A DNA stretch of 64,000 nucleotides, from the NCBI RefSeq assembly GCF_038087665.1, contig NZ_CP149925.1:1551236-1615235 (forward strand), written 5' to 3'. The stretch comes from Gallaecimonas sp. GXIMD4217. Lineage in GTDB: Bacteria > Pseudomonadota > Gammaproteobacteria > Enterobacterales > Gallaecimonadaceae. Each line of letters opens with the position of its first letter. Position 1 is the stretch's first letter. The position numbers were made by a program, and so were the translations under genes. This document shows positions 1-64,000 of this stretch, piece by piece. Under the pieces are notes generated by a model, which was not told where the DNA came from, searched no databases, and saw only the letters and a list, made by a program, of their open reading frames with translations.

Positions 1-372
1 ATGCTCAGGGAGCTGAAATCCCAGGGCAGGCAACTGGCGGTGGCCACCGGCAAGGCCAGACCGGGCCTGGAGCGGGTGTTCAAGGCGACCGGGCTCAAGC
101 CGCTGTTCACCACCTCCCGCACCGCCGACGAGGCCCAGTCCAAGCCCCATCCGGACATGCTGGCGCAGATCCTGGCCGAGACCGGGGTGGCGGCCAAGCG
201 GGCCTTGATGATCGGCGACTCGACCCTCGACATGCACATGGCCAAAAGCGCCGGGGTAAGGGCCCTGGGGGTCAGCTTCGGGGTGCACAGCCCAGAGCAC
301 CTGCTGGCGGCGGGCGCCAGCGATATTGTCCACTGCTGGCGGCAGTGGCCCAAGCTGGCCCTGGCCGATTAA
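1..372 (+). CDS. HAD-IA family hydrolase, C-terminal part (5' end outside window)
   Basis: This is the C-terminal half of a haloacid-dehalogenase-like phosphatase of the Gph/YjjG type. The reading frame is open from base 1, so the Met at base 1 is probably internal. Visible motifs are VATGK (motif II), the conserved Lys in KPHPDML (motif III) and GDSTLDM (motif IV acidic pair). The nucleophile DxD motif and the cap domain must lie upstream. In related gammaproteobacteria a HAD hydrolase sits between rluC and yceF, which fits this position. The substrate cannot be inferred. A bidirectional terminator follows directly. Confidence 0.85.
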   Translation: MLRELKSQGRQLAVATGKARPGLERVFKATGLKPLFTTSRTADEAQSKPHPDMLAQILAETGVAAKRALMIGDSTLDMHMAKSAGVRALGVSFGVHSPEHLLAAGASDIVHCWRQWPKLALAD

Positions 373-375
373 CGG

Positions 376-402
376 AAAAAGGCGGCCTGGGCCGCCTTTT
401 TT
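376..402. terminator. Bidirectional intrinsic terminator between HAD gene and yceF
   Basis: An A-run (376-380) is followed by stem GGCGGC (381-386), loop CTGG, stem GCCGCC (391-396) and a T-run (397-402). It can act on both strands and overlaps the yceF stop codon. Confidence 0.85.
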
Positions 403-979
403 AGTCCAGGGGGGAAACCCCTTCCTTTGCCAGCATCTCCAGCAGGGCGATCAGTGGCAAACCCACCAGGGTGTTGGGATCACGGCCTTCCAGGCGTTCG
501 AACAGGCTGATGCCGAGCCCTTCGCTCTTGAAGCTGCCGGCGCAGTTGAGGGGCTGCTCCTTCCTTATATAGGTGCGGATCTGGGCATCGGTCAGTGTCC
601 GGAAGTGGACCTGAAAGGGCTCCACCAGGCTTTGGCGCTGGCCGCTGGCGCTGTTGACCAGGGCCAGGCCGGTATAGAACACCACCGTCTTGGCGCTGGC
701 GGACTTGAGCTGCTCGAATGCCTTTTCCGCCGTGTGGGGCTTGCCGAGGATGGTGCCGTCGATGACGCAGACCTGATCGGAACCGATCACCAGGGCATTG
801 GGGTGCTTGGCCGCTATCGCGTCGGCCTTGGCCAGGGCCAGCCGCTCGACCAGATCAGGGGCGCTTTCCCCCGGCAGGGGATGCTCGTCCACCTGGGGAT
901 TGTCGGTGGAAAAGGGCAGCTGCAGCTTTGCCAGCAGCTGTTTTCTGAACACCGAGGTGGAGGCGAGGATCAAATCCAT
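401..979 (-). CDS. yceF: Maf-like nucleotide pyrophosphatase YceF (7-methyl-GTP pyrophosphatase)
   Basis: Maf/YceF proteins hydrolyse modified nucleoside triphosphates, m7GTP for the YceF subgroup, and so keep them out of nucleic acids. The N-terminus [16 protein letters not shown] is the Maf P-loop-like motif. [10 protein letters not shown] holds the catalytic Asp, and the C-terminal [11 protein letters not shown] is typical. The start is placed at 979 rather than at the longer frame beginning at 1009, because AAGGA stands at correct spacing and the Maf motif begins there. The protein is 192 aa, normal for the family. It is transcribed divergently from yceD, as in E. coli. Confidence 0.93.
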
Positions 980-1110
980 GCTATTTCCTTTACTTATGAC
1001 TTCACCCAAGCCCCTATTTTCACGTAAAATACAGCCCCGTTACAGGGTGGTCTGCACAGGTTGCAGCGCCATTAGGGTCCGGCCTGGCTTGCCAGCCGGT
1101 TTTTCTGTTT

Positions 1111-1139
1111 TTGACAGGGTTAACGGCTCCCGTTAATAT
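1111..1139 (+). promoter_or_regulatory. Strong sigma-70 promoter of the yceD-rpmF-plsX-fab operon
   Basis: TTGACA (1111-1116), a 17-base spacer and TAATAT (1134-1139). The predicted transcription start is about 1146-1149, which coincides with the yceD ATG at 1149, so the message may be leaderless or nearly so. Confidence 0.75.
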
Positions 1140-1148
1140 GCGCGCCCT

Positions 1149-1670
1149 ATGCAAAAAGTTAAGCTGCCCTTAACCATCGATCCGGTGAGATGTGCCCAGC
1201 GTCGTGACGAGTACGACGGCCTGGTGCCTCTGGCCGAATTGACGCGTTTGCTGGAATTGACCGAATCCCGGCAAGGCAATGTGGATGTCCGTCTGAGCTG
1301 CGGCATTGACCTCCAGGGCGTGGTTTACACCAAAGGTGAAGCCCGCGTGGAGCTCGAGCTGGAATGTCAGCGCTGTAACCAGATCATGCGTCAGCCCTTC
1401 GAGGCAACCTTTGCCTGCACACCGGTTTTCGAGAATTCTGAAGTTGAAGAGCTCCCGGAAGCTTATGAGCCAGTCGAACTCGACGAAAATGGTGAGATCA
1501 ACCTGCGCCAGCTTATCGAAGACGAACTGATCCTGGCATTGCCACTGGTCGCAATGCATGCTGAAGATCAGTGTCCTGTGTCTGGATCAGAGATGAGCTG
1601 GGGCGAGATCGAGCCTGCTGATGAGCGTCCGAATCCCTTTGCTGTGCTTGAGCAGCTCAGGAAGAAGTGA
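1149..1670 (+). CDS. yceD: YceD family protein (DUF177, 23S rRNA accumulation protein)
   Basis: YceD/DUF177 proteins are needed for normal 23S rRNA accumulation and are almost always encoded directly before rpmF, as here. The N-terminus MQKVKLPLTIDPVR matches the E. coli protein closely, which fixes the start. A Cys pair ECQRC (C73, C76) and the late EDQC form the conserved Cys positions. The acidic LPEAYEPVELDENGEI segment and the C-terminal RPNPFAVLEQL are family hallmarks. Length is 173 aa, as expected. No Shine-Dalgarno sequence precedes the ATG, and the best promoter ends only ten bases upstream. Confidence 0.95.
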   Translation: MQKVKLPLTIDPVRCAQRRDEYDGLVPLAELTRLLELTESRQGNVDVRLSCGIDLQGVVYTKGEARVELELECQRCNQIMRQPFEATFACTPVFENSEVEELPEAYEPVELDENGEINLRQLIEDELILALPLVAMHAEDQCPVSGSEMSWGEIEPADERPNPFAVLEQLRKK

Positions 1671-1693
1671 TCACTTTTTAAGGAGAAGGTCTC

Positions 1694-1861
1694 ATGGCCG
1701 TACAACAGAACCGCAAAACTCGTTCCAAGCGTGGTATGCGTCGCTCTCACGACGCTCTGACTACCGCTGCTGTGTCCGTAGACAAGACTTCCGGTGAAAC
1801 CCACCTGCGTCACCACGTGACTGCCGACGGTTTCTACCGTGGTAAAAAGGTGATCGGCTAA
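1694..1861 (+). CDS. rpmF: 50S ribosomal protein L32
   Basis: A 55-residue basic protein starting [20 protein letters not shown], which is the classic L32 N-terminus. It is a late-assembling component of the large subunit near the peptidyl-transferase exit region. The C-terminus [16 protein letters not shown] is also typical. This lineage lacks the Cys4 zinc motif found in some L32 paralogues. AAGGAGAAGG precedes the ATG. It lies 23 bases after yceD and 13 bases before plsX, a conserved link between ribosome and lipid synthesis. Confidence 0.97.
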
Positions 1862-1874
1862 GAGCCGAGCCTAG

Positions 1875-2897
1875 ATGGCTTTTACCTTAGCGGTAGATGC
1901 CATGGGAGGGGACCTGGGCCCCTCCGTCACAGTGCCCGCCATTGCGCGGGCACTGTCGCATTTCCCCAACCTGAACATTCGTGCATTTGGCAACCAACAG
2001 GCCCTTGAGCCTTTCCTGGTGGCCGAAGGCATGCTCCATCATCCCCGACTGACCCTCTGCCATGCCGAGCAGGAAGTCGCCATGGACGAAAAACCGGCCG
2101 TGGCCCTGCGCATGAAACGCAGCTCCTCCATGGGCATGGCCATAGGGGACGTGGCCGATGGCCGAGCCCAGGCCTGCGTCAGTGCCGGCAACACCGGCGC
2201 CCTGATGGCGCTGTCCCGGCATCTGCTCAAGACCCTGCCCGGGGTGGAGCGGCCCGCCATCGTCTCGGCCATGCCGACGGTGAACGACGGCCATGTCTAC
2301 ATGCTGGACTTGGGCGCCAACGTCTCGGTGGATTCCGACACCCTCTACCAGTTCGCGGTCATGGGCAACGCCATGGTCCGCGAGGTGGAGGGCATCGCCT
2401 CGCCCAAGGTGGCGCTCCTCAACATCGGCGAGGAAGACATCAAGGGCAACGACCAGGTCAAGCATGCCGCCCGCCTGCTGGAAGACTGCCCCGGCATCAA
2501 CTACATAGGCTACGTGGAAGGGCACGATATCTTTACCGGCAAGGCCGATGTCATCGTCTGCGACGGCTTCGTGGGCAATATCACCCTCAAGACCTGTGAA
2601 GGTATCGCCGACTTCTTCCTGAGCCAACTCAAGGCCGCCTTCAACCGCAATTGGTTGACCCGACTGCTGGGCCTGCTGGTGCTGCCCTGGTTGAAGCGGG
2701 TCTACCACAGGGTGAACCCCGACCAGTACAACGGGGCCAGTCTGTTAGGATTGCGCGGTATCGTCGTGAAAAGTCACGGAAATGCCAACACTGATGCCTT
2801 TTTCAACGCCATTTCTCAGGCCTTGACCGAGGCACAGCGGCAATTGCCGAACGGCATCAAGGATGCCTTCGACGCAGTTTTATTGGACAAGCACTGA
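1875..2897 (+). CDS. plsX: Phosphate acyltransferase PlsX
   Basis: PlsX converts acyl-ACP and phosphate to acyl-phosphate, the acyl donor for PlsY in phosphatidic-acid synthesis. It acts as a peripheral membrane enzyme. The N-terminus [13 protein letters not shown], the central [10 protein letters not shown] and the later [16 protein letters not shown] are family signatures. Length is 340 aa, as usual. It lies between rpmF and fabH, with an 8-base gap to fabH, in the standard order of the fab cluster. Confidence 0.97.
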
Positions 2898-2905
2898 GCC
2901 ATTTC

Positions 2906-3862
2906 ATGTACGCCAAAATTCTCGGTACGGGCAGCAACCTGCCCGCCCAAGTGCGCACCAACGCCGATCTCGAGCGTATGGTCGAAACCACCGACCAGTG
3001 GATCGTAGAGCGCACCGGTATCTCTGAGCGCCGCATCGCCGCCGAAGGCGAGACCGTCGTTTCCCTGGCCACACCGGCCGCCCAGCGAGCCCTTGAGGCC
3101 GCCGGCGTCAAGGCCGAAGAACTGGATCTGATCCTGTTCGCCACCACCACCCCGGACAAGTCCTTCCCCTCCTGCGCCTGCCAGCTGCAGGCGGAGCTGG
3201 GCGTGCCCGGCATCGGCGCCTTCGATATTTCCGCTGCCTGCGCCGGCTTCACCTATGGCCTGACCGTGGCCGACCAGTTCATCAAGACCGGCCAGGCCAA
3301 GAAGGTGCTGGTGGTGGGTGCCGATATCCTGTCCCGGGTCTGCGAGCCCAACGACCGCACCACCATCATCCTCTTCGGTGATGGCGCCGGTGCCGCCGTG
3401 CTGGGTGCCAGCGAAGAGCAGGGCATCCTGGGCAGCTGCATCCACGCCGACGGCAGCTATGGCGATCTGCTCTGTGCCGATCTGCCCCAGCGTGGCGCCG
3501 AAGGCATGGGCGATCCCTGGCTGAAGATGCGCGGCAACGAGGTATTCAAGGTCGCCGTCACCCAGCTGGCCAATGTGGTCACCGAGATCCTCGCAAAAGA
3601 GGGTGTCGCCAAGGAAGAAATTGACTGGCTGGTGCCCCACCAGGCCAACCAGCGCATCATCTCCGCCACCGCCAAGAAGCTGGGCATGGGCCTGGATCGG
3701 GTGGTGCTGAACCTGGCCAAGTACGGCAACACCTCTGCCGCCTCCGTGCCCATCGCCCTGGACGAGGCGGTGCGTGACGGTCGCATCCAGCGCGGCCAGC
3801 TGCTGCTGCTGGAGGCCTTTGGTGCCGGCTTCACCTGGGGCGCCGCCCTGGTTCGTTACTGA
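2906..3862 (+). CDS. fabH: Beta-ketoacyl-ACP synthase III
   Basis: FabH condenses acetyl-CoA with malonyl-ACP to begin type II fatty-acid synthesis. The active-site Cys is C112 in the AACAGF motif, at the same residue number as in E. coli. The catalytic His lies in VPHQANQRI and the Asn in KYGNTSAAS. Length is 318 aa. It is encoded 8 bases after plsX and 22 bases before fabD. No unusual features. Confidence 0.98.
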
Positions 3863-3884
3863 TCTCCAAGGACGCAGAATCACC

Positions 3885-4811
3885 ATGCAAAAATCTGCCT
3901 TTATCTTTCCTGGCCAGGGCTCCCAGGCCCTGGGCATGCTCAAGGATCTGGCCGAGGAATTCGCCGTGGTCGGCGACACCTTCGCCGAGGCTTCCGAGGT
4001 ACTGGGCTACGACCTGTGGAAACTGGTCCAGGAAGGCCCCGAAGCCGACCTCAACGCCACCGAACGCACCCAGCCGGCCCTGCTGACCAGCTCTGTGGCC
4101 ACCTGGCGCGCCTGGCAGTCCTTGGGCGGCGAGGCGCCTGCCTACATGGCCGGCCACAGCCTGGGTGAATATTCCGCACTGACCTGTGCCGGTGCCATCG
4201 ATTTTCGTGACGCCGTGGCCCTGGTCGAGGCCCGCGGCCGCTACATGCAGGCCGCCGTACCCGCCGGCACCGGTGCCATGGCCGCCATCATCGGCCTGGA
4301 TGACGACGCCGTCCGCCAGGGCTGCAGCGACGCCGCCCAAGGCGAGGTGGTGGAGGCCGTCAACTTCAACAGCCCCGGCCAGGTGGTCATCGCCGGTGGC
4401 AAGGCCGCCGTCGACCGTGCCTGCGAAGTGCTCAAGGCCAATGGCGCCAAGCGTGCGCTGGTGCTGCCGGTCTCCGTACCCAGCCACTGCGCCCTGATGC
4501 AGCCGGCCGCCGAACAGCTGGCCGAGCGTCTGGCCGCTATCAACATCCAGGTGCCGGGCATCGCCGTGATCAACAACGTCGACGTGGCCGTGGCCGACAG
4601 CAGTGATGCCATCCGCGACGCCCTGGTGCGTCAGCTCTACCGCCCGGTCCGCTGGACCGAGACGGTGCAGAAGCTGGCCGGCCAGGGTGTGGAAAACCTC
4701 TATGAATGTGGTCCGGGCAAGGTGCTGACCGGCCTGACCAAGCGTATCGACAAGGGCCTGAGCGCCGCCGCCCTGCACGTGGGCGACGATCTGCGTAACC
4801 TCAAGGCCTAA
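3885..4811 (+). CDS. fabD: Malonyl-CoA:ACP transacylase
   Basis: FabD loads malonate from malonyl-CoA onto the ACP phosphopantetheine arm. The nucleophile is S92 in GHSLGEYSAL and the catalytic His is in VPSHCALM. The frame is open further upstream inside fabH, but MQKSAFIFPGQGSQ is the family N-terminus and AAGGA lies upstream, so the start is 3885. The resulting 308 aa equals the usual length. Confidence 0.97.
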   Translation: MQKSAFIFPGQGSQALGMLKDLAEEFAVVGDTFAEASEVLGYDLWKLVQEGPEADLNATERTQPALLTSSVATWRAWQSLGGEAPAYMAGHSLGEYSALTCAGAIDFRDAVALVEARGRYMQAAVPAGTGAMAAIIGLDDDAVRQGCSDAAQGEVVEAVNFNSPGQVVIAGGKAAVDRACEVLKANGAKRALVLPVSVPSHCALMQPAAEQLAERLAAINIQVPGIAVINNVDVAVADSSDAIRDALVRQLYRPVRWTETVQKLAGQGVENLYECGPGKVLTGLTKRIDKGLSAAALHVGDDLRNLKA

Positions 4812-4822
4812 GGGAGAGAACC

Positions 4823-5569
<747 letters not shown>

Positions 5570-5662
5570 TCTGTGGTGGAGAAAGCGGCAAATCGACGCA
5601 TTTTTGTCACAATTAACGACAATAATTGTGGTTTGACCAGCAAGATCGCGCTTTCTCCTCTC

Positions 5663-5692
5663 TTGCAATGAAATTTTGGGACGTAATACACT
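5663..5692 (+). promoter_or_regulatory. Candidate acpP promoter
   Basis: TTGCAA (5663-5668), an 18-base spacer and TACACT (5687-5692), followed by a 46-base leader with AAGGA before acpP. An acpP-specific promoter is expected, since ACP is made in large excess over the Fab enzymes. Confidence 0.5.
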
Positions 5693-5738
5693 AGCCCCAA
5701 GTCGCTATTTACAGCGTACAGCTAAGGAAAAAGAAGCT

Positions 5739-5975
5739 ATGAGCACTATCGAAGAACGCGTAAAGAAAATCATCATCGAACAACTGGGTGTTAAGGAAGA
5801 AGAAGTCAAGAACGAAGCGTCTTTCGTAGACGACCTCGGCGCCGACTCTCTGGACACCGTTGAGCTGGTGATGGCGCTGGAAGAAGAGTTTGACACTGAG
5901 ATCCCGGATGAAGAAGCCGAGAAGATCACCACAGTGCAAGCGGCCATCGACTACGTCGTCGCTCACCAAGAATAA
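5739..5975 (+). CDS. acpP: Acyl carrier protein
   Basis: ACP carries growing acyl chains on a phosphopantetheine attached to S37 (Met counted) in [10 protein letters not shown]. The protein is 78 aa and very acidic, as expected. The frame is open upstream, but [12 protein letters not shown] is the family start, with AAGGA upstream. The gene has its own likely promoter and is followed by a strong terminator before fabF. This fits high independent expression of a short message. Confidence 0.98.
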
Positions 5976-5983
5976 GCTCCAAG

Positions 5984-6009
5984 CAGGCGGTCTTCGGACC
6001 GCCTGTTTT
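5984..6009 (+). terminator. Intrinsic terminator after acpP
   Basis: A 9-bp perfect stem, CAGGCGGTC (5984-5992) with GACCGCCTG (5997-6005), closed by a TTCG tetraloop and followed by TTTT. It should end most acpP transcripts and reduce read-through into fabF. Confidence 0.9.
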
Positions 6010-6053
6010 CTCTTCGCAAGACCCTTTCCCAATTCCTTTTGGAGGCTAACGCC

Positions 6054-7292
6054 GTGACCAAGCGTCGTGTCGTGGTAACCGGCATGGGCATGCTGTCCCC
6101 GGTCGGTAACACGGTTCAAGATTCCTGGCAGGCGCTGCTGGCCGGCCAGAGCGGTATCGATACCATCAGCCATTTCGATACATCCGCTTTCGGCACCAAG
6201 TTCGCCGGCAACGTCAAAGGCTTCGATGTTTCCCAGTACCTGTCCCCCAAAGACGCCAAGAAGATGGATCTGTTCATCCAATATGGCATCGCGGCAGGGA
6301 TCCAGGCCCTGAACGACTCCGGCCTGGAGCTGGAGCGGACCGACCTGACCCGGGTGGGTGTGGCGGTCGGCTCCGGCATCGGTGGCCTGGGCCTGATCGA
6401 AAAGAACCACGAGGCCCTGCTCAAGTCAGGTCCGCGCAAGATGTCCCCCTTCTTCGTGCCGTCCACCATCATCAACATGGTGGCCGGGCACCTGTCCATC
6501 ATGCATGGCCTGCGGGGACCCAACATCGCCATCACCACCGCCTGTACCACGGGCGTGCACAACATCGGCCACGCCGCCCGCATGATCGCCTACGGCGATG
6601 CGGACGTGATGCTGGCCGGTGGCGCCGAGATGGCCTGTACCCCCCTGGGCATGGGCGGCTTCGGCGCGGCCCGGGCCCTGTCCACCCGCAATGAAGATCC
6701 CAAGGCCGCCAGCCGTCCCTGGGACAGGGACAGGGACGGTTTCGTGCTGGGTGACGGTGCCGGTGTCATGGTGCTGGAGGACTACGAGCATGCCAAGGCC
6801 CGTGGCGCCCGCATCTACGCCGAGCTGAGCGGCTTCGGCATGAGCGGTGACGCCTACCACATGACCTCGCCGCCGGACGACGGCGCCGGTGCCGCCCTGT
6901 CCATGGCCAACGCGGTCAAGGACAGCGGCCTGGCCCTGGACAGCGTCGGCTATGTCAACGCCCACGGCACCTCCACGCCGGCCGGCGACATCGCCGAGAG
7001 CAACGCGGTCAAGTCGGTGTTTGGCGACCACGCCTACAAGATGATGGTGGGCTCCACCAAGTCCATGACAGGTCACCTGCTGGGCGCCGCCGGCTCAGTG
7101 GAAGCCATCATCACCGTGATGGCCCTCCACGACGGCGCCGTGCCGCCCACCATCAACCTGGACAACCCGTCCGAAGGCTGTGATCTGGATTATGTGCCCC
7201 ATGAGGCCCGCCAGGTGCAGCTGGAGCATGCCCTGTGCAACTCCTTCGGCTTTGGCGGTACCAACGGCTCGCTGCTGTTCAGCAAGATCTAA
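6054..7292 (+). CDS. fabF: Beta-ketoacyl-ACP synthase II
   Basis: FabF elongates acyl-ACP and, in E. coli, controls the temperature-dependent conversion of C16:1 to C18:1. The start is the GTG at 6054: GGAGG stands 8 bases ahead, and [15 protein letters not shown] matches the family N-terminus. A TTG at 6039 is in frame but overlaps the Shine-Dalgarno sequence. The active-site Cys is near residue 164 in [10 protein letters not shown], with the His residues in [11 protein letters not shown] and TGHLLGAAG. Length is 412 aa. Confidence 0.97.
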
Positions 7293-7310
7293 ACCGTGAT
7301 CCGGGTCAAA

Positions 7311-7347
7311 ACGCCTGTTACCCTACGGGGCTAACAGGCGTTTTTTT
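7311..7347 (+). terminator. Intrinsic terminator after fabF
   Basis: Stem ACGCCTGTTA (7311-7320) pairs with TAACAGGCGT (7332-7341) and is followed by seven T. It ends 8 bases before the pabC ATG, so pabC expression depends on read-through or on a promoter overlapping the terminator. Confidence 0.9.
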
Positions 7348-7355
7348 ATGGTGTT

Positions 7356-8129
7356 ATGACTCAGGCCCATCTGGACGATCGCCTCCTCAACTATGGCGAC
7401 GGCCACTTCACCACCCTCAAGGTTTCCGGCGGCAAGCCCCTGCATTGGCCAAGGCACCTGGCCAGGCTGCAGGAGGGCTGCGCCCGCCTGGCCATGGCCC
7501 CCCTTAACTGGCAGCAGCTCAGCGACGAGGTCGCAGAACTTGCCAGGAAGCAGGGGCAGGGCGGCATCAAGGTGTTGGTGTCCCGGGGCCGGGGTGGCCG
7601 CGGCTACAGGCCGGATGCGGCCATGGCCAGCCACTACTGGCTCAAGGCCTTCGATGGGCCGGCTCATTACCCCCAATGGCAACAGCAGGGTATCAGGGTG
7701 GATATCCTGCCGGTGCGCCTTGGCCACCAGCCGCTGCTGGCCGGCCTCAAGCACTGCAATCGCCTGGAGCAGGTGCTGGCCAGCCAATGCCTGGAAAGCC
7801 TCAGGCTCGACGAGGGGATCTGCCTGGATCAGGCTGGCATGCTGCGCAGCGCCGTTTCCGCCAACCTGTTCTGGTCAAAAGGTGGCCGCTTATTCACCCC
7901 CGGGCTGATCCTGGCCGGGGTCGCCGGTATCATGAGGGACCTGGTGATGGCACAGCGGCCGGTAGATCAGGTCGACGCCGGCCCCGAGGCCCTGGCGGAA
8001 GCCGACGAGATCTTCCTCACCAACGCCCTGATGGGGGTGGTGCCGATAAGGCAGCTGGCCGATAGGGCCCTGGCAAGTGGCCCCGTCACCCGTGCCCTAC
8101 AAGAAGAACTGAACGAGAACACACCATGA
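7356..8129 (+). CDS. pabC: Aminodeoxychorismate lyase
   Basis: PabC is a PLP-dependent fold-IV enzyme. It splits 4-amino-4-deoxychorismate to p-aminobenzoate and pyruvate for folate synthesis. Typical segments are LLNYGDGHFTTL near the N-terminus, the Lys-containing GLKHCNRLEQVLA region and EIFLTNALMGVVPI. Length is 257 aa (E. coli 269). There is no clear Shine-Dalgarno sequence and the gene begins just after the fabF terminator, so translation is probably weak. It overlaps mltG by 4 bases (ATGA). Confidence 0.93.
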   Translation: MTQAHLDDRLLNYGDGHFTTLKVSGGKPLHWPRHLARLQEGCARLAMAPLNWQQLSDEVAELARKQGQGGIKVLVSRGRGGRGYRPDAAMASHYWLKAFDGPAHYPQWQQQGIRVDILPVRLGHQPLLAGLKHCNRLEQVLASQCLESLRLDEGICLDQAGMLRSAVSANLFWSKGGRLFTPGLILAGVAGIMRDLVMAQRPVDQVDAGPEALAEADEIFLTNALMGVVPIRQLADRALASGPVTRALQEELNENTP

Positions 8130-9121
8130 AGAAGTGGTTGGCCGCCTTTGGCCTGCTGTTGACCCTGGCCACGGCCGCCCTGGTCGCCGGCGCCCTCTGG
8201 GTCAAGCAGCAATGGAGCCGTCCCCTGGCCCTTGCCGAACCCGAACTGCTGGAAGTCAGGGCCGGAGACTCCGCCTTCAACCTGCTCTATGCCTTTCATG
8301 AGCGGGGCTGGCTGGCCGAGCCCAGGCTGGGCCAGCTGCTGCTGAAACTGAAGCCCGAGCTGGGGCAGATCCGCGCCGGCTGCTACGAAATCAGTCCCGG
8401 CATGACCCTGGAAGCCGTGCTGGCCAGGCTCGGCAGCGGTGATGAGGCCAGTTTCGCGGTGACCCTGATCGAGGGCCATCGCTTCCAAGAGTGGCGTCAG
8501 GTCCTGGCCGAGGCTCCCCACCTGCAACTGACCCTGGACAATGTCAGTGACGCCGAGCTGGCCGAGCGTCTCGGGGTTGAGCACGTGGAAGGCTGGTTCA
8601 TGCCCGAGACCTACCACTACCGCTGCCGCGACAAGGACAGCCAGGTGCTGGCCCGGGCCCACCAGGCCATGAAACAGGCCCTGGACGAACTCTGGCCCAA
8701 GCGGGCGGATGATCTGCCCCTGGCCAGCCCCTACGAGGCGCTGATCCTGGCCTCCATCGTCGAGAAGGAAACGGCGGTGGCCGAGGAGCGGCCGCTGGTG
8801 GCGGCGGTATTCGTGAACCGGCTCAGGAAGAAGATGCGGTTGCAGACCGATCCCACGGTGATCTATGGCCTGGGCGACGAGTTCGACGGCAACCTGACCC
8901 GCCAGCACCTGCGCAGCCACACCGATTACAACACCTACGTCATTCGTGGCCTGCCGCCCACGCCCATCGCCATGCCGTCCAGGGCCGCCATCGAGGCGGT
9001 ACTGCACCCGGCCAAGACCGACTACCTCTATTTCGTGGCCAACGGCGACGGCAGCCACGTGTTTTCCAGGACCCTGGCCGAGCACAACAGGGCCGTGAAC
9101 AAGTATCAGAGAAAGCGTTGA
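8126..9121 (+). CDS. mltG: Endolytic murein transglycosylase MltG (YceG)
   Basis: MltG is an inner-membrane lytic transglycosylase that cuts nascent glycan strands and is thought to set their length. One N-terminal membrane segment (about residues 5-25) is followed by a LysM-like region and the YceG catalytic domain. The catalytic Glu lies in ASIVEKETA (E213, the equivalent of E. coli E218). [10 protein letters not shown] and [11 protein letters not shown] are conserved. Length is 331 aa. It overlaps pabC by 4 bases and tmk by 1 base, so translation is coupled. Confidence 0.95.
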
Positions 9122-9765
9122 TGAAGCAGAAACTGAAAGCCGGTGCCGGCTTCGTGGTCATCGAGGGCCTGGAAGGCTCCGGCAAGTCCTCGGCCATCGC
9201 CGTGGTCGATGATTTCCTGAAAGGCCGGGGCGCCGATACGGTGCGCACCCGCGAGCCCGGCGGCACGCCGCTGGCCGAGGCCATGCGGGATCTGGTCAAG
9301 ACCCCCACCGAGGAGCCCCTGACCCCACAGGCGGAGCTGCTGCTGATGTACGCGGCCCGGGTGCAACTGGTGGAAAACGTCATCAAGCCGGCCCTGGCCA
9401 TGGGGCAGTGGGTGGTGGGGGACCGCCACGATCTGTCCAGCCGCGCCTACCAGGGCGGCGGCCGCGGCATAGACGAGGGGCTTATCGACGCCATCCGCAC
9501 GGCGGTGCTGGGCGATTTTAGGCCCGACCTGACCCTGTACCTGGACATAGAGCCGGCCCTGGGCCTGGACAGGGCCAGGGGCCGCGGTGAGCTGGATCGC
9601 ATCGAGCAGGAGGCCCTGGCCTTCTTCGAGCGCACCCGCGCGCGTTACCTGGCCCTGGCGAGCACCTGCCCGGACACCGTCATCATCGACGCCAGCCAAC
9701 CCATGGACCAGGTCCATGCCGATATCCGCAGCGCCCTGGCCGAGCGGCTGCTGGAGCCGGCCTGA
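9121..9765 (+). CDS. tmk: Thymidylate kinase
   Basis: Tmk phosphorylates dTMP to dTDP. The P-loop is GLEGSGKSS (about residues 16-24), the DRx motif is in [13 protein letters not shown], and [11 protein letters not shown] is the substrate-binding segment. A TTG three bases earlier is also in frame, but the ATG at 9121 overlaps the mltG stop in a TGATG arrangement and is preferred. Length is 214 aa, as usual. It overlaps holB by 1 base at its end. Confidence 0.97.
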
Positions 9766-10712
9766 TGTTGCCCTGGCTGCAGAGTTGGCTGGACAGATTC
9801 GGACACTGGCAGGCCCAGGGCCGGCTTGCCCATGCCTACCTGCTGAGTGGCCCCAGGGGCCTGGGCAAGGCCCAGCTGGCCGAGGCCATGGCGGCGCGGT
9901 TCTTGTGCAAGGCGCCCCAGGGACCCTGTGGCCACTGCCATCCCTGCCAGCTGCTGGCCGCCGGCACCCACCCGGATCTGCACCAGCTGGCGCCGGACGG
10001 CAGCCAGATCAAGGTGGATGCGGTGCGGGCCCTGCTTGGCCCCGTCTACGAGCGGGCTCAGCTGGGGGGGGCCAAGGTGGTGATCATCACCCAGGCCGAG
10101 GCCATGAACGTCAACGCCGCCAATGCCCTGCTCAAATCCCTGGAGGAGCCCCCCAGGGACACCCACTGGCTGCTGCTCTGTCGCAGCCCCGGCCGGCTGC
10201 TGCCGACCATTTTGTCCCGCTGCCAGCAGCTGACCCTGGGCGTGCCCACCGAAGCCGAAGCCCTGGCCTGGCTGGCCGACCAGGGCGTTAAGGCCACTCC
10301 GGCGCTGCTGCGCCGCTTCCACGGTGCGCCCCTGGCCCTGCGCCAGGCCCTGGCCGACGGTTATGGCGAGCAGACCGCCAGGCTGCAGCAGGATCTGGCC
10401 GAGCTTGAGACCGGCCGGTTGCTGCCGGAGCAGTTCGCCGGCCACTGGCACAAGGAGGCCGAGTTCTGCCTGGAGGAGCTGGCTCATCGCCTGCTGGATC
10501 AGATGCGGCTGCGCAGCGGCCTGCCGCTTCTTTACCATGACCGGCTGGACAGGCGCGAGAGCCTGTCCGGGCAGGGTCTCAAGGCGGCCTGGCAGGCGGT
10601 GCTGGGTTGTCGCCAGGCCCTTATCGAGCAGCCGGCCCTGAACAAGAAACTACTGCTGCTGGATCTGGCGGCGTTACTGCAAAGTGGAAGGAGTGAGACC
10701 CTTGCTGGTTGA
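9765..10712 (+). CDS. holB: DNA polymerase III subunit delta'
   Basis: Delta' is the stator of the clamp-loader complex. Visible features are the degenerate P-loop region SGPRGLGKAQLAE, the zinc-module cysteines in CKAPQGPCGHCHPC, the KVVIITQAEAMNVNAANALLKSLEEP stretch around sensor 1, and the arginine-finger type SRC motif in PTILSRCQQL. Length is 315 aa (E. coli 334). It starts within the tmk stop (TGATG). The zinc-ribbon PilZ gene often found after holB in pseudomonads is absent; tatD follows directly. Confidence 0.95.
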   Translation: MLPWLQSWLDRFGHWQAQGRLAHAYLLSGPRGLGKAQLAEAMAARFLCKAPQGPCGHCHPCQLLAAGTHPDLHQLAPDGSQIKVDAVRALLGPVYERAQLGGAKVVIITQAEAMNVNAANALLKSLEEPPRDTHWLLLCRSPGRLLPTILSRCQQLTLGVPTEAEALAWLADQGVKATPALLRRFHGAPLALRQALADGYGEQTARLQQDLAELETGRLLPEQFAGHWHKEAEFCLEELAHRLLDQMRLRSGLPLLYHDRLDRRESLSGQGLKAAWQAVLGCRQALIEQPALNKKLLLLDLAALLQSGRSETLAG

Positions 10713-11487
10713 TTCCCATTGTCATCTCGATCGATTGAAGCTGGCCGAAGACGAGGATCTGGGCCAGGCCCTGGCCCGGGCCAGGGGCCGCGGCGTCGGC
10801 CATTTCCTGTCGGTGTGCGTCACCCTGGACAGTTTCCCCGCCATGATGGCGGCCATAGCTCCCTATCCCGAGGTGGTGGCCAGCTGTGGCGTCCACCCCC
10901 TCAACCAGGACGAGGCCGGCGATCTCAATCGCCTGGAAGCCATGGCGGCCCATGAGCGGGTGGTGGCCATCGGCGAGACCGGCCTGGATTACTTCTATGC
11001 CCCGGAGTCCGCCGAGCTGCAACAGCAGGCCTTTCGCCACCATGTGCGGGTGGCCCGCAAGCTGGGGCTGCCGCTGATCATCCACACCAGGGATGCCCGT
11101 GAAGACACCCTGGATATTTTGCGCGAGGAAGGCCAGGGCGAGGTGACCGGGGTGCTGCACTGCTTCACCGAGAGCCTGGAGATGGCCGAGGCGGCCATTG
11201 AGATGGGCTTCCATATCTCCATTTCCGGCATCGTCACCTTCCGCAACGCCGAGGCCCTGCGAGACGTGGTGCGGGCCTTGCCGTTGGAGCGGTTGCTGGT
11301 GGAAACCGACAGCCCCTACCTGGCGCCCGTGCCGCACCGGGGCAAGTCCAACGAGCCCCAGTACGTGGCGGACGTGGCCGACTTCGTCGCCAGCCTCAAG
11401 GGCGTCAGCCCGGCGCAACTTGGCGAAATCACCACCGAGAACTTCTTCAACTGCTTCCCCAGGGCCAGGCCGCTGCTGCTGGGCTGA
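10702..11487 (+). CDS. TatD family metal-dependent hydrolase (YcfH type)
   Basis: TatD-family TIM-barrel hydrolase with a two-metal centre; family members are nucleases or D-aminoacyl-tRNA deacylases. Metal ligands are visible in DSHCHLD, GETGLDYFY, HTRDA, LHCFTES and ETDSPYLAP. A TTG start at 10702 is proposed because AGGAG stands 8 bases ahead and LLVDSHCHLD matches the YcfH N-terminus. In-frame GTGs at 10684 and 10693 are alternatives. It overlaps holB by 11 bases, as ycfH follows holB in E. coli. About 261 aa. Confidence 0.9.
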   Translation: MLVDSHCHLDRLKLAEDEDLGQALARARGRGVGHFLSVCVTLDSFPAMMAAIAPYPEVVASCGVHPLNQDEAGDLNRLEAMAAHERVVAIGETGLDYFYAPESAELQQQAFRHHVRVARKLGLPLIIHTRDAREDTLDILREEGQGEVTGVLHCFTESLEMAEAAIEMGFHISISGIVTFRNAEALRDVVRALPLERLLVETDSPYLAPVPHRGKSNEPQYVADVADFVASLKGVSPAQLGEITTENFFNCFPRARPLLLG

Positions 11488-11505
11488 ACAGCCAGATGAA
11501 AGGAA

Positions 11506-11528
11506 GGGGACCTGGCGGTCCCCTTTTT
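11506..11528 (+). terminator. Intrinsic terminator after tatD
   Basis: Stem GGGGACC (11506-11512), loop TGGC, stem GGTCCCC (11517-11523) and five T. It closes the plus-strand fab-tatD block. Confidence 0.88.
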
Positions 11529-11537
11529 GCTGGACAT

Positions 11538-11571
11538 AAAAAAAGCCCGAAACCATGTCCATGTTCCGGGC
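11538..11571 (-). terminator. Minus-strand intrinsic terminator
   Basis: Read on the minus strand, GCCCG/CGGGC arms with a partly paired interior are followed by seven T (A-run 11538-11544 on plus). It lies about 175 bases past the rsmF stop and could end rsmF or a short transcript from the gap. Confidence 0.6.
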
Positions 11572-11745
11572 TCAGGGGAATGGCTCTTTAAAAGAGCCGT
11601 GCGCTAATACAAAACCACAAATAACAAGGGAGAAGTGTGCAAAAAAATGTGCACAACTTGTGATCTAGAGTAGCAGTGCCCCCGGGGTATTCCATGAAAG
11701 GCTGATAAAAAACCGTCATTAAATGTGAATTTTTATTTCGTTCAC
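11572..11745. other. AT-rich gap between tatD and rsmF, no protein gene seen
   Basis: This 174-base gap is visibly richer in A+T than its surroundings. It contains a perfect 7-bp hairpin, GGCTCTT-TAA-AAGAGCC (11582-11598), and homopolymer runs. On the minus strand the hairpin plus the terminator at 11538-11571 would give a compact structured 3' end, either a long rsmF 3' UTR or a small RNA. No open frame with a ribosome site was seen. Confidence 0.35.
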
Positions 11746-13182
11746 TTATATGAGCCAGCTCAGGTTGTCCTTGAGTATTTCCCGCGGGAGGTTGTTTTTG
11801 ATCTTGTTTTTCAACCATTTGCCAATGCCGATCGGGTGGCCTTCCAGGGTCAGCACCACTTCGCCGGCACCGGCCTGGGCCCCCGGCCATTCGATGTCCC
11901 GTCCGCAGAAAACAGCCCTGGCCTGATCGGCGTCAAGTTCAACAACATTGTGGATAGCCTGTGAGCCAAGGGCGATGATGGCGTCGTGGTGGCTGCGATA
12001 ACCCTTCTTGAGCGTCTCGGCCAGGCGCAGGCCCAGGCGGTCGAAACGGATCTTGCCCGCCAGGGCCTCGGCGCCTTCGGGAAACAGCCAGATCTCCTTG
12101 TCCCGCTGCCAGAGGCTGTCCGGCAGTGCTATGCCGAACTGGCCCTGGAAATACTGACGGACGGCGGCCTTGTCCTTGCGGCCCAGGGGCTGGAAGGGGA
12201 AGCGGCCCAGGCGCTGGGGCTCGGCCTCGGCGTTGATGGCGGCCACCTTCTTGATGGCGGCCACGAAGAAGCCTTCGGAGTCGAAGATCTGCGGCCAGAT
12301 GTGCAGGAAACCTTCTTCGGTGATCGCCTGCTCGGCGCCGGGGAAGAGATTGTCCAGGGGCAGGATCTCCACCGCGCCCGGATGGCGGTCGGCCAGCCAG
12401 GCCACCACATCCTGGTTCTCCTGGCGGTTCAGGGTGCAGGTGGAGTAGGCCAGCACGCCGCCCACCTTTAAGGCCTGGAAGGCGGAATCGATGAGATCCC
12501 GCTGCACGGCGCTGATCATGTCGATATGGTCCTGGGACCAGTCCTTGAGGGCGTCCTCGTCCTTGCGGATGGTGCCTTCGCCGCCACAGGGGGCGTCCAG
12601 CAGTATGGCGTCGAAGCTCTCCGGCAGGGCCGGGCCGAATACCCGGCCGTCGAAGTGGCACAGGGCGGTGTTATGGATCCCCAGGCGCTGCAGGTTGGAA
12701 AAGAGCCCCTTGATGCGGGAGCCGGAAAACTCGTTGGCCACCAGCATGCCCTGGTTCTGCATCAGGGCCGCCATCTGGGTGGTCTTGGAGCCGGGCGCCG
12801 CCGCCACGTCCAGCACATGGGCCGGCTGCCGGTCCAGGGCCTTGAACAGGGCCTCCGGCGGCATCATGGAGGAGGCCTCCTGGATGTAGAACAGGCCCAG
12901 CAGGTGCTCGGCCACATTGCCGAGCGCCAGGGCGGCTTCCTCCGCTTCTGGCCGCTTGAGCCAGAAGCCGGTCTCGCACCAGGGCACCGGATCCAGCTGC
13001 CAGCCACGGGGTTCGACCCTGGCCTTGAAGTCCTCGACGCTGATCTTGAGGGTATTGACGCGAATGGCCCTACGCAGGGGCCGCTGGCAGGCGGCCTTGA
13101 AGGCCTCCCTGTCCAGGTGGGCGGGCATGATGGCGTCCATGGCCGCCAGGAAGCCGTCAGGCAGATAGACCTTGCTGTGCAC
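11746..13182 (-). CDS. rsmF: 16S rRNA (cytosine-1407-C5)-methyltransferase RsmF (YebU)
   Basis: RsmF methylates C1407 of 16S rRNA using S-adenosylmethionine. FYIQEASSMMPPEALF, the SAM motif DVAAAPGSKTTQ, the catalytic DAPCGGEG Cys and STCTLNRQENQ (second Cys) are visible. The C-terminal half matches the E. coli PUA-like part. The frame is open far upstream, but the start is the GTG at 13182, giving VHSKVYLPDGF; GAGG stands about 6 bases ahead. Length is 478 aa against 479 in E. coli. A plus-strand membrane gene separates it from letAB. Confidence 0.95.
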   Translation of the reverse strand: MHSKVYLPDGFLAAMDAIMPAHLDREAFKAACQRPLRRAIRVNTLKISVEDFKARVEPRGWQLDPVPWCETGFWLKRPEAEEAALALGNVAEHLLGLFYIQEASSMMPPEALFKALDRQPAHVLDVAAAPGSKTTQMAALMQNQGMLVANEFSGSRIKGLFSNLQRLGIHNTALCHFDGRVFGPALPESFDAILLDAPCGGEGTIRKDEDALKDWSQDHIDMISAVQRDLIDSAFQALKVGGVLAYSTCTLNRQENQDVVAWLADRHPGAVEILPLDNLFPGAEQAITEEGFLHIWPQIFDSEGFFVAAIKKVAAINAEAEPQRLGRFPFQPLGRKDKAAVRQYFQGQFGIALPDSLWQRDKEIWLFPEGAEALAGKIRFDRLGLRLAETLKKGYRSHHDAIIALGSQAIHNVVELDADQARAVFCGRDIEWPGAQAGAGEVVLTLEGHPIGIGKWLKNKIKNNLPREILKDNLSWLI

Positions 13183-13240
13183 CGTGATCCTCGGCAAAGT
13201 GGCCAACAAAGGGCGGATTGTAACAAAAAGGAATTCGGTC

Positions 13241-14467
13241 GTGCTCAACCGTGTCTGGCTGGCCCTGTTCGGGGCCGCCTTCCTGGCCATGCTGTGGCAG
13301 CTTTTCTCGGGGCAGACCCAGGTGGTCAACGCCATGGTGGACAGCCTGTTCGCCATGGCCAAGCTCAGTGTCGATATCGCCCTGGGGCTGATCGGCGTCA
13401 TGGCCCTGTGGCTGGGGCTGATGAAGGTGGCGGAGCGGGCGGGGCTGATCCAGCAGCTGTCCCGGCTGCTCAACCCGGTGTTTCGGCGCCTGATGCCGGA
13501 GGTGCCGGCCGGCCACCCGGCCCAGGGCAGCGTCACCATGAACCTGGTGGCCAACGCCCTGGGCCTGGATAACGCCGCCACGCCCCTCGGCATCAAGGCC
13601 ATGGAGGACTTGCACAGCCTCAATCGCCACAAGGACAGGGCCTCCAACGCCCAGATCCTGTTCCTGGTGCTGAACACTTCGTCGGTGACCCTGCTGCCTG
13701 TGGTGATCTTCCTGTATCGGGCCCAGCAGGGCGCGGCCCAGCCCGCCGAGGTGTTCCTGCCGATCCTGCTGGCCACCAGCGCCTCCACCCTGGCCGGGCT
13801 GCTGGCCGTGGCCCTGGTGCAGCGGATCCGGCTCTGGGACGGCGCCCTGCTGCTGGCCCTTGGCGTGCTGATGGGCCTGGTGGCGGCCCTGGCCTGGTGG
13901 ACCCTGGGGGTCAGCGCCGAGCTGATGAACCTGAGGCTGAGCCTGCTTGGCAATGGCGCCATCCTGGCCATCCTGGGCTGTTTCCTGGCGGTGGCGGCCT
14001 GGCGCAAGGTGGCGGTCTACGAGGTGTTCGTGGACGGTGCCCGGGAAGGCTTCACCACGGCGGTGCGCATCATTCCCTATCTGCTGGCCATGCTGGCCGC
14101 CATCGGCCTGCTGCGCGCCTCGGGGGCCCTGGATCTGCTGGTGGGGGCCATAGGCCAATTGGTGGCCTGGCTGGGCCTGGACGCCCGCTTCGTGGATGCC
14201 CTGCCCACCGGCCTGATGAAGCCCTTCTCCGGCTCGGCGTCCCGGGCGCTGATGCTGGAGACCATGAACCACCACGGGGTGGACAGCTTCGCCGGTCGCC
14301 TGAGCGCGGTGATGCAGGGCTCCACCGAGACCACCTTCTACGTGCTGGCGGTGTACTTTGGCGCCGTCGGTATCAAGCACAGCCGCCATGCCGTTCCCTG
14401 TGCCCTGGCGGCGGACTTGGCCGGCATAGGCGCGGCCATCGCCGTCTGTTATCTCTATTTCGGCTAA
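13241..14467 (+). CDS. SpmA/SpmB-like membrane protein with two nucleoside-recognition (Gate) domains
   Basis: A polytopic membrane protein of about 408 aa with two related halves. The first half resembles spore-maturation protein SpmA (NLVANALGLDNAATPLGIKAM). The second half resembles SpmB (RIIPYLLAMLAAIGLLRASGALDLL and PTGLMKPFSGSASRALMLE). In Bacillus these are separate proteins; in many non-sporulating gammaproteobacteria they are fused, with no assigned role. The start is the GTG at 13241 with AAGGA 8 bases ahead. It is divergent from rsmF with a 58-base gap. The Gate fold suggests a transporter or gating function, but the substrate is unknown. Confidence 0.85.
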   Translation: MLNRVWLALFGAAFLAMLWQLFSGQTQVVNAMVDSLFAMAKLSVDIALGLIGVMALWLGLMKVAERAGLIQQLSRLLNPVFRRLMPEVPAGHPAQGSVTMNLVANALGLDNAATPLGIKAMEDLHSLNRHKDRASNAQILFLVLNTSSVTLLPVVIFLYRAQQGAAQPAEVFLPILLATSASTLAGLLAVALVQRIRLWDGALLLALGVLMGLVAALAWWTLGVSAELMNLRLSLLGNGAILAILGCFLAVAAWRKVAVYEVFVDGAREGFTTAVRIIPYLLAMLAAIGLLRASGALDLLVGAIGQLVAWLGLDARFVDALPTGLMKPFSGSASRALMLETMNHHGVDSFAGRLSAVMQGSTETTFYVLAVYFGAVGIKHSRHAVPCALAADLAGIGAAIAVCYLYFG

Positions 14468-14470
14468 ACG

Positions 14471-14498
14471 AAAAGCCCGGCATCGGCCGGGCTCTTTT
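14471..14498. terminator. Bidirectional terminator between the SpmAB-like gene and letB
   Basis: AAAA, then AGCCCGG (14474-14480), a 6-base loop, CCGGGCT (14487-14493) and CTTTT. It is placed between two convergent stop codons and reads as a terminator on both strands. Confidence 0.85.
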
Positions 14499-17014
14499 CA
14501 GTCGGCCAGGGCCGGCCAATGCTGCCAGTGGTCCGGGGCGCTGTCCCTGAGCGGGAAGGGGCGCTGGGGCAGCGGCGCCTTGCCGCCGGGGCGGGTGCCG
14601 AACTGGATCCCGCCCTTGATCAGGCTCTGCAGGCTGCCCACTTCCACGTCCAGTCCCTCCAGCAGGCCGAATCTGGCCTTGAAGCCGCTCTGGCGCCAGA
14701 AGATGCTGCTGGTACGGACCAGGTGGCCGTATTCGGCCTTGATGGCCAACTTGAAGTGCACGGCGTCGGCGCCCGGGGTCAGGGTCACCGCCAGGATCTC
14801 GCCCACCGGCAGATCCCGGAACCAGACCGGGCTGCCCGGGCCGAGGTCGCCTGCCACCTGGGCCTGTACGTAGACGATGTCGTGGTCGTAGAGGCTGTCG
14901 GCCAGCGCGAAGTGGCTGCGATGCTCACCCTCACCCGGCATGACCGCCAGGTAGGGAGAAAGCAGGGCATCCAGGTGCTTGACGCCGCCCAGGCCTATCT
15001 CCGGGGTGATCAGGGTGAAGCGGCTGCCGTCCCGGGCCAGGCGGGGGTAGAGACCGGGCACAAGCTGCAGGCTGGCCAGCAGGCGCTTGCCCTCCTGGCG
15101 CACCGAGGCCACTTCTCCTATGGGCAGGCCCAGGTGCTTGATGGCGGTGCCCGGCACCACAGTCCTGTCCAGGGGCAGGCTGAGCTGCAGGCGCTGGCCG
15201 TCGGACAGGGCCTGCTCCTGGCCCACATAGAGGCGGAAGGTGGCGCCGTCCTTGACCGGTGTTCCGCTCCGGGCGCGCACCGCATTGATGGTACCGGCCT
15301 GCAGGCTGGCCAGATCCGGCAGGGTCAAGTCCAGGCCCTTGAGGCTGGCCTGGATCTTAAGCGGCGGCTGCCAGTAGAAGCGCAGGCCGTCATCGATAAG
15401 GCCATTGTGGCGTTCGTCCAGGCGCACCAGCAGCTCCGATTCCTCGCCGCCGGGTAGCAGGCGGGCGCTTTCCACCTGGCCGACGTCAAAACCCTGCCAG
15501 CGCAGCGGCGTGCCATGGGGCAGGGCGCGGGCGGGCCTGGCCAGCAGTCGCAGCACAGGCCCCGCGGGTGCCACGGGCTCGTCGACATGGAAGCGCTGGC
15601 CGTACTTGGCCGGCTCGCCCTGGCCCTGGATCAGCTTCAGGGCGCCCTGCCACCAGTCGGCGATGGGCGCCGAGTCGACCTTGATGCCGCTGAGCTTGGC
15701 TTCCAGCTTCAGGGGCGTCTGGGTTTCGATGCGGCTGTCGCGGGTCACCAGCTGCCGGAAGTCGCCGTAGACGAGCAGCTGGCTGACCGGCGTCTGCGCC
15801 ACCAGCTCGCTGTAGAGCACCTCACCTATGGTGAATCCCTTGTAGTAGAGCGGCACGCCGTCGGCGATGCGCTTGTCGCTGACCAGCTCGATGAGCTGCT
15901 CCCTATCGTCCGGGCCCGGCAGGGGCGGGTGCTGGTGCAGCTCGTCGCGGCCTTCGACGCCGGGCAGGATCCGCACGTAGCGGGGGTGGAGCAGGGTCTC
16001 CAGGCTGAGATCCTTGAGCTGGCGCTCGGCCACCCAGGCGTAGAAGCGGCTTGGCGCCTTCTGCACGAAGCCGATGGTCACGCCGCTGTCGTTGCTCTTG
16101 AGCACTTCGCCCACCAGGCGCTGCTGTTCCACCACAGGGGTGCCCGGCGGCAGGATCTGGCTGGTGCGCAGGTGCAGCTGCTGGCGAAAGCGCTTGTCCT
16201 TGCTGAGCACGAAACGCTGGCCATAGTCGGCCTGGGGGGCGTCTTCAGGGGATTCCATGATCAGGCCGCCGGACAGCAGCGGCACCAGGCCGTGGGTCTC
16301 GACCTTGATGCCGGACAGGCTGGCCTCGGCCTTGAGCCCGGAGGCGTTGCGGAAACGGCTGCTGCGCTTGACCAGATCCCGGTAGTCCTCGTCGAACACC
16401 AGCTTCAGCACCACGGCGCCGGCGGCCTTGTCCAGGTGGAAGGAGTGCACCTGGCCTACCGGCACGTGTCGGTAATAGATGGGCGAGCCGACGCCAAGGG
16501 AGCCGAGATCCTCCAGGGCCAGCTCCACCATGAAGGCGCCGTCGGGTACCGGCGCCGCCGGGGCGCTGCGCCTGGCCACGAAATGGCGGCGATCCCGACC
16601 CTGGCCGGGCTGCATGGCGATGTAGTTGCCGGAGAACAACGTGTCCAGGCCGGATACGCCGAGCAGGCTGGCCTGGGGCTTGACCAGCCAGAACTGGGTG
16701 TCTTCCTTCAGCAGCGGCTCCAGATCGCGCATGGCGTCGATATGGGCGGTGAATTCGTTTTCCTGGGGCGAGAAGCTCAGGTGGCTGACCACCCCGACCT
16801 TGAAGCCCTGGTAGCGCAGCTCCGTCTTGCCGGCCACCAGGCCCTCGGCCTGGGGAAAGCGGATGGTGATGCTCAGGCCCCGGTCCAGAAACTGCTGGTA
16901 GACCAGGTAGGAGGCCAGCAACAGGGCCAGCACCGGCACCAGCCAGACCAGGGACAGCTTCCTGACCCTGCGTATGTCAGGGGTGGCCAGGTTCTTGACG
17001 GCGTTGTCTTTCAT
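14498..17014 (-). CDS. letB: Intermembrane lipid transport protein LetB (YebT), seven MCE domains
   Basis: LetB forms a long periplasmic tunnel of stacked hexameric MCE rings that carries lipids between the inner and outer membranes. A single N-terminal membrane segment (about residues 20-38) is followed by seven MCE repeats. Each repeat contains a G-x-P-(I/V/L)-x-(Y/W)-(R/K)-G-F/L-x-VG-x-V type core, for example at YYRHVPVGQV, YYKGFTIGEV and WFRDLPVGEI. Seven repeats and 838 aa fit LetB (E. coli 877 aa) rather than PqiB, which has three. The start overlaps the letA end by 38 bases. Confidence 0.93.
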   Translation of the reverse strand: MKDNAVKNLATPDIRRVRKLSLVWLVPVLALLLASYLVYQQFLDRGLSITIRFPQAEGLVAGKTELRYQGFKVGVVSHLSFSPQENEFTAHIDAMRDLEPLLKEDTQFWLVKPQASLLGVSGLDTLFSGNYIAMQPGQGRDRRHFVARRSAPAAPVPDGAFMVELALEDLGSLGVGSPIYYRHVPVGQVHSFHLDKAAGAVVLKLVFDEDYRDLVKRSSRFRNASGLKAEASLSGIKVETHGLVPLLSGGLIMESPEDAPQADYGQRFVLSKDKRFRQQLHLRTSQILPPGTPVVEQQRLVGEVLKSNDSGVTIGFVQKAPSRFYAWVAERQLKDLSLETLLHPRYVRILPGVEGRDELHQHPPLPGPDDREQLIELVSDKRIADGVPLYYKGFTIGEVLYSELVAQTPVSQLLVYGDFRQLVTRDSRIETQTPLKLEAKLSGIKVDSAPIADWWQGALKLIQGQGEPAKYGQRFHVDEPVAPAGPVLRLLARPARALPHGTPLRWQGFDVGQVESARLLPGGEESELLVRLDERHNGLIDDGLRFYWQPPLKIQASLKGLDLTLPDLASLQAGTINAVRARSGTPVKDGATFRLYVGQEQALSDGQRLQLSLPLDRTVVPGTAIKHLGLPIGEVASVRQEGKRLLASLQLVPGLYPRLARDGSRFTLITPEIGLGGVKHLDALLSPYLAVMPGEGEHRSHFALADSLYDHDIVYVQAQVAGDLGPGSPVWFRDLPVGEILAVTLTPGADAVHFKLAIKAEYGHLVRTSSIFWRQSGFKARFGLLEGLDVEVGSLQSLIKGGIQFGTRPGGKAPLPQRPFPLRDSAPDHWQHWPALAD

Positions 17015-18206
17015 TCTTCATCCATAACCAACGGGTATCGAAGCGGCCGGCGGCCAGCATGGTCAGCACCACCACCATGGCAAAGGGGGTGGCGGCGGGG
17101 CCGACGCGAAATTCCGAGAGCAGCCCCTGCTGGATCAGGGTCACCATGATGGCCATCACGAAGATGTCCAGCATGGACCAGCGACCGATAAAGGCTACCA
17201 GTCTGTAAAGTTTTTGTAGCTGAACGGGCTTGAAGATCCCCTTATCGTGCACCAGCAGGATAAAGGAAAGGATAAGGATCTTGCCCACGGGCACCACTAT
17301 GGAGGCCACGAAGACGATCACGGCGATGATGGGGTAGCCGGAGCGAACCAGGGAGAGCACGCCGCTGAAGATGGTGTCCGGGGTGGTGGCGCCCCAGGCG
17401 GTGAGATAGGAGATGGGCAGCACATTGGCCGGCACCAGCAATATGGTCGAGGCCGCCAGCAGCGCCCAGCACAGCGCCTTGCCCTGGGCCGGCCGGGATT
17501 CCAGGCGGTGGTGGCAGCGCCAGCAGCCATGGGCCGTGGGTACGTTCAGGGCATGGCAGCGGGGACAGGCCCGGGAGCCGGCCAGCCCCTGCTGGGCCTG
17601 GGGGGCGATACGCTGCCAGAGCACGGCGGGGCGGATCCCCTGGATCAGGCCCGCCATGGCCAGCTGCCCCAGTACCAGGGTGGCCAGGCCCCAGTCGGCC
17701 TGCAGCTCGGCCATGCCCACCAGCTTGACCAGGCTGACGCACAGCCCCACCAGCAGCACGTCCAGCATGCACCATTCCCGAAGATGACAGAGTGCCGACA
17801 GCGCCTGGCGACGCATGTAGCCGTCCGGGCCGAACAGGGTGTAGAGCAGCAGCAGCGGCAGCAGGGTGGGGGCGGCGGCGCCGGTCAGGAATACCAGGAA
17901 GGAGGGCAGCCATTGGCCCTGTTCGGCCAGGCTGAGGATGCCCCCCATCAGGGTGGCGGCATTGGTCTGGCCGGGCAGGCCGAAATGGAGCATGGGCTGG
18001 GCCAGCAGCGTCAGGGTACAGAACAGCAACACCCCGGCCAGGGCCACCAGCCAACGCAGCGCCAGGGGGCGCCCTTCGGCCACCGGCGCCTGGCAGCGCG
18101 GACACCAGGCCCGATGCCGGGGATCCAGCACGCAGGCTTCCATATGCAGTTGGCAATGGGGGCAAACCAATTGATGGGGCTGCAAAAAGGTGTCCCTTGG
18201 CGTCAC
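16977..18206 (-). CDS. letA: Lipid transport membrane protein LetA (YebS/PqiA family)
   Basis: LetA is the inner-membrane partner of LetB and is thought to load or remove lipids from the MCE tunnel. Two PqiA-type halves are visible, each with a cysteine zinc-ribbon (CPHC...CPRC near residues 15-38 and CPRC...CWRC near 210-230) followed by four hydrophobic segments. Each half has the paired motif TLMGGILSL or TIFSGVLSLV. Length is 409 aa (E. coli 427). The only usable start is the GTG at 18206, with a poor ribosome site. It overlaps letB. Confidence 0.92.
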   Translation of the reverse strand: MTPRDTFLQPHQLVCPHCQLHMEACVLDPRHRAWCPRCQAPVAEGRPLALRWLVALAGVLLFCTLTLLAQPMLHFGLPGQTNAATLMGGILSLAEQGQWLPSFLVFLTGAAAPTLLPLLLLYTLFGPDGYMRRQALSALCHLREWCMLDVLLVGLCVSLVKLVGMAELQADWGLATLVLGQLAMAGLIQGIRPAVLWQRIAPQAQQGLAGSRACPRCHALNVPTAHGCWRCHHRLESRPAQGKALCWALLAASTILLVPANVLPISYLTAWGATTPDTIFSGVLSLVRSGYPIIAVIVFVASIVVPVGKILILSFILLVHDKGIFKPVQLQKLYRLVAFIGRWSMLDIFVMAIMVTLIQQGLLSEFRVGPAATPFAMVVVLTMLAAGRFDTRWLWMKNERQRRQEPGHP

Positions 18207-18259
18207 ATGACTGGGATGCTAGCGGGTTGCCTTTGGGACCACAAGTCCAAGGTGGCAGG

Positions 18260-18288
18260 TTGACGTTAACGTAAAGGGCATTTAGTCT
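18260..18288 (+). promoter_or_regulatory. prpB promoter with palindromic operator
   Basis: TTGACG (18260-18265), a 17-base spacer and TAGTCT (18283-18288) form a plausible promoter. Over the -35 sits a near-perfect 16-base inverted repeat, TTgACGTTAACGTaAA (18260-18275), whose core ACGTTAACGT is a perfect palindrome. This is the layout of a transcription-factor operator. No prpR or GntR regulator gene is encoded next to the locus, so the binding protein is unknown. The motif resembles sites I recall for MerR-type LiuR regulators, which is unverified. Confidence 0.55.
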
Positions 18289-18320
18289 GGGGGCGGTTAA
18301 GAGCCTATTGAGGATTTGTT

Positions 18321-19193
18321 ATGTCTCAGGGACGCCGTTTTCGCGAGGCCGTCGCCCGTTCCAAGCCGCTGCAGATCGCCGGCACCATGAATGCCTACTT
18401 CGCCCTGATGGCGAAAGAAGTGGGTTTTGAAGCCATCTACCTGTCCGGGGCCGGCGTGGCCAATGCCAGTTTCGGCATGCCCGATCTGGCCGTGACCACC
18501 CTCAACGACGTGGTGGAAGACGCCAGGCGCATCACAGGTGCCGTGGATACGCCGCTGCTGGTGGATATCGACACCGGCTGGGGCGGCGCCTTCAACATCG
18601 CCCGCACCATCAAGGAAATGGAGCGTGCCGGCGTGGCCGCCGTGCATATGGAAGATCAGGTGGCCCAGAAACGTTGTGGCCACAGGCCCAACAAGGAAAT
18701 CGTTTCCACCGCCGAGATGCAGGACAGGATCAAGGCCGCCGTGGACGCCCGCCAGGATGAGAATTTCGTGATCATGGCCCGTACCGACGCCCTGGCCGTG
18801 GACGGCCTGGAAGCGGCCATCGACCGTGCCGCCGCCTACGTGGAGGCCGGCGCCGACATGATCTTCGCCGAGGCCATGACCGACCTGGGCCATTACGACC
18901 GCATCAAGGAAGCCGTCAAGGTGCCGCTGCTGGCCAACATGACCGAATTCGGCCAGACCGAGCTCTACCACAGGGACGAGCTGGCCCAGCACGGTGTCGA
19001 CATGGTGCTCTATCCGCTCAGCTCCTTCCGCGCCGCCAACGCCGCCGCCCTGAACGTCTTCAAGGCCCTGAAGAACGACGGCCACCAGCGCAACGTGGTC
19101 GACACCATGCAGACCCGCGCCGAGCTGTACGACTTCCTCAATTACCACGCCTTCGAGCAGAAGCTCGACGCCCTTTTCGCCAAAGACAAATAA
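18321..19193 (+). CDS. prpB: 2-Methylisocitrate lyase
   Basis: PrpB splits 2-methylisocitrate to pyruvate and succinate, the last step of the 2-methylcitrate cycle. It belongs to the isocitrate-lyase/PEP-mutase superfamily, with the catalytic Cys in [10 protein letters not shown] (C119), metal-binding VDIDTGWGG and [10 protein letters not shown]. Length is 290 aa. GAGG precedes the ATG. It is the first gene of the propionate locus, 11 bases before prpC. Confidence 0.96.
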
Positions 19194-19204
19194 GGACGTG
19201 AACC

Positions 19205-20332
19205 ATGGTAGATAAAGCATTGGGTGGCGCCGGCCTGCGTGGCCAGGTCGCCGGACAAACCAGCATCTGTACCGTCGGCACCGCCGGCAACGGCCTGCAT
19301 TACCGCGGCTACGACATCGAGACCCTGGCCGAGCATGCCTCCTTCGAGGAAGTGGCCTACCTGCTGCTGCGTGGCAAGCTGCCCAACGTCGCCGAACTTG
19401 GCGACTACAAGGCCAAGCTCAAGGGCCAGCGCAAGCTGCCGGCCGTGCTCTGCGACGTGCTGGAGAAGATCCCCGCCGACGCCCACCCCATGGACGTGCT
19501 CAGGAGCGGCTGCTCCGTGCTGGGCAACCTGGAGCAGGAAGGCGACTTTGCCAACCAGATGGACGTGGCCGACCGCATGCTGGCCGCCTTCCCGGGCATC
19601 ATCAACTACTGGTACCGCTTCAGCCACGACGGCGTGCGCATTGATACCGACTCCGACTGCGACAGCATCGGCGGCCACTTCCTGGCCCTGCTGCACGGCA
19701 AGACCCCGTCGGAGCTGCACGAGAAGGTGATGAACGTGTCCCTCATCCTCTACGCCGAGCATGAGTTCAACGCCTCCACCTTCACCGCCCGGGTCTGCGC
19801 CTCCACCCTGTCCGACATGCATTCCTGCGTCACCGGCGCCATCGGCTCCCTGCGTGGCCCCCTGCACGGTGGCGCCAACGAGGCGGCCATGGAGCTGATC
19901 GAAAACTGGCAGGACGAGGCCGAGGCCGAGGCCAGCCTCAAGGGCATGCTGGCGCGCAAGGAAAAGATCATGGGCTTCGGCCATGCCGTGTACCGCAGCA
20001 AGGATCCCCGCAACGCCGTGATCAAGCAGTGGTCCAAGGAGCTGGCCGGCGAATTCGGCGACGACCGCCTGTACCGGGTCTCGGAAACGGCCGAGCGGGT
20101 CATGTGGGAAGAGAAGAAGCTGTTCCCCAACGCCGACTTCTTCCACGCCAGCGCCTACCACTACATGGGCATCCCCACCAAGCTGTTCACCCCCATCTTC
20201 GTATGCTCGCGGGTGTCCGGCTGGACCGCCCACATCATGGAGCAGCGCGCCAACAACCGCATCATCCGCCCCTCCGCCGAATACACAGGCCCGGGCGTGA
20301 CCGAATGGGTGCCGCTGGACAAGCGCTCCTAA
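19205..20332 (+). CDS. prpC: 2-Methylcitrate synthase
   Basis: PrpC condenses propionyl-CoA with oxaloacetate. Citrate-synthase hallmarks are the His of GPLHGGANEAAM (near H221), the His of MGFGHAVYR (near H260) and the Asp of NADFFHASAYHYMGI. The N-terminal GLRGQVAGQTSICTVG is typical of the methylcitrate type, and the length (375 aa) is that of PrpC rather than of GltA (about 430). A hairpin follows the stop. Confidence 0.96.
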   Translation: MVDKALGGAGLRGQVAGQTSICTVGTAGNGLHYRGYDIETLAEHASFEEVAYLLLRGKLPNVAELGDYKAKLKGQRKLPAVLCDVLEKIPADAHPMDVLRSGCSVLGNLEQEGDFANQMDVADRMLAAFPGIINYWYRFSHDGVRIDTDSDCDSIGGHFLALLHGKTPSELHEKVMNVSLILYAEHEFNASTFTARVCASTLSDMHSCVTGAIGSLRGPLHGGANEAAMELIENWQDEAEAEASLKGMLARKEKIMGFGHAVYRSKDPRNAVIKQWSKELAGEFGDDRLYRVSETAERVMWEEKKLFPNADFFHASAYHYMGIPTKLFTPIFVCSRVSGWTAHIMEQRANNRIIRPSAEYTGPGVTEWVPLDKRS

Positions 20333-20340
20333 AGCAGTAG

Positions 20341-20363
20341 GGCGGCCCGTGGGGCCGCCTTTG
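20341..20363 (+). terminator. Weak terminator-like hairpin between prpC and acnD
   Basis: GGCGGCCC (20341-20348), loop GTG and GGGCCGCC (20352-20359), followed only by TTTGT. The poor T-tract suggests partial termination or protection of the prpBC message 3' end. Confidence 0.55.
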
Positions 20364-20417
20364 TCGTATCCCGGGTGCAGGCCCTGGCCTTCACCCCCTT
20401 CGATGGACTCCGGTGCT

Positions 20418-23015
20418 ATGAATACCGCTTATCGCAAACCCCTGGCCGGCACCCAGCTGGACTACTTCGATACCCAGGCCGCCGTCGACGCCATTGCCCC
20501 CGGCGCCTACGCCAAGCTGCCCTATACCTCCAGGGTGCTGGCCGAGAACCTGGTGCGCCGCTGCCCGCCGGACAGGCTGACCGATTCCCTGAAGCAGATC
20601 ATCGAGCGCAAGCGCGACCTGGACTTCCCCTGGTTCCCGGCCCGGGTGGTCTGCCATGACATCCTCGGCCAGACCGCCCTGGTGGACCTGGCTGGCCTGC
20701 GTGACGCCATCGCCGAGCAGGGCGGCGATCCGGCCAAGGTCAATCCGGTGGTGCCGACCCAGCTGATCGTCGACCACAGCCTCGCCGTCGAGCACGGCGG
20801 CTTCGACAAGGACGCCTTCGACAAGAACCGCGCCATCGAGGACCGCCGCAACGAGGATCGCTTCCACTTCATCAACTGGTGCAAGACCGCCTTCGAGAAC
20901 GTGGACGTGATCCCCCCCGGCAATGGCATCATGCACCAGATCAACCTGGAAAAGATGTCGCCGGTGGTCCATGCCCGTGACGGCGTCGCCTTCCCGGATA
21001 CCCTGGTGGGCACCGACAGCCACACCCCCCACGTGGATGCCCTGGGCGTCATCGCCGTGGGCGTGGGCGGCCTGGAAGCCGAAAGCGTCATGCTGGGTCG
21101 CGCCTCCTACATGCGCCTGCCGGACATCGTTGGCGTCGAGCTGACCGGCAAGCCCCAGCCCGGCATCACCGCCACCGACATCGTGCTGGCCATCACCGAG
21201 TTCCTGCGTGCCGAGAAGGTGGTCGGCGCCTACCTGGAGTTCTTCGGCGAGGGTGCCGCCGCCCTGACCCTGGGCGACCGCGCCACCATCTCCAACATGA
21301 CCCCGGAATACGGCGCCACCGCCGCCATGTTCTACATCGACGGCCAGACCATCGACTACCTGCGCCTGACCGGCCGTGACGACGAGCAGATCAGGCTGGT
21401 GGAAAACTACGCCAGGACCACCGGCCTCTGGGCCGACAGCCTGGAAGACGCCGAGTACGAGCGGGTGCTGCGCTTCGACCTGTCTTCCGTGGGCCGCAAC
21501 ATCGCCGGCCCTTCCAACCCCCATAAGCGGGTGCCCGTGGCCGAGCTGGCCCAGCGCGGCATCGCCGGCGCCTGGCAGAAGGAAGAGGGCAGGATGCCGG
21601 ATGGCGCCGTGATCATCGCCGCCATCACCAGCTGCACCAACACCTCCAATCCCAGGAACGTCATCGCCGCCGGCCTGTTGGCCCGTAATGCCAACAACAA
21701 GGGCCTGGTGCGCCAGCCTTGGGTGAAGACCTCCCTGGCCCCCGGCTCCAAGGCCGTGCAGCTGTACCTGGAAGAGGCAGACCTGCTGCCGGAGCTGGAG
21801 CAACTGGGCTTTGGCATCGTCGGCTTTGCCTGTACCACCTGTAACGGCATGAGCGGCGCCCTGGACCCCAGGATCCAGCAGGAGATCATCGACCGCGACC
21901 TCTACGCCACCGCCGTGCTGTCCGGTAACCGCAACTTCGACGGCCGCATCCACCCCTATGCCAAGCAGGCCTTCCTGGCCTCGCCGCCGCTGGTGGTGGC
22001 CTATGCCATTGCCGGCACCATCCGTTTCGACATCGAGAAGGATGTGCTGGGCCATGACGCCGACGGCAAGCCGGTGACCCTCAAGGACATCTGGCCGAGC
22101 GACGAGGAAATCGACGCCGTCATCAACCGTTGCGTCAAGCCCGAGCAGTTCAAGGCCGTTTACGAGCCCATGTTCGATCTCAAGGTGGACTTCGGCGACA
22201 AGGGCAACCCGCTCTACGACTGGCGCCCCATGAGCACCTATATTCGCCGTCCCCCCTATTGGGAAGGCGCCCTGGCCGGCGAACGGTCCCTGAGCGGCAT
22301 GCGCCCCCTGGCGGTGCTGGGTGACAACATCACCACAGACCACCTGTCGCCCTCCAACGCCATACTGGCGTCCAGCGCCGCCGGCGAGTACCTGGCCAAA
22401 ATGGGCCTGCCGGAGGAGGACTTCAACTCCTACGCCACCCACCGTGGCGATCACCTGACCGCCCAGCGCGCCACCTTTGCCAACCCCAAACTGTTCAACG
22501 AGATGGTGTTGGATGAAAACGGCGAGGTGAAGCAGGGCTCCCTGGCCCGCATCGAACCCGAAGGCCAGGTGACCCGCATGTGGGAAGCCATCGAGACCTA
22601 CATGGACCGCAAGCAGCCACTGTGCATCATCGCCGGCGCCGACTACGGCCAGGGCTCCAGCCGCGACTGGGCCGCCAAGGGCGTACGCCTGGCCGGGGTC
22701 GAGGCCATAGTGGCCGAGGGCTTCGAGCGCATCCACCGCACCAATCTGATCGGCATGGGCGTGCTGCCGCTGCAATTCGAGGCCGGCACCACCCGCAAGA
22801 CCTTAGGGATAGACGGCACCGAGACCTTCGACGTGGTCGGCGAGCGCACCCCGAGCGCGACCCTGACCCTGGTCATCCGTCGCCAGAATGGCGACACGGC
22901 AGAGGTGCCGGTGCTGTGTCGCCTGGATACCGCCGAAGAGGTGACCATCTATGAGGCCGGTGGTGTGTTGCAGCGCTTTGCACAGGATTTCCTGGCGGCG
23001 GAAGCGGCGCACTAA
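20418..23015 (+). CDS. acnD: Fe/S-dependent 2-methylisocitrate dehydratase AcnD
   Basis: AcnD is an aconitase-like enzyme that dehydrates 2-methylcitrate. It makes a 2-methyl-aconitate isomer that needs PrpF before rehydration. The [4Fe-4S] cysteines are in ITSCTNTSNP and CTTCNGMSG. GTDSHTPHVDALG and the swivel-domain GADYGQGSSRDWAAKG are conserved. The frame is open further upstream, but MNTAYRKPLAGTQLDYFDT is the family start, giving 865 aa. The usual genetic partner prpF follows after a terminator and an odd inserted segment. Confidence 0.95.
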   Translation: MNTAYRKPLAGTQLDYFDTQAAVDAIAPGAYAKLPYTSRVLAENLVRRCPPDRLTDSLKQIIERKRDLDFPWFPARVVCHDILGQTALVDLAGLRDAIAEQGGDPAKVNPVVPTQLIVDHSLAVEHGGFDKDAFDKNRAIEDRRNEDRFHFINWCKTAFENVDVIPPGNGIMHQINLEKMSPVVHARDGVAFPDTLVGTDSHTPHVDALGVIAVGVGGLEAESVMLGRASYMRLPDIVGVELTGKPQPGITATDIVLAITEFLRAEKVVGAYLEFFGEGAAALTLGDRATISNMTPEYGATAAMFYIDGQTIDYLRLTGRDDEQIRLVENYARTTGLWADSLEDAEYERVLRFDLSSVGRNIAGPSNPHKRVPVAELAQRGIAGAWQKEEGRMPDGAVIIAAITSCTNTSNPRNVIAAGLLARNANNKGLVRQPWVKTSLAPGSKAVQLYLEEADLLPELEQLGFGIVGFACTTCNGMSGALDPRIQQEIIDRDLYATAVLSGNRNFDGRIHPYAKQAFLASPPLVVAYAIAGTIRFDIEKDVLGHDADGKPVTLKDIWPSDEEIDAVINRCVKPEQFKAVYEPMFDLKVDFGDKGNPLYDWRPMSTYIRRPPYWEGALAGERSLSGMRPLAVLGDNITTDHLSPSNAILASSAAGEYLAKMGLPEEDFNSYATHRGDHLTAQRATFANPKLFNEMVLDENGEVKQGSLARIEPEGQVTRMWEAIETYMDRKQPLCIIAGADYGQGSSRDWAAKGVRLAGVEAIVAEGFERIHRTNLIGMGVLPLQFEAGTTRKTLGIDGTETFDVVGERTPSATLTLVIRRQNGDTAEVPVLCRLDTAEEVTIYEAGGVLQRFAQDFLAAEAAH

Positions 23016-23027
23016 AACCGTTTGCAA

Positions 23028-23052
23028 GCGCCGCCTGCGGGCGGCGCTTTTT
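23028..23052 (+). terminator. Intrinsic terminator after acnD
   Basis: Stem GCGCCGCC (23028-23035), loop TGCG, stem GGCGGCGC (23040-23047) and five T. It separates acnD from the prpF fragment and prpF. Confidence 0.88.
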
Positions 23053-23069
23053 GTTAAGGATTGAATCGA

Positions 23070-23123
23070 ATGAGTTCCAAGCCCCAAATCCGTATTCCTG
23101 CCACCTGTATGGGGGGCGGCTAG
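23070..23123 (+). pseudogene. Vestigial duplicate of the prpF 5' end
   Basis: Seventeen codons read MSSKPQIRIPATCMGGG and then TAG. The intact prpF 207 bases downstream begins MFKPQIRIPATYMRGG. Over 42 bases (23079-23120 versus 23286-23327) the two copies agree at 36 positions. AAGGA stands 9 bases before this ATG, so it retains a usable ribosome site. It looks like the original prpF start cut off by an insertion or duplication, though a functional upstream short ORF cannot be excluded. The two copies are in the same frame, with only this TAG between them. Confidence 0.75.
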
Positions 23124-23130
23124 CGGATTG

Positions 23131-23236
23131 CTGCAGCCAATCACCTTCCCTGGCGATTGGCTGCGGCGCGGCAAAAAAGTGCGACTTTTTTGTCGCTTGC
23201 AAGCACGGTGTGCTTGGCGGTAAATCCCTTTACCGC
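23131..23236 (+). repeat. Four tandem stem-loops between the prpF fragment and prpF
   Basis: Four consecutive inverted repeats fill 106 bases. First, GCAGCCAATC (23133-23142) pairs with GATTGGCTGC (23155-23164), extendable to 12 bp with one G-T pair. Second, AAAAAAGT-GCG-ACTTTTTT (23173-23191). Third, CAAGCAC-GGT-GTGCTTG (23200-23216). Fourth, GCGGTAAA-TCCC-TTTACCGC (23217-23236), directly abutting the third. No protein gene lies here. It could be a small non-autonomous palindromic element or a structured leader of prpF. Confidence 0.7.
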
Positions 23237-23279
23237 GGATGTGCCGCTCATCGACCTTCTCGTGATCACGGAGTTTGTT

Positions 23280-24455
23280 ATGTTCAAGCCGCAAATTCGT
23301 ATTCCCGCCACCTATATGCGTGGCGGCACCTCCAAGGGGGTCTTCTTCAAGCTGGACGACCTGCCAGAAGCCGCCCAGGTGCCGGGCGAGGCCCGTGACC
23401 GACTATTGCTACGGGTCATTGGCAGCCCGGATCCCTACGGCAAGCAGACCGACGGCATGGGCGGCGCCACCTCCAGCACCTCCAAGACGGTGATCCTGAG
23501 CAGGAGCGCGCAACCGGACCATGACGTGGACTACCTGTTCGGCCAGGTGGCCATCGACAGGCCCTTCGTGGACTGGAGCGGCAACTGCGGCAACCTTACC
23601 GCCGCCGTGGGCGCCTTCGCCATCAACGCCGGCCTGGTGGATGCCGGGCGCATTCCCGACAACGGCATCTGCACCGTGCGGATCTGGCAGGCAAACATCC
23701 ACAAGACCATCATCGCCCGGGTGCCCATCACGGGTGGCGAGGTCCAGGAAACCGGCGACTTCGAGCTGGACGGGGTGACCTTCCCGGCCGCCGAGGTGGA
23801 AGTCGCCTTCCTGGATCCCGCCGCCGGCGAGGGCGCCCTGTTTCCCACCGGCAAGCTGGTGGATGAGCTGGCGGTACCCGGTGTCGGCACCTTCCGAGCG
23901 ACCCTGATCAACGCCGGCATCCCCACCATCTTCCTGGACGCCGAGGCCCTGGGCTACAGCGGCGCCGAGCTTCAGGACGACATCAACAACGATGCCGAGG
24001 CCCTGGCCAGGTTCGAGCTTATCCGCGCCCATGGCGCCGTCAAGATGGGCCTGATCGGCCATGTGGACGAGGCCGCCGGCCGCCAGCACACCCCCAAGGT
24101 GGCCTTCGTGGCGCCGGCCAGGGACTATGTGGCCTCCAGTGGCAAGGCCGTCAAGGCGGGCGACATCGATCTGCTGGTGCGGGCCCTGTCCATGGGCAAG
24201 CTGCACCACGCCATGATGGGTACCGCCGCCGTGGCCATAGGCGCCGCCGCGGCTATTCCCGGCACCCTGGTCAACCTGGCCGCCGGTGGCGGTGAGCGCA
24301 AGGCGGTGACCTTCGGCCATCCTTCCGGCACCCTCAAGGTGGGCGCCGAGGCCAGCCAGCAGGGCGGTGACTGGACCATCACCCAGGCCAGCATGAGCCG
24401 CAGCGCCCGCATCCTGATGGAAGGCTGGGTGCGCATCCCGGGCGACAGCTGCTGA
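23280..24455 (+). CDS. prpF: 2-Methylaconitate isomerase PrpF
   Basis: PrpF isomerises the 2-methylaconitate made by AcnD so that it can be hydrated to 2-methylisocitrate. It has the diaminopimelate-epimerase-like two-domain fold. The N-terminal IPATYMRGGTSKGVFF and the central SGNCGNLTAAVGAFAI motifs are visible. GGAG stands 7 bases before the ATG at 23280. The frame is open upstream to 23124, through the stem-loop region, so a longer translation is formally possible but unlike the family. Length is 391 aa, as expected. Confidence 0.94.
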   Translation: MFKPQIRIPATYMRGGTSKGVFFKLDDLPEAAQVPGEARDRLLLRVIGSPDPYGKQTDGMGGATSSTSKTVILSRSAQPDHDVDYLFGQVAIDRPFVDWSGNCGNLTAAVGAFAINAGLVDAGRIPDNGICTVRIWQANIHKTIIARVPITGGEVQETGDFELDGVTFPAAEVEVAFLDPAAGEGALFPTGKLVDELAVPGVGTFRATLINAGIPTIFLDAEALGYSGAELQDDINNDAEALARFELIRAHGAVKMGLIGHVDEAAGRQHTPKVAFVAPARDYVASSGKAVKAGDIDLLVRALSMGKLHHAMMGTAAVAIGAAAAIPGTLVNLAAGGGERKAVTFGHPSGTLKVGAEASQQGGDWTITQASMSRSARILMEGWVRIPGDSC

Positions 24456-24472
24456 CCGGCCGTTGCCCTGAC

Positions 24473-24501
24473 AAAAAGCCGGTCCCTGGACCGGCTTTTT
24501 T
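24473..24501. terminator. Intrinsic terminator after prpF
   Basis: AAAAA, GCCGGTC (24478-24484), loop CCTG, GACCGGC (24489-24495) and six T. The flanking A-run makes it usable on both strands. prpD must therefore have its own promoter or depend on read-through. Confidence 0.9.
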
Positions 24502-24575
24502 ATGTCCGGCAGCACTGGCAAAGGCCTTAAAAGGGACTTGAATACAGGTAAGTGCGATCTTCCGTGAGGGCCGCC

Positions 24576-25988
24576 ATGGCCAAGTACGATCCCCTGCTGG
24601 TCGAGATAGCCGACTATGTCTGCGATGCAGACATCACGTCCGAGCTGGCCCTGGAAACGGCCCGCCATTGCCTGCTGGACAGCCTGGGCTGCGCCATGCT
24701 GGCCCTGGGTTACCCTGAATGCGCCCGGCTGCTGGGGCCTTGGGGACCGGGCACAGTGGTACCGCACGGCGCCCGGGTGCCGGGCACCGATTTCGAGCTG
24801 GATCCGGTCAAGGCCGCCTTCGACATCGGCTGCTGCATCCGCTGGCTGGACTACAACGACACCTGGCTGGCGGCGGAGTGGGGCCATCCTTCCGACAACC
24901 TGGGCGCCATACTGGCGGTGGCGGACTGGCGGTCGCGCCGGGCCGGGGGCAGGGCGCCCCTGACCATGGAGACCGTGCTCCAGGCCATGGTCAAGGCCCA
25001 TGAGATCCAGGGGGTACTGGCCCTTGGCAACAGCTTCAACAGGGTCGGCCTGGATCACGTGGTATTGGTCAAGCTGGCCAGCACCGCCGTGGCCGCCCAG
25101 CTGCTGGGCGGCAGTCGGGAGCTGGTGCTGGCCGCCTTGTCCCAGGCGGTGGTGGATGGCCAGGCCCTGCGCACCTATCGCCATGCCCCCAATACCGGCC
25201 CCCGCAAGTCCTGGGCCGCCGGCGACGCCACCAGCCGGGCGGTACGCCTGGCGTTGATCACCCTGGCCGGCGAGCCCGGCTACCCCAGCGCCCTCAGCGC
25301 ACCCCACTGGGGCTTCCAGGACGTGCTGTTTGGGGGAAAAGACATCACCCTGGCCAGGCCGCTTGGCAGCTACGTGATGGAGAACGTGCTGTTCAAGATC
25401 GATTTTCCCGCCGAGTTCCACGGCCAGACCGCCGTAGAATGCGCCCTGGCCCTGCACCCCAAGGTGAAGGACAGGCTGGATGATATCGATCGAATCGAGC
25501 TATTTACCCAAGAAAGCGCCATGCGCATCATCGACAAGACGGGACCGCTGAGCAACTTCGCCGACCGGGATCACTGCCTGCAGTACATGGTCGCCGTGGG
25601 GCTCATCTTCGGGGAGCTGACGGCGGATCACTACAGCGACGAGACGGCGGCGGACCCCCGTATCGACAGGCTGAGGGGCAAGATGGTGGTCCGGGAGGAC
25701 AGGGCCTACAGCGCCGATTACCTGGACCCGGACAAGCGCGCCATCGCCAATGCCGTGCAGGTGTTTTTCACCGACGGCAGCGCCACCGACAAGGTGGAGG
25801 TGCAGTACCCTATCGGCCACCGCAGGCGCCGCCACGAAGGGCTCCCCAGGCTCAAGGCCAAGGCCCTGGCCAATCTACAAGGCCGCTTCACCGAGGCGAG
25901 GGCCGAGGCCCTGCTCGAGCTGATGGGCGACGGCGAGCGGCTGGCGGCCATGGCGGTAGACGATTTCATGGCGTTGTGGCGCCCCTGA
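24576..25988 (+). CDS. prpD: 2-Methylcitrate dehydratase PrpD
   Basis: PrpD, of the MmgE/PrpD family, dehydrates 2-methylcitrate without an iron-sulfur cluster. Long stretches match the E. coli enzyme, for example [52 protein letters not shown] and [12 protein letters not shown]. GTGs at 24552 and 24564 are in frame, but the ATG at 24576 follows GAGGG and starts at family-conserved sequence. Length is 470 aa (E. coli 483). Having PrpD beside AcnD and PrpF duplicates the dehydration step. Confidence 0.95.
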
Positions 25989-26054
25989 TGGTCCGTTCAG
26001 GCTGGCGACATGCCGCTTGGGCACACTGGCCTTTTGCCCAGACCTCGAGATGCC

Positions 26055-26552
26055 ATGCGTAAACTGCTGCCCTTGCTGGTGATCCTGAGCGGCTGCACCG
26101 TGTCGCCACAGGCAGAAAAGCCTCCTTCATCCCAAGTTGAAGGCGCCACGGGCCAGGCGGGCATCCAAGAAACACCCTCGGTCATCGACGCCCTCAATGC
26201 CCAGTACCGCCAATGGCGTGGTGTGCGCTATCGCCTTGGTGGCACCGACAGGACCGGCATCGACTGCTCGGCCTTCGTCCAGCGCACCTTCGCCGAGCGG
26301 TTTGGCCTGATCCTGCCCAGGCAGACCCGGGAGCAGGTCGGGGCAGGGCAGCCAGTGGCGCGCCGCGCACTGAAAACGGGAGATCTGGTGCTGTTCAAGA
26401 CCGGCAGGCATAGCAGCCACGTGGGGATCTACCTGGAAGAGGGCCTCTTCCTGCACGCCTCCACCACAGAGGGCGTCACCCTGTCGTCGCTGCACAATCC
26501 CTACTGGCATGCCAAGTACTGGACGGCGCGGCGCCTGGCACTGCCTCAGTAA
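26055..26552 (+). CDS. NlpC/P60 family lipoprotein peptidase
   Basis: Probable murein endopeptidase anchored as a lipoprotein. The signal peptide MRKLLPLLVILSGC ends in lipobox LSGC (C14). The NlpC/P60 domain covers about residues 42-160, with catalytic Cys C71 in GIDCSAFV, His H122 in SSHVGIY and third residue H134 in LHAS. Length is 165 aa, close to E. coli NlpC (154) and MepS (188). The start was moved to 26055 from a longer open frame because the signal peptide begins there. It lies 66 bases after prpD, with no obvious functional link. Confidence 0.9.
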   Translation: MRKLLPLLVILSGCTVSPQAEKPPSSQVEGATGQAGIQETPSVIDALNAQYRQWRGVRYRLGGTDRTGIDCSAFVQRTFAERFGLILPRQTREQVGAGQPVARRALKTGDLVLFKTGRHSSHVGIYLEEGLFLHASTTEGVTLSSLHNPYWHAKYWTARRLALPQ

Positions 26553-26613
26553 CCCTTTGGGCGCCAAAGGTTTTGGGATAAGCTTGGGCCAGTGATCTAT
26601 GACGGAGACTCCC

Positions 26614-27573
26614 ATGGCCGGCGCCAGCCTGTTAACCCTGCTAGACGATATTGCCACCCTCCTTGACGATGTGGCCGCCATGACCAAGGTGGCGGCCAAG
26701 AAGACCGCCGGGGTGCTGGGGGACGATCTGGCCCTCAATGCCGAGCAGGTGTCCGGGGTCCGGGCCGAGCGGGAGCTGCCCGTGGTCTGGGCCGTGGCCA
26801 AGGGTTCGTTCAAGAACAAGTTGATCCTGGTGCCGGCCGCCCTGGCCATCAGCGCCCTGTTGCCCTGGCTTATAACGCCGCTGTTGATGCTGGGTGGTGC
26901 CTTCCTGTGTTTCGAGGGTTTCGAAAAGCTGGCCCACAAGTTCCTTCACTCCGGCGCCGAGCGGGAAACCGAGCACCAGCTGAAGCTCAAGGCGGTGCAG
27001 GATCCCAAGGTGGATCTGGTGGCCTTCGAGAAAAAGAAGATCCGCGGTGCCATCCGCACCGATTTCATCCTCTCGGCGGAGATCATCGTCATCGCCCTGG
27101 GCACGGTACAGGACGCCGATTTTGCCGTGCGCGCCGCCGTGGTCAGCGGCATCGCCGTGCTGATCACTGTTGTGGTCTATGGCCTGGTGGCGGGCATCGT
27201 CAAGATGGACGACGCCGGCCTGCACCTGCTCAGGGACCGCACCAAGAGCCGCATTGGCGCGGCCAAGCGGGGCCTGGGCCGCGGCCTGTTGGTGCTGGCG
27301 CCCAGGCTGATGAAGGCGCTGGCGGTGCTGGGTACGGCGGCCATGTTTCTGGTCGGCGGCGGCATACTGCTGCACGGCCTGCCCTTTGGCCACGAGCTGG
27401 TCCACCACCTCGAACAGTGGGCCCAGGGCCTGGCCTTTGGTGGCGCCGCCCTGGCCTGGCTGATGCCGGTACTGGCCAATGGCCTGGGTGGCCTGCTGGC
27501 CGGCGCCGTGCTGGTGGCGCTGCATGCCACAGGCTCCGGCCTGTACGGCCGGCTGCGCCACCAGCCCTACTGA
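26614..27573 (+). CDS. yedI: DUF808 inner-membrane protein YedI
   Basis: Closely matches E. coli YedI throughout, for example SLLTLLDDIATLLDDVA, KKTAGVLGDDLALNA, VSGVRAERELPVVW and GAIRTDFILSAEI. It is a polytopic inner-membrane protein of unknown function. Several hydrophobic segments are visible from about residue 70 on. Met at 26614 is chosen over an upstream in-frame ATG at 26599, since GGAG lies 7 bases ahead and E. coli YedI starts MAGSSLLTLL. Length is 319 aa. A DUF1697 gene follows after 9 bases. Confidence 0.92.
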   Translation: MAGASLLTLLDDIATLLDDVAAMTKVAAKKTAGVLGDDLALNAEQVSGVRAERELPVVWAVAKGSFKNKLILVPAALAISALLPWLITPLLMLGGAFLCFEGFEKLAHKFLHSGAERETEHQLKLKAVQDPKVDLVAFEKKKIRGAIRTDFILSAEIIVIALGTVQDADFAVRAAVVSGIAVLITVVVYGLVAGIVKMDDAGLHLLRDRTKSRIGAAKRGLGRGLLVLAPRLMKALAVLGTAAMFLVGGGILLHGLPFGHELVHHLEQWAQGLAFGGAALAWLMPVLANGLGGLLAGAVLVALHATGSGLYGRLRHQPY

Positions 27574-27582
27574 GGAAAACTC

Positions 27583-28134
27583 ATGGAGCGCTATTTCGCC
27601 TTCCTGCGCGCCATCAATGTGGGCGGCCGTACCGTCACCATGTCGGCGCTCAGGGGCCACCTCCAGGCCCTGGGCCTGGAAAAGGTGCAGACCTTTATCG
27701 CCAGCGGTAATGTGATATTCGAAACCGAGTGCCAGGACCAGGCCGCTCTGGAGGCGCGTATCGAGGCGCACCTGGCCCAGGTGCTGGGCTTCGAGGTGGC
27801 CACCTTCGTGGTCACAGGACCCGAACTGAGGGCCATCATCGAGCATCCGGCCTTTAGTGAAGAGGAAATGGACGCCGCCCAGGCCTATAACATCGCCTTG
27901 ATGAAGGCGCCACTGTCCACTGAAGCCTTCGCCCGGCTCAAGGCCCTGGAAAACGAACAGGACGGCTTCGCCAGCCAGGGCCGGGCCTTCTATTGGCTGT
28001 GCCGCAGCAAGCAGAGCCAGTCCGGCTTCGACAACAGGCGTTTCGAAAGGGTGGCCAGGGTGCAGGGCACCTTCAGGAGCATCAGCAGCCTGAAGCGGCT
28101 GGCCAAGAAATACGAGCTACAGGATGACCATTAG
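27583..28134 (+). CDS. DUF1697 domain-containing protein
   Basis: The opening MERYFAFLRAINVGGRTVTMSALRGHLQALGL and the following FIASGNVIFET are the signature of the DUF1697 family. These are small soluble alpha/beta proteins without known function. Length is 183 aa, as usual. GAGGAAAA precedes the ATG. It is probably co-transcribed with yedI and closed by a terminator. Confidence 0.9.
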   Translation: MERYFAFLRAINVGGRTVTMSALRGHLQALGLEKVQTFIASGNVIFETECQDQAALEARIEAHLAQVLGFEVATFVVTGPELRAIIEHPAFSEEEMDAAQAYNIALMKAPLSTEAFARLKALENEQDGFASQGRAFYWLCRSKQSQSGFDNRRFERVARVQGTFRSISSLKRLAKKYELQDDH

Positions 28135-28180
28135 GACCATATCGCTTTGGCGTAGCCCGCTTGGTTCAGGAGAGAGGAAA

Positions 28181-28202
28181 GGCGCCCGAAGGCGCCTTTT
28201 TT
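28181..28202. terminator. Intrinsic terminator after the DUF1697 gene
   Basis: Stem GGCGCC (28181-28186), loop CGAA, stem GGCGCC (28191-28196) and six T (28197-28202). It overlaps the stop region of the convergent minus-strand gene. Confidence 0.85.
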
Positions 28203-28515
28203 ACTGCCGGTGCCCATCCTGGGCCAGGGGGGCCCGCATGGGTTCGGCGATGAGCGTCTCTCTACCATAGAGGACGAAGTCGTAGCAGGTAAGGCCATTG
28301 CAGCGCTCACAGTACCCGATGGCATTCAGCAGGCACTTTTCACCTGTCACCGGGGTTAGCTGACCCCGCAGGTTCTCCTTGTTGATGTATTGTTGGCATC
28401 CGCTGCACTGGGCGTTGAAGCCGTTGAATTCCAGTCCGTTGGCAAAGGTAAAAGGCAATTGCAGAAACAGGGGGGGAGTGTTTGACCATTCGACCTGCTC
28501 TGGACTGATTGTCAT
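28201..28515 (-). CDS. Small cysteine-rich protein, probable zinc ribbon, unknown function
   Basis: A 104-residue protein starting MTISPEQVEWSNTPPLFL, with GGAG 8 bases ahead of the ATG. Six cysteines are arranged as CxxC (C37, C40), C61, CxxC (C69, C72) and C77, which suggests one or two zinc sites. No signal peptide or membrane segment is seen. The family is not recognised. It is the last gene of the minus-strand DUF2589 cluster, separated from the 209-aa gene by 80 bases containing an inverted repeat (28558-28565 with 28577-28584). Membership of that cluster is plausible but not certain. Confidence 0.72.
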   Translation of the reverse strand: MTISPEQVEWSNTPPLFLQLPFTFANGLEFNGFNAQCSGCQQYINKENLRGQLTPVTGEKCLLNAIGYCERCNGLTCYDFVLYGRETLIAEPMRAPLAQDGHRQ

Positions 28516-28595
28516 GGCGAGTCTCCAGACTGCGAAGCTCACCACCAGTATAGAGGGGCCCGGTCCACTGCCTTGTGACCGGGCTCCCAACTGGC

Positions 28596-29225
28596 TCAGT
28601 GCCTGGCCTGGCCTTTGCCCTTGGCGGGGGCCTCCGTCTTGGGCTGGATCACCGCCATCTCTTCCTGGAACAGCCGGTTCATGATCTTGTCCAGCAGATA
28701 GAGCCGGTCGGAGGACATCAGCGAGGTGGCCAGGTAGACGGTGGTGGGGCGGATGGACTGGTGGCAGCTGAGCGCCGACCAGACCTGCTGCAGCCAAAGC
28801 TGCCTGGGCTGGGTGGGCGGCGTGGGAAAGGCATCCACCAGGGTAGCGGCGGTCAGCGCCTCGCAGAGCTTTTCCTCGAAATGGCCCAGCCGTTCCTCGC
28901 CCTCCTGGATGCGGCTGCGCATCACCGCCTCGGCCCTTTGCAGGGCATCGGCGGCGGCGGCGCTGCAGGCCCGGCGAATGGCGGCGCGGGTACGGCGACC
29001 GTCATCGTCCTGGGCCACGTCGCCGGCCTTGAGCACCTGGCCGCGCAGGGCAGACATTTCGCCTCCTTCCGGCAGGCGCAGCTGGCTCATCAGTTCCTGG
29101 GCATCCTCCAGCCACTTGAGGGCCCGGACCGAAAAGCCGTAATCCCCTTGCTGGTAGGCGTCGATGAGCGGTTTCATGGTGGCCAGGAAATCCCGCAGCT
29201 TCTCCACTTGGATAAATAGCACCAT
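28596..29225 (-). CDS. Uncharacterised helical protein in the DUF2589 cluster
   Basis: 209 aa, not recognised. It appears almost wholly helical and charged. An N-terminal part (VEKLRDFLATMKPLIDAYQQG) is followed by a long Ala/Arg/Glu-rich stretch (about residues 78-115) that could be a coiled coil. The tail PKTEAPAKGKGQARH is Lys/Pro-rich and probably disordered. No signal peptide. The start codon is 4 bases after the stop of the 279-aa gene, with GGAG 7 bases ahead and inside that gene's end. The two are therefore translationally coupled and likely act together. Confidence 0.75.
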   Translation of the reverse strand: MVLFIQVEKLRDFLATMKPLIDAYQQGDYGFSVRALKWLEDAQELMSQLRLPEGGEMSALRGQVLKAGDVAQDDDGRRTRAAIRRACSAAAADALQRAEAVMRSRIQEGEERLGHFEEKLCEALTAATLVDAFPTPPTQPRQLWLQQVWSALSCHQSIRPTTVYLATSLMSSDRLYLLDKIMNRLFQEEMAVIQPKTEAPAKGKGQARH

Positions 29226-29229
29226 GGCT

Positions 29230-30069
29230 TTACTCCGGCAGCAGTTTCCAGCTGGTACCGCCCTGTTCGTCGCTTTCGGTGGACCATTCCAGGCCTTCCT
29301 CGGTCAGCACCAGGCGCAGGCGGGTCACGGAATTGGGGCTGGCGGCATTCTTGATGGATTCGGTATCCACCCGGACGGTGAAGCTGGCGGGCTGGGTCGG
29401 CACCCGTACGGCCACGTCTTCGGCCTGGGCGCGCACGTCCTTGACCAGCAGCTTGATGAAATCGCTGCCCAGCACGTCGCTGGTGACCTTCTCGCGAATA
29501 TTGTCGGCGAACAGGCCTTCGGCGACCTGGTGTACGGCTTCCTGGATCAGATCGCTGAGCAGCTCCTCGGTGCTGTCGCCGACTTCGTCGATGATGACGA
29601 TGTCCGAGACCGGCTCATGGGTCGCCGACTTTTCCAGCATCCGCTTCATCAGCTGCAGGCGCGAGTACTGCATCTTCTGGAAGAAATCCAGGCGGTCCGG
29701 CAGGCCGTCCAGCAGGCTCTTGGCCAGGGCCATCTGCTCTTCGTTGAACTCCTTGTGGCGCTGCTGCATGAGGTCGTCGAACTGCTGCAGGGATTTCTCC
29801 AGGGCGTCACGGGTACATTGGGCGATATAGGCCGGATCATTGGCTTCGGCGGGCTTGGCGGGGACCACGTCATCAAAGAGCACCGGTAGATCCAGGGCTA
29901 TCTTGTTGATGCGCAGCCGCGGCACCGTCAGGCCGTTGAGGTATTCGTGGCGGCGGTAGAAACGGGCGATGCGCATCACCTCGGCATCGGCCACCCGCCT
30001 GGCATGGGCGACCCCGGAAACCAGGGCGCCGAGGATGTCGTTCAGTTGGGCTTTGTTGTCTTCTGCCAC
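29230..30069 (-). CDS. Uncharacterised protein, partner of DUF2589
   Basis: 279 aa, starting at a GTG with AAGGA 7 bases ahead. Not recognised beyond its position. The N-terminal third (ILGALVSGVAHARRVADAEVM, LPRLRINKIALDLPVLFDDVVP-like text) shares a theme with DUF2589 proteins: a short helical membrane-proximal or assembly segment, then a beta region. The middle is helical and acidic, and the C-terminal 70 residues look beta-rich (TRLRLVLTEEGLEWS). No signal peptide or zinc motif. It lies downstream of DUF2589 after a terminator-like palindrome. Confidence 0.75.
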   Translation of the reverse strand: MAEDNKAQLNDILGALVSGVAHARRVADAEVMRIARFYRRHEYLNGLTVPRLRINKIALDLPVLFDDVVPAKPAEANDPAYIAQCTRDALEKSLQQFDDLMQQRHKEFNEEQMALAKSLLDGLPDRLDFFQKMQYSRLQLMKRMLEKSATHEPVSDIVIIDEVGDSTEELLSDLIQEAVHQVAEGLFADNIREKVTSDVLGSDFIKLLVKDVRAQAEDVAVRVPTQPASFTVRVDTESIKNAASPNSVTRLRLVLTEEGLEWSTESDEQGGTSWKLLPE

Positions 30070-30094
30070 TTTCGCGTCCTTGGCTCAATCATGG

Positions 30095-30124
30095 AAAAAG
30101 GCCGCCATGGCATGCCATGGCGGC
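30095..30124 (-). terminator. Perfect-palindrome terminator inside the DUF2589 cluster
   Basis: A 24-base perfect palindrome (30101-30124; each arm is GCCGCCATGGCA or its complement) is followed on the minus strand by CTTTTT. It lies 17 bases past the DUF2589 stop and 25 bases before the next start. Partial termination here would make DUF2589 the most abundant product of the cluster. Confidence 0.75.
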
Positions 30125-30141
30125 TTGGGTCTGTTACGGCA

Positions 30142-30915
30142 TTAGACTTTCTTACACTCGAAGTCGTCGCTGACATTGATGTCGTCGTTGGGGTCGGCCT
30201 TGAGGGTGATCTGCTTCTTGGCTTCGTCCACGGCGCTGATCTCGCCAACGTCGGTACCGTTGATGAACAGGTGCCAATCGACCTTGATGCCACTGACGTT
30301 GCTCAGGGTAACCACCTTCTTGTCGGTAGCGGCGTCATAGACGGTGACAACACCGGAGACGGACAGCACCGAGCCGCCTTTCTCCTCTATGGTGTTTTCC
30401 AGTATGGTCAGCAGGCGTTCGGTGCCGGCCGGGGTGTCGGCATTGCGGGCCTGGACCTTGACCTTCATGTCGAAGGTGCGCTCTTCCTTCTCGGTGGTGG
30501 AGCGCTGCCGCTGATAGGAGGTCTTGGACTTGATGGAGGCCTTGGCAAACCACCAGCTACCACCGGCGCTGGCATCTACCTGCTGGGTGAAGTTGCTGGA
30601 CATGTTGCTTTCTTTGGTGGAAGTGATCTTGGCGTTGAATTCGATCTCGGCACTGTCCACCGTGATGTAGGGAATGGGCAGCATGGTCAGGAAAGGCACG
30701 GTCAGGGTGAATTCCTGGTCCCGGCCCTGGTCGTCCTTGCGGTTATAGGAAAAGTCCACGTTGACGATCTTGCCGTCCTTGTCGAAACCGACCTCCTTGA
30801 TGAAGTTGGCGGTGGTGATGGCGGACTTGGCCTGGGATTCGACCACGGCGTTGAGCGGTCCCCCGATCAGGTTGCCAAAATCCAGACTTGCCAGTTCGCG
30901 TCCTTCGACAGCCAT
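30142..30915 (-). CDS. DUF2589 domain-containing protein
   Basis: 257 aa with the clear DUF2589 pattern: an N-terminal LDFGNLIGGPLNAVVESQAK helix, TTANFIKEVGF, then a beta-rich part containing LTVPFLTMLPIPYITVDSAEIEFNAKI. The family has no established function that I can name. A later segment (about residues 165-235) looks like a carbohydrate- or ligand-binding beta domain, which is inference only. No signal peptide. AAGGAG stands 6 bases ahead of the ATG. It is the first gene of a four-gene minus-strand group, divergent from yebG across a 376-base gap. Confidence 0.88.
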   Translation of the reverse strand: MAVEGRELASLDFGNLIGGPLNAVVESQAKSAITTANFIKEVGFDKDGKIVNVDFSYNRKDDQGRDQEFTLTVPFLTMLPIPYITVDSAEIEFNAKITSTKESNMSSNFTQQVDASAGGSWWFAKASIKSKTSYQRQRSTTEKEERTFDMKVKVQARNADTPAGTERLLTILENTIEEKGGSVLSVSGVVTVYDAATDKKVVTLSNVSGIKVDWHLFINGTDVGEISAVDEAKKQITLKADPNDDINVSDDFECKKV

Positions 30916-31195
30916 AACAATCTCCTTGGTGTTTCAAAGCCACACAATGCGACTGCCATCTGCCGGGTGTGGCGGATAAATGCCGAGCAGGGAAGGGGAA
31001 AGGTGGGTCGCTTCCATGCCGGCCGCAGGGCCCCAAAACGGGGTTAGGGTCCAGCCCGGCCCCAGCAGGTCGGGGCACATTCCTGGCTGGACTTTAAAAG
31101 TAGCAGCGCTTTTTGACCGCGCCATCACCCGAAAGGGTTGCTTGGCCAAGGCGTGTCAAGCTGATGCTATACAACTGAATATAAAGGATATTTTC

Positions 31196-31222
31196 ATGTC
31201 TCTTCGGGCCGTTAAATATTGA
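31196..31222 (+). CDS. Possible 8-codon leader ORF upstream of yebG
   Basis: ATG at 31196 encodes MSLRAVKY then TGA. AAGGA lies 9-10 bases ahead, and the extended -10 (TGCTATACA, 31165-31173) would start a transcript near 31180. The signal arrangement is good, but the frame is very short and conservation is unknown. Confidence 0.25.
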   Translation: MSLRAVKY

Positions 31223-31257
31223 TGACAGCCCCTTCACAGGGCATCTTCATGGTGGTA

Positions 31258-31273
31258 CTGTACGAATGAACAG
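31258..31273 (+). promoter_or_regulatory. LexA (SOS) box of yebG
   Basis: CTGTACGAATGAACAG is an exact CTGT-N8-ACAG LexA operator, 18 bases before the yebG ATG. E. coli yebG is a known LexA-regulated gene, so the site and the gene support each other. Confidence 0.93.
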
Positions 31274-31291
31274 TGTATTTGAGGAGAAACC

Positions 31292-31567
31292 ATGGCCGTT
31301 GTCATTCAGTACGTGGTGGTACGAGAGGGCGTAGAAAAGATGACCTTTACATCCAAGAAAGAAGCCGATGCCTATGACAAGCTGCTGGACACCGCCGATG
31401 CGCTGGCGGCCCTGCTGGAAAAGTCACCGGTTGAACTGGATGACAAGGCCGTCGAGGAACTAAGTTTCTACCTGGCGTCTAACAAGGACCAGTTGCTGGA
31501 AGCCATCAAGGGCGCTAAGCCGGCTCCGGCAGCCAAGAAGAAGACGGAGAAAAAGGAGACCTCATGA
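31292..31567 (+). CDS. yebG: SOS-induced protein YebG
   Basis: 91 aa, matching E. coli YebG in the N-terminal two thirds (YVVVREGVEKM, FTSKKEADAYDKLLDTAD). YebG is a small DNA-damage-inducible protein of unclear role. The C-terminus is Lys/Ala/Pro-rich (KPAPAAKKKTEKKE) and probably flexible; it differs from the acidic tail of the E. coli protein. GAGGAGAAA precedes the ATG, and a LexA box lies just upstream. It overlaps the next gene by 4 bases (ATGA), which suggests shared SOS control. Confidence 0.94.
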   Translation: MAVVIQYVVVREGVEKMTFTSKKEADAYDKLLDTADALAALLEKSPVELDDKAVEELSFYLASNKDQLLEAIKGAKPAPAAKKKTEKKETS

Positions 31568-32229
31568 AGACCATGACCCTGGCCCTGGTGGCCTTGCTCG
31601 GTAGCCCCTTGGCCCTGGCCGCGGACCGTTACGTGTCGGTACAGGGGGAGGCCGTTCGTGCGGTGGCGCCGGATCAGGTGCTGGTGCAGGTGAGCTTCAG
31701 CGCCGAAGGGGCCGATGCCCAGGTGCTGCTGGAGCAGGTTGAGAGCCAGGCCAGGCCCTTCCTGACCGAGTTGAAGGGCCTGGGCATTGCCGAGCGGCAT
31801 ATCCAGGGGCACCGCTTCGAGGTTTACCCCCGTTACGAGAAGGGCAAGACCATAGGCCTGCGTGCCCAGCAGCGTTACAGCGTCACCGTCGAGGGCTTCG
31901 AACGTTATCCCAAGGTGCTCAAGGCCGCCGTGGCTGCCGGTGCCAGCCATGTGGGCCAGGGCCAGCTGCAGTATTCCAAGAAGGACGAGCTCTACCTGGA
32001 GCTGCTGGCACAAGCCCTGGTCAACGCCAGGGCCAAGGCAAAGCTGCTGGCCAAGGCCGGCGATGCCAGCCTGGGCAAGGTGCTCAGTGTCGATGAACAG
32101 GGCGGCTTCCAGCCTCCCGTCATGTACATGCGTGCCGCCGCCATGGAGGCCAAGGGCAGCGGGCCGGTCCAGACCGCCGGCGAAATAGAGGTCAAGGCCA
32201 GCGTCTCGGCCCGTTTCGAGCTGGACTAA
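31564..32229 (+). CDS. SIMPL (DUF541) domain periplasmic protein
   Basis: A signal peptide (MKTMTLALVALLGSPLALAA, cleaved near residue 20) is followed by a SIMPL/DUF541 domain over the remainder, with the typical ISVQGE-like start (YVSVQGEAVRAVAPDQVLVQVSF) and an ERHIQGHRFEVYPRY segment. Family members such as BP26 and YggE form periplasmic oligomers, and YggE is linked to oxidative-stress tolerance. Length is 221 aa. It is coupled to yebG by ATGA, so it may be SOS-induced. It converges with the ABC exporter gene, overlapping by 4 bases. Confidence 0.88.
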   Translation: MKTMTLALVALLGSPLALAADRYVSVQGEAVRAVAPDQVLVQVSFSAEGADAQVLLEQVESQARPFLTELKGLGIAERHIQGHRFEVYPRYEKGKTIGLRAQQRYSVTVEGFERYPKVLKAAVAAGASHVGQGQLQYSKKDELYLELLAQALVNARAKAKLLAKAGDASLGKVLSVDEQGGFQPPVMYMRAAAMEAKGSGPVQTAGEIEVKASVSARFELD

Positions 32230-34007
32230 TGGGCGCCGTATAGGGCCTGGTAGATCCCGTCCCGGGCCAGCAGCTCGTCGTGCCGGCCCGATTCCACCAC
32301 TTTCCCGTCATCCAGCACATAGACCAGATCCGCCTGGCGCACGGCGCTGTGGCGGTGCGCCACGATCAGGGTGGTGCGTCCTTTCAGGAAGTTGCCCAGC
32401 GCCTGGTGCAGGGCCGCTTCCGTTTCGCTGTCCAGGGCCGAGGTGGCCTCGTCGAGGATCACCAGAGCCGGATCCTTGAGCACCAGTCGGGCGATGGCCA
32501 GACGCTGGCGTTGGCCGCCACTGAGGCGTACCCCGCGACTGCCCACCTGGGTATCCAGGCCTTCCGGCAAGCCCCTTACGAAATCGTCCAGCTGTGCCAC
32601 CGCCAGCGCCTGCCAGAGTTCGCCGTCCTGGCTGTTGCGGCCCAGGCAGAGGTTGTTGCGTACCGAATCGTTGAACAGCACCGGGTGCTGCAACACTGTG
32701 CCTACCTGGCTGCGTACCTGGGCCAGGCCGATATCCTCAATGGGCTCGCCGTTGAGGCGGATCTGCCCGGACAAGGGGCGATAGAGGCCCAGCAGCAACT
32801 GGATCAGGGTCGACTTGCCACCGCCGGAGGTTCCCACCAGGGCCACCTTGGCCCCGGCCGGCACCTCCAGGTTCACCCCCTGCAGCACCGGCCGGTCCGG
32901 CTCATAGGCAAAATGCACCTCCTCGAAGGACAAGGTCACGGGCTGGCGCAAGGGTGTGGCCTTGCCGCTGTCCGTTTCGACGGGCAGCGCCTGGAGGCGG
33001 GCCAGCCTGTCCAGGGCGGCGCTGGCCCCGTAATAGCTGTATTGCATGCCGAGCAGCTCCTGGACCGGGCCCATCATGAACCACAGGTAGCCGAACACCG
33101 CGAAGATCTCACCGACGCTTAGGTCGCTCAGCAGCACCATCAGCATGGCAATGGCCCGGAAGACCTCGAAACCGGACAGGAAGATCAGGAAGGAAAAGCG
33201 CCCGGCCGCCTCGGACTTCCAGCTGAACTCCTGGGCCCGCTGGCGCAGGTGGTCGGCGCTGCCCAGCAGGCGGTCGCGGAAGAAGTCCATGCGCCCCGAA
33301 CTGCGTACCTCCTGCATGGCGTCCAGGGTCTCGGTGGCCTGGCCCTGGAAACGTTCGAAAGCCTGGTTTTCCATGCCCTTGAGCACCTTGACCTTCCTGC
33401 CGATCCGCCTCGACAGCCAGATGATGAAGGGGTTGAGCACCAGGATCATCAGCCCCAGCTGCCAGTCGATCAGCAGCAGCACCACGGCGGTGCCAATGAT
33501 GGTCAACAGGCCAATCAGGAACTTGCCCAGGCTCTCGCCGATGAAACGGTCGATGGTTTCCAGATCGGTGATCAGGTGGGAGCCGATGCTGCCGGCGCCG
33601 CGGGACTCGAAGGCCCTGATCTCCATCCGCGCCAGGTGTTCGATAAGGCTTTTCCTGAGCCTGAAGGTGATGGCCTTGCCGATCAGGGTGAATTGCCTGG
33701 ATTGCCAGATGTTGAGCAGCACGCTGCTGATCCGAAGCAGCAGTACCAGCACTAGGGTGGCCAGGATATAGGCCGTGGGCTGCTGCCAACCCTGGGGCAA
33801 TACCTGGTTCCAGAGGCGGATGCCGGTGCCCGGCTGATTGAGCAGCACCTCGTCCACCAGCAGCGGCATCATCAGCGGCAGGGGCACGGCTGCCGCGGTG
33901 GCGAACAGGGCTATCACATGGGCCTTGACCAGCCTGGTGCGGTAGGGATGGGCCAGGGCGAGGATTTGCGACCAACGGAAGGGATTTGCCCCTGCTTGGG
34001 TGGACAC
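32226..34007 (-). CDS. ABC exporter, fused membrane and ATP-binding domains (MsbA/MDR type)
   Basis: A half-size ABC exporter of 593 aa. The N-terminal membrane domain has about six segments (residues 25-320). The ATPase domain shows Walker A GTSGGGKST, signature LSGGQRQRLAIARL, Walker B LVILDEATSALDS and the switch His in VAHRHSA. The long open frame extends to 34367, but the start is the GTG at 34007, where AAGGA lies 8 bases ahead. It is divergent from msrC. The substrate cannot be told from sequence; family members export lipids, peptides or drugs. Confidence 0.88.
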   Translation of the reverse strand: MSTQAGANPFRWSQILALAHPYRTRLVKAHVIALFATAAAVPLPLMMPLLVDEVLLNQPGTGIRLWNQVLPQGWQQPTAYILATLVLVLLLRISSVLLNIWQSRQFTLIGKAITFRLRKSLIEHLARMEIRAFESRGAGSIGSHLITDLETIDRFIGESLGKFLIGLLTIIGTAVVLLLIDWQLGLMILVLNPFIIWLSRRIGRKVKVLKGMENQAFERFQGQATETLDAMQEVRSSGRMDFFRDRLLGSADHLRQRAQEFSWKSEAAGRFSFLIFLSGFEVFRAIAMLMVLLSDLSVGEIFAVFGYLWFMMGPVQELLGMQYSYYGASAALDRLARLQALPVETDSGKATPLRQPVTLSFEEVHFAYEPDRPVLQGVNLEVPAGAKVALVGTSGGGKSTLIQLLLGLYRPLSGQIRLNGEPIEDIGLAQVRSQVGTVLQHPVLFNDSVRNNLCLGRNSQDGELWQALAVAQLDDFVRGLPEGLDTQVGSRGVRLSGGQRQRLAIARLVLKDPALVILDEATSALDSETEAALHQALGNFLKGRTTLIVAHRHSAVRQADLVYVLDDGKVVESGRHDELLARDGIYQALYGAH

Positions 34008-34073
34008 TACGGCTTTCCTTACGTTATATCCTGTCATTCGATTGTAGGGCCGATAAGGCAAATGAGAATACCC

Positions 34074-34547
34074 ATGACCGACAAGCAAGGCTTCTATGCC
34101 GAAATGACCCAGATGATGACCGGCCTGATCAGCGGCGAGCCCAACCTGATCGCCAACCTGGCCAATGTCAGCGCGCTGCTCAACGAGCACCTGGATGACA
34201 TCAACTGGGTGGGCTTCTACCTGCTGGAGGGCGATACCCTGGTGCTGGGTCCCTTCCAGGGCAAGGCGGCCTGTGTGCGCATTCCTGTAGGCAAGGGGGT
34301 GTGTGGTACGGCCGTGTCCGAGGCTCGTACCCAAAGGGTCCAGGATGTCCACGCCTTCCCCGGCCATATCGCCTGTGACGCCGCCTCCAACGCCGAAATA
34401 GTGGTACCGCTGGTGGTCAATGGCGCCATTATCGGGGTCCTCGATATCGACTCCCCCAGCCAGGGCCGATTCGACCAGGGCGATGAAGACGGCCTGAATG
34501 AATTGGTGGCCGCGTTGGGCGCGGCGCTCGCTAAGGATGGTAATTAA
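34074..34547 (+). CDS. msrC: Free methionine-(R)-sulfoxide reductase (YebR)
   Basis: A GAF-domain enzyme that reduces free methionine-R-sulfoxide. The three catalytic/resolving cysteines C67, C77 and C101 keep the E. coli spacing (10 and 24 residues) in GKAACVRIPVGKGVCGTA and HIACDAASN. ATG at 34074 (MTDKQGFYAEM) is chosen over the in-frame ATG at 34062, which is too close to its AAGG. Length is 157 aa. It leads the msrC-proQ-prc order found in E. coli. Confidence 0.94.
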   Translation: MTDKQGFYAEMTQMMTGLISGEPNLIANLANVSALLNEHLDDINWVGFYLLEGDTLVLGPFQGKAACVRIPVGKGVCGTAVSEARTQRVQDVHAFPGHIACDAASNAEIVVPLVVNGAIIGVLDIDSPSQGRFDQGDEDGLNELVAALGAALAKDGN

Positions 34548-34559
34548 GGGCGACGCACC

Positions 34560-34565
34560 TATAAT
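34560..34565 (+). promoter_or_regulatory. proQ promoter -10 element
   Basis: An exact TATAAT 60 bases before the proQ start codon, just past the msrC stop. No good -35 lies 16-18 bases ahead, so the strength is uncertain. Confidence 0.45.
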
Positions 34566-34624
34566 AGCGGCTCTGCCGGTGCCCTTATGACGGTGCCGGT
34601 AGCGAATGCAGGCAAGGATTTTTC

Positions 34625-35236
34625 ATGGAACAAACTGACAAGCTTCCCAATACCAAAGCGGTCATCGCCTTTCTGGCCGAGCGCTTTCCCCAATGCTTTA
34701 CCCTCGAAGGTGAGGCAAAACCCCTGAAAATCGGCATCTTCCAGGAACTGGCCGAGCGCCTGGCGGAAGAGAGCTGTGTTTCCAAGACCCAGTTGCGGGT
34801 GGCCCTGCGCCACTACACCAACTCCTGGCGCTACCTGCGCTCGGTGAAGCTGGGCGTGAGCCGCGTCGACCTGGACGGCAACGACGCCGGCGTGATCGAA
34901 GAAGAGCATGCCAAGCATGCCCTTGAAGCCCTGCACGAAAGCATGCGCAAGGCCGGCATCGATCCCGACAAGAAAAGTTACAAAAAACCGCCAGCCAAGC
35001 CTGGCCGTAAACCAAACAGCGACACTAGGGTCAAAGGAAAGGTAAACCGTCCCAAGCCCCAGCCTGTCGATGCCGGCGCGCTGAAGGTAGGGGATGCCGT
35101 TCGTGTCGCGGGTGGCAAGAGGCCGTTGCCCGGAACTGTGGTTGCCATTGACAAGGATTCGGTGCAGGTTCAGCTTGTGACTGGCATGGTCATGCATGTC
35201 AAAGGCGAGCATCTGCTGGCAGCCAAGGGAGAATAA
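34625..35236 (+). CDS. proQ: RNA chaperone ProQ
   Basis: ProQ binds structured small RNAs and mRNA 3' ends through a FinO domain. That domain spans about residues 8-115 and shows AVIAFLAERFPQCF, LKIGIFQELAERL and YTNSWRYLRSVKLGVSRVDLDG. A basic linker (about 117-145) leads to a C-terminal Tudor-like domain (LKVGDAVRVAGGKRPLPGTVVAI). Length is 203 aa (E. coli 232), the difference being in the linker. It is followed by prc after 2 bases. Confidence 0.95.
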   Translation: MEQTDKLPNTKAVIAFLAERFPQCFTLEGEAKPLKIGIFQELAERLAEESCVSKTQLRVALRHYTNSWRYLRSVKLGVSRVDLDGNDAGVIEEEHAKHALEALHESMRKAGIDPDKKSYKKPPAKPGRKPNSDTRVKGKVNRPKPQPVDAGALKVGDAVRVAGGKRPLPGTVVAIDKDSVQVQLVTGMVMHVKGEHLLAAKGE

Positions 35237-35238
35237 GT

Positions 35239-37263
35239 ATGCAGAAGGTGATTCGGATTGGGGCGCTGTGCGCCGCTGTGGTTTCCGCGATGGCGCTGGC
35301 CGTTGAGCCGGTGGTACCGCTGTCGGAGCTGCCCAAGTTGGCGCCCGAGGCCCAGCACGTGACAGCCACCAAGAGGGTCACCGCTCTGCTGCGTCGTTCC
35401 CACTATCGGCAGTTCGCCATGGACGACAAGCTGTCGTCCCAGATCTTCGACCGCTACATCCAGAACCTGGACTACAACCGCAGCATCTTCCTGGCTGCCG
35501 ACATCCAGGGCTTCGAGCGCTATCGCGATCAGCTGGACAACGCGCTGGTCAAGGGCGACATGGCCTTTGCCTATGACATCTACCAGCTGGCCCTGAAACG
35601 CCGCTACGAGCGCTTCAGCTACGCGCTGTCCCTGCTGGACCAGCCCATGGATTTCAGCAAGGACGAAAAGTACGAGTACGATCGCAAGGAGGCCCCCTGG
35701 GCCACCAGCGTCGAGGAGCTGAACCGCATCTGGCGTGCCAGGGTCAAGTACGACGCCCTGAGCCTGAAGATGGCCGGCAAGGACTGGCCGCAGATCCAGG
35801 AAACCCTGGGCAAGCGCTACAACAACGCCATCAAGCGGCTGGCCCAGTCCCAGAGCGAAGACGTCTACCAGCTGGCCATGAACGCCTTCGCCCATACGGT
35901 GGAGCCCCATACCAGTTACCTGTCGCCCCGCAACGCCGATCGCTTCCAGATGGAAATGAACCTGGAGCTGGAAGGCATAGGTGCCGTGCTGCAGTCCGTT
36001 GATGATTACACCGTCATCGCCTCCCTGGTGCCCGGCGGTCCGGCCGACAAGTCCGGCGCGCTGGCGGTGGACGACAAGATCACCGCCGTGGCCCAGGAAG
36101 ACGGCAAGTTTGTCGACATCGTCGGCATGCGCCTGGATGACGTGGTGGATCTCATCAAGGGGCCCAAGGGGTCCAAGGTTCGCCTGGAGGTCCTGCCCGG
36201 CGGCTCCGTGTCCGCACAGCCCAAGGTGGTGACCCTGGAGCGTGACAAGATCCGCCTGGAAGACAGGGCCGCCAAGTCCGAAGTCTACGAGGTGCCCTAT
36301 GGCGCCTACCAGGGCCAACAGGTGGGGGTGATCAGCATTCCCAGCTTCTACGTGGGCCTGAGCGAAGACGTCAAGAAGGAGCTGGCCAAGCTGGAAGAGC
36401 AGGGCGTGGCCGGCATCATCGTCGACCTGCGTGGTAACGGCGGCGGCGCCCTCAGCGAAGCCTCCGCCCTGTCCGGCCTGTTCATCAACGAAGGCCCTGT
36501 GGTGCAGGTACGCAACGCCAGCGGCCGCATTGCCGTCAATGGCGACAGTGACGGCGTCACCTACTACGAGGGGCCCCTCACCATACTGGTGGATAGGTAC
36601 AGTGCCTCCGCCTCCGAGATCTTCGCCGCCGCCATGCAGGACTACGGCCGTGGCCTTATCGTCGGCGAGAACTCCTTTGGCAAGGGCACGGTGCAGCAGC
36701 ATCGCGGCCTGGGCCGCCTCTACGATCTGTTCGAGAAACCCCTGGGCCACGTGCAGTACACCATCGCCAAGTTCTATCGCATCGATGGCGGCAGCACCCA
36801 GCACAAGGGGGTGATCCCCGATATCCTGCTGCCGTCGGAGGTGGCGCCGGAGGAAGTGGGCGAGAGCACCGAGAAGAACGCGTTGCCCTGGGATCATATC
36901 GACCGGGCCGAGTACCAGGATCTGGCCATGGTTGGCCACCTGGCCGAATTGCGCCAGCGCCATGATCAACGCATCAAGCAGGATCCCGAGTTCGCCTACG
37001 TGTTCGAAGACATTGCCGAGTACCAGGCCAGGAAGGAAGACAAGTCCGTTTCCCTCAACCAGAAGAGCCGGGAGCTGGAACGTGAACAGGATGATAACAA
37101 GCGCCTGGAAAGGCTCAATGCCCGCCTGCAGCGCCAGGGGCTGGAGCCGGTGAAATCCCTGGACGAAGCGCCCAAGGATTTCCAGGAACCGGATGTCTAT
37201 CTTGCTGAAACGGCAAGGATAACGCTCGACTATATCCAACTCGGCCAGTTGGCCAAGAAGTAG
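35239..37263 (+). CDS. prc: Carboxy-terminal processing (tail-specific) protease Prc
   Basis: Prc is a periplasmic Ser/Lys protease that degrades SsrA-tagged and misfolded proteins and trims PBP3 and murein hydrolases. A signal peptide (about residues 1-22), a PDZ domain (VLQSVDDYTVIASLVPGGPADKSGAL, about 245-340) and the catalytic core are present. S457 in SASASEIF and K482 in SFGKGTVQ have the same 25-residue spacing as E. coli S452/K477 (precursor numbering). Length is 674 aa (E. coli 682). It is tightly coupled to proQ and closed by a terminator. Confidence 0.96.
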   Translation: MQKVIRIGALCAAVVSAMALAVEPVVPLSELPKLAPEAQHVTATKRVTALLRRSHYRQFAMDDKLSSQIFDRYIQNLDYNRSIFLAADIQGFERYRDQLDNALVKGDMAFAYDIYQLALKRRYERFSYALSLLDQPMDFSKDEKYEYDRKEAPWATSVEELNRIWRARVKYDALSLKMAGKDWPQIQETLGKRYNNAIKRLAQSQSEDVYQLAMNAFAHTVEPHTSYLSPRNADRFQMEMNLELEGIGAVLQSVDDYTVIASLVPGGPADKSGALAVDDKITAVAQEDGKFVDIVGMRLDDVVDLIKGPKGSKVRLEVLPGGSVSAQPKVVTLERDKIRLEDRAAKSEVYEVPYGAYQGQQVGVISIPSFYVGLSEDVKKELAKLEEQGVAGIIVDLRGNGGGALSEASALSGLFINEGPVVQVRNASGRIAVNGDSDGVTYYEGPLTILVDRYSASASEIFAAAMQDYGRGLIVGENSFGKGTVQQHRGLGRLYDLFEKPLGHVQYTIAKFYRIDGGSTQHKGVIPDILLPSEVAPEEVGESTEKNALPWDHIDRAEYQDLAMVGHLAELRQRHDQRIKQDPEFAYVFEDIAEYQARKEDKSVSLNQKSRELEREQDDNKRLERLNARLQRQGLEPVKSLDEAPKDFQEPDVYLAETARITLDYIQLGQLAKK

Positions 37264-37267
37264 GACC

Positions 37268-37292
37268 AAAGCTCCCCAAGGGGAGCTTTTTT
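37268..37292. terminator. Intrinsic terminator after prc
   Basis: AAA, GCTCCCC (37271-37277), AA, GGGGAGC (37280-37286) and six T; the hairpin loop is effectively CAAG. Confidence 0.9.
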
Positions 37293-37346
37293 CATGCCCG
37301 GACCTCTGTTAGCCTGTAACAGTTCAATAACAATAAAGGACGGGTT

Positions 37347-38720
37347 ATGCAGTCGGATAAACAACACTCAGCCGGTGCCCGCTGGTCAAGCCGCTTTGCC
37401 TATGTGCTGGCGGCCACGGGCGCTGCCGTCGGCCTGGGCAACATCTGGAAGTTTCCCTACATCATGGGCGAGAACGGGGGCGGTGCCTTCGTGCTGGTCT
37501 ACCTGCTTTGCATCCTCTTCATCGGTATCCCGGTGATGATGGCCGAGGTGGTCATCGGCAAGTTCGGCCGCGCCACGCCCGGCAAGGCCTCCGCCGAGCT
37601 GGCCAAGGCGTCCGGCAAGGCGCCGACCTGGAGCCTGGTGGGCTGGATGGGGGTCTGTGCCGGCTACCTGATCCTGTCCTTCTACGTGGTCATCGCCGGC
37701 TGGGCCCTGGCCTATATCTTCAAGGCCGGGGCAGGGGACTTCACCGGCGCCAGCCCCAAGCATATCGGCAGCCTGTTCGGTAACCTCACCGGCGATGCCT
37801 GGGAAATGCTGGGCTGGACCACGGCCATGGTGCTGCTGACCGTCGGCGTCATCGGCAAGGGCGTCAAGGCCGGCCTGGAAAGGGCGGTGTCGAGCATGAT
37901 GCCGCTGATGTTCATCCTGTTGCTGATCCTGGCCGGCTATGCCGGCACCAAGGGCGATTTCGCCGCCGCCTTCCACTTCATGTTCGATCCGGATTTCTCC
38001 AAGCTCACCATCAACGGCGTGGTGGTGGCCCTGGGCCATGCCTTCTTCACCCTGAGCCTGGCGTCGGGGATCATGATCATGTACGGCGCCTACCTGCCGG
38101 AAGGCACCTCCATCACCAAGACCTCGCTGTGGATCGCCTTTGCCGATACCCTGGTGGCACTGATGGCGGGCCTGGCCATCTATCCCATCGTCTTCGCCAA
38201 CGGTCTGGAGCCCGGCGCCGGTCCTGGACTGATATTCCAGACCCTGCCCATCGCCTTCGGCCAGATGCCCGGCGGCCAGCTGTTCGGCACCCTGTTCTTC
38301 GTGATGCTGGTGTTTGCGGCCTTTACCTCGGCCCTGGCCCTGATCGAGTCGTCCGTGGCCTGGCTGGTGGAAAGGCGCAGTTTCAGCCGCTGGCAGGCGG
38401 CCCTGACCGCCGGTTTCGGGATCTGGCTGTTGAGCCTGGGCTCCATCGCCTCCTTCGCCGGCTTGGAGTTCGCCCAGTTCGATCTGCCCATAGGCAAGAA
38501 CTTCTTCGAGGCCCTGGATTACCTGACCGCCAACGTGGCGCTGCCCCTGGGCGGCCTGTTCATCGCCATTTTCGTGAGCTGGATCGCGAAACAGCAAGTC
38601 GTCAAGGGCGTGCTGGGGGAAGGGAAAGTCTTCGCCGTTTGGCAATTTACCCTGCGTTTCATCGCACCGGTGGCCATTTTGCTAGTATTTCTGCAGCTGA
38701 TCGGGGTGATCTCCCTGTAG
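37347..38720 (+). CDS. Sodium-dependent transporter, neurotransmitter:sodium symporter (NSS) family
   Basis: 457 aa with about 11-12 membrane segments. The first segment has the family signature GAAVGLGNIWKFPYIMGENGGGAF, which lines the Na+ and substrate sites. Later segments include GHAFFTLSLASGIMIMYGAYL and FAAFTSALALIESSV. Bacterial relatives (LeuT, MhsT, TnaT) import amino acids with Na+. The substrate is not identifiable. TAAAGGACGGGTT precedes the ATG. It is monocistronic, between two terminators, and upstream of an NhaC antiporter. Confidence 0.92.
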   Translation: MQSDKQHSAGARWSSRFAYVLAATGAAVGLGNIWKFPYIMGENGGGAFVLVYLLCILFIGIPVMMAEVVIGKFGRATPGKASAELAKASGKAPTWSLVGWMGVCAGYLILSFYVVIAGWALAYIFKAGAGDFTGASPKHIGSLFGNLTGDAWEMLGWTTAMVLLTVGVIGKGVKAGLERAVSSMMPLMFILLLILAGYAGTKGDFAAAFHFMFDPDFSKLTINGVVVALGHAFFTLSLASGIMIMYGAYLPEGTSITKTSLWIAFADTLVALMAGLAIYPIVFANGLEPGAGPGLIFQTLPIAFGQMPGGQLFGTLFFVMLVFAAFTSALALIESSVAWLVERRSFSRWQAALTAGFGIWLLSLGSIASFAGLEFAQFDLPIGKNFFEALDYLTANVALPLGGLFIAIFVSWIAKQQVVKGVLGEGKVFAVWQFTLRFIAPVAILLVFLQLIGVISL

Positions 38721-38750
38721 TTGCGGCCCTTGTCCCTCGCTGGGTATAGT
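38721..38750 (+). promoter_or_regulatory. Candidate nhaC promoter
   Basis: TTGCGG (38721-38726), an 18-base spacer and TATAGT (38745-38750), starting directly after the NSS transporter stop. The terminator at 38769-38792 would lie inside the 5' leader of such a transcript, so it may act as an attenuator or the promoter may be elsewhere. Confidence 0.35.
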
Positions 38751-38768
38751 GCCAAAGCAACCACATGA

Positions 38769-38792
38769 GGCCGCTCCTCGGAGCGGCCTTTT
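38769..38792 (+). terminator. Intrinsic terminator after the NSS transporter
   Basis: GGCCGCTC (38769-38776), loop CTCG, GAGCGGCC (38781-38788) and TTTT. Confidence 0.85.
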
Positions 38793-38816
38793 CGTATTAA
38801 AAAAAGAGAGTCTTTT

Positions 38817-40271
38817 ATGACCCAGAAGATTAAGTCAGCATCCCTTGTGGATGCGCTGATCCCAGTGTTGATGCTGATCGGCCTGCTGGCCGCAGCTGTG
38901 ACCCTCTATGGCGACAACTCATCCTATGGCCCCAACCAGATCGCCTTGCTCCTCTCTGCCGGCGTGGCCGCTATCATCGCCTTGAAAAACGGTTACAAAT
39001 GGCAAGTCATCGAGAAAGGTATCGTCAAGGGGATCTCCATCTCCCTGGGCGCCGTGTTGATCCTGCTGGCCGTGGGCTCCCTGATCGGTACCTGGCTGCT
39101 GGCCGGCACGGTGCCGACCCTCATCTATTTCGGCCTCAAGGTGTTGAGTCCCAGCATCTTCTACGCCGCCAGCTGCCTGATCTGCGCCATAGTGGCGCTC
39201 AGCATCGGCTCCAGCTGGACGGTGGCCGCCACCATAGGTGTGGCGCTGATCGGCGTGGCCAACGGCCTGGACATGTCGCTGCCCATCACCGCCGGTGCCG
39301 TGGTTTCAGGTGCCTATTTCGGTGACAAGATGTCGCCCCTGTCCGAAACCACCAACCTGGCCCCGGCCGTGGCCGGCAGCGAGCTGTTCGAGCACATCCG
39401 CCACATGATGTGGACCACTGTGCCGTCCATCGTGCTGGCCCTGATCATCTTCCTGCTGCTGGGCATCAATGCCGGTGGTGAGGTCTCTTCCGACCGCATC
39501 AGCGCCATCCAGCAAGGCCTGCAGGCCCAGTTCGACATTTCCCTGCTGCACCTGGTGCCCCTGGTGGTGCTGCTGACCCTGGCCCTCAAGCGCATGCCGG
39601 CCTTCCCGGCGGTCTTCATCGGCGCCCTGGTCGGCGGTGTCTGGGCCATGATTTTCCAGCCCGACATGGTGCTGCTCCAGGCCGGCGGCGAGCAGGGCGG
39701 CCTGGTCACCTCCCTGAAGGTGATCTGGCAGACCCTGTTCGACGGCGTGTCCGTGGAAACCGGCAATGCCGATCTGGACAAGCTGCTCTCCGGCGGCGGC
39801 ATGTCGTCCATGCTCAACACCGTCTGGCTGATCATGTGCGCCATGACCTTTGGCGCCGTCATGGAACACACCGGCCTGCTGCACCGCCTCATCGAAGGCC
39901 TGCTGGCCGGCGCCAAGAGCACCGGCTCGCTGATCGCCACCACCCTGGGCACCTGTTTCGGCACCAATGTGCTCACCGCCGATCAGTACATCTCCATCGT
40001 CATGCCGGGCCGCATGTTCAAGGAGGCCTACGAGGAGCGTGGCCTGGCCCCGGTCAACCTGTCCCGGGCCCTGGAAGACGGCGGTACCATCACCTCGCCG
40101 CTCATTCCCTGGAACACCTGTGGCGCCTACATGCACTCGGTGCTGATGGTTTCGCCCCTGGACTATTTCGTGTACGCTTTCTTCAATCTGATCAACCCGT
40201 TGTTGGCCCTGGTCTACGGTTTCCTTGGCATCAAGGTGCTCAAGCTGACACCGCCCCAACAACAGCAGTAA
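38817..40271 (+). CDS. nhaC: Na+/H+ antiporter, NhaC family
   Basis: 484 aa, polytopic, of the NhaC antiporter family, which expels Na+ in exchange for H+. Conserved text includes SIGSSWTVAATIGVALIGVANGLDM, GAVVSGAYFGDKMSPLSETTNLAPAV and the C-terminal EDGGTITSPLIPWNTCGAYM. Arginine/ornithine-type or malate-coupled relatives share this fold, so the exact ion pair is inferred. Pairing with a Na+-driven symporter upstream fits a Na+ economy. GAGAGTCTTTT precedes the ATG. Confidence 0.9.
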   Translation: MTQKIKSASLVDALIPVLMLIGLLAAAVTLYGDNSSYGPNQIALLLSAGVAAIIALKNGYKWQVIEKGIVKGISISLGAVLILLAVGSLIGTWLLAGTVPTLIYFGLKVLSPSIFYAASCLICAIVALSIGSSWTVAATIGVALIGVANGLDMSLPITAGAVVSGAYFGDKMSPLSETTNLAPAVAGSELFEHIRHMMWTTVPSIVLALIIFLLLGINAGGEVSSDRISAIQQGLQAQFDISLLHLVPLVVLLTLALKRMPAFPAVFIGALVGGVWAMIFQPDMVLLQAGGEQGGLVTSLKVIWQTLFDGVSVETGNADLDKLLSGGGMSSMLNTVWLIMCAMTFGAVMEHTGLLHRLIEGLLAGAKSTGSLIATTLGTCFGTNVLTADQYISIVMPGRMFKEAYEERGLAPVNLSRALEDGGTITSPLIPWNTCGAYMHSVLMVSPLDYFVYAFFNLINPLLALVYGFLGIKVLKLTPPQQQQ

Positions 40272-40282
40272 CATTATCTAAG

Positions 40283-40305
40283 AGCCCGGCAGCGCCGGGC
40301 TTTTT
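40283..40305 (+). terminator. Intrinsic terminator after nhaC
   Basis: AGCCCGGC (40283-40290), AGC loop, GCCGGGCT (40294-40301) and a run of T to 40305. It ends 12 bases before pepN. Confidence 0.88.
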
Positions 40306-40317
40306 ACTGGAGGTTCC

Positions 40318-42840
40318 ATGGCAAACAAACCCGTTAAGCGCCTTGCCGATTATCAGGCCCCGGATTTCCTGATCGACAGCGTCGAACTCTGTTTCGAGCT
40401 GGACGACCACCAGACCACCGTCAGGGCGGTGTCGCAGATCCGCCGCAACGGCAGCCACCGACGGCCGCTGGTGCTGGACGGGGAGGGCATGGTGCTCAAG
40501 GGCGTGGCCCTGAACGGCGAAGCCGTCAGCGACTACCGGCTCGACGACACCAGCCTGGGCATTGCCACCGAGCTGGATGTCTTCACCCTGACCGTGGAGA
40601 CCCAGCTGGATCCGGCCGCCAACACCCTGCTGGAAGGCCTCTACAAGTCCGGCGGCGCCTTCTGCACCCAGTGCGAGGCCGAGGGCTTTCGCCGCATTAC
40701 CTATTTCCTGGACAGGCCGGACGTGATGGCGGTCTACACCACCAAGGTGATCGCCGACAAGGCCTGCTATCCGCAGCTGCTGGCCAACGGCAACGCCATC
40801 GAGCGGGGCGAGCTGGACGACGGCCGCCATTTCGTCACCTGGCAGGATCCCCATCCCAAGCCCTGTTACCTCTTTGCCCTGGTGGCCGGCGACTTCGATT
40901 TGCTCAAGGACGACTACACCACCGCCTCCGGCCGCCAGGTGGCCCTGGAGATCTACGTGGACAAGGGCAGGGCGGCCCAGGCCAGCCATGCCATGACCAG
41001 CCTCAAGGCCGCCATGAAGTGGGACGAGGAAAACTACGGCCGCGAATACGATCTCGACATCTACATGATCGTGGCGGTGGATTTCTTCAACATGGGTGCC
41101 ATGGAGAACAAGGGCCTCAACATCTTCAACGCCAAGTACGTGCTGGCCGATGACGACACCGCCACCGACCAGGACTACGACAACATCGCCGCCATCATCG
41201 CCCACGAGTACTTCCACAACTGGACCGGCAACCGCGTCACCTGCCGGGACTGGTTCCAGCTCAGCCTCAAGGAAGGTCTGACCGTGTTCCGGGACCAGCA
41301 GTTCAGCGCCGACTGGACCCGCTCCGAGGTGGGCCGCATCAAGGAGGCCAGGGTGATCCGCACCCAGCAGTTCGCCGAGGACGCCGGCCCCATGGCCCAC
41401 CCCATCCGCCCCGAGGCGGTGGAGGAGATGAACAACTTCTATACGGTCACCGTCTACAACAAGGGCGCCGAGGTGATCCGCATGCTGCATCAGCTGCTGG
41501 GCAAGGACGGCTTCAGGAAGGGCAGCGATCTGTATTTTGAGCGTCATGACGGCCAGGCGGTCACCTGCGACGACTTCGTGACCGCCATGGCAGACGCCAA
41601 CGGCCGGGATCTCAGCCAGTTCCGACTCTGGTACAGCCAATCCGGTACCCCCGAGCTGACCCTCACCGAGCACTGGCAGGATGGCCGGTACCGGCTGACC
41701 GTGGCCCAGCACACCAGGCCGACCGCCGATCAGGCCGACAAGGTGCCCCTGCAGCTGCCGCTCAGCATCGAGCTCATCGGCGATGCCGGCAACCAGGAGC
41801 TGACCCTGGACATCACCCGGGCCGAGCAGAGCTTTGAGCTGGGACGTTTCGAGCGCAAGCCGCTGCTGGCGCCGCTGTGCGGCTTCAGCGCCCCGGTGCG
41901 GCTGCATTTCGAGCAGGGCGATGGCGAGCTGGCCGATTTGATGCGCCAGGCCAGCGACACCTTCGTGCGCTTCGATGCCGCCCAGCGCCTGGTCGAGCGC
42001 ATCGTTCTGGCCCGGCTCAAGGGCGAGGACCACAGCCGGGCCATGGGCCTGTGGCTGCATGCCCTCAAGACCCTCTGTGACGACATCAGCCTGGATCCGG
42101 CCCTCTTGGCCGAACTGCTGACGGTACCGGCCCTGCCGACCCTGATGAACCTGAGCGACGACATCGATCTCGATGGCCTGATAGCGGCCAGGACCATGCT
42201 GCACGGCGCCCTTTTCGAGGCCATGGAAAGCGATCTGGTCCGTCTCTACGAACGCGCCAAGGGCCGGGACAATGCCGGCAGCCGCGCCCTGGCCAATGCC
42301 GCCCTGGTGATCCTGGCCAAGGGCGGGGAAGGGCACCTGGCGGTGCACCAATACCAGCATGACGACGGCATGACCCTGCGCCAGGGAGCCCTGAACGCGG
42401 CCGTGGCCGGCGACATCCCGGAGCTGGATGCGCTGCTGGCCGACTTCGAGGCCCGTTTTGGCGACAACCCCCAGGTCATGGACAAGTGGCTGATGGCCCA
42501 GGCCCAGCGGGCCGACGCCCTGGAGCGGCTGCCGGCCCTGACCGAGCATCCGGCCTTCGACTGGCAAAACCCCAACCGTACCCGGGCCCTGATCGGCACC
42601 TTCGTGGCCCTGAATCCCCAGTGCCACAGCCAGGCCGGCTATGACTACCTGGCCCAGGTGCTGCCCAAGCTCGATGCCATCAACGGCCAGGCCACGGCCC
42701 GCATCGTCACGCCGCTGCTGCAATGGCGCCGTTTCGACGAGGCGCGCCGCTTGGGCCTGGAAGCGCTGCTGAAGGGGCTGGGGAGCCGGCCCGGGCTCTC
42801 TGCCGATCTGGCCGAGCTGATTGGCAAGGCCCTGGCCTGA
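40318..42840 (+). CDS. pepN: Aminopeptidase N
   Basis: A cytosolic M1 zinc aminopeptidase that clears N-terminal residues from peptides made by ATP-dependent proteases. GAMEN lies at about residues 260-264. Zinc ligands H296, H300 and E319 are in HEYFHNWTGNRVTCRDW and LKEGLTVFRD, one residue off E. coli numbering. Length is 840 aa (E. coli 870). GGAGGTTCC precedes the ATG. It is closed by a terminator directly before the DUF2835 gene. Confidence 0.97.
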   Translation: MANKPVKRLADYQAPDFLIDSVELCFELDDHQTTVRAVSQIRRNGSHRRPLVLDGEGMVLKGVALNGEAVSDYRLDDTSLGIATELDVFTLTVETQLDPAANTLLEGLYKSGGAFCTQCEAEGFRRITYFLDRPDVMAVYTTKVIADKACYPQLLANGNAIERGELDDGRHFVTWQDPHPKPCYLFALVAGDFDLLKDDYTTASGRQVALEIYVDKGRAAQASHAMTSLKAAMKWDEENYGREYDLDIYMIVAVDFFNMGAMENKGLNIFNAKYVLADDDTATDQDYDNIAAIIAHEYFHNWTGNRVTCRDWFQLSLKEGLTVFRDQQFSADWTRSEVGRIKEARVIRTQQFAEDAGPMAHPIRPEAVEEMNNFYTVTVYNKGAEVIRMLHQLLGKDGFRKGSDLYFERHDGQAVTCDDFVTAMADANGRDLSQFRLWYSQSGTPELTLTEHWQDGRYRLTVAQHTRPTADQADKVPLQLPLSIELIGDAGNQELTLDITRAEQSFELGRFERKPLLAPLCGFSAPVRLHFEQGDGELADLMRQASDTFVRFDAAQRLVERIVLARLKGEDHSRAMGLWLHALKTLCDDISLDPALLAELLTVPALPTLMNLSDDIDLDGLIAARTMLHGALFEAMESDLVRLYERAKGRDNAGSRALANAALVILAKGGEGHLAVHQYQHDDGMTLRQGALNAAVAGDIPELDALLADFEARFGDNPQVMDKWLMAQAQRADALERLPALTEHPAFDWQNPNRTRALIGTFVALNPQCHSQAGYDYLAQVLPKLDAINGQATARIVTPLLQWRRFDEARRLGLEALLKGLGSRPGLSADLAELIGKALA

Positions 42841-42844
42841 CGTC

Positions 42845-42872
42845 AAAGGGGCCGCGGTGGCGGCCCCCCTTT
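42845..42872 (+). terminator. Intrinsic terminator after pepN
   Basis: AAA, GGGGCCGC (42848-42855), loop GGTG, GCGGCCCC (42860-42867), then CCTTT. It ends 3 bases before the next start codon. Confidence 0.75.
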
Positions 42873-42875
42873 GTG

Positions 42876-43091
42876 ATGCCAAAGCACCATTTCACCCTCA
42901 ACCTCAGCGCCCAGCAGGTGCTGGAGCTCTACCGCTACCCGGACTATCGCCTGCTGGTACGCACCCAGGCCAACCGGCGCCTCTCCATTCCCTTTCGCCA
43001 CTTCCGGCCCCTGGTCACCCAGGCCGGCCTGAGCGGCCGCTTTGAGGCGGTCATCGATGGCAGCCGACTGATCGAGCTCAGGCGCGTTTAG
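42876..43091 (+). CDS. DUF2835 family protein
   Basis: A 71-residue basic protein, MPKHHFTLNLSAQQVLELYR onward. The LNLSAQ..L..Y start, the (R/K)-L-S-I-P-x-x-H-F-R-P-(L/F)-(L/V)-T-x-x-G-(L/I)-x-G core and the closing I-E-L-R pattern match DUF2835, a family of unknown function found in marine gammaproteobacteria. No ribosome site precedes the ATG, which lies directly after the pepN terminator. In many relatives it also follows pepN, which supports the call. Confidence 0.8.
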   Translation: MPKHHFTLNLSAQQVLELYRYPDYRLLVRTQANRRLSIPFRHFRPLVTQAGLSGRFEAVIDGSRLIELRRV

Positions 43092-43326
43092 CATTCCTTC
43101 ACTTTGGTTACAGATTGTTGTCGGAGGTGTGACCTGTTATGCTGCTTGAGCAGCACCGCAGTTCGTGCACAAAAAAGCATCAAAACCCCATGTTTTCAGC
43201 GCCTTGAGGTCAGCTACCGGCTTGCGGTCTGACCACTAATGTTGTAAACATGTTTGGAAATGGGCGCCATAAGCCCTGATAACAACAACTGCTCATGCTT
43301 ACCTGCAGGGACAGGGGGAGAATTTC
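43092..43326 (+). promoter_or_regulatory. Control region upstream of the DUF1302-DUF1329 genes
   Basis: A 235-base gap with no gene. An extended -10 (TG at 43135-43136, TATGCT 43138-43143) is immediately followed by a 6-bp inverted repeat, TGCTGC-TTGA-GCAGCA (43140-43155). A second, perfect 10-base palindrome, AAACATGTTT, lies at 43246-43255. These could be operators for an unlinked regulator. AGGGGGAG precedes the DUF1302 ATG. Confidence 0.4.
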
Positions 43327-45384
43327 ATGAATAATAGGCCTCGTCATTTCGCCAGGCATCCGCTGGCGAAAGGGGTAGCGGCAGCCATGCTGGCCTTGAT
43401 TGCCCAGCCAAGCTACGCCGTCAACTTTACCTTGGGTGATGAAGATCAGGTTGAAGTCAGCTTTGACTCCACCTTCTCCTTGGGCGCCAGCTGGCGTACC
43501 GAGAAGCGCGACCTTTCCATGATCGGCAAGGCCAACCAGCCCCAATTCGACTGGCAGGGACTCAACACCTTCAGCCAGGCCGATGTCTGGAATGCCACCG
43601 GCGCCTATTCCACCAACGGTGACAACGGCGATCTCAACTTCGACCGTGGCGACAACTTCAGCACCGTCCTCAAGGGCCTGCACGAGCTGAACGTCCGTTA
43701 CGGCGACGTGGGCGCCTTCATGCGCGGCATGTACTTCTACGACTTCGCGCTGATGGATGGCGACCGCGCCTGGAACAATTCCCTGTCCGGCTCCGAATCC
43801 GACCCCTGTCGCGATGACGAGGCCAAGGATCTGGCCTGCCGCGACGTGCGCCTGCTGGATGCCTTCCTCTATGGCGACTTCTACTTCGGCGAGTACGACG
43901 ACATCGTGCTGTCGCTGCGTGCCGGCCAGCAGGTCGTGAACTGGGGTGAAAGCACCTTCATTCCCCACGGCCTGGGCGAGATCAACCCCATCGACGTCTC
44001 CCGCCTCAAGGCGCCGGGCGCCGAACTCAAGGAAGCCTTCATCCCCATCGGCGCCATCAAGGCCTCCCTGGCCCTGGGCGAGAACTGGACCCTGGAAGGC
44101 TTCTACCAGTACGACTGGGAGCACATCTGGGTCGACGCCCCCGGCACCTACTTCTCCACCAATGACTTTGCCGGTGAAGGCGGTTACTACAACAATGTCC
44201 AGTTTGGCTTCGGCGGCCGTGCCGACGTCGACCTGGATTTCATGATCAATGCCCTCAACGCCCAGGGTAACGATCCTGCTGCCATCACCCAGACCCTGCT
44301 GGGCCTGAGCACCCAGGCGGCCCTGCGTCCCCGTGGCGACAAGGGCGAGCGTGAGCCCAGCGATGACGGCCAGTTCGGCCTGAAGGTGAACTACTATTCG
44401 CCCGAGCTCAACGACACCGAATTCGGCCTCTACTATGTGAACTACCATAGCCGCCGGCCGATCATCTCTGCCACTGCCATGGATCTGACCAAGCTCGGTA
44501 ATGATGTGGCCTTTATCGCCGGCCTCAACGGCGGCCTCAACGACCAGAACATCTTCGAGCTGCAGTCCTTCACCTCCGGTTTCCTGGAGTATGTGGAAGA
44601 CATCCAGATGTACGGCTTCAGTTTCAACACCACAGTGGGTGAGACCGCCCTGTCCGGTGAGATCACCCACAGGGTCGACGAGCCGATCCAGGTCGACGAT
44701 ATCGAGCTGGTCTACGCCGCCTTCGGCGAGCAGCTGGCCGGTCCCGCCGCCCAGGCCATCGGCGGCAGCCTCTACAACCCGGCCCTGGCCGGCATTTCCC
44801 AGCTGAGCCCGGACCGCGGTGGTGATTATGCTGCCGGCGAATACGTGCAGGGCTTCCGCCTGGTGGACACCACCCAGGCCCAGTTCACCCTGACCCACCT
44901 GTTTGGCCCCACCCTGGGTGCCGACAGCCTGGCCATGGTGTTCGAGGCCGGTGGCATCAAGATCGCCAGCATGCCCGAGCAGGACGAGCTGCGCTTCAAC
45001 GCCCCCGGTACCGACAGATCCGGCCCCATCGCCGGCAAGGAAGGCCTGGCCCTGGCCCTGCAGGACGGCGTGGAAACCAACCCCTTCCCGGATGATTTCG
45101 CCTGGGGTTACCGCCTGCTGGCCAAGCTGGACTACAACAATGCCTTTGCCGGCGTGAACGTTTCGCCGCGCATCTTCTATTCCCACGATGTCGAGGGTAC
45201 AACGCCGGATCCGCTGTTCCTGTTCGTTGAAAGCCGCAAGTCCGCCTCCGTGGGCGTGAACTTCGACTACCAGTCTCGCTGGTCCGTGGATTTCAACTAC
45301 AACGCTTTCTGGGGCGGCAAGGGCACGGCCAACCGCCTGAAGGACCGCGATTTCGTGTCCCTGAGCGTCAAGTACTCTATTTAA
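43327..45384 (+). CDS. DUF1302 family outer-membrane protein
   Basis: 685 aa with an N-terminal signal peptide (cleavage near AQPSYA-VNF, about residue 31). It then shows alternating aromatic beta-strands typical of an outer-membrane barrel, ending RDFVSLSVKYSI. A cysteine pair (PCRDDEAKDLAC, about residues 159-170) could form a disulfide in a surface loop. DUF1302 genes are characteristically followed by DUF1329, as here after 7 bases. No function is established for the family. Gene order suggests the outer-membrane part of an export or import route. Confidence 0.85.
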   Translation: MNNRPRHFARHPLAKGVAAAMLALIAQPSYAVNFTLGDEDQVEVSFDSTFSLGASWRTEKRDLSMIGKANQPQFDWQGLNTFSQADVWNATGAYSTNGDNGDLNFDRGDNFSTVLKGLHELNVRYGDVGAFMRGMYFYDFALMDGDRAWNNSLSGSESDPCRDDEAKDLACRDVRLLDAFLYGDFYFGEYDDIVLSLRAGQQVVNWGESTFIPHGLGEINPIDVSRLKAPGAELKEAFIPIGAIKASLALGENWTLEGFYQYDWEHIWVDAPGTYFSTNDFAGEGGYYNNVQFGFGGRADVDLDFMINALNAQGNDPAAITQTLLGLSTQAALRPRGDKGEREPSDDGQFGLKVNYYSPELNDTEFGLYYVNYHSRRPIISATAMDLTKLGNDVAFIAGLNGGLNDQNIFELQSFTSGFLEYVEDIQMYGFSFNTTVGETALSGEITHRVDEPIQVDDIELVYAAFGEQLAGPAAQAIGGSLYNPALAGISQLSPDRGGDYAAGEYVQGFRLVDTTQAQFTLTHLFGPTLGADSLAMVFEAGGIKIASMPEQDELRFNAPGTDRSGPIAGKEGLALALQDGVETNPFPDDFAWGYRLLAKLDYNNAFAGVNVSPRIFYSHDVEGTTPDPLFLFVESRKSASVGVNFDYQSRWSVDFNYNAFWGGKGTANRLKDRDFVSLSVKYSI

Positions 45385-45391
45385 GGACGGG

Positions 45392-46762
45392 ATGACAATG
45401 ATTAAACCAGCAATTATCTCTTCCATGGTGGCACTGGCGCTTGCTTCCAGCGGTGCCATGGCCAAAGCGACACCGGAAGAACTGCAGAAACTGGACACCG
45501 TGCTGACCCCCATGGGCGCCGAACGCGCCGGCAGCGAAGACGGCTCCATCCCGGCCTGGGAAGGGGGCATCCTCAAGGCGCCGGCCGGCTACAGCAAGGG
45601 CGACCACCACCTGGATCCCTTTGCCGATGATCCGGTGCTCTACACCATCACCAAGGCCAACCTGGATCAGTACCGCAACCTGCTGAGCCCGGGTCAGCTG
45701 AAGATGTTCGAGACCTACCCGGACACCTTCAAGATGAAGGTCTACCCGACCCGCCGCAGCGCCTCCTATCCCCAGGCGGTCTACGATGCCACCAAGAAAT
45801 ACGCGGCCATTGCCGAACTGGTGGAAGGCGGTAACGGCGTCAAGAACACCGCCCTGGGCATTCCCTTCCCGATGCCCGAAAACGGTCTGGAAGCCATCTG
45901 GAACCACATCCTGCGCTACCGTGGCCAGGCCGTGACCCGTTACGGTGGCCAGGCGGCCCCGACCGCCAGTGGCGACTACACCCTGATCAAGTTCGATGAC
46001 CAGCTGATGCTGAAGTATTCCGAGCCGGGCGTGACGCCGCAGGATCTGGAAGAAACCAACATCCTGTTCAAGTTCAAGCAGAAGGTGGCCGAGCCTGCCC
46101 GTCTGGCCGGTACCGCCCTGCTGGTACACGAGACCATGGATCAGGTGAAGACGCCCCGTCAGGCCTGGACCTACAACACCGGTCAGCGCCGCGTACGCCG
46201 GGCCCCCAACGTCGCCTATGACGCCCCCGGCACCGCCTCCGACGGCCTGCGTACCACCGACGATTTCGACATGTTCAACGGTTCGCCGGATCGCTACACC
46301 TGGACCCTCAAGGGCAAGCGTGAGCTGCTGATCCCGTACAACGACTACAAGCTGCATTCGGACAAGGTCAGGTACGAGGACATCCTCAAGGCCGGTCACG
46401 TCAACCCCGAGCTGGTGCGCTATGAGAAGCACCGCGTCTGGGAAGTGGAAGCCAACCTCAAGGATGGCCTGCGCCACATCTACAAGAAGCGCGTCTTCTT
46501 CATCGATGAGGATTCCTGGCAGATCAGCGTCGCTGACATCTACGACAACCGCAACGAGTTGTACCGTGTCGCCATGGCCCACGGCGTCAACTACTACGAG
46601 GTGCCGACCCACTGGTCCACCCTGGAGGTCTATCATGACCTGCAGAGCCGTCGCTACATCGCCATCGGCCTCGACAACGAGGAACGCATGTACGATTTCG
46701 ACGCCAAGCTTCAGGACAAGGACTTCACGCCGGCCGCCTTGCGCCGCGAAGGCCTGAGGTAA
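45392..46762 (+). CDS. DUF1329 family periplasmic protein (LolA-like fold)
   Basis: 456 aa with a signal peptide (about residues 1-24, ending SSGAMA). Typical DUF1329 text follows, such as LGTELTPMGAE-like LDTVLTPMGAERAGS, IPAWEGGI and the late RYEKHRVWEVEA and RVFFIDEDSWQI. The family is reported to share the half-barrel fold of LolA/LolB lipoprotein carriers (recalled, not tested). It would therefore suit a periplasmic carrier of a hydrophobic ligand. An ATG at 45398 is an alternative start. Terminator after the stop. Confidence 0.87.
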   Translation: MTMIKPAIISSMVALALASSGAMAKATPEELQKLDTVLTPMGAERAGSEDGSIPAWEGGILKAPAGYSKGDHHLDPFADDPVLYTITKANLDQYRNLLSPGQLKMFETYPDTFKMKVYPTRRSASYPQAVYDATKKYAAIAELVEGGNGVKNTALGIPFPMPENGLEAIWNHILRYRGQAVTRYGGQAAPTASGDYTLIKFDDQLMLKYSEPGVTPQDLEETNILFKFKQKVAEPARLAGTALLVHETMDQVKTPRQAWTYNTGQRRVRRAPNVAYDAPGTASDGLRTTDDFDMFNGSPDRYTWTLKGKRELLIPYNDYKLHSDKVRYEDILKAGHVNPELVRYEKHRVWEVEANLKDGLRHIYKKRVFFIDEDSWQISVADIYDNRNELYRVAMAHGVNYYEVPTHWSTLEVYHDLQSRRYIAIGLDNEERMYDFDAKLQDKDFTPAALRREGLR

Positions 46763-46769
46763 GCAACAG

Positions 46770-46798
46770 GCGGCCGGCACAGTCCGGCCGCTTTTTTT
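46770..46798 (+). terminator. Intrinsic terminator after the DUF1329 gene
   Basis: GCGGCCGG (46770-46777), a 6-base loop, CCGGCCGC (46784-46791) and seven T. It splits the cluster into two transcription units unless read through. Confidence 0.9.
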
Positions 46799-46830
46799 AC
46801 TGAACCTGTTTAGAGTTTTGACTCCATCCT

Positions 46831-47856
46831 ATGAATGACAGTCGCGTATGGATCCTGGGCCTGGCTCTGCTCTGCAAGCAGGCGCTGGCCGCGGATCCGC
46901 TCAATACCCCGGCCTATCCGGCCGAACGCCTGGATCGGGTGCTCTTTGCCGACATCACCCAAGCCGGTGACAAGCTGGTTGCCGTTGGCGACCGGGGCGT
47001 CATCGTCAAGGGCGACGATGCTGGCTGGCAGCAGCAGATGAGCCCGGTCGCCTCGCTGCTGACCAAGGTCAGCTTCCTCGACGCCAGCACCGGCTTCGCC
47101 GTCGGCCATGACGCCACCATACTGCAGACCCGGGACGGCGGCGTGTCCTGGCAGATACGCCACCGCGAGCCCGAGCTGCAGCGGCCGCTGCTGGACGTGC
47201 TCTTCCTCAGCGAGCACGAAGGCATCGCCATCGGCGCCTATGGCCTGTTCCTGAGGACCACCGACGGCGGCGCCAGCTGGCAGCGGGAGCTGCACCAGGG
47301 CTTTTTGAGTGCCGACGACCAGGCCTACCTGGACGAGGTCAAGGAAAGCTCGGAAGAGGACTACCGCTATGAACTCGACGGCATGCTGCCGCACCTCAAT
47401 GCCGTGGCCCGGGACGGGCAGGGCAGGCTGCTGCTGGCCGGCGAAATGGGCCTGGTGGCATTGTCCGAAGATGACGGCAAGAGCTGGCAGCGTCTGGACA
47501 GCGGTTACCAGGGCTCCTTCTTCACCGTCACGGCGGTTGATGACGGCCAGTGGCTGGTCGGCGGCCTGAGGGGCAACCTCTACCGCAGCGACGACAACGG
47601 CAACAGCTGGAACAGGCTGCGCTTCGACGGCCAGGCGACCATCAACAGCCTGGACAGGCAGGCCAACGGCCAGATCCTGATGACCGGCAACGACGGCAGC
47701 GTCTTCGTCAGCCATGACGGCGGCTATTTCTTCCTGCCCCTGGCCAGGGAAGTGGCCGGCCTGACCCTGGCCGCCCAGCAGCAGGGCAACACCCTGGTGG
47801 TTGCCACAGAGCAGGGCATCAAGACCCTGAGCACGGATAACAAGGAGACGCCATGA
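46831..47856 (+). CDS. YCF48-related beta-propeller protein
   Basis: 341 aa with a short signal peptide (MNDSRVWILGLALLCKQALA). It has repeated propeller blades of the YCF48/BNR type: a G-x-x-G-x-(I/V/L) turn followed by S/T-x-D-G-G-x-S-W, as in TRDGGVSWQ, TTDGGASWQ, SEDDGKSWQ and SDDNGNSWN. YCF48/Hcf136 proteins assist photosystem II assembly in phototrophs; in heterotrophs this version is linked to RND transporter genes. It overlaps the next gene by 4 bases (ATGA), so the two are co-translated and probably interact in the periplasm. Confidence 0.87.
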   Translation: MNDSRVWILGLALLCKQALAADPLNTPAYPAERLDRVLFADITQAGDKLVAVGDRGVIVKGDDAGWQQQMSPVASLLTKVSFLDASTGFAVGHDATILQTRDGGVSWQIRHREPELQRPLLDVLFLSEHEGIAIGAYGLFLRTTDGGASWQRELHQGFLSADDQAYLDEVKESSEEDYRYELDGMLPHLNAVARDGQGRLLLAGEMGLVALSEDDGKSWQRLDSGYQGSFFTVTAVDDGQWLVGGLRGNLYRSDDNGNSWNRLRFDGQATINSLDRQANGQILMTGNDGSVFVSHDGGYFFLPLAREVAGLTLAAQQQGNTLVVATEQGIKTLSTDNKETP

Positions 47857-50177
47857 GTCTCAACAGTCTTGTCGGCCGCATCGAGCTCATCATCTTCCGG
47901 CACCGGCCGGTGGTGATAGGCCTCTTTGCGCTGCTGACCCTGTTCTTCCTTTATATGGCCAGCCAGCTGCGCCTGGATGCCGCCTTTACCAAGAACATTC
48001 CCCTGGCCCACCCCTACATGCAGACCTATCTGAAGCATCAGAAGGACTTCGGGGGCGCCAACTCCATCCTGATCGCGGTTCGCGACAAGAACGGCGATAT
48101 CTTCAACGAGGATTTCTTCAACACCCTCAAGGGTGTTCACGATCAGCTGTTCTTCATTCCCGGCGTCGATAGGGTGCAGGTGAAGTCCATCTTCTCGCCC
48201 TCGACCCGTTTCACCGAGGTGGTGGAAGACGGCTTTGCCGGCGGCCCGGTGATCCCGGCCGACTTCAAGGCCAATGCCGCCGGCCTGGCCAGGGTCAAGG
48301 CCAACATCGAGAAGGCCGGCATCATTGGCCGCCTGGTGTCCGAGGACTTCAGCTCCGCCATGGTCACCGCCCAGCTGATGGACTTCGATCCCGGCACAGG
48401 TGAGAAGATCGATACCATCGCCTTCGCCGCCAAGCTGGAGGCGGAGATCCGCGCCAAGTACCAGAACGACGATATCGACATCCACATCATCGGCTTCGCC
48501 AAGATGATTGGCGACGTGGCCGACGGCGCCAAGGACGTGGTGATCTTCTTCGCCCTGGCCATTGCCGTCACCGCCATCATGGTGTATTTCTTCAGCCATT
48601 CGCTGCTGCTGACCCTGCTGCCCCTGGCCTGTTCGCTGATCGCCGTATTCTGGCAGCTGGGCCTGCTGACGTTGATCGGCTTCGGCATCGACCCCATGTC
48701 GATCCTGGTGCCGTTTTTGGTGTTCGCCATCGGCGTTTCCCACGGCGTGCAGATGATCAATGCGGTGGGCAAGCGGGTGGCCGACGGCATGGATGCCAAG
48801 ACCGCGGCCGAGGGGGCCTTCCGTCGCCTGCTGATCCCCGGCGGCGTGGCACTGCTGTCCGATACCATCGGCTTCATGACCTTGCTGGCCATCGACATCG
48901 GCATCATCCGCGAGCTGGCCATCACCGCTTCCCTGGGGGTGGCGGTGATCATCCTCACCAACCTGCTGTTGCTGCCGGTGCTGCTGTCCTACGTGACCTT
49001 CTCCGAGCGCTACCAGGCCAAGGTGCGCAGGCCCAATGCCTTTGCCGAACGCTTCTGGCTGCTGCTGGCCGGCTTCGCCAGGCCGGGCAGGGCGGCGGTG
49101 GTACTGGTGACGGCGGCGCTGCTGTTCATCGTCGGCTATGTGCATGGCCAGAAGATGCAGATCGGCGATCTCCATGCCGGCGCCCCGGCCCTGCACGAGA
49201 GCAGCCGCTACAACCAGGACACCTTCATGATCACCGACAGGTTCGCCATCTCGGTGGACTGGATGTCGGTCATCGTCGAAGCGGCGCCGGAGTCCTGTAC
49301 CTCCTTCGAGGCCATGAACGCCATCGACCAGTTCCAGTGGCGCATGGAAAACGTGGCCGGGGTGCAGTCCACCATCAGCCTGCCGTCCGTGGCCAAGATC
49401 ATCAACGCCGGCTACAACGAGGGCAATCCCAGGTGGCGGGTGCTGTCACCCAACCAGCAGACCCTGGTGCAGTCCATCGCCCGGGTACCCACCAACTCCG
49501 GCCTGCTCAACGGCGACTGTTCGGTGATGCCGGTGATCCTGTTCCTGGAGGACCACAAGGCCGAAACCATCGCCCGGGTGGTCAAGGCGGCCAAGCAGTA
49601 TGGCGCCGAGTTCGGCAACGACCAGCTGCAGTTCAGGCTGGCCTCGGGACCGGTGGGCGTCATGGCCGCCACCAACGAAGCGGTGGCCGCCGCCCAGACG
49701 CCGATGATGCTTTACGTTTACGGCGCCGTCATCCTGCTGTGCCTGCTCAGTTTCCGCTCGGTGCGGGCCACCATCGCCGTGGTGCTGCCCCTGTACCTGG
49801 TGTCCACCCTGGCCCAGGCGCTGATGGTGGAGCTGGAGATCGGCCTGACCGTGTCCACCCTGCCGGTAATAGCCCTGGGCGTCGGCATAGGGGTCGACTA
49901 CGGCATCTATATCCTCTCCAACATGAGCGAGAAGCTCCACGAAGGGGAGAGCCTCTACGAGGCCTACCTGGATGCGCTCAAGGAAAGGGGCAGCGCGGTG
50001 TTCTTCACCGGCGTCACCCTGGCCATAGGGGTGTCCACCTGGTTCTTCTCGGCCCTGAAATTCCAGGTCGACATGGGGGTGCTGCTCACCTTCATGTTCC
50101 TGGTCAACATGCTGGGCGCCATCCTGGTGCTGCCGGCCATCATGGCGCTGATGTTCCGCAAGCCGAAAACCCCCTGA
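47853..50177 (+). CDS. RND superfamily transporter, MMPL type
   Basis: 774 aa. Two repeats each have one membrane segment, a large periplasmic loop and five clustered segments, about 12 in all. Characteristic motifs are PFLVFAIGVSHGVQMINAVG with LLSDTIGFMTLLAID in the first half, and ALGVGIGVDYGIYILS with FTGVTLAIGVSTWFFSALKF in the second. The size and SSD-like text resemble MmpL/HpnN-type exporters of lipids and hopanoids rather than AcrB (about 1050 aa). It lies at the end of the DUF1302-DUF1329-YCF48 group. Confidence 0.9.
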   Translation: MSLNSLVGRIELIIFRHRPVVIGLFALLTLFFLYMASQLRLDAAFTKNIPLAHPYMQTYLKHQKDFGGANSILIAVRDKNGDIFNEDFFNTLKGVHDQLFFIPGVDRVQVKSIFSPSTRFTEVVEDGFAGGPVIPADFKANAAGLARVKANIEKAGIIGRLVSEDFSSAMVTAQLMDFDPGTGEKIDTIAFAAKLEAEIRAKYQNDDIDIHIIGFAKMIGDVADGAKDVVIFFALAIAVTAIMVYFFSHSLLLTLLPLACSLIAVFWQLGLLTLIGFGIDPMSILVPFLVFAIGVSHGVQMINAVGKRVADGMDAKTAAEGAFRRLLIPGGVALLSDTIGFMTLLAIDIGIIRELAITASLGVAVIILTNLLLLPVLLSYVTFSERYQAKVRRPNAFAERFWLLLAGFARPGRAAVVLVTAALLFIVGYVHGQKMQIGDLHAGAPALHESSRYNQDTFMITDRFAISVDWMSVIVEAAPESCTSFEAMNAIDQFQWRMENVAGVQSTISLPSVAKIINAGYNEGNPRWRVLSPNQQTLVQSIARVPTNSGLLNGDCSVMPVILFLEDHKAETIARVVKAAKQYGAEFGNDQLQFRLASGPVGVMAATNEAVAAAQTPMMLYVYGAVILLCLLSFRSVRATIAVVLPLYLVSTLAQALMVELEIGLTVSTLPVIALGVGIGVDYGIYILSNMSEKLHEGESLYEAYLDALKERGSAVFFTGVTLAIGVSTWFFSALKFQVDMGVLLTFMFLVNMLGAILVLPAIMALMFRKPKTP

Positions 50178-50183
50178 AACCCC

Positions 50184-50210
50184 AGCGCCGCCCCCGGGCG
50201 GCGCTTTTTT
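50184..50210 (+). terminator. Intrinsic terminator after the RND gene
   Basis: GCGCCGCC (50185-50192), loop CCCG, GGCGGCGC (50197-50204) and six T. Confidence 0.9.
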
Positions 50211-50400
50211 CTGCAAACTGGTCACACCAGGGTCCAAGGGCCCTAAATTTCCCGCAGCCCCTCTCGCAACTGCTGTCATAAAGGCATAGAATTGCCTGAG
50301 CCTTTACGTGGCGGTAAAGTCGCGTCAAACAGGCTATTTTTTCATCAAATAATAGGGGTAGAGCGGTCATCCGCTACGCAGTACCTAAGGAAAGAGAGTC

Positions 50401-53400
50401 ATGGCACTGATCGACGGTCATTCATCCGTACTGCTTGATAACGTCTGTAAACTCATTCATTCCAAAGTTTCCTCCGACCGAGCCCCTCTTGTCGCTTCTT
50501 TTGTTCAGAAACTCTACGGCACCATGTCAGTTGACGACTTCCAAGGTCGCAGCGACTCCGACCTCTATGGCGCGGCCATGAGCCTGTGGAACAGCCTCGA
50601 ACACAAGAAAGCCGGTGAGAGTTTTATTCGCGTCTTCAATCCGGAAGTGTCCAGGCATGGCTGGCAATCCAGCCACACCATAGTGGAGATCATCCACGAT
50701 GACATGCCCTTCCTGGTGGACTCGGTTCGCATGGCGCTCAGCCGCCACGGGGTAACGGCCCATCTGCTGCTGCACATGCCGATGGGACTGACATATGATG
50801 ACAGTAACAAGGTTCAAGCGATCCATTCACCGAACGAGGTCGAGGGCGCCCGCGCCGAGACCGTTTTCCTCATCGAGATCGATCGCCAGACCGAGGAAGG
50901 GGTCATCAAGGCCCTGACCGAGGAGCTCGATTCCGTGCTCCGGGATGTCACCTTGTCCGTCAACGACTGGCAACCCATGCGCGCCAAGCTGGACGAGGTC
51001 ATTCACCGCCTCGAGAAGGAGAAGACCCCGGCCAGCCAGGAAGAGCTGGACGAGTCCGTCGCCTTCCTGAAGTGGGTCGTCGACCACAACTTCACCCTGA
51101 TGGGCTACCGCTACTACGAGATAGCGCCGGTCGAGGGTGACATCGAGATCCGCCCCCACCTCGACACCAGCCTGGGTCTGATGGGCGCCTCCGAGAAGGG
51201 CCATGTCCGCGCCCTGTCCAGCCTGGGCGAGAGCGCCCGGGAAGAGGCACTGAACAAGAACCTGCTGGTCCTGACCAAGACCAACTCCAAATCCCGCGTG
51301 CACCGCCCCGCTTACATCGACTATATCGGCGTCAAGCGCTTCGATGCCAAGGGCAAGGTGATCGGCGAGGATCGCTTCATTGGCCTGTACGCCTCCAGCG
51401 TCTACAACAACTCGGCCATGCAGATCCCCCATATCAAGCAGAAGCTTGACCGCATCATGGCCGGCTCCGGCTTCGCCAAGGGCAGCCATGCCTACAAGGC
51501 GCTGCTGAACATCCTGGAAACCTATCCGCGGGATGAGCTGATCCAGGCCAAGGAGCACGAGCTGCGCCAGATCGGCCTGGGCGTGCTGCAGATGCAGGAG
51601 CGGGACATGACCCGGCTATTCATCCGCAAGGATGTCTTCGGCCGTTACTACTCCTGCATGGTGTTCGTGACTAAGGAACGCTACAACACCCAGCTGCGCA
51701 TCGACAGCCAGAAGATCCTGGCCGAGGCCCTGGGCTCAGATGAAGAAGTGGAGTTCAACACCTACTTCTCCGAATCCGTACTGGCCCGCACCCATTACCT
51801 GGTGCGCGTCAAAGACACCGATACCGACATCAACGTGAAAGAAATCGAAGCCAACCTGATCGAGGCGGCCCGCTCCTGGGAAGACAAGCTGGAAGCGGTA
51901 CTGCTGTCCCACCATGGCGAAGCCATGGGCAAGAAACTGACCCGCAAATACGTGCAGGCCTTCCCCCGTTCCTACAAGGAAGAGGTGGTGCCGGGTACTG
52001 CCGCCGTCGACATCGCCCAACTGGAGGCCCTGTCCGACGAGCACCAGCTGGGCATGCTGTTCTACCGCCCCCAGGAAGCGGCCGACACCCGTCTGGTCAA
52101 GCTGAAGCTGTTCCACAAGGACCAGCCCATCTACCTGTCCGACGTGCTGCCGATGCTGGAAAACATGGGCCTGCGCATCATAGGTGAGCGCCCCTACCAG
52201 GTGCAGAGTGCCGACGGCCATCCCTACTGGGTGCTGGACTTCGCCATGGAGCACGTGGGCCGCACCGAGCTGAACCTGGAAGAGAGCCAGCATCGCTTCC
52301 AGGAAGCCTTTGCCCGGGTCTGGTCCGGTGACTTCGAGGACGACGGCTTCAACCGCCTGGTGCTGGGCGCCGGCCTGACCGGTCGCGAAGTGGTGATCCT
52401 GCGCGCCTACGCCAAGTACATGCGCCAGATCGGCGTCACCTTCAGCCAGGCCTACATCGAAGAGACCCTGGACAGGTATCCCGACATCGCCACCATGCTG
52501 GTCAAGCTGTTCAGCAAGCGCTTCGATCCCAAGAAGCCCGGTACCGAGAAGCAGCTGGAGAAGCTGGAAAGCCAGATCATCGAGGCCCTGGAGCACGTCT
52601 CCAACCTGGATGACGATCGCATCATCCGCGGCTATGTGGAGCTGATCAACGCCACCATCCGCACCAACTTCTTCCAGGGTGATGCCGACGGCAACGAAAA
52701 GCCCTACATCTCCTTCAAGGTCAGGCCCAGCGAGATTTCCGACATGCCGCTGCCGCTGCCGGCCTTCGAGATCTTCGTCTACTCTCCGCGGGTCGAAGGC
52801 GTCCACCTGCGCGGTGGCAAGGTGGCCCGTGGCGGCCTGCGCTGGTCCGACCGCCGCGAAGACTTCCGCACCGAGGTGCTGGGCCTGGTCAAGGCGCAGC
52901 AGGTGAAGAACACCGTGATCGTACCCGTGGGTGCCAAGGGCGGTTTCGTCTGCAAGAAGCTGCCCACGGAGGGTGGCCGCGAAGCCTTCTTCCAGGAAGG
53001 CCAGGAATGCTACAAGACCTTCATCCGCGCCCTGCTGGACATCACCGACAACATCGTCGACGGTGAGGTGGTCCATCCCCAGAACGTGGTTCGCCACGAC
53101 GAGGACGACACCTACCTGGTGGTGGCGGCCGACAAGGGCACCGCCACCTTCTCCGACATCGCCAACGGCATCGCCGAGGAATACGGCTTCTGGCTGGGCG
53201 ACGCCTTCGCCTCCGGCGGCTCCATCGGTTACGACCACAAGAAGATGGGCATCACCGCCCGCGGCGCCTGGGAATCCGTCAAGCGCCATTTCCGTGAGCT
53301 GGGCGTCGACTGCCAGAGCACCGACTTCACCTGTATCGCCATCGGCGACATGGCCGGTGACGTCTTCGGCAACGGCATGCTGCTGTCCAAGCACACCCGC

Positions 53401-55248
53401 CTGGTGGCGGCCTTCAACCACATGCACATCTTCATCGATCCCAACCCGGATGCGGCCAAGAGCCATGAAGAGCGCAAGCGCATGTTCGAGCTGCCCCGTT
53501 CCACCTGGGAGGACTACAACAAGGAGCTGATCTCCGAAGGTGGCGGTATCTTCAGCCGTGCCGCCAAGTCCATCAAGCTGACTCCGGAAATCAAGAAACT
53601 GGTCGGCACCAAGAAGGCCAGCATGACCCCCAACGAGCTGATCAAGGCGTTGCTGCAGGCCGAAGTGGACCTGATCTGGAACGGCGGTATCGGCACCTAC
53701 GTCAAGGGCAGCAGCGAGTCCCACGCCGAAGTGGGCGACCGTGCCAACGATGCGGTGCGCATCAACGGCAAGGAGCTGCGCGCCAAGGTGGTGGGCGAGG
53801 GCGGTAACCTGGGCCTGACCCAGCTGGGCCGTATCGAATATGCCCTCAATGGCGGCCGCATCAACACCGACTTCATCGACAACGTCGGCGGCGTGGATTG
53901 CTCCGACAACGAGGTCAACATCAAGATCCTGCTCAACAGCCTGGTCAACAGCGGCGATCTGACCCGCAAGCAGCGCGACCAGCTGCTGTACGACATGACC
54001 GACGAAGTGGCGCTGATGGTGCTGGAAGACTGCTACGAGCAGACCCATTCCATCTCCATCACCGAGCTGCGTGGCGGCGGCGCCCTCAAGGAGCAGATGC
54101 GCTTCCTGCACGAGCTGGAGAAGGCCGGCAAGCTGGACAGGGCCCTGGAGTTCCTGCCCACCGACGACGAGCTGGCCGAGCGCGCAGCCCAGGGCCGTGG
54201 CCTGACCCGTCCCGAACTGTCGGTGCTGATCGCCTACGGCAAGATGGTGCTGAAGGAGCAGCTGGTGGTGCCGGAAATCACCGAAGACGCCTTCCTGAGC
54301 CGCCTGCTCAAGACCTCCTTCCCGCAGGTACTGCAGGAGCGCTTCGCCGACGCCATGGAGCAGCACCCGCTGCGCGGCGAGATCATCGCCACCCAGCTGG
54401 CCAACCGCATCACCAACGACATGGGCCTGAACTTCGTCTCCCGCATGATGGACGAAACCGGTGCCACCGTGGCCGAGATCGCCGCCAGCTACGCCATGGC
54501 CGCCGAGGTATTCAAGCTGCGTGAGCTGTGGAACGACATCACCGCTCTGGACAACCAGATCGACGCCGATGTCCAGACCGAGCTGCTGTTCGAGGCCCGC
54601 CGCACCGTGCGCCGTGCCGCCCGCTGGTTCCTGCGCAACCGCGACAAGGGCCAGAGCATCGAAGAGGGTATCGCCTCCTACGCCGAAACCTTCAACGATA
54701 TCGCCGAAAAGCTGTTCGACTACGTCACCGAAGACGAGCAGAAGGGCATCGCCAGCGCACAGCAGAAGCTGGAAGACAAGGGTGTGCCGGCGACGGTGGC
54801 CGAGCGTGTCAGCCGCCTGTCCAGCCTGTTCTCCACCATGGATATCGCCGAAGTGGCGGTCGACCAGGGCAAGCCGGTCAACCTGGTGGCCAACACCTAC
54901 TACAAGCTGGGTGCCCGCCTGGGGCTGCACTGGTTCCTGGATCAGATCAACCGCCAGCCGGTGGACAACCATTGGCAGGCCCTGGCCCGCGCCTCCTACC
55001 GCGAGGAACTGGACTGGCACCAGCGCATGCTGACCTCTGCCGTGCTGGGCCTGTGCGACGACGCCTTCTGCCAGACCGAGGAAGTGGTCGATACCTGGCT
55101 GGAGGAGAACGACGCCATCCTGACCCGCTGGAACCAGATGCTGGCCGAGTTCCGCTCCACCCAGAGCCACGAGTTCGCCAAGTTCTCCGTGGCCCTGCGT
55201 GAACTGGGCATCCTGATCCACAACTGTCAGCCGGTGCACGCCGCCTGA
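50401..55248 (+). CDS. gdhB: NAD-specific glutamate dehydrogenase, large (180 kDa) class
   Basis: A 1615-residue NAD-dependent glutamate dehydrogenase that oxidises glutamate to 2-oxoglutarate and ammonia, a catabolic enzyme. N-terminal ACT-like regulatory regions (about 1-600) precede the catalytic core. The core shows [35 protein letters not shown] (substrate Lys), [13 protein letters not shown] and [14 protein letters not shown]. The C-terminal extension has [15 protein letters not shown]. Length matches the Pseudomonas gdhB class (about 1620 aa). The 223-base upstream gap has an inverted repeat, CTTTAC/GTAAAG (50302-50319). TAAGGAAAGAG precedes the ATG. Confidence 0.96.
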
Positions 55249-55263
55249 TCCCGTTAGACAATG

Positions 55264-55293
55264 AAAACCTCGGCCCAGGCCGAGGTTTTTTTT
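55264..55293. terminator. Intrinsic terminator after gdhB
   Basis: AAAA, CCTCGGC (55268-55274), loop CCAG, GCCGAGG (55279-55285) and eight T. Confidence 0.92.
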
Positions 55294-55304
55294 GGAGAAA
55301 AACC

Positions 55305-56315
55305 ATGTATTCGCTGATGCGCAACGTCCTGTTCAAGTGCGACCCCGAATGGTCCCACGATTTCACCCTGGGCCAGCTCAAGTGGCTGGGCCGTTCGCCC
55401 CTGAAGGGCCTGCTGGGCCCCAGCATCCAGGACAAGCCGGTGCAGCTCCTGGGCCTGACCTTCAGCAACCCGGTGGGCCTGGCCGCCGGCCTCGACAAGA
55501 ACGGCGCCTGTATCGATGCCTTTGCCGCCATGGGCTTCGGCTTTATCGAGGTCGGTACCGTCACCCCCAGGCCCCAGCCCGGCAACCCCAAGCCGCGCCT
55601 GTTCCGGCTGCCCGAGGCCCACGCCATCATCAACCGCATGGGCTTCAACAACGACGGCGTCGACCAGCTGGTGGCCAACGTCAAGGCCGCCAACTACCGG
55701 GGCGTGCTGGGCATCAACATCGGCAAGAACAAGGACACGCCGGTGGAAGAGGGCACCCAGGACTACCTGATCTGCCTGGACAAGGTCTATGAGCTGGCCT
55801 CCTATGTCACCATCAACATCTCCTCCCCCAACACCCCGGGCCTGCGCAGCCTCCAGTACGGCGAGGCCTTCGACGAGCTGCTCTCGGCCCTCAAGGCGCG
55901 CCAGGGCGAGCTGGCCGAAAAGCACGGCCGCTACGTGCCGCTGCTGGTGAAGATAGCCCCGGATCTGAACCTGGAAGAACTCAAGTCCATCGCCGATTGC
56001 CTGCTCAGGCACCGGATGGACGGCGTGATCGCCACCAACACCACCCTGGATCGGGATCAGGTGGCGGATCTGCAGCACGGCCAGGAGGCCGGCGGCCTGT
56101 CCGGCCGGCCGGTTCGCAGCAAGAGCACCAGTATCATCCGCGAGCTCAAGGCCATGGTCGGCGAGGCCCTGCCCATCATCGGCGTGGGCGGTATCGACTC
56201 GGCCGAGGCGGCCCAGGAAAAACTGGATGCCGGCGCCGCTCTGGTGCAGATCTACACCGGCTTCATCTATGAAGGACCCGAGTTGATCAAGAGGATCGTC
56301 GACGGGATCAAATGA
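55305..56315 (+). CDS. pyrD: Dihydroorotate dehydrogenase (quinone), class 2
   Basis: PyrD oxidises dihydroorotate to orotate with FMN and passes the electrons to membrane quinone. The amphipathic N-terminal helix ([22 protein letters not shown]) places it in class 2. [15 protein letters not shown], the catalytic-Ser region [14 protein letters not shown] and [16 protein letters not shown] are conserved. Length is 336 aa, as in E. coli. GGAGAAAAACC precedes the ATG. zapC follows, as ycbW follows pyrD in E. coli. Confidence 0.97.
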
Positions 56316-56371
56316 TCCTTTCTCGATCCCTTGACATTTTAGAAAAACCTTTAAATTTCAGGATCATGCTG

Positions 56372-56377
56372 TATAAT
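56372..56377 (+). promoter_or_regulatory. zapC promoter -10 element
   Basis: An exact TATAAT 28 bases before the zapC ATG, in an AT-rich gap. A perfect TTGACA lies at 56331-56336, too far away (35 bases) to pair with it, but it could serve a second start. Confidence 0.55.
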
Positions 56378-56405
56378 TTTTAGCATGTGTCAGGGAGGCG
56401 CAAGC

Positions 56406-56951
56406 ATGATTCTGGAGCCGAAACACGACTGGACATGGCATTTCGACGACGCCACGGACCGCCTGGAGTTACATCTGGGCGAGCTGTGCTTTGTCACGCC
56501 TTATCACGCCAGCCTGTTGATACCGGATGCAAGGCGAGGCGCCCAGTTCGACATGGACGACGCCGACTACTACCGGCAGGTACTGGAGGCGCTGGCGCTC
56601 AACGAGGGCTGGTCCGCCCCCGAGCGGGTGCAGATCGCCCTCAACGCCTGCGCCATCCGCCGCTTCGCCAAGCCGACCATGCCCAGGAGCTGGTTCTTCG
56701 CCGAGAACCCCCAGGGCCGAGCCCAGGTGCAGGGGCCGGCCCTGCTGTCGTTGCAGACCCCCTTTGGCCGCGGCCAGTGCCTGGCGGTGGAGTGCTTCGA
56801 CAGCAGCACCCTGTGCATGCTGCTGGAGGCGCCCCTGGCGCTGTCGGAGCGCAAGACCATGGCCCCCTTCGACGTGGTCAAGGTCATGAACGACCGCCTC
56901 TGGCCCTCCCAGTGGCAGATCAGGCGCAGCCAATACCGGGCCGTCGGTTAA
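56406..56951 (+). CDS. zapC: Cell division protein ZapC
   Basis: ZapC bundles FtsZ filaments at the Z-ring. The 181-aa protein aligns by eye with E. coli ZapC in DWTWHFDDATDRLELHL, LNACAIRRFAKPTMPRSWFF and the C-terminal VKVMNDRLWPS. The start at 56406 has GGGAGG 7 bases ahead; an upstream in-frame ATG at 56385 overlaps that site. It is located right after pyrD, as in enterobacteria. The end overlaps the convergent LysR gene by 4 bases. Confidence 0.9.
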   Translation: MILEPKHDWTWHFDDATDRLELHLGELCFVTPYHASLLIPDARRGAQFDMDDADYYRQVLEALALNEGWSAPERVQIALNACAIRRFAKPTMPRSWFFAENPQGRAQVQGPALLSLQTPFGRGQCLAVECFDSSTLCMLLEAPLALSERKTMAPFDVVKVMNDRLWPSQWQIRRSQYRAVG

Positions 56952-57853
56952 CCGGCGGCCTTCACCAATGACAGGGGCTTTTGCGCCTCGCGTTTCAACC
57001 ATTGCCTGAACGCCCTCACCAGGGGCTCCTTCATCCGCCACCCCTTGCAGCCGAAGGTAAAGACCAGATCCGTTTCCGCCTGGGGCCAGGGCAGGGCCAC
57101 CAGCCGGCCCAGGCGAATGTCGTCGGCGACGATGAAATCCGGTGCCAGGGCGATGCCCTGGGCGCAGATGGCCGCCTCTATGGCCAGCAGCAGGTGACTG
57201 AAACGGCGCCGCCTGGCCCCGGCCGGCAGGGCGATACCGGTCTTCCTTTCCCAGAGCTGCCAGTCGGTCGGCCAAGTCTCCTCCACCACCTCCAGGATGA
57301 CCGGGCTGCCCGCGCCTAGGGCCTCGGGTGCATCCGGCATGGCCATATGGGGTGAGCAGACCGCCACCAGCCGCTCCCGGTGCAGCGGCTCGCCGACAAA
57401 GCCCGGGGGCAGGGGCCCATGGGTGATCAGCAGCTCCGCCTGGCTGCGTTCGATATCGGCCAGCTCCGCCTTCATCTCCAGCTCCAGATGCCAGTCCGGG
57501 TGACGGCTCTCGAACTTGGGCAGCCTCGGGATCAGCCACTTGGTGGCAAAGCTGGAAAACACCGCCAGGCGCAACCGCACTCCCTCTTCGCCGCGTAGCT
57601 GGGCGGTCAAGCGCCCGATCTCCTGCAGCAGGGGGCTGATCCCGGCAAAGTAACGCGTTCCGGCCTCGGTGAGGAGCTGGCGCCGTCCCTGGCGGCTGAA
57701 CAGCGGCTCACCCAGATAGGCCTCCAGTGTCCTCAGCTGGTGGCTGACGGCACTGGCGCTGATGTTGAGTTCCTGGGCCGCCTGTTGGAAGTGGCCGAGC
57801 CGGGCGGCGGCTTCGAACACCTGCAGCGCCCGCAGCGGGGGCAACCTGTTCAT
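56948..57853 (-). CDS. LysR family transcriptional regulator (GcvA-like)
   Basis: 301 aa. The N-terminal winged helix-turn-helix (LPPLRALQVFEAAARLGHFQQAAQELNIS..AVSHQLRTLE) has the LPPL..L..FE start and SAVSHQ wording of the GcvA/AmpR subgroup. The rest is a periplasmic-binding-like effector domain (from about residue 92). It is divergent from an EamA exporter gene across 92 bases, a common regulator-target arrangement. The effector is unknown. Confidence 0.92.
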   Translation of the reverse strand: MNRLPPLRALQVFEAAARLGHFQQAAQELNISASAVSHQLRTLEAYLGEPLFSRQGRRQLLTEAGTRYFAGISPLLQEIGRLTAQLRGEEGVRLRLAVFSSFATKWLIPRLPKFESRHPDWHLELEMKAELADIERSQAELLITHGPLPPGFVGEPLHRERLVAVCSPHMAMPDAPEALGAGSPVILEVVEETWPTDWQLWERKTGIALPAGARRRRFSHLLLAIEAAICAQGIALAPDFIVADDIRLGRLVALPWPQAETDLVFTFGCKGWRMKEPLVRAFRQWLKREAQKPLSLVKAAG

Positions 57854-57945
57854 TATTTAGAATTACTCAAGTGAAAGGCTGATAAGTCAATTTTTCTTAA
57901 ATGCTAACAGGGCTAGAGTGCGGCCTCCAGCACTAAGGAGGTCCC
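57854..57945. promoter_or_regulatory. Divergent control region of the LysR and EamA genes
   Basis: AT-rich, 92 bases. TTTAG-AATTA-CTCAA (57856-57870) is an imperfect dyad of LysR type, 2 bases from the regulator's start codon, where autoregulation would be expected. AAGGAGG precedes the EamA ATG. Confidence 0.4.
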
Positions 57946-58800
57946 ATGTCACAGTCTCTGCTTGCGCTGCTGATCCTGATCGGCGGCAATGTCTTTTCCA
58001 CCCTCTATGACGTGGTGATCAAGGCCCTGGGCGAGGGGGCACCTGTGTTCCTGTTCCTGGTGCTGCGCCAGGGCATGGCGACGCTGCTGCTGTTGCCCAG
58101 CTGGCAGCGCCAGCCCAGGGCCAGGCGTTTCCACGGGCCCGCCCTTCGCCTGCATGGGCTGCGGGCGGCGGTGGCGCTGCTGGGGGCGGTGGCGCTGATC
58201 CAGGCCCTGACCCATTTGCCGCTGGCCACCGCCAGCGCGCTGTTCTTCTCGGCGCCGCTGCAGACGGTGCTGCTGGGGGCGCTGCTCTTTGGCGAGCGGC
58301 CGGGCCGGATCACCACCCTGGCCACCCTGCTGGGTTTTGTTGGCGTGCTGGTGATCCTGAGGCCGGGCGAGATCAACCTGTACGGTATCCTGGCCTTCCT
58401 GGCCGGTACCAGCCTGGCGCTGTCCAACCTGCTGCTGCGCCGCCTGCCCCAGGAGGAAAGCAGCACCAACACCCTGCTGATGATGCAGGTGCTGGGGTTG
58501 CCGGTCCTGGCGCTACTGGCCTGGTTAGAGCAGGGCAGCCTTTCCTGGCACCTGGTCGGCGTGGCGGCCCTGGCCAATGGCCTGCTGCTCATCTACCAGT
58601 GGTGCTGCGTGCGGGCCTACCGGCTGGCGCCGGCCTCGGACATCGCCAGCGGTGAATTCGCCGGCCTGTTGTTTGCGGTGCTGTTCGGTCTGTTGTTCTT
58701 CGGTGAGGTGCCGGATCTGCCCATGCTGCTGGGGGCGCTGCTGGTGGTGGCGCCGATGATCTGGGCGAATCGTCGCCGTCCGGCCGCGGTAACGGACTGA
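57946..58800 (+). CDS. EamA family (DMT superfamily) transporter
   Basis: 284 aa with ten predicted hydrophobic segments in two EamA repeats (about residues 5-138 and 148-278). Repeat ends such as ATASALFFSAPLQTVLLGALLFGERP and DIASGEFAGLLFAVLFGLLFFGEVP are typical. Relatives export amino acids or other small metabolites. The adjacent divergent LysR gene suggests substrate-responsive control. AAGGAGG 5 bases ahead fixes the start. Confidence 0.9.
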   Translation: MSQSLLALLILIGGNVFSTLYDVVIKALGEGAPVFLFLVLRQGMATLLLLPSWQRQPRARRFHGPALRLHGLRAAVALLGAVALIQALTHLPLATASALFFSAPLQTVLLGALLFGERPGRITTLATLLGFVGVLVILRPGEINLYGILAFLAGTSLALSNLLLRRLPQEESSTNTLLMMQVLGLPVLALLAWLEQGSLSWHLVGVAALANGLLLIYQWCCVRAYRLAPASDIASGEFAGLLFAVLFGLLFFGEVPDLPMLLGALLVVAPMIWANRRRPAAVTD

Positions 58801-58806
58801 CAATCT

Positions 58807-58836
58807 TTGTGGGGGCAGTGGCCTTGCCGGTATAAT
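58807..58836 (+). promoter_or_regulatory. rlmKL operon promoter
   Basis: TTGTGG (58807-58812), an 18-base spacer and exact TATAAT (58831-58836), 28 bases before the rlmKL start codon. Confidence 0.6.
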
Positions 58837-58864
58837 CCCGGGTCTGACCGTCAGGGAATCCACA

Positions 58865-60961
58865 ATGTCTCAACTTTTCGTTACCTGCGCTCCCGGTGTG
58901 GAGCCCATTCTCGTCGATGAACTTGCCGGCCTCGGCATCGAGGCCAAGGCCGGTCGCGGCGGCGTCAAGGCCGAAGCCGATCTTAAGGCGGCCTATCAGA
59001 TCTGCCTCTGGTCGCGCCTGGCCAGCCGCGTGCTCTGGCCCCTGGTGGAAGGCGAAGCCGAAGACGGCGATGCCGTTTACGAGCTGGCCGCCTCGGTGGA
59101 TTGGCCCAGCCAGTTTGCGGTGTCCAAGCGCTTCGCCGTGGATTTTACCGGTACCTCCAAGGCCATCCGCCACTCCCAGTTCGGTGCCCAGAAGGTCAAG
59201 GACGCCATCGTCGACGTGTTCCGTGAAGACAGCGGCCGCCGCCCCAGCGTCGACGTCAAGGAGCCGGAGATCCGCGTTCACGCCCACCTGGGACGCTCCA
59301 GGCTGCAGATCTACCTGGACCTGGCCGGCAAGCCCCTGCACCAGCGCGGCTATCGCCAGCAGGCCGGCGTGGCGCCCATGAAGGAAAACCTGGCCGCCGC
59401 CATCCTCTACCGCCTTGGCTGGCACAAGGGCGGTTTCGAGGCCCTGGTGGATCCCCTGTGCGGTTCCGGCACCCTGGTCATCGAAGCGGCGCTGATGGCC
59501 GGTAACAGGGCGCCTGGTCTCAGGCGCGGCTTCGCCTTCGAGCACTGGCTGGGGCACCGCAAGAGCCTGTGGAGCGAGCTGGTCGAAGCGGCCATCGACG
59601 CCGCCATCCCCATCAAGGCCAGCCTGACCGGTTACGACATGGACAAGCGGGTCATCGAGAAGGCCCGCATCAATGCCAAGGAGGCCGGCATCGGCCGCAA
59701 TGTCACCTTCACCACCCAGTCCCTGGGCGAGCTGGGCCGACCGGCCGAAAGCCACGGCCTGCTGGTATGCAACCCGCCCTACGGCGAGCGCCTGGGTGAC
59801 AGTGCCGAGGTGCTGGGCCTTTACCACCTGCTGGGCAGCAAGTTGAGGCTGTTCCAGGGCTGGAAGGCCGGGGTCTACACAGGTGCACCAGAGAGCCTGC
59901 GCCAGCTGAAACTGGTCAAGGACAAGCAGTGGCAGCTCAATAACGGTGCCCTGGAATGTGTGCTGGCGTCCTATTCTGTCGACGAGAGCCAGGGCGAAAT
60001 GAGCCAGGGCCTGCCCAAGGTGGTGGAGCCCTTCGTCAACCGCCTCAAGAAGAACCTGGTGCATCTGCAGAAGTGGGCGAAAAGAGAAGGGGTGGATGCC
60101 TACCGCCTCTACGATGCCGACCTGCCGGAATTCAATGCCGCCATCGACCGCTACGGCGACCATGTGGTCATCCAGGAGTATGCGGCGCCCAAGACCATTG
60201 ACCCGGCCAAGGCGGCGAAGCGCCTGCAGGACATGATCCTGGCGGTGATGGATGTGACCGGCGTCAGTCCCAAGAACCTGGCGGTGAAAACCCGCACGCG
60301 CCAGAGCGGCAAGAACCAGTACGAAAAGCTGCACGCCCGAAAGGAATTCATGCAGGTGCAGGAATACGGCGTACGCTGCCGGGTCAACCTCTACGACTAC
60401 CTGGACACCGGTCTGTTCCTGGATCACCGCCTGACCCGCAAGATGCTGGGCGAGATGGCCGGCGGCAAGCGCTTTTTGAACCTGTTCTGCTATACGGGCA
60501 CCGCCACCCTGCATGCGGCCCGGGGCGGCGCCATCAGCACCACCTCCGTGGACATGTCCAAGACCTACCTGAACTGGGCCCAGGACAACATGAGGGTGAA
60601 CGGATTCACCGGCCCCAACCACCATTTCGTGCAGGAGAACTGCATCAAGTGGCTGAAGCTGGGCCGGGACCAGTTCGACCTCATCTTCGTGGATCCGCCC
60701 ACCTTCTCCAACTCCAAGCGCATGGAAGACAGCTTCGACGTCCAGCGTGACCACGTGGCGCTGCTCAGGGCCATCAAGGCCCGCCTGGTCCCAGGTGGTG
60801 AGGTGGTGTTTTCCAACAACAAGCGCCACTTCAAGCTCGACCAGGCGGCCCTGGAGGACATGGGCTTCGAGGTCAAGGACATCAGCCGCCAGACCCTGCC
60901 GGAAGACTACAAGCGCAACCCCCATATCCATGTCTGCTACCTGCTGAGGAGCAAGGCATGA
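58865..60961 (+). CDS. rlmL: Bifunctional 23S rRNA methyltransferase RlmKL (m2G2445 and m7G2069)
   Basis: A fused enzyme of 698 aa (E. coli 702). The N-terminal THUMP domain and RlmL methyltransferase (about residues 1-385) show DPLCGSGTLVIEAALMA and NPPYGERLGD. The C-terminal RlmK part (about 390-698) shows LNLFCYTGTATLHAARGGA and FVDPPTFSNSKRM. Both SAM sites look intact. It heads the rlmKL-grx-uup-DUF3466 group and overlaps the next gene by 4 bases. Confidence 0.96.
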   Translation: MSQLFVTCAPGVEPILVDELAGLGIEAKAGRGGVKAEADLKAAYQICLWSRLASRVLWPLVEGEAEDGDAVYELAASVDWPSQFAVSKRFAVDFTGTSKAIRHSQFGAQKVKDAIVDVFREDSGRRPSVDVKEPEIRVHAHLGRSRLQIYLDLAGKPLHQRGYRQQAGVAPMKENLAAAILYRLGWHKGGFEALVDPLCGSGTLVIEAALMAGNRAPGLRRGFAFEHWLGHRKSLWSELVEAAIDAAIPIKASLTGYDMDKRVIEKARINAKEAGIGRNVTFTTQSLGELGRPAESHGLLVCNPPYGERLGDSAEVLGLYHLLGSKLRLFQGWKAGVYTGAPESLRQLKLVKDKQWQLNNGALECVLASYSVDESQGEMSQGLPKVVEPFVNRLKKNLVHLQKWAKREGVDAYRLYDADLPEFNAAIDRYGDHVVIQEYAAPKTIDPAKAAKRLQDMILAVMDVTGVSPKNLAVKTRTRQSGKNQYEKLHARKEFMQVQEYGVRCRVNLYDYLDTGLFLDHRLTRKMLGEMAGGKRFLNLFCYTGTATLHAARGGAISTTSVDMSKTYLNWAQDNMRVNGFTGPNHHFVQENCIKWLKLGRDQFDLIFVDPPTFSNSKRMEDSFDVQRDHVALLRAIKARLVPGGEVVFSNNKRHFKLDQAALEDMGFEVKDISRQTLPEDYKRNPHIHVCYLLRSKA

Positions 60962-61185
60962 CTCTGATCCTCTATTCCACAGACGGCTGCCACCTCTGTG
61001 ACGAGGCCAAGGCCCTGGCCGACGGCCTGGCCCTGCAGCTGGAGGTGCGCGACATCATGGACCAGCCGGCCTGGCTGGATGCCTACCGTATCCGCATCCC
61101 GGTGCTGGTGCGTGATGACGGAGCCGAGCTGGGCTGGCCCTTTGACGGTGACAGGCTGAAGGAGTTTGCCCATGGCGCTGATTAA
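60958..61185 (+). CDS. Glutaredoxin-like family protein (DUF836)
   Basis: A 75-residue thioredoxin-fold protein with redox motif CHLC (C11, C14) after LILYSTDG and the cis-Pro in RIRIPVLV. The family is annotated as glutaredoxin-like; its partner is unknown. The start overlaps the rlmKL stop by 4 bases and the end overlaps the uup start by 14 bases. In Vibrio and Shewanella the same small gene also lies between rlmKL and uup. Confidence 0.9.
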   Translation: MTLILYSTDGCHLCDEAKALADGLALQLEVRDIMDQPAWLDAYRIRIPVLVRDDGAELGWPFDGDRLKEFAHGAD

Positions 61186-63079
61186 TCTCAAGGACGCCTA
61201 CCTGTCCTTTTCCGACGCCCCCCTGCTAGACAATACCGGCTTCACCCTGGAGCAAAACGAGCGGCTGTGCCTGGTCGGCCGTAACGGTACCGGCAAGTCG
61301 ACCCTGATGAAGGTGCTGGCCGGCGACATGGCCCTGGACGACGGCGACTACCAGCTGGTACAGGGCACCAAGGTGGCACGCCTGGACCAGGATCCGCCGC
61401 CACGGGCCGACGAAAGCGCCTTCCATTACGTGGCCTCCGGCCTGGCCGACCAGGGCGAGTTGATCAGCCAATACCACGACACCAGCCAGGCCCTGGCCAA
61501 GAGTCCCGATGACAACCAGCTCATCAACCGCCTGGCCCGGCTCCAGGAAGAGCTGGACAGCCAGGGCGGCTGGCAGCTGGAGCAGCAGGTGGCCCGGGCC
61601 CTCAGCCAGGTGGGCCTGACCGGCGACGAGACCCTGGCCAACCTCAGCGGTGGCTGGCTCCGCCGTGTGGCCCTGGCCAGGGCGCTGGTTACCGAGCCGG
61701 ACGTGCTGCTGCTGGACGAACCCACCAACCATCTGGACATAGACGGTATCGACTGGCTGGAAAGCTTCATCAAGGGTTACCAGGGTGCCATCCTCTTCAT
61801 CAGCCACGACCGTCAGTTCATCCGCCGGGTGGCCACCGGCATCCTCGACCTGGACAGGGGCAAGCTGACCCGCTTCGACCTGGGCTACGACGCCTACCTT
61901 GAGGCCAAGGCCGAAGCGTTGCGGGTAGAGGAGGAGCACAACGCCCTGTTCGACAAGAAGCTGGCTCAGGAAGAGGCCTGGATCCGCCAGGGCATCAAGG
62001 CCAGGCGCACCCGCAACGAGGGCCGCGTCCGGGCCCTGAAGAAGATGCGCGACGAGCATGCCGCCCGCCGCAAGGTCACCGGCAAGGCCCGTGGCCAGGT
62101 GGAAGAAGCCGCCAAGTCCGGCAAGCTGGTCTTTGAGGTGACCGGGCTTCAATATGCCGTGGATGGCAAGGCGCTGGTGAATAACCTGGAGCTGTTGGTC
62201 CAGCGCGGCGACCGTGTGGCCCTGGTGGGCCCCAATGGCTGCGGCAAGACCACCTTGGTCCGCCTGCTGCTCGACCAGCTCAAGCCCGATGCCGGCAAGG
62301 TTCGCCAGGGTACCAACCTGGAGGTGGCCTATTTCGACCAGCACCGGGCGGTGCTGGATCCGCAGCTGTCGGCCGTGGACCAGGTGGCAGACGGCAAGCA
62401 GGAAGCCATGATCGGTGGCCGCTCCCGACATGTGCTGGGCTACCTGCAGGACTTTCTCTTTACCCCGGCCAGGGCCAGGGTGCCGGTCAGGGCCCTGTCC
62501 GGTGGTGAACGTAACCGCTTGTTGCTGGCCAAGCTTTTCCTGAAGCCGTCGAACCTGCTGGTCCTTGACGAGCCCACCAACGATCTGGATATTGAGACCC
62601 TTGAGCTCTTGGAAGAGCTGCTGGCCGACTACCAGGGCACGGTGCTGCTGGTCAGCCACGACCGGGCCTTTATCGACGCCACCGCCACCAGTACCCTGTG
62701 GTTTGCGGGGCAGGGCAGCATAGAGGTGCATGCCGGTGGCTACAGCGACGCTGCCGCCGCCCGGGCCCGACAGCAGCAGCTTGACCCCGAGCCGGTCAAG
62801 GCCAGTCCCAAGGCCCAGGACAAGCCCAAAAAGAGCAACAAACTCAGCTACAAGCTGAAACTGGAACTGGAAGCCCTTCCAGAGAAGATGGAACAGTTGG
62901 AAGCGGCCATGGTCGAATTGCAGGCGCAGATCAACGCGCCCGACTTTTTTTCCCAGCCGGTAGAGCAGACCCAGCCCTTGTTGGACAAGTTGGCTGAGGT
63001 CGAGGCTGAACTGGATGCGGCCTTTAACCGCTGGGAAGAGCTGGAAGCACAACAAAACGCAGTGCAGGAAAACGCATGA
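61172..63079 (+). CDS. uup: ABC-F ATPase Uup
   Basis: ABC-F proteins lack membrane domains and act on ribosomes; Uup affects transposon excision and branched DNA intermediates in E. coli. Two ATPase domains have Walker A GRNGTGKST and GPNGCGKTT, signatures LSGGWLRRV and LSGGERNRL, and Walker B LLLDEPTNHLD and LVLDEPTNDLD. A C-terminal coiled coil (about residues 550-635) is the Uup DNA-binding tail. ATG at 61172 has AAGGAG 7 bases ahead. Length is 635 aa, as in E. coli. Confidence 0.95.
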   Translation: MALINLKDAYLSFSDAPLLDNTGFTLEQNERLCLVGRNGTGKSTLMKVLAGDMALDDGDYQLVQGTKVARLDQDPPPRADESAFHYVASGLADQGELISQYHDTSQALAKSPDDNQLINRLARLQEELDSQGGWQLEQQVARALSQVGLTGDETLANLSGGWLRRVALARALVTEPDVLLLDEPTNHLDIDGIDWLESFIKGYQGAILFISHDRQFIRRVATGILDLDRGKLTRFDLGYDAYLEAKAEALRVEEEHNALFDKKLAQEEAWIRQGIKARRTRNEGRVRALKKMRDEHAARRKVTGKARGQVEEAAKSGKLVFEVTGLQYAVDGKALVNNLELLVQRGDRVALVGPNGCGKTTLVRLLLDQLKPDAGKVRQGTNLEVAYFDQHRAVLDPQLSAVDQVADGKQEAMIGGRSRHVLGYLQDFLFTPARARVPVRALSGGERNRLLLAKLFLKPSNLLVLDEPTNDLDIETLELLEELLADYQGTVLLVSHDRAFIDATATSTLWFAGQGSIEVHAGGYSDAAAARARQQQLDPEPVKASPKAQDKPKKSNKLSYKLKLELEALPEKMEQLEAAMVELQAQINAPDFFSQPVEQTQPLLDKLAEVEAELDAAFNRWEELEAQQNAVQENA

Positions 63080-64000
63080 AAAAACCGCTTTTTACCCTTA
63101 CATTGCTGGCCCTGGCCACCAATCAGGCCATGGCCGGTGCCTACCGCGTCGAGATCCTTGACCAGCCCTCCGGGCTATACAACACGGAAGCCCGGGTTAT
63201 CACCGAAGACGGCCGTATTGCCGGCAACCTGTCAGCACGTTACGAGTTTGATGGCGGTGACGACGAAAACTCCACCGATGATGACAGCTACCAGGACAGG
63301 CTTGGACTGATCAGCAGTGACAGCCTGAAATCAACCGCCGACACCTTTGGAGTTGCCAGCTTCTTTGCCGCCAGCTACGTCTTTGTCAATGACCCGGATT
63401 TGCAGTTGATACCTGGCTTCGGCAGCGATGAAGAGGGGCTGACGGTTACCAGCACCCTGGCCGATATTGTGGGGGATCTCGTTGCCCTGCGTAGTACGGC
63501 TCCCAGGCGGACCACGGAGTTCACCGACAGTGACGGTGATACTCAGACCCTGGTGATCAGGGATTTTGCCCAGCGGGGCCTGCTGAACGATGGCGAAAAC
63601 CAGCAACAGGCCCTGCCGAGCTTTACCTGGCCGGATACCGTCAATGGCATCAGTGCCGAGGACAACCTGGGTGGTTCGTCCGCTATCAATAGCCTGAGTA
63701 ACACCTGGGCGGTGGGATTCGGCTCGGTGAGTTTCACCGAAGATGGCCAATCCAGGTTTGATGATTGCAATAGGGAAAATCTCGATACCCACCCGCTCAT
63801 CTGCTTGGAAACCGCGGGCCTGGTCAATCAGGCCCATGCCTGGCCGGTCAGCAACGGTCAGCTGGGAGAGCCGCTGGTATTGGCTGGCCTGACCGAGCCC
63901 CAGGGAGATGAAAGCGAGGACGTCTTTATCTCGGTGGCCCACGGTGTCAACGACCAGGGACTGGCCGTCGGGCGTTCGGTCGGTCGTCACGATGGCAGCC
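63076..64000 (+). CDS. DUF3466 family protein, 5' part (3' end outside window)
   Basis: The open frame runs to the window edge (308 codons). A signal peptide (MKKPLFTLTLLALATNQAMA) is followed by AGAYRVEILDQPSG, then acidic, Asp/Ser-rich beta sequence with repeated (G/A)-x-(N/G)-D-x-G-x-(A/V)-V-G-type segments (for example NDQGLAVGRSVGRHDG). This matches DUF3466, a predicted secreted or surface protein of Vibrio/Shewanella-like bacteria, usually encoded between uup and rmf. It overlaps the uup stop by 4 bases. Function unknown. Confidence 0.82.
   Translation, partial: MKKPLFTLTLLALATNQAMAGAYRVEILDQPSGLYNTEARVITEDGRIAGNLSARYEFDGGDDENSTDDDSYQDRLGLISSDSLKSTADTFGVASFFAASYVFVNDPDLQLIPGFGSDEEGLTVTSTLADIVGDLVALRSTAPRRTTEFTDSDGDTQTLVIRDFAQRGLLNDGENQQQALPSFTWPDTVNGISAEDNLGGSSAINSLSNTWAVGFGSVSFTEDGQSRFDDCNRENLDTHPLICLETAGLVNQAHAWPVSNGQLGEPLVLAGLTEPQGDESEDVFISVAHGVNDQGLAVGRSVGRHDGS

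Follow-up and report, generated by a model that had tools for sequence, protein, structure and literature searches.

Comparative sequence evidence for a four-hairpin repeat element inserted at the 5' end of prpF in Gallaecimonas

The hairpin cluster between acnD and prpF

Ahead of prpF in Gallaecimonas sp. GXIMD4217 (genome size 3.35 Mb) four stem-loops follow one another with almost no spacing, which raises the question of whether they form a small mobile repeat, a structured leader of the gene or a chance structure. The window analysed here, the whole stretch of 64,000 nucleotides, carries the operon in the order prpC (19205-20332), acnD (ending at 23015), prpF (23280-24455) and prpD (24552-25988), as named by NCBIfam. 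The acnD-prpF interval opens with a terminator-like hairpin, continues with a 51-nt ATG-initial open stretch up to the TAG at 23121 and then enters the four hairpins (Table 1). The terminator stretch (23026-23052, 27 nt) recurs exactly elsewhere in the source genome, at G000:C1:1496437-1496463, and near-exactly in genome G021.

All four stem-loops described in the initial annotation are present. The arms of H1 (23130-23145/23152-23167) are 16 nt long and 88% complementary and those of H2 (23168-23180/23184-23196) 13 nt long and 92% complementary, while the arms of H3 (23200-23206/23210-23216) and H4 (23217-23224/23229-23236) are paired at 7 of 7 and 8 of 8 positions; H3 and H4 do abut, at 23216/23217. 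The RNA fold of 23124-23279 has an energy of -74.1 kcal/mol (z -6.6); shuffled sequences average -50.7, and none of 200 is as low. The hairpin density had also been placed above that of the rest of the window. Among 6,390 segments compared, the 106-nt one at 23131 ranks first on the plus strand and second on the minus strand after GC correction, but only 33rd and 74th by raw energy, so that the claim holds for the corrected values and not for the raw ones.

The prpF frame indeed lacks a stop from 23124 onwards, the last one being the TAG at 23121-23123. The suggested in-frame insertion is borne out to that extent; the segment does not, however, extend the protein, whose conserved N-terminus comes from an ATG further downstream that has a ribosome-binding site of its own. 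Taken as a protein, the 52-codon insert frame has no Pfam match, and NCBIfam matches its prpF tail only; its tblastn matches in relatives (E 0.04 to 0.7) look like chance. A likeness of the insert to a res site or to aceK or selU fragments found no support and was dropped.

Table 1. Features of the acnD-prpF interval and the start of prpF (positions in the window)
Feature	Positions	Strand	Basis
Terminator-like hairpin between acnD and prpF	23026..23049	+	Inverted repeat I6; predates the insertion, present in the G004 empty site
c1, original prpF 5' end, 17 codons (MSSKPQIRIPATCMGGG), degraded	23070..23120	+	Alignment to G004 prpF start
TAG closing the c1 frame; opening bases of the 207-bp insertion (23121-23327)	23121..23123	+	Sequence; G004 comparison
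Hairpin H1	23130..23167	+	Inverted repeat, fold, family alignment
Hairpin H2, AAAAAAGT-GCG-ACTTTTTT	23168..23196	+	Inverted repeat, fold
Hairpin H3	23200..23216	+	Inverted repeat
Hairpin H4, TCCC loop	23217..23236	+	Inverted repeat, family alignment
R1', 5' arm of fifth stem H5; 11 nt, 10/11 complementary to prpF codons 15-18	23237..23247	+	Inverted repeat I4, four-genome comparison, folds
GGAG, presumed ribosome-binding site of functional prpF	23270..23273	+	Sequence
Functional prpF, 391 aa; its new 5' end is c2 (MFKPQIRIPATYMRGG)	23280..24455	+	TIGR02334 E 1.3e-224; PF04303
R2', prpF codons 15-18, 3' arm of H5	23323..23333	+	Inverted repeat I4, four-genome comparison, folds

Insertion into the start of prpF

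In a sister genome (G004, PrpF 86% identical), acnD, the same terminator and prpF are joined directly, and this locus serves as the empty site. Because the G004 prpF start aligns both to 23070-23120 (c1) and to the start of the functional prpF (c2), the window carries 207 extra bases (23121-23327), made up of 159 bases without a match in G004 and a second copy of 16 codons. Read 5' to 3', the order at the locus is thus c1, hairpins, the stretch complementary to codons 15-18 of prpF, the new ribosome-binding site and c2. Over 43 nt, c1 and c2 share 86% identity. Six positions in the last 14 codons differ between them, three with an amino-acid change, and conserved residues have been replaced in c1 (Y to C, R to G); c2, over the same codons, has only silent differences from other prpF starts and is preceded by its own GGAG. 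Judged by this comparison, the hairpin segment was inserted into prpF near its start.

When 97 acnD-prpF spacers were compared (the window plus 96 loci; 3 of 99 loci lack acnD), a long copy of the prpF start was found only in the window and in Bowmanella yangjiangensis (L087), and in two other spacers the prpF start was matched over 10-14 nt. In Bowmanella the order is prpF-start copy, four hairpins, prpF-codon complement, ribosome-binding site and prpF, and in the alignment of this spacer with the window 15 of 37 pairs are changed on both sides with pairing kept. A covariance model built from these two copies (R1) and searched in 394 genomes of the order retrieved the window's own copy and one in G132 (E 2e-17), that is, 2 of 394 genomes; the G132 match (L141) again lies between a prpF-start copy and prpF. 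A second model from the three prpF copies (R2) found G419 (L142), which makes carriers of 2 of the 152 genomes of G132's family. As in G132 and L087, the G419 locus has the prpF 5' copy, four hairpins, the complement and prpF. The element is directly ahead of prpF in all four cases (window, L087, G132 and G419), the four cores have a shorter form of H3 in common, and the core is set between direct repeats of 43 to 68 nt. Other matches were read as chance: L143-L145 (R2 family search, E 0.03-0.1), which lie in coding DNA, and L059 (covariance-model match, E 0.018).

The 10-12 nt directly after H4 (R1') are complementary to the genome's own prpF codons 15-18 in 4 of 4 genomes, with 41 of 44 cells paired, and in each genome R1' matches the third base of the local Gly codon (G-C, A-T, T-A and T-A). 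The fifth stem formed in this way, H5, is present in the minimum-energy fold of all four prpF leaders, and its loop holds the ribosome-binding site. An alternative fold in which R1' pairs with the c1 end is 6.4 to 13.6 kcal/mol less stable in these leaders.

In L087, G132 and G419 the differences between c1 and c2 are solely synonymous (3, 1 and 2, respectively), and the c1 copies of G132 and G419 are separated by three silent changes. There is a hint here that c1, a putative leader peptide of 16-17 codons, may be kept where it is intact. In most cases the c2 nearest to a given c1 is the one in the same genome. In a PrpF tree of 103 rows the carriers fall in three places, which needs three changes; well-supported branches force at least two of these, and a single change is enough in 0% of bootstrap trees, although the tree taken alone is compatible with one gain and two losses. 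The PrpF proteins of G132 and G419 group with Lysobacter and G042, apart from G009 and others of their own family, which suggests that prpF may have been transferred in these two genomes.

A repeat family in other Gammaproteobacteria

R2 matches at E<=0.01 were obtained in 16 of 369 genomes of the class, the source genome and 15 others (best 1.6e-9). Fourteen of these 15 further gammaproteobacterial genomes appear convincingly to hold true relatives, H3-H4 being recognisable in L155, L158 and L159, and the remaining match, L160, looks like chance. In an alignment of 18 cores (A6; 14 copies from 11 of the 15 genomes, and the four prpF copies) 84.4% of the cells are paired, compared with 68.9% after shuffling, and the covariation score is 0.378 against 0.147, with 0 of 500 shuffles as high and the slid controls also far exceeded; these statistics lean towards the structure, since it was voted from the same 18 sequences.

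A covariance model built from the 18 cores (R3) was searched in 38 genomes. In seven of the genomes with relatives it matched repeatedly: 84 times in G533, 37 in G627, 51 in G822, 15 in G645, 55 in G672 and at least 93 times in each of G581 and G639; these are numbers of matches and not of copies, because a palindrome can match on both strands, and in G639 at least 65 separate places are found among the matches listed. Bowmanella has two R3 matches, of which the second lies upstream of a gene whose product begins MCGIAG, and Microbulbifer mangrovi likewise two, one between grpE-like and dnaK-like frames and one ahead of a prs-like frame (names read from the translations). The MAG B19_G6 has one match and Thiobaca trueperi one weak match. 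In the source genome the single match is its own copy, and four congeners gave none.

GGAANCTCTGA and its inverse mark the two ends of many of the multi-copy relatives, and the motif occurs once more inside them, after H4. Among 18 copies chosen for having both ends (several other copies are without them), which carry the terminal inverted repeats GGAANNTCTGA / TCAGANNTTCC, an exact 4-bp target duplication is present in 14, compared with 33 of 306 comparisons between flanks of different copies; other duplication lengths were found in 0 to 1 of the 18. The target choice of these relatives may be IS5-like. Tandem arrays of the four-hairpin unit were also seen, in G533 (L147 and L171, the latter with a period of about 124) and in G672 (L150); the L147 array directly follows a tRNA-Leu-like gene and the L150 array lies within a tRNA cluster.

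The window copy has the core structure of the multi-copy family in R2, R3 and A6, and homology beyond structure rests on short motifs. On this comparative ground we assign the hairpins to a family of repeats that other Gammaproteobacteria carry in many copies. The small palindromic mobile element proposed at the outset is therefore supported in kind, as a repeat family elsewhere and an insertion into the prpF 5' end, and the covariance-model search of relatives that had been advised returned homologues and compensatory changes. A second genomic copy, named there as the sign of a repeat family, was not found in the source genome: sequence searches gave only the element itself and an 18-nt match (E 0.85) in coding DNA, the H2 pattern with three mismatches matched only itself on both strands, and R3 with permissive filters gave no second copy. 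The four prpF copies are without the GGAANCTCTGA termini and the 4-bp duplication and are flanked by 43-68 nt direct repeats instead; these differences, together with the shorter H3, suggest that their route of insertion differs or has been lost.

Searched as DNA in the 394 genomes of the order, the insert gave short matches in 10 other genomes (19-39 nt long, with E 9e-5 to 0.009); these lie in other genes and were attributed to chance. Plasmid and phage searches gave no match to the element, and the viral contigs included none with prpF and none with the exact H3-H4 pattern. Rfam gave no match at E<=10 for 23060-23345 and no gathering-score match for the element, and holds no such family. 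No described family was recognised in the literature by words or sequence strings, and an earlier description is possible.

Origin and possible roles of the prpF copies

Taken together, these comparisons make it probable that a MITE-like element of four hairpins, present as one old copy, inserted inside the 5' end of prpF and now forms a structured leader. On this view the first 17 codons stayed upstream as the relic c1, and with the insertion came a new ribosome-binding site and the new 5'-end copy c2, so that PrpF stays whole. The leader could set prpF translation or transcript stability via the hairpins and H5; it might steady or insulate the prpF transcript, and it may slow prpF translation through H5. 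We infer that the segment regulates prpF, and the earlier suggestion of a structured 5' leader gains partial support, in that covariation is seen when the structures of prpF leaders from different lineages are compared. Against this explanation stand the lack of a second copy in the source genome and of any match in its four congeners, the termini and 4-bp duplication missing from the prpF copies, the failure of Rfam and of the plasmid, phage and viral searches to put a name to the family, and also the fact that structured acnD-prpF spacers are common, the window's ranking 16th by fold z-score among the 60 of at least 40 nt.

The separate lineages could also go back to one ancient insertion into prpF, followed by loss from most lineages through c1/c2 recombination or by spread through homologous recombination, with no repeated insertion. 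We give this account somewhat less than an even chance. The long direct repeats flanking the core would make precise loss easy, and all four prpF cores have the short H3 form; the three changes needed on the PrpF tree, at least two of them forced, argue against it, as does the closeness of c1 to its own c2, which would need gene conversion. It is rather unlikely that the segment is a cis-regulatory RNA of prpF first, an attenuator or riboswitch-like leader, and a repeat only secondarily. Here R1' could pair with either the c1 end or prpF codons 15-18, and because of these two partners translation of c1 could switch prpF. The constant position directly ahead of prpF in four genomes, the way in which R1' tracks the local Gly codon, the R1'-prpF stem in every minimum-energy fold and the synonymous-only differences between c1 and c2 in Bowmanella, G132 and G419 would all suit such a leader, but the alternative c1 pairing is costly, the arrangement is rare both in the order and in G132's family, the window's c1 has amino-acid changes and its own TAG, and Rfam recognises nothing in the region.

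SXT integrates at prfC by replacing the 5' end of the gene, and the doubled start of prpF, whose copies have diverged and which has gained a ribosome-binding site, could similarly be the scar of a larger integrative element. This is very improbable, since the same unit of ~200 bp with the same ends occurs in four genomes, no integrase was seen, no viral contig bears prpF and the core has multi-copy stand-alone relatives. Chance structure, or repair filler DNA between the halves of a local duplication, would fit the single copy in the source genome and is given almost no weight, being refuted by the covariation and the homologues.

Bacterial MITEs such as ERIC, Correia/NEMIS, YPAL/RU-2 and QMITE are described in PMC10969869 and PMC2229807 as non-coding elements of ~150 bp with strong hairpins, terminal inverted repeats and short duplications. 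The multi-copy relatives fit these features, but the element has four separate conserved hairpins, and its prpF copies carry a gene 5'-end copy and no recognisable terminal inverted repeat or short duplication. Rickettsia palindromic elements, which the same papers place in frame within genes, are similar in that respect; they are translated within the protein, whereas here prpF restarts downstream and the window's c1 frame stops at TAG. REP/BIME sequences, according to PMC2817692, are likewise intergenic, transcribed, multi-hairpin and present in many copies, but the multi-copy relatives of our element have terminal inverted repeats and 4-bp duplications. Palindromic repeats usually either disrupt genes or sit in the intervals between genes; this element is found at one and the same codon of a single gene in separate lineages, each time with the start rebuilt. 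The prpF copies may thus provide a natural test of how a tiny element inserts harmlessly and becomes a leader, and the parent family is widespread and undescribed in Rfam.

A further pattern lies on the opposite strand. The minus strands of the 18 A6 cores contain CANGGANG 24 times, against a mean of 0.8 and a maximum of 5 in 500 shuffles, and the plus strands contain it 0 times. The motif sits within the H1 and H4 loops or at their edges. It is present in H4 of 14 of 14 non-prpF cores (related copies from 11 genomes, and hence not 14 independent cases) and also in the H1 half of nine, and the longer ACARGGAUGU is found in 10 of the 14. Among the prpF copies the full motif is kept in one of four, in the window's H1, whose loop region reads CAGGGAAG on the minus strand, a CsrA/RsmE-type CANGGANG. 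The motif was not selected for, because the search model was built on prpF copies that mostly lack it. PMC6692469 and PMC7652899 give the CsrA consensus as RUACARGGAUGU and (A/U)CANGGANG(U/A); in the latter, CsrA hairpins tend toward short stems, unlike those of the four-hairpin element. Since the prpF mRNA is the plus strand, the motif would not act on prpF in the ordinary sense.

In its minus-strand loops the element resembles CsrA sponges of the CsrB/RsmX/RsmV type, and several copies have sub-threshold Rfam RsmX/RsmV matches (L150, E 0.034; L152, E 0.86; L171, L167 and L181, E 0.8-4.6), all far below the gathering scores; a sponge, however, is one sRNA gene, whereas the element is dispersed MITE-like DNA. 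We regard as doubtful a joint reading in which the family is a mobile CsrA/RsmA-binding element and its prpF branch a guide-bearing, gene-sparing insertion at one codon in three lineages. Under it, the minus-strand H1 and H4 loops might present the high-affinity CsrA consensus, so that each new copy would add a decoy or control site; R1' might match the target across the junction, the 5' end being rebuilt from host sequence each time. With a textbook CsrA-binding consensus on its minus strand, the repeat family might be coupled to a global regulator.

Finally, 15 of the 59 other acnD-prpF spacers of at least 40 nt have a lower fold z-score than that of the window, and hairpin-rich spacers were seen at L047, L034, L069, L060, L030, L061, L053, L082, L019 and L005. 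Palindromic repeats may commonly insert in the interval upstream of prpF.
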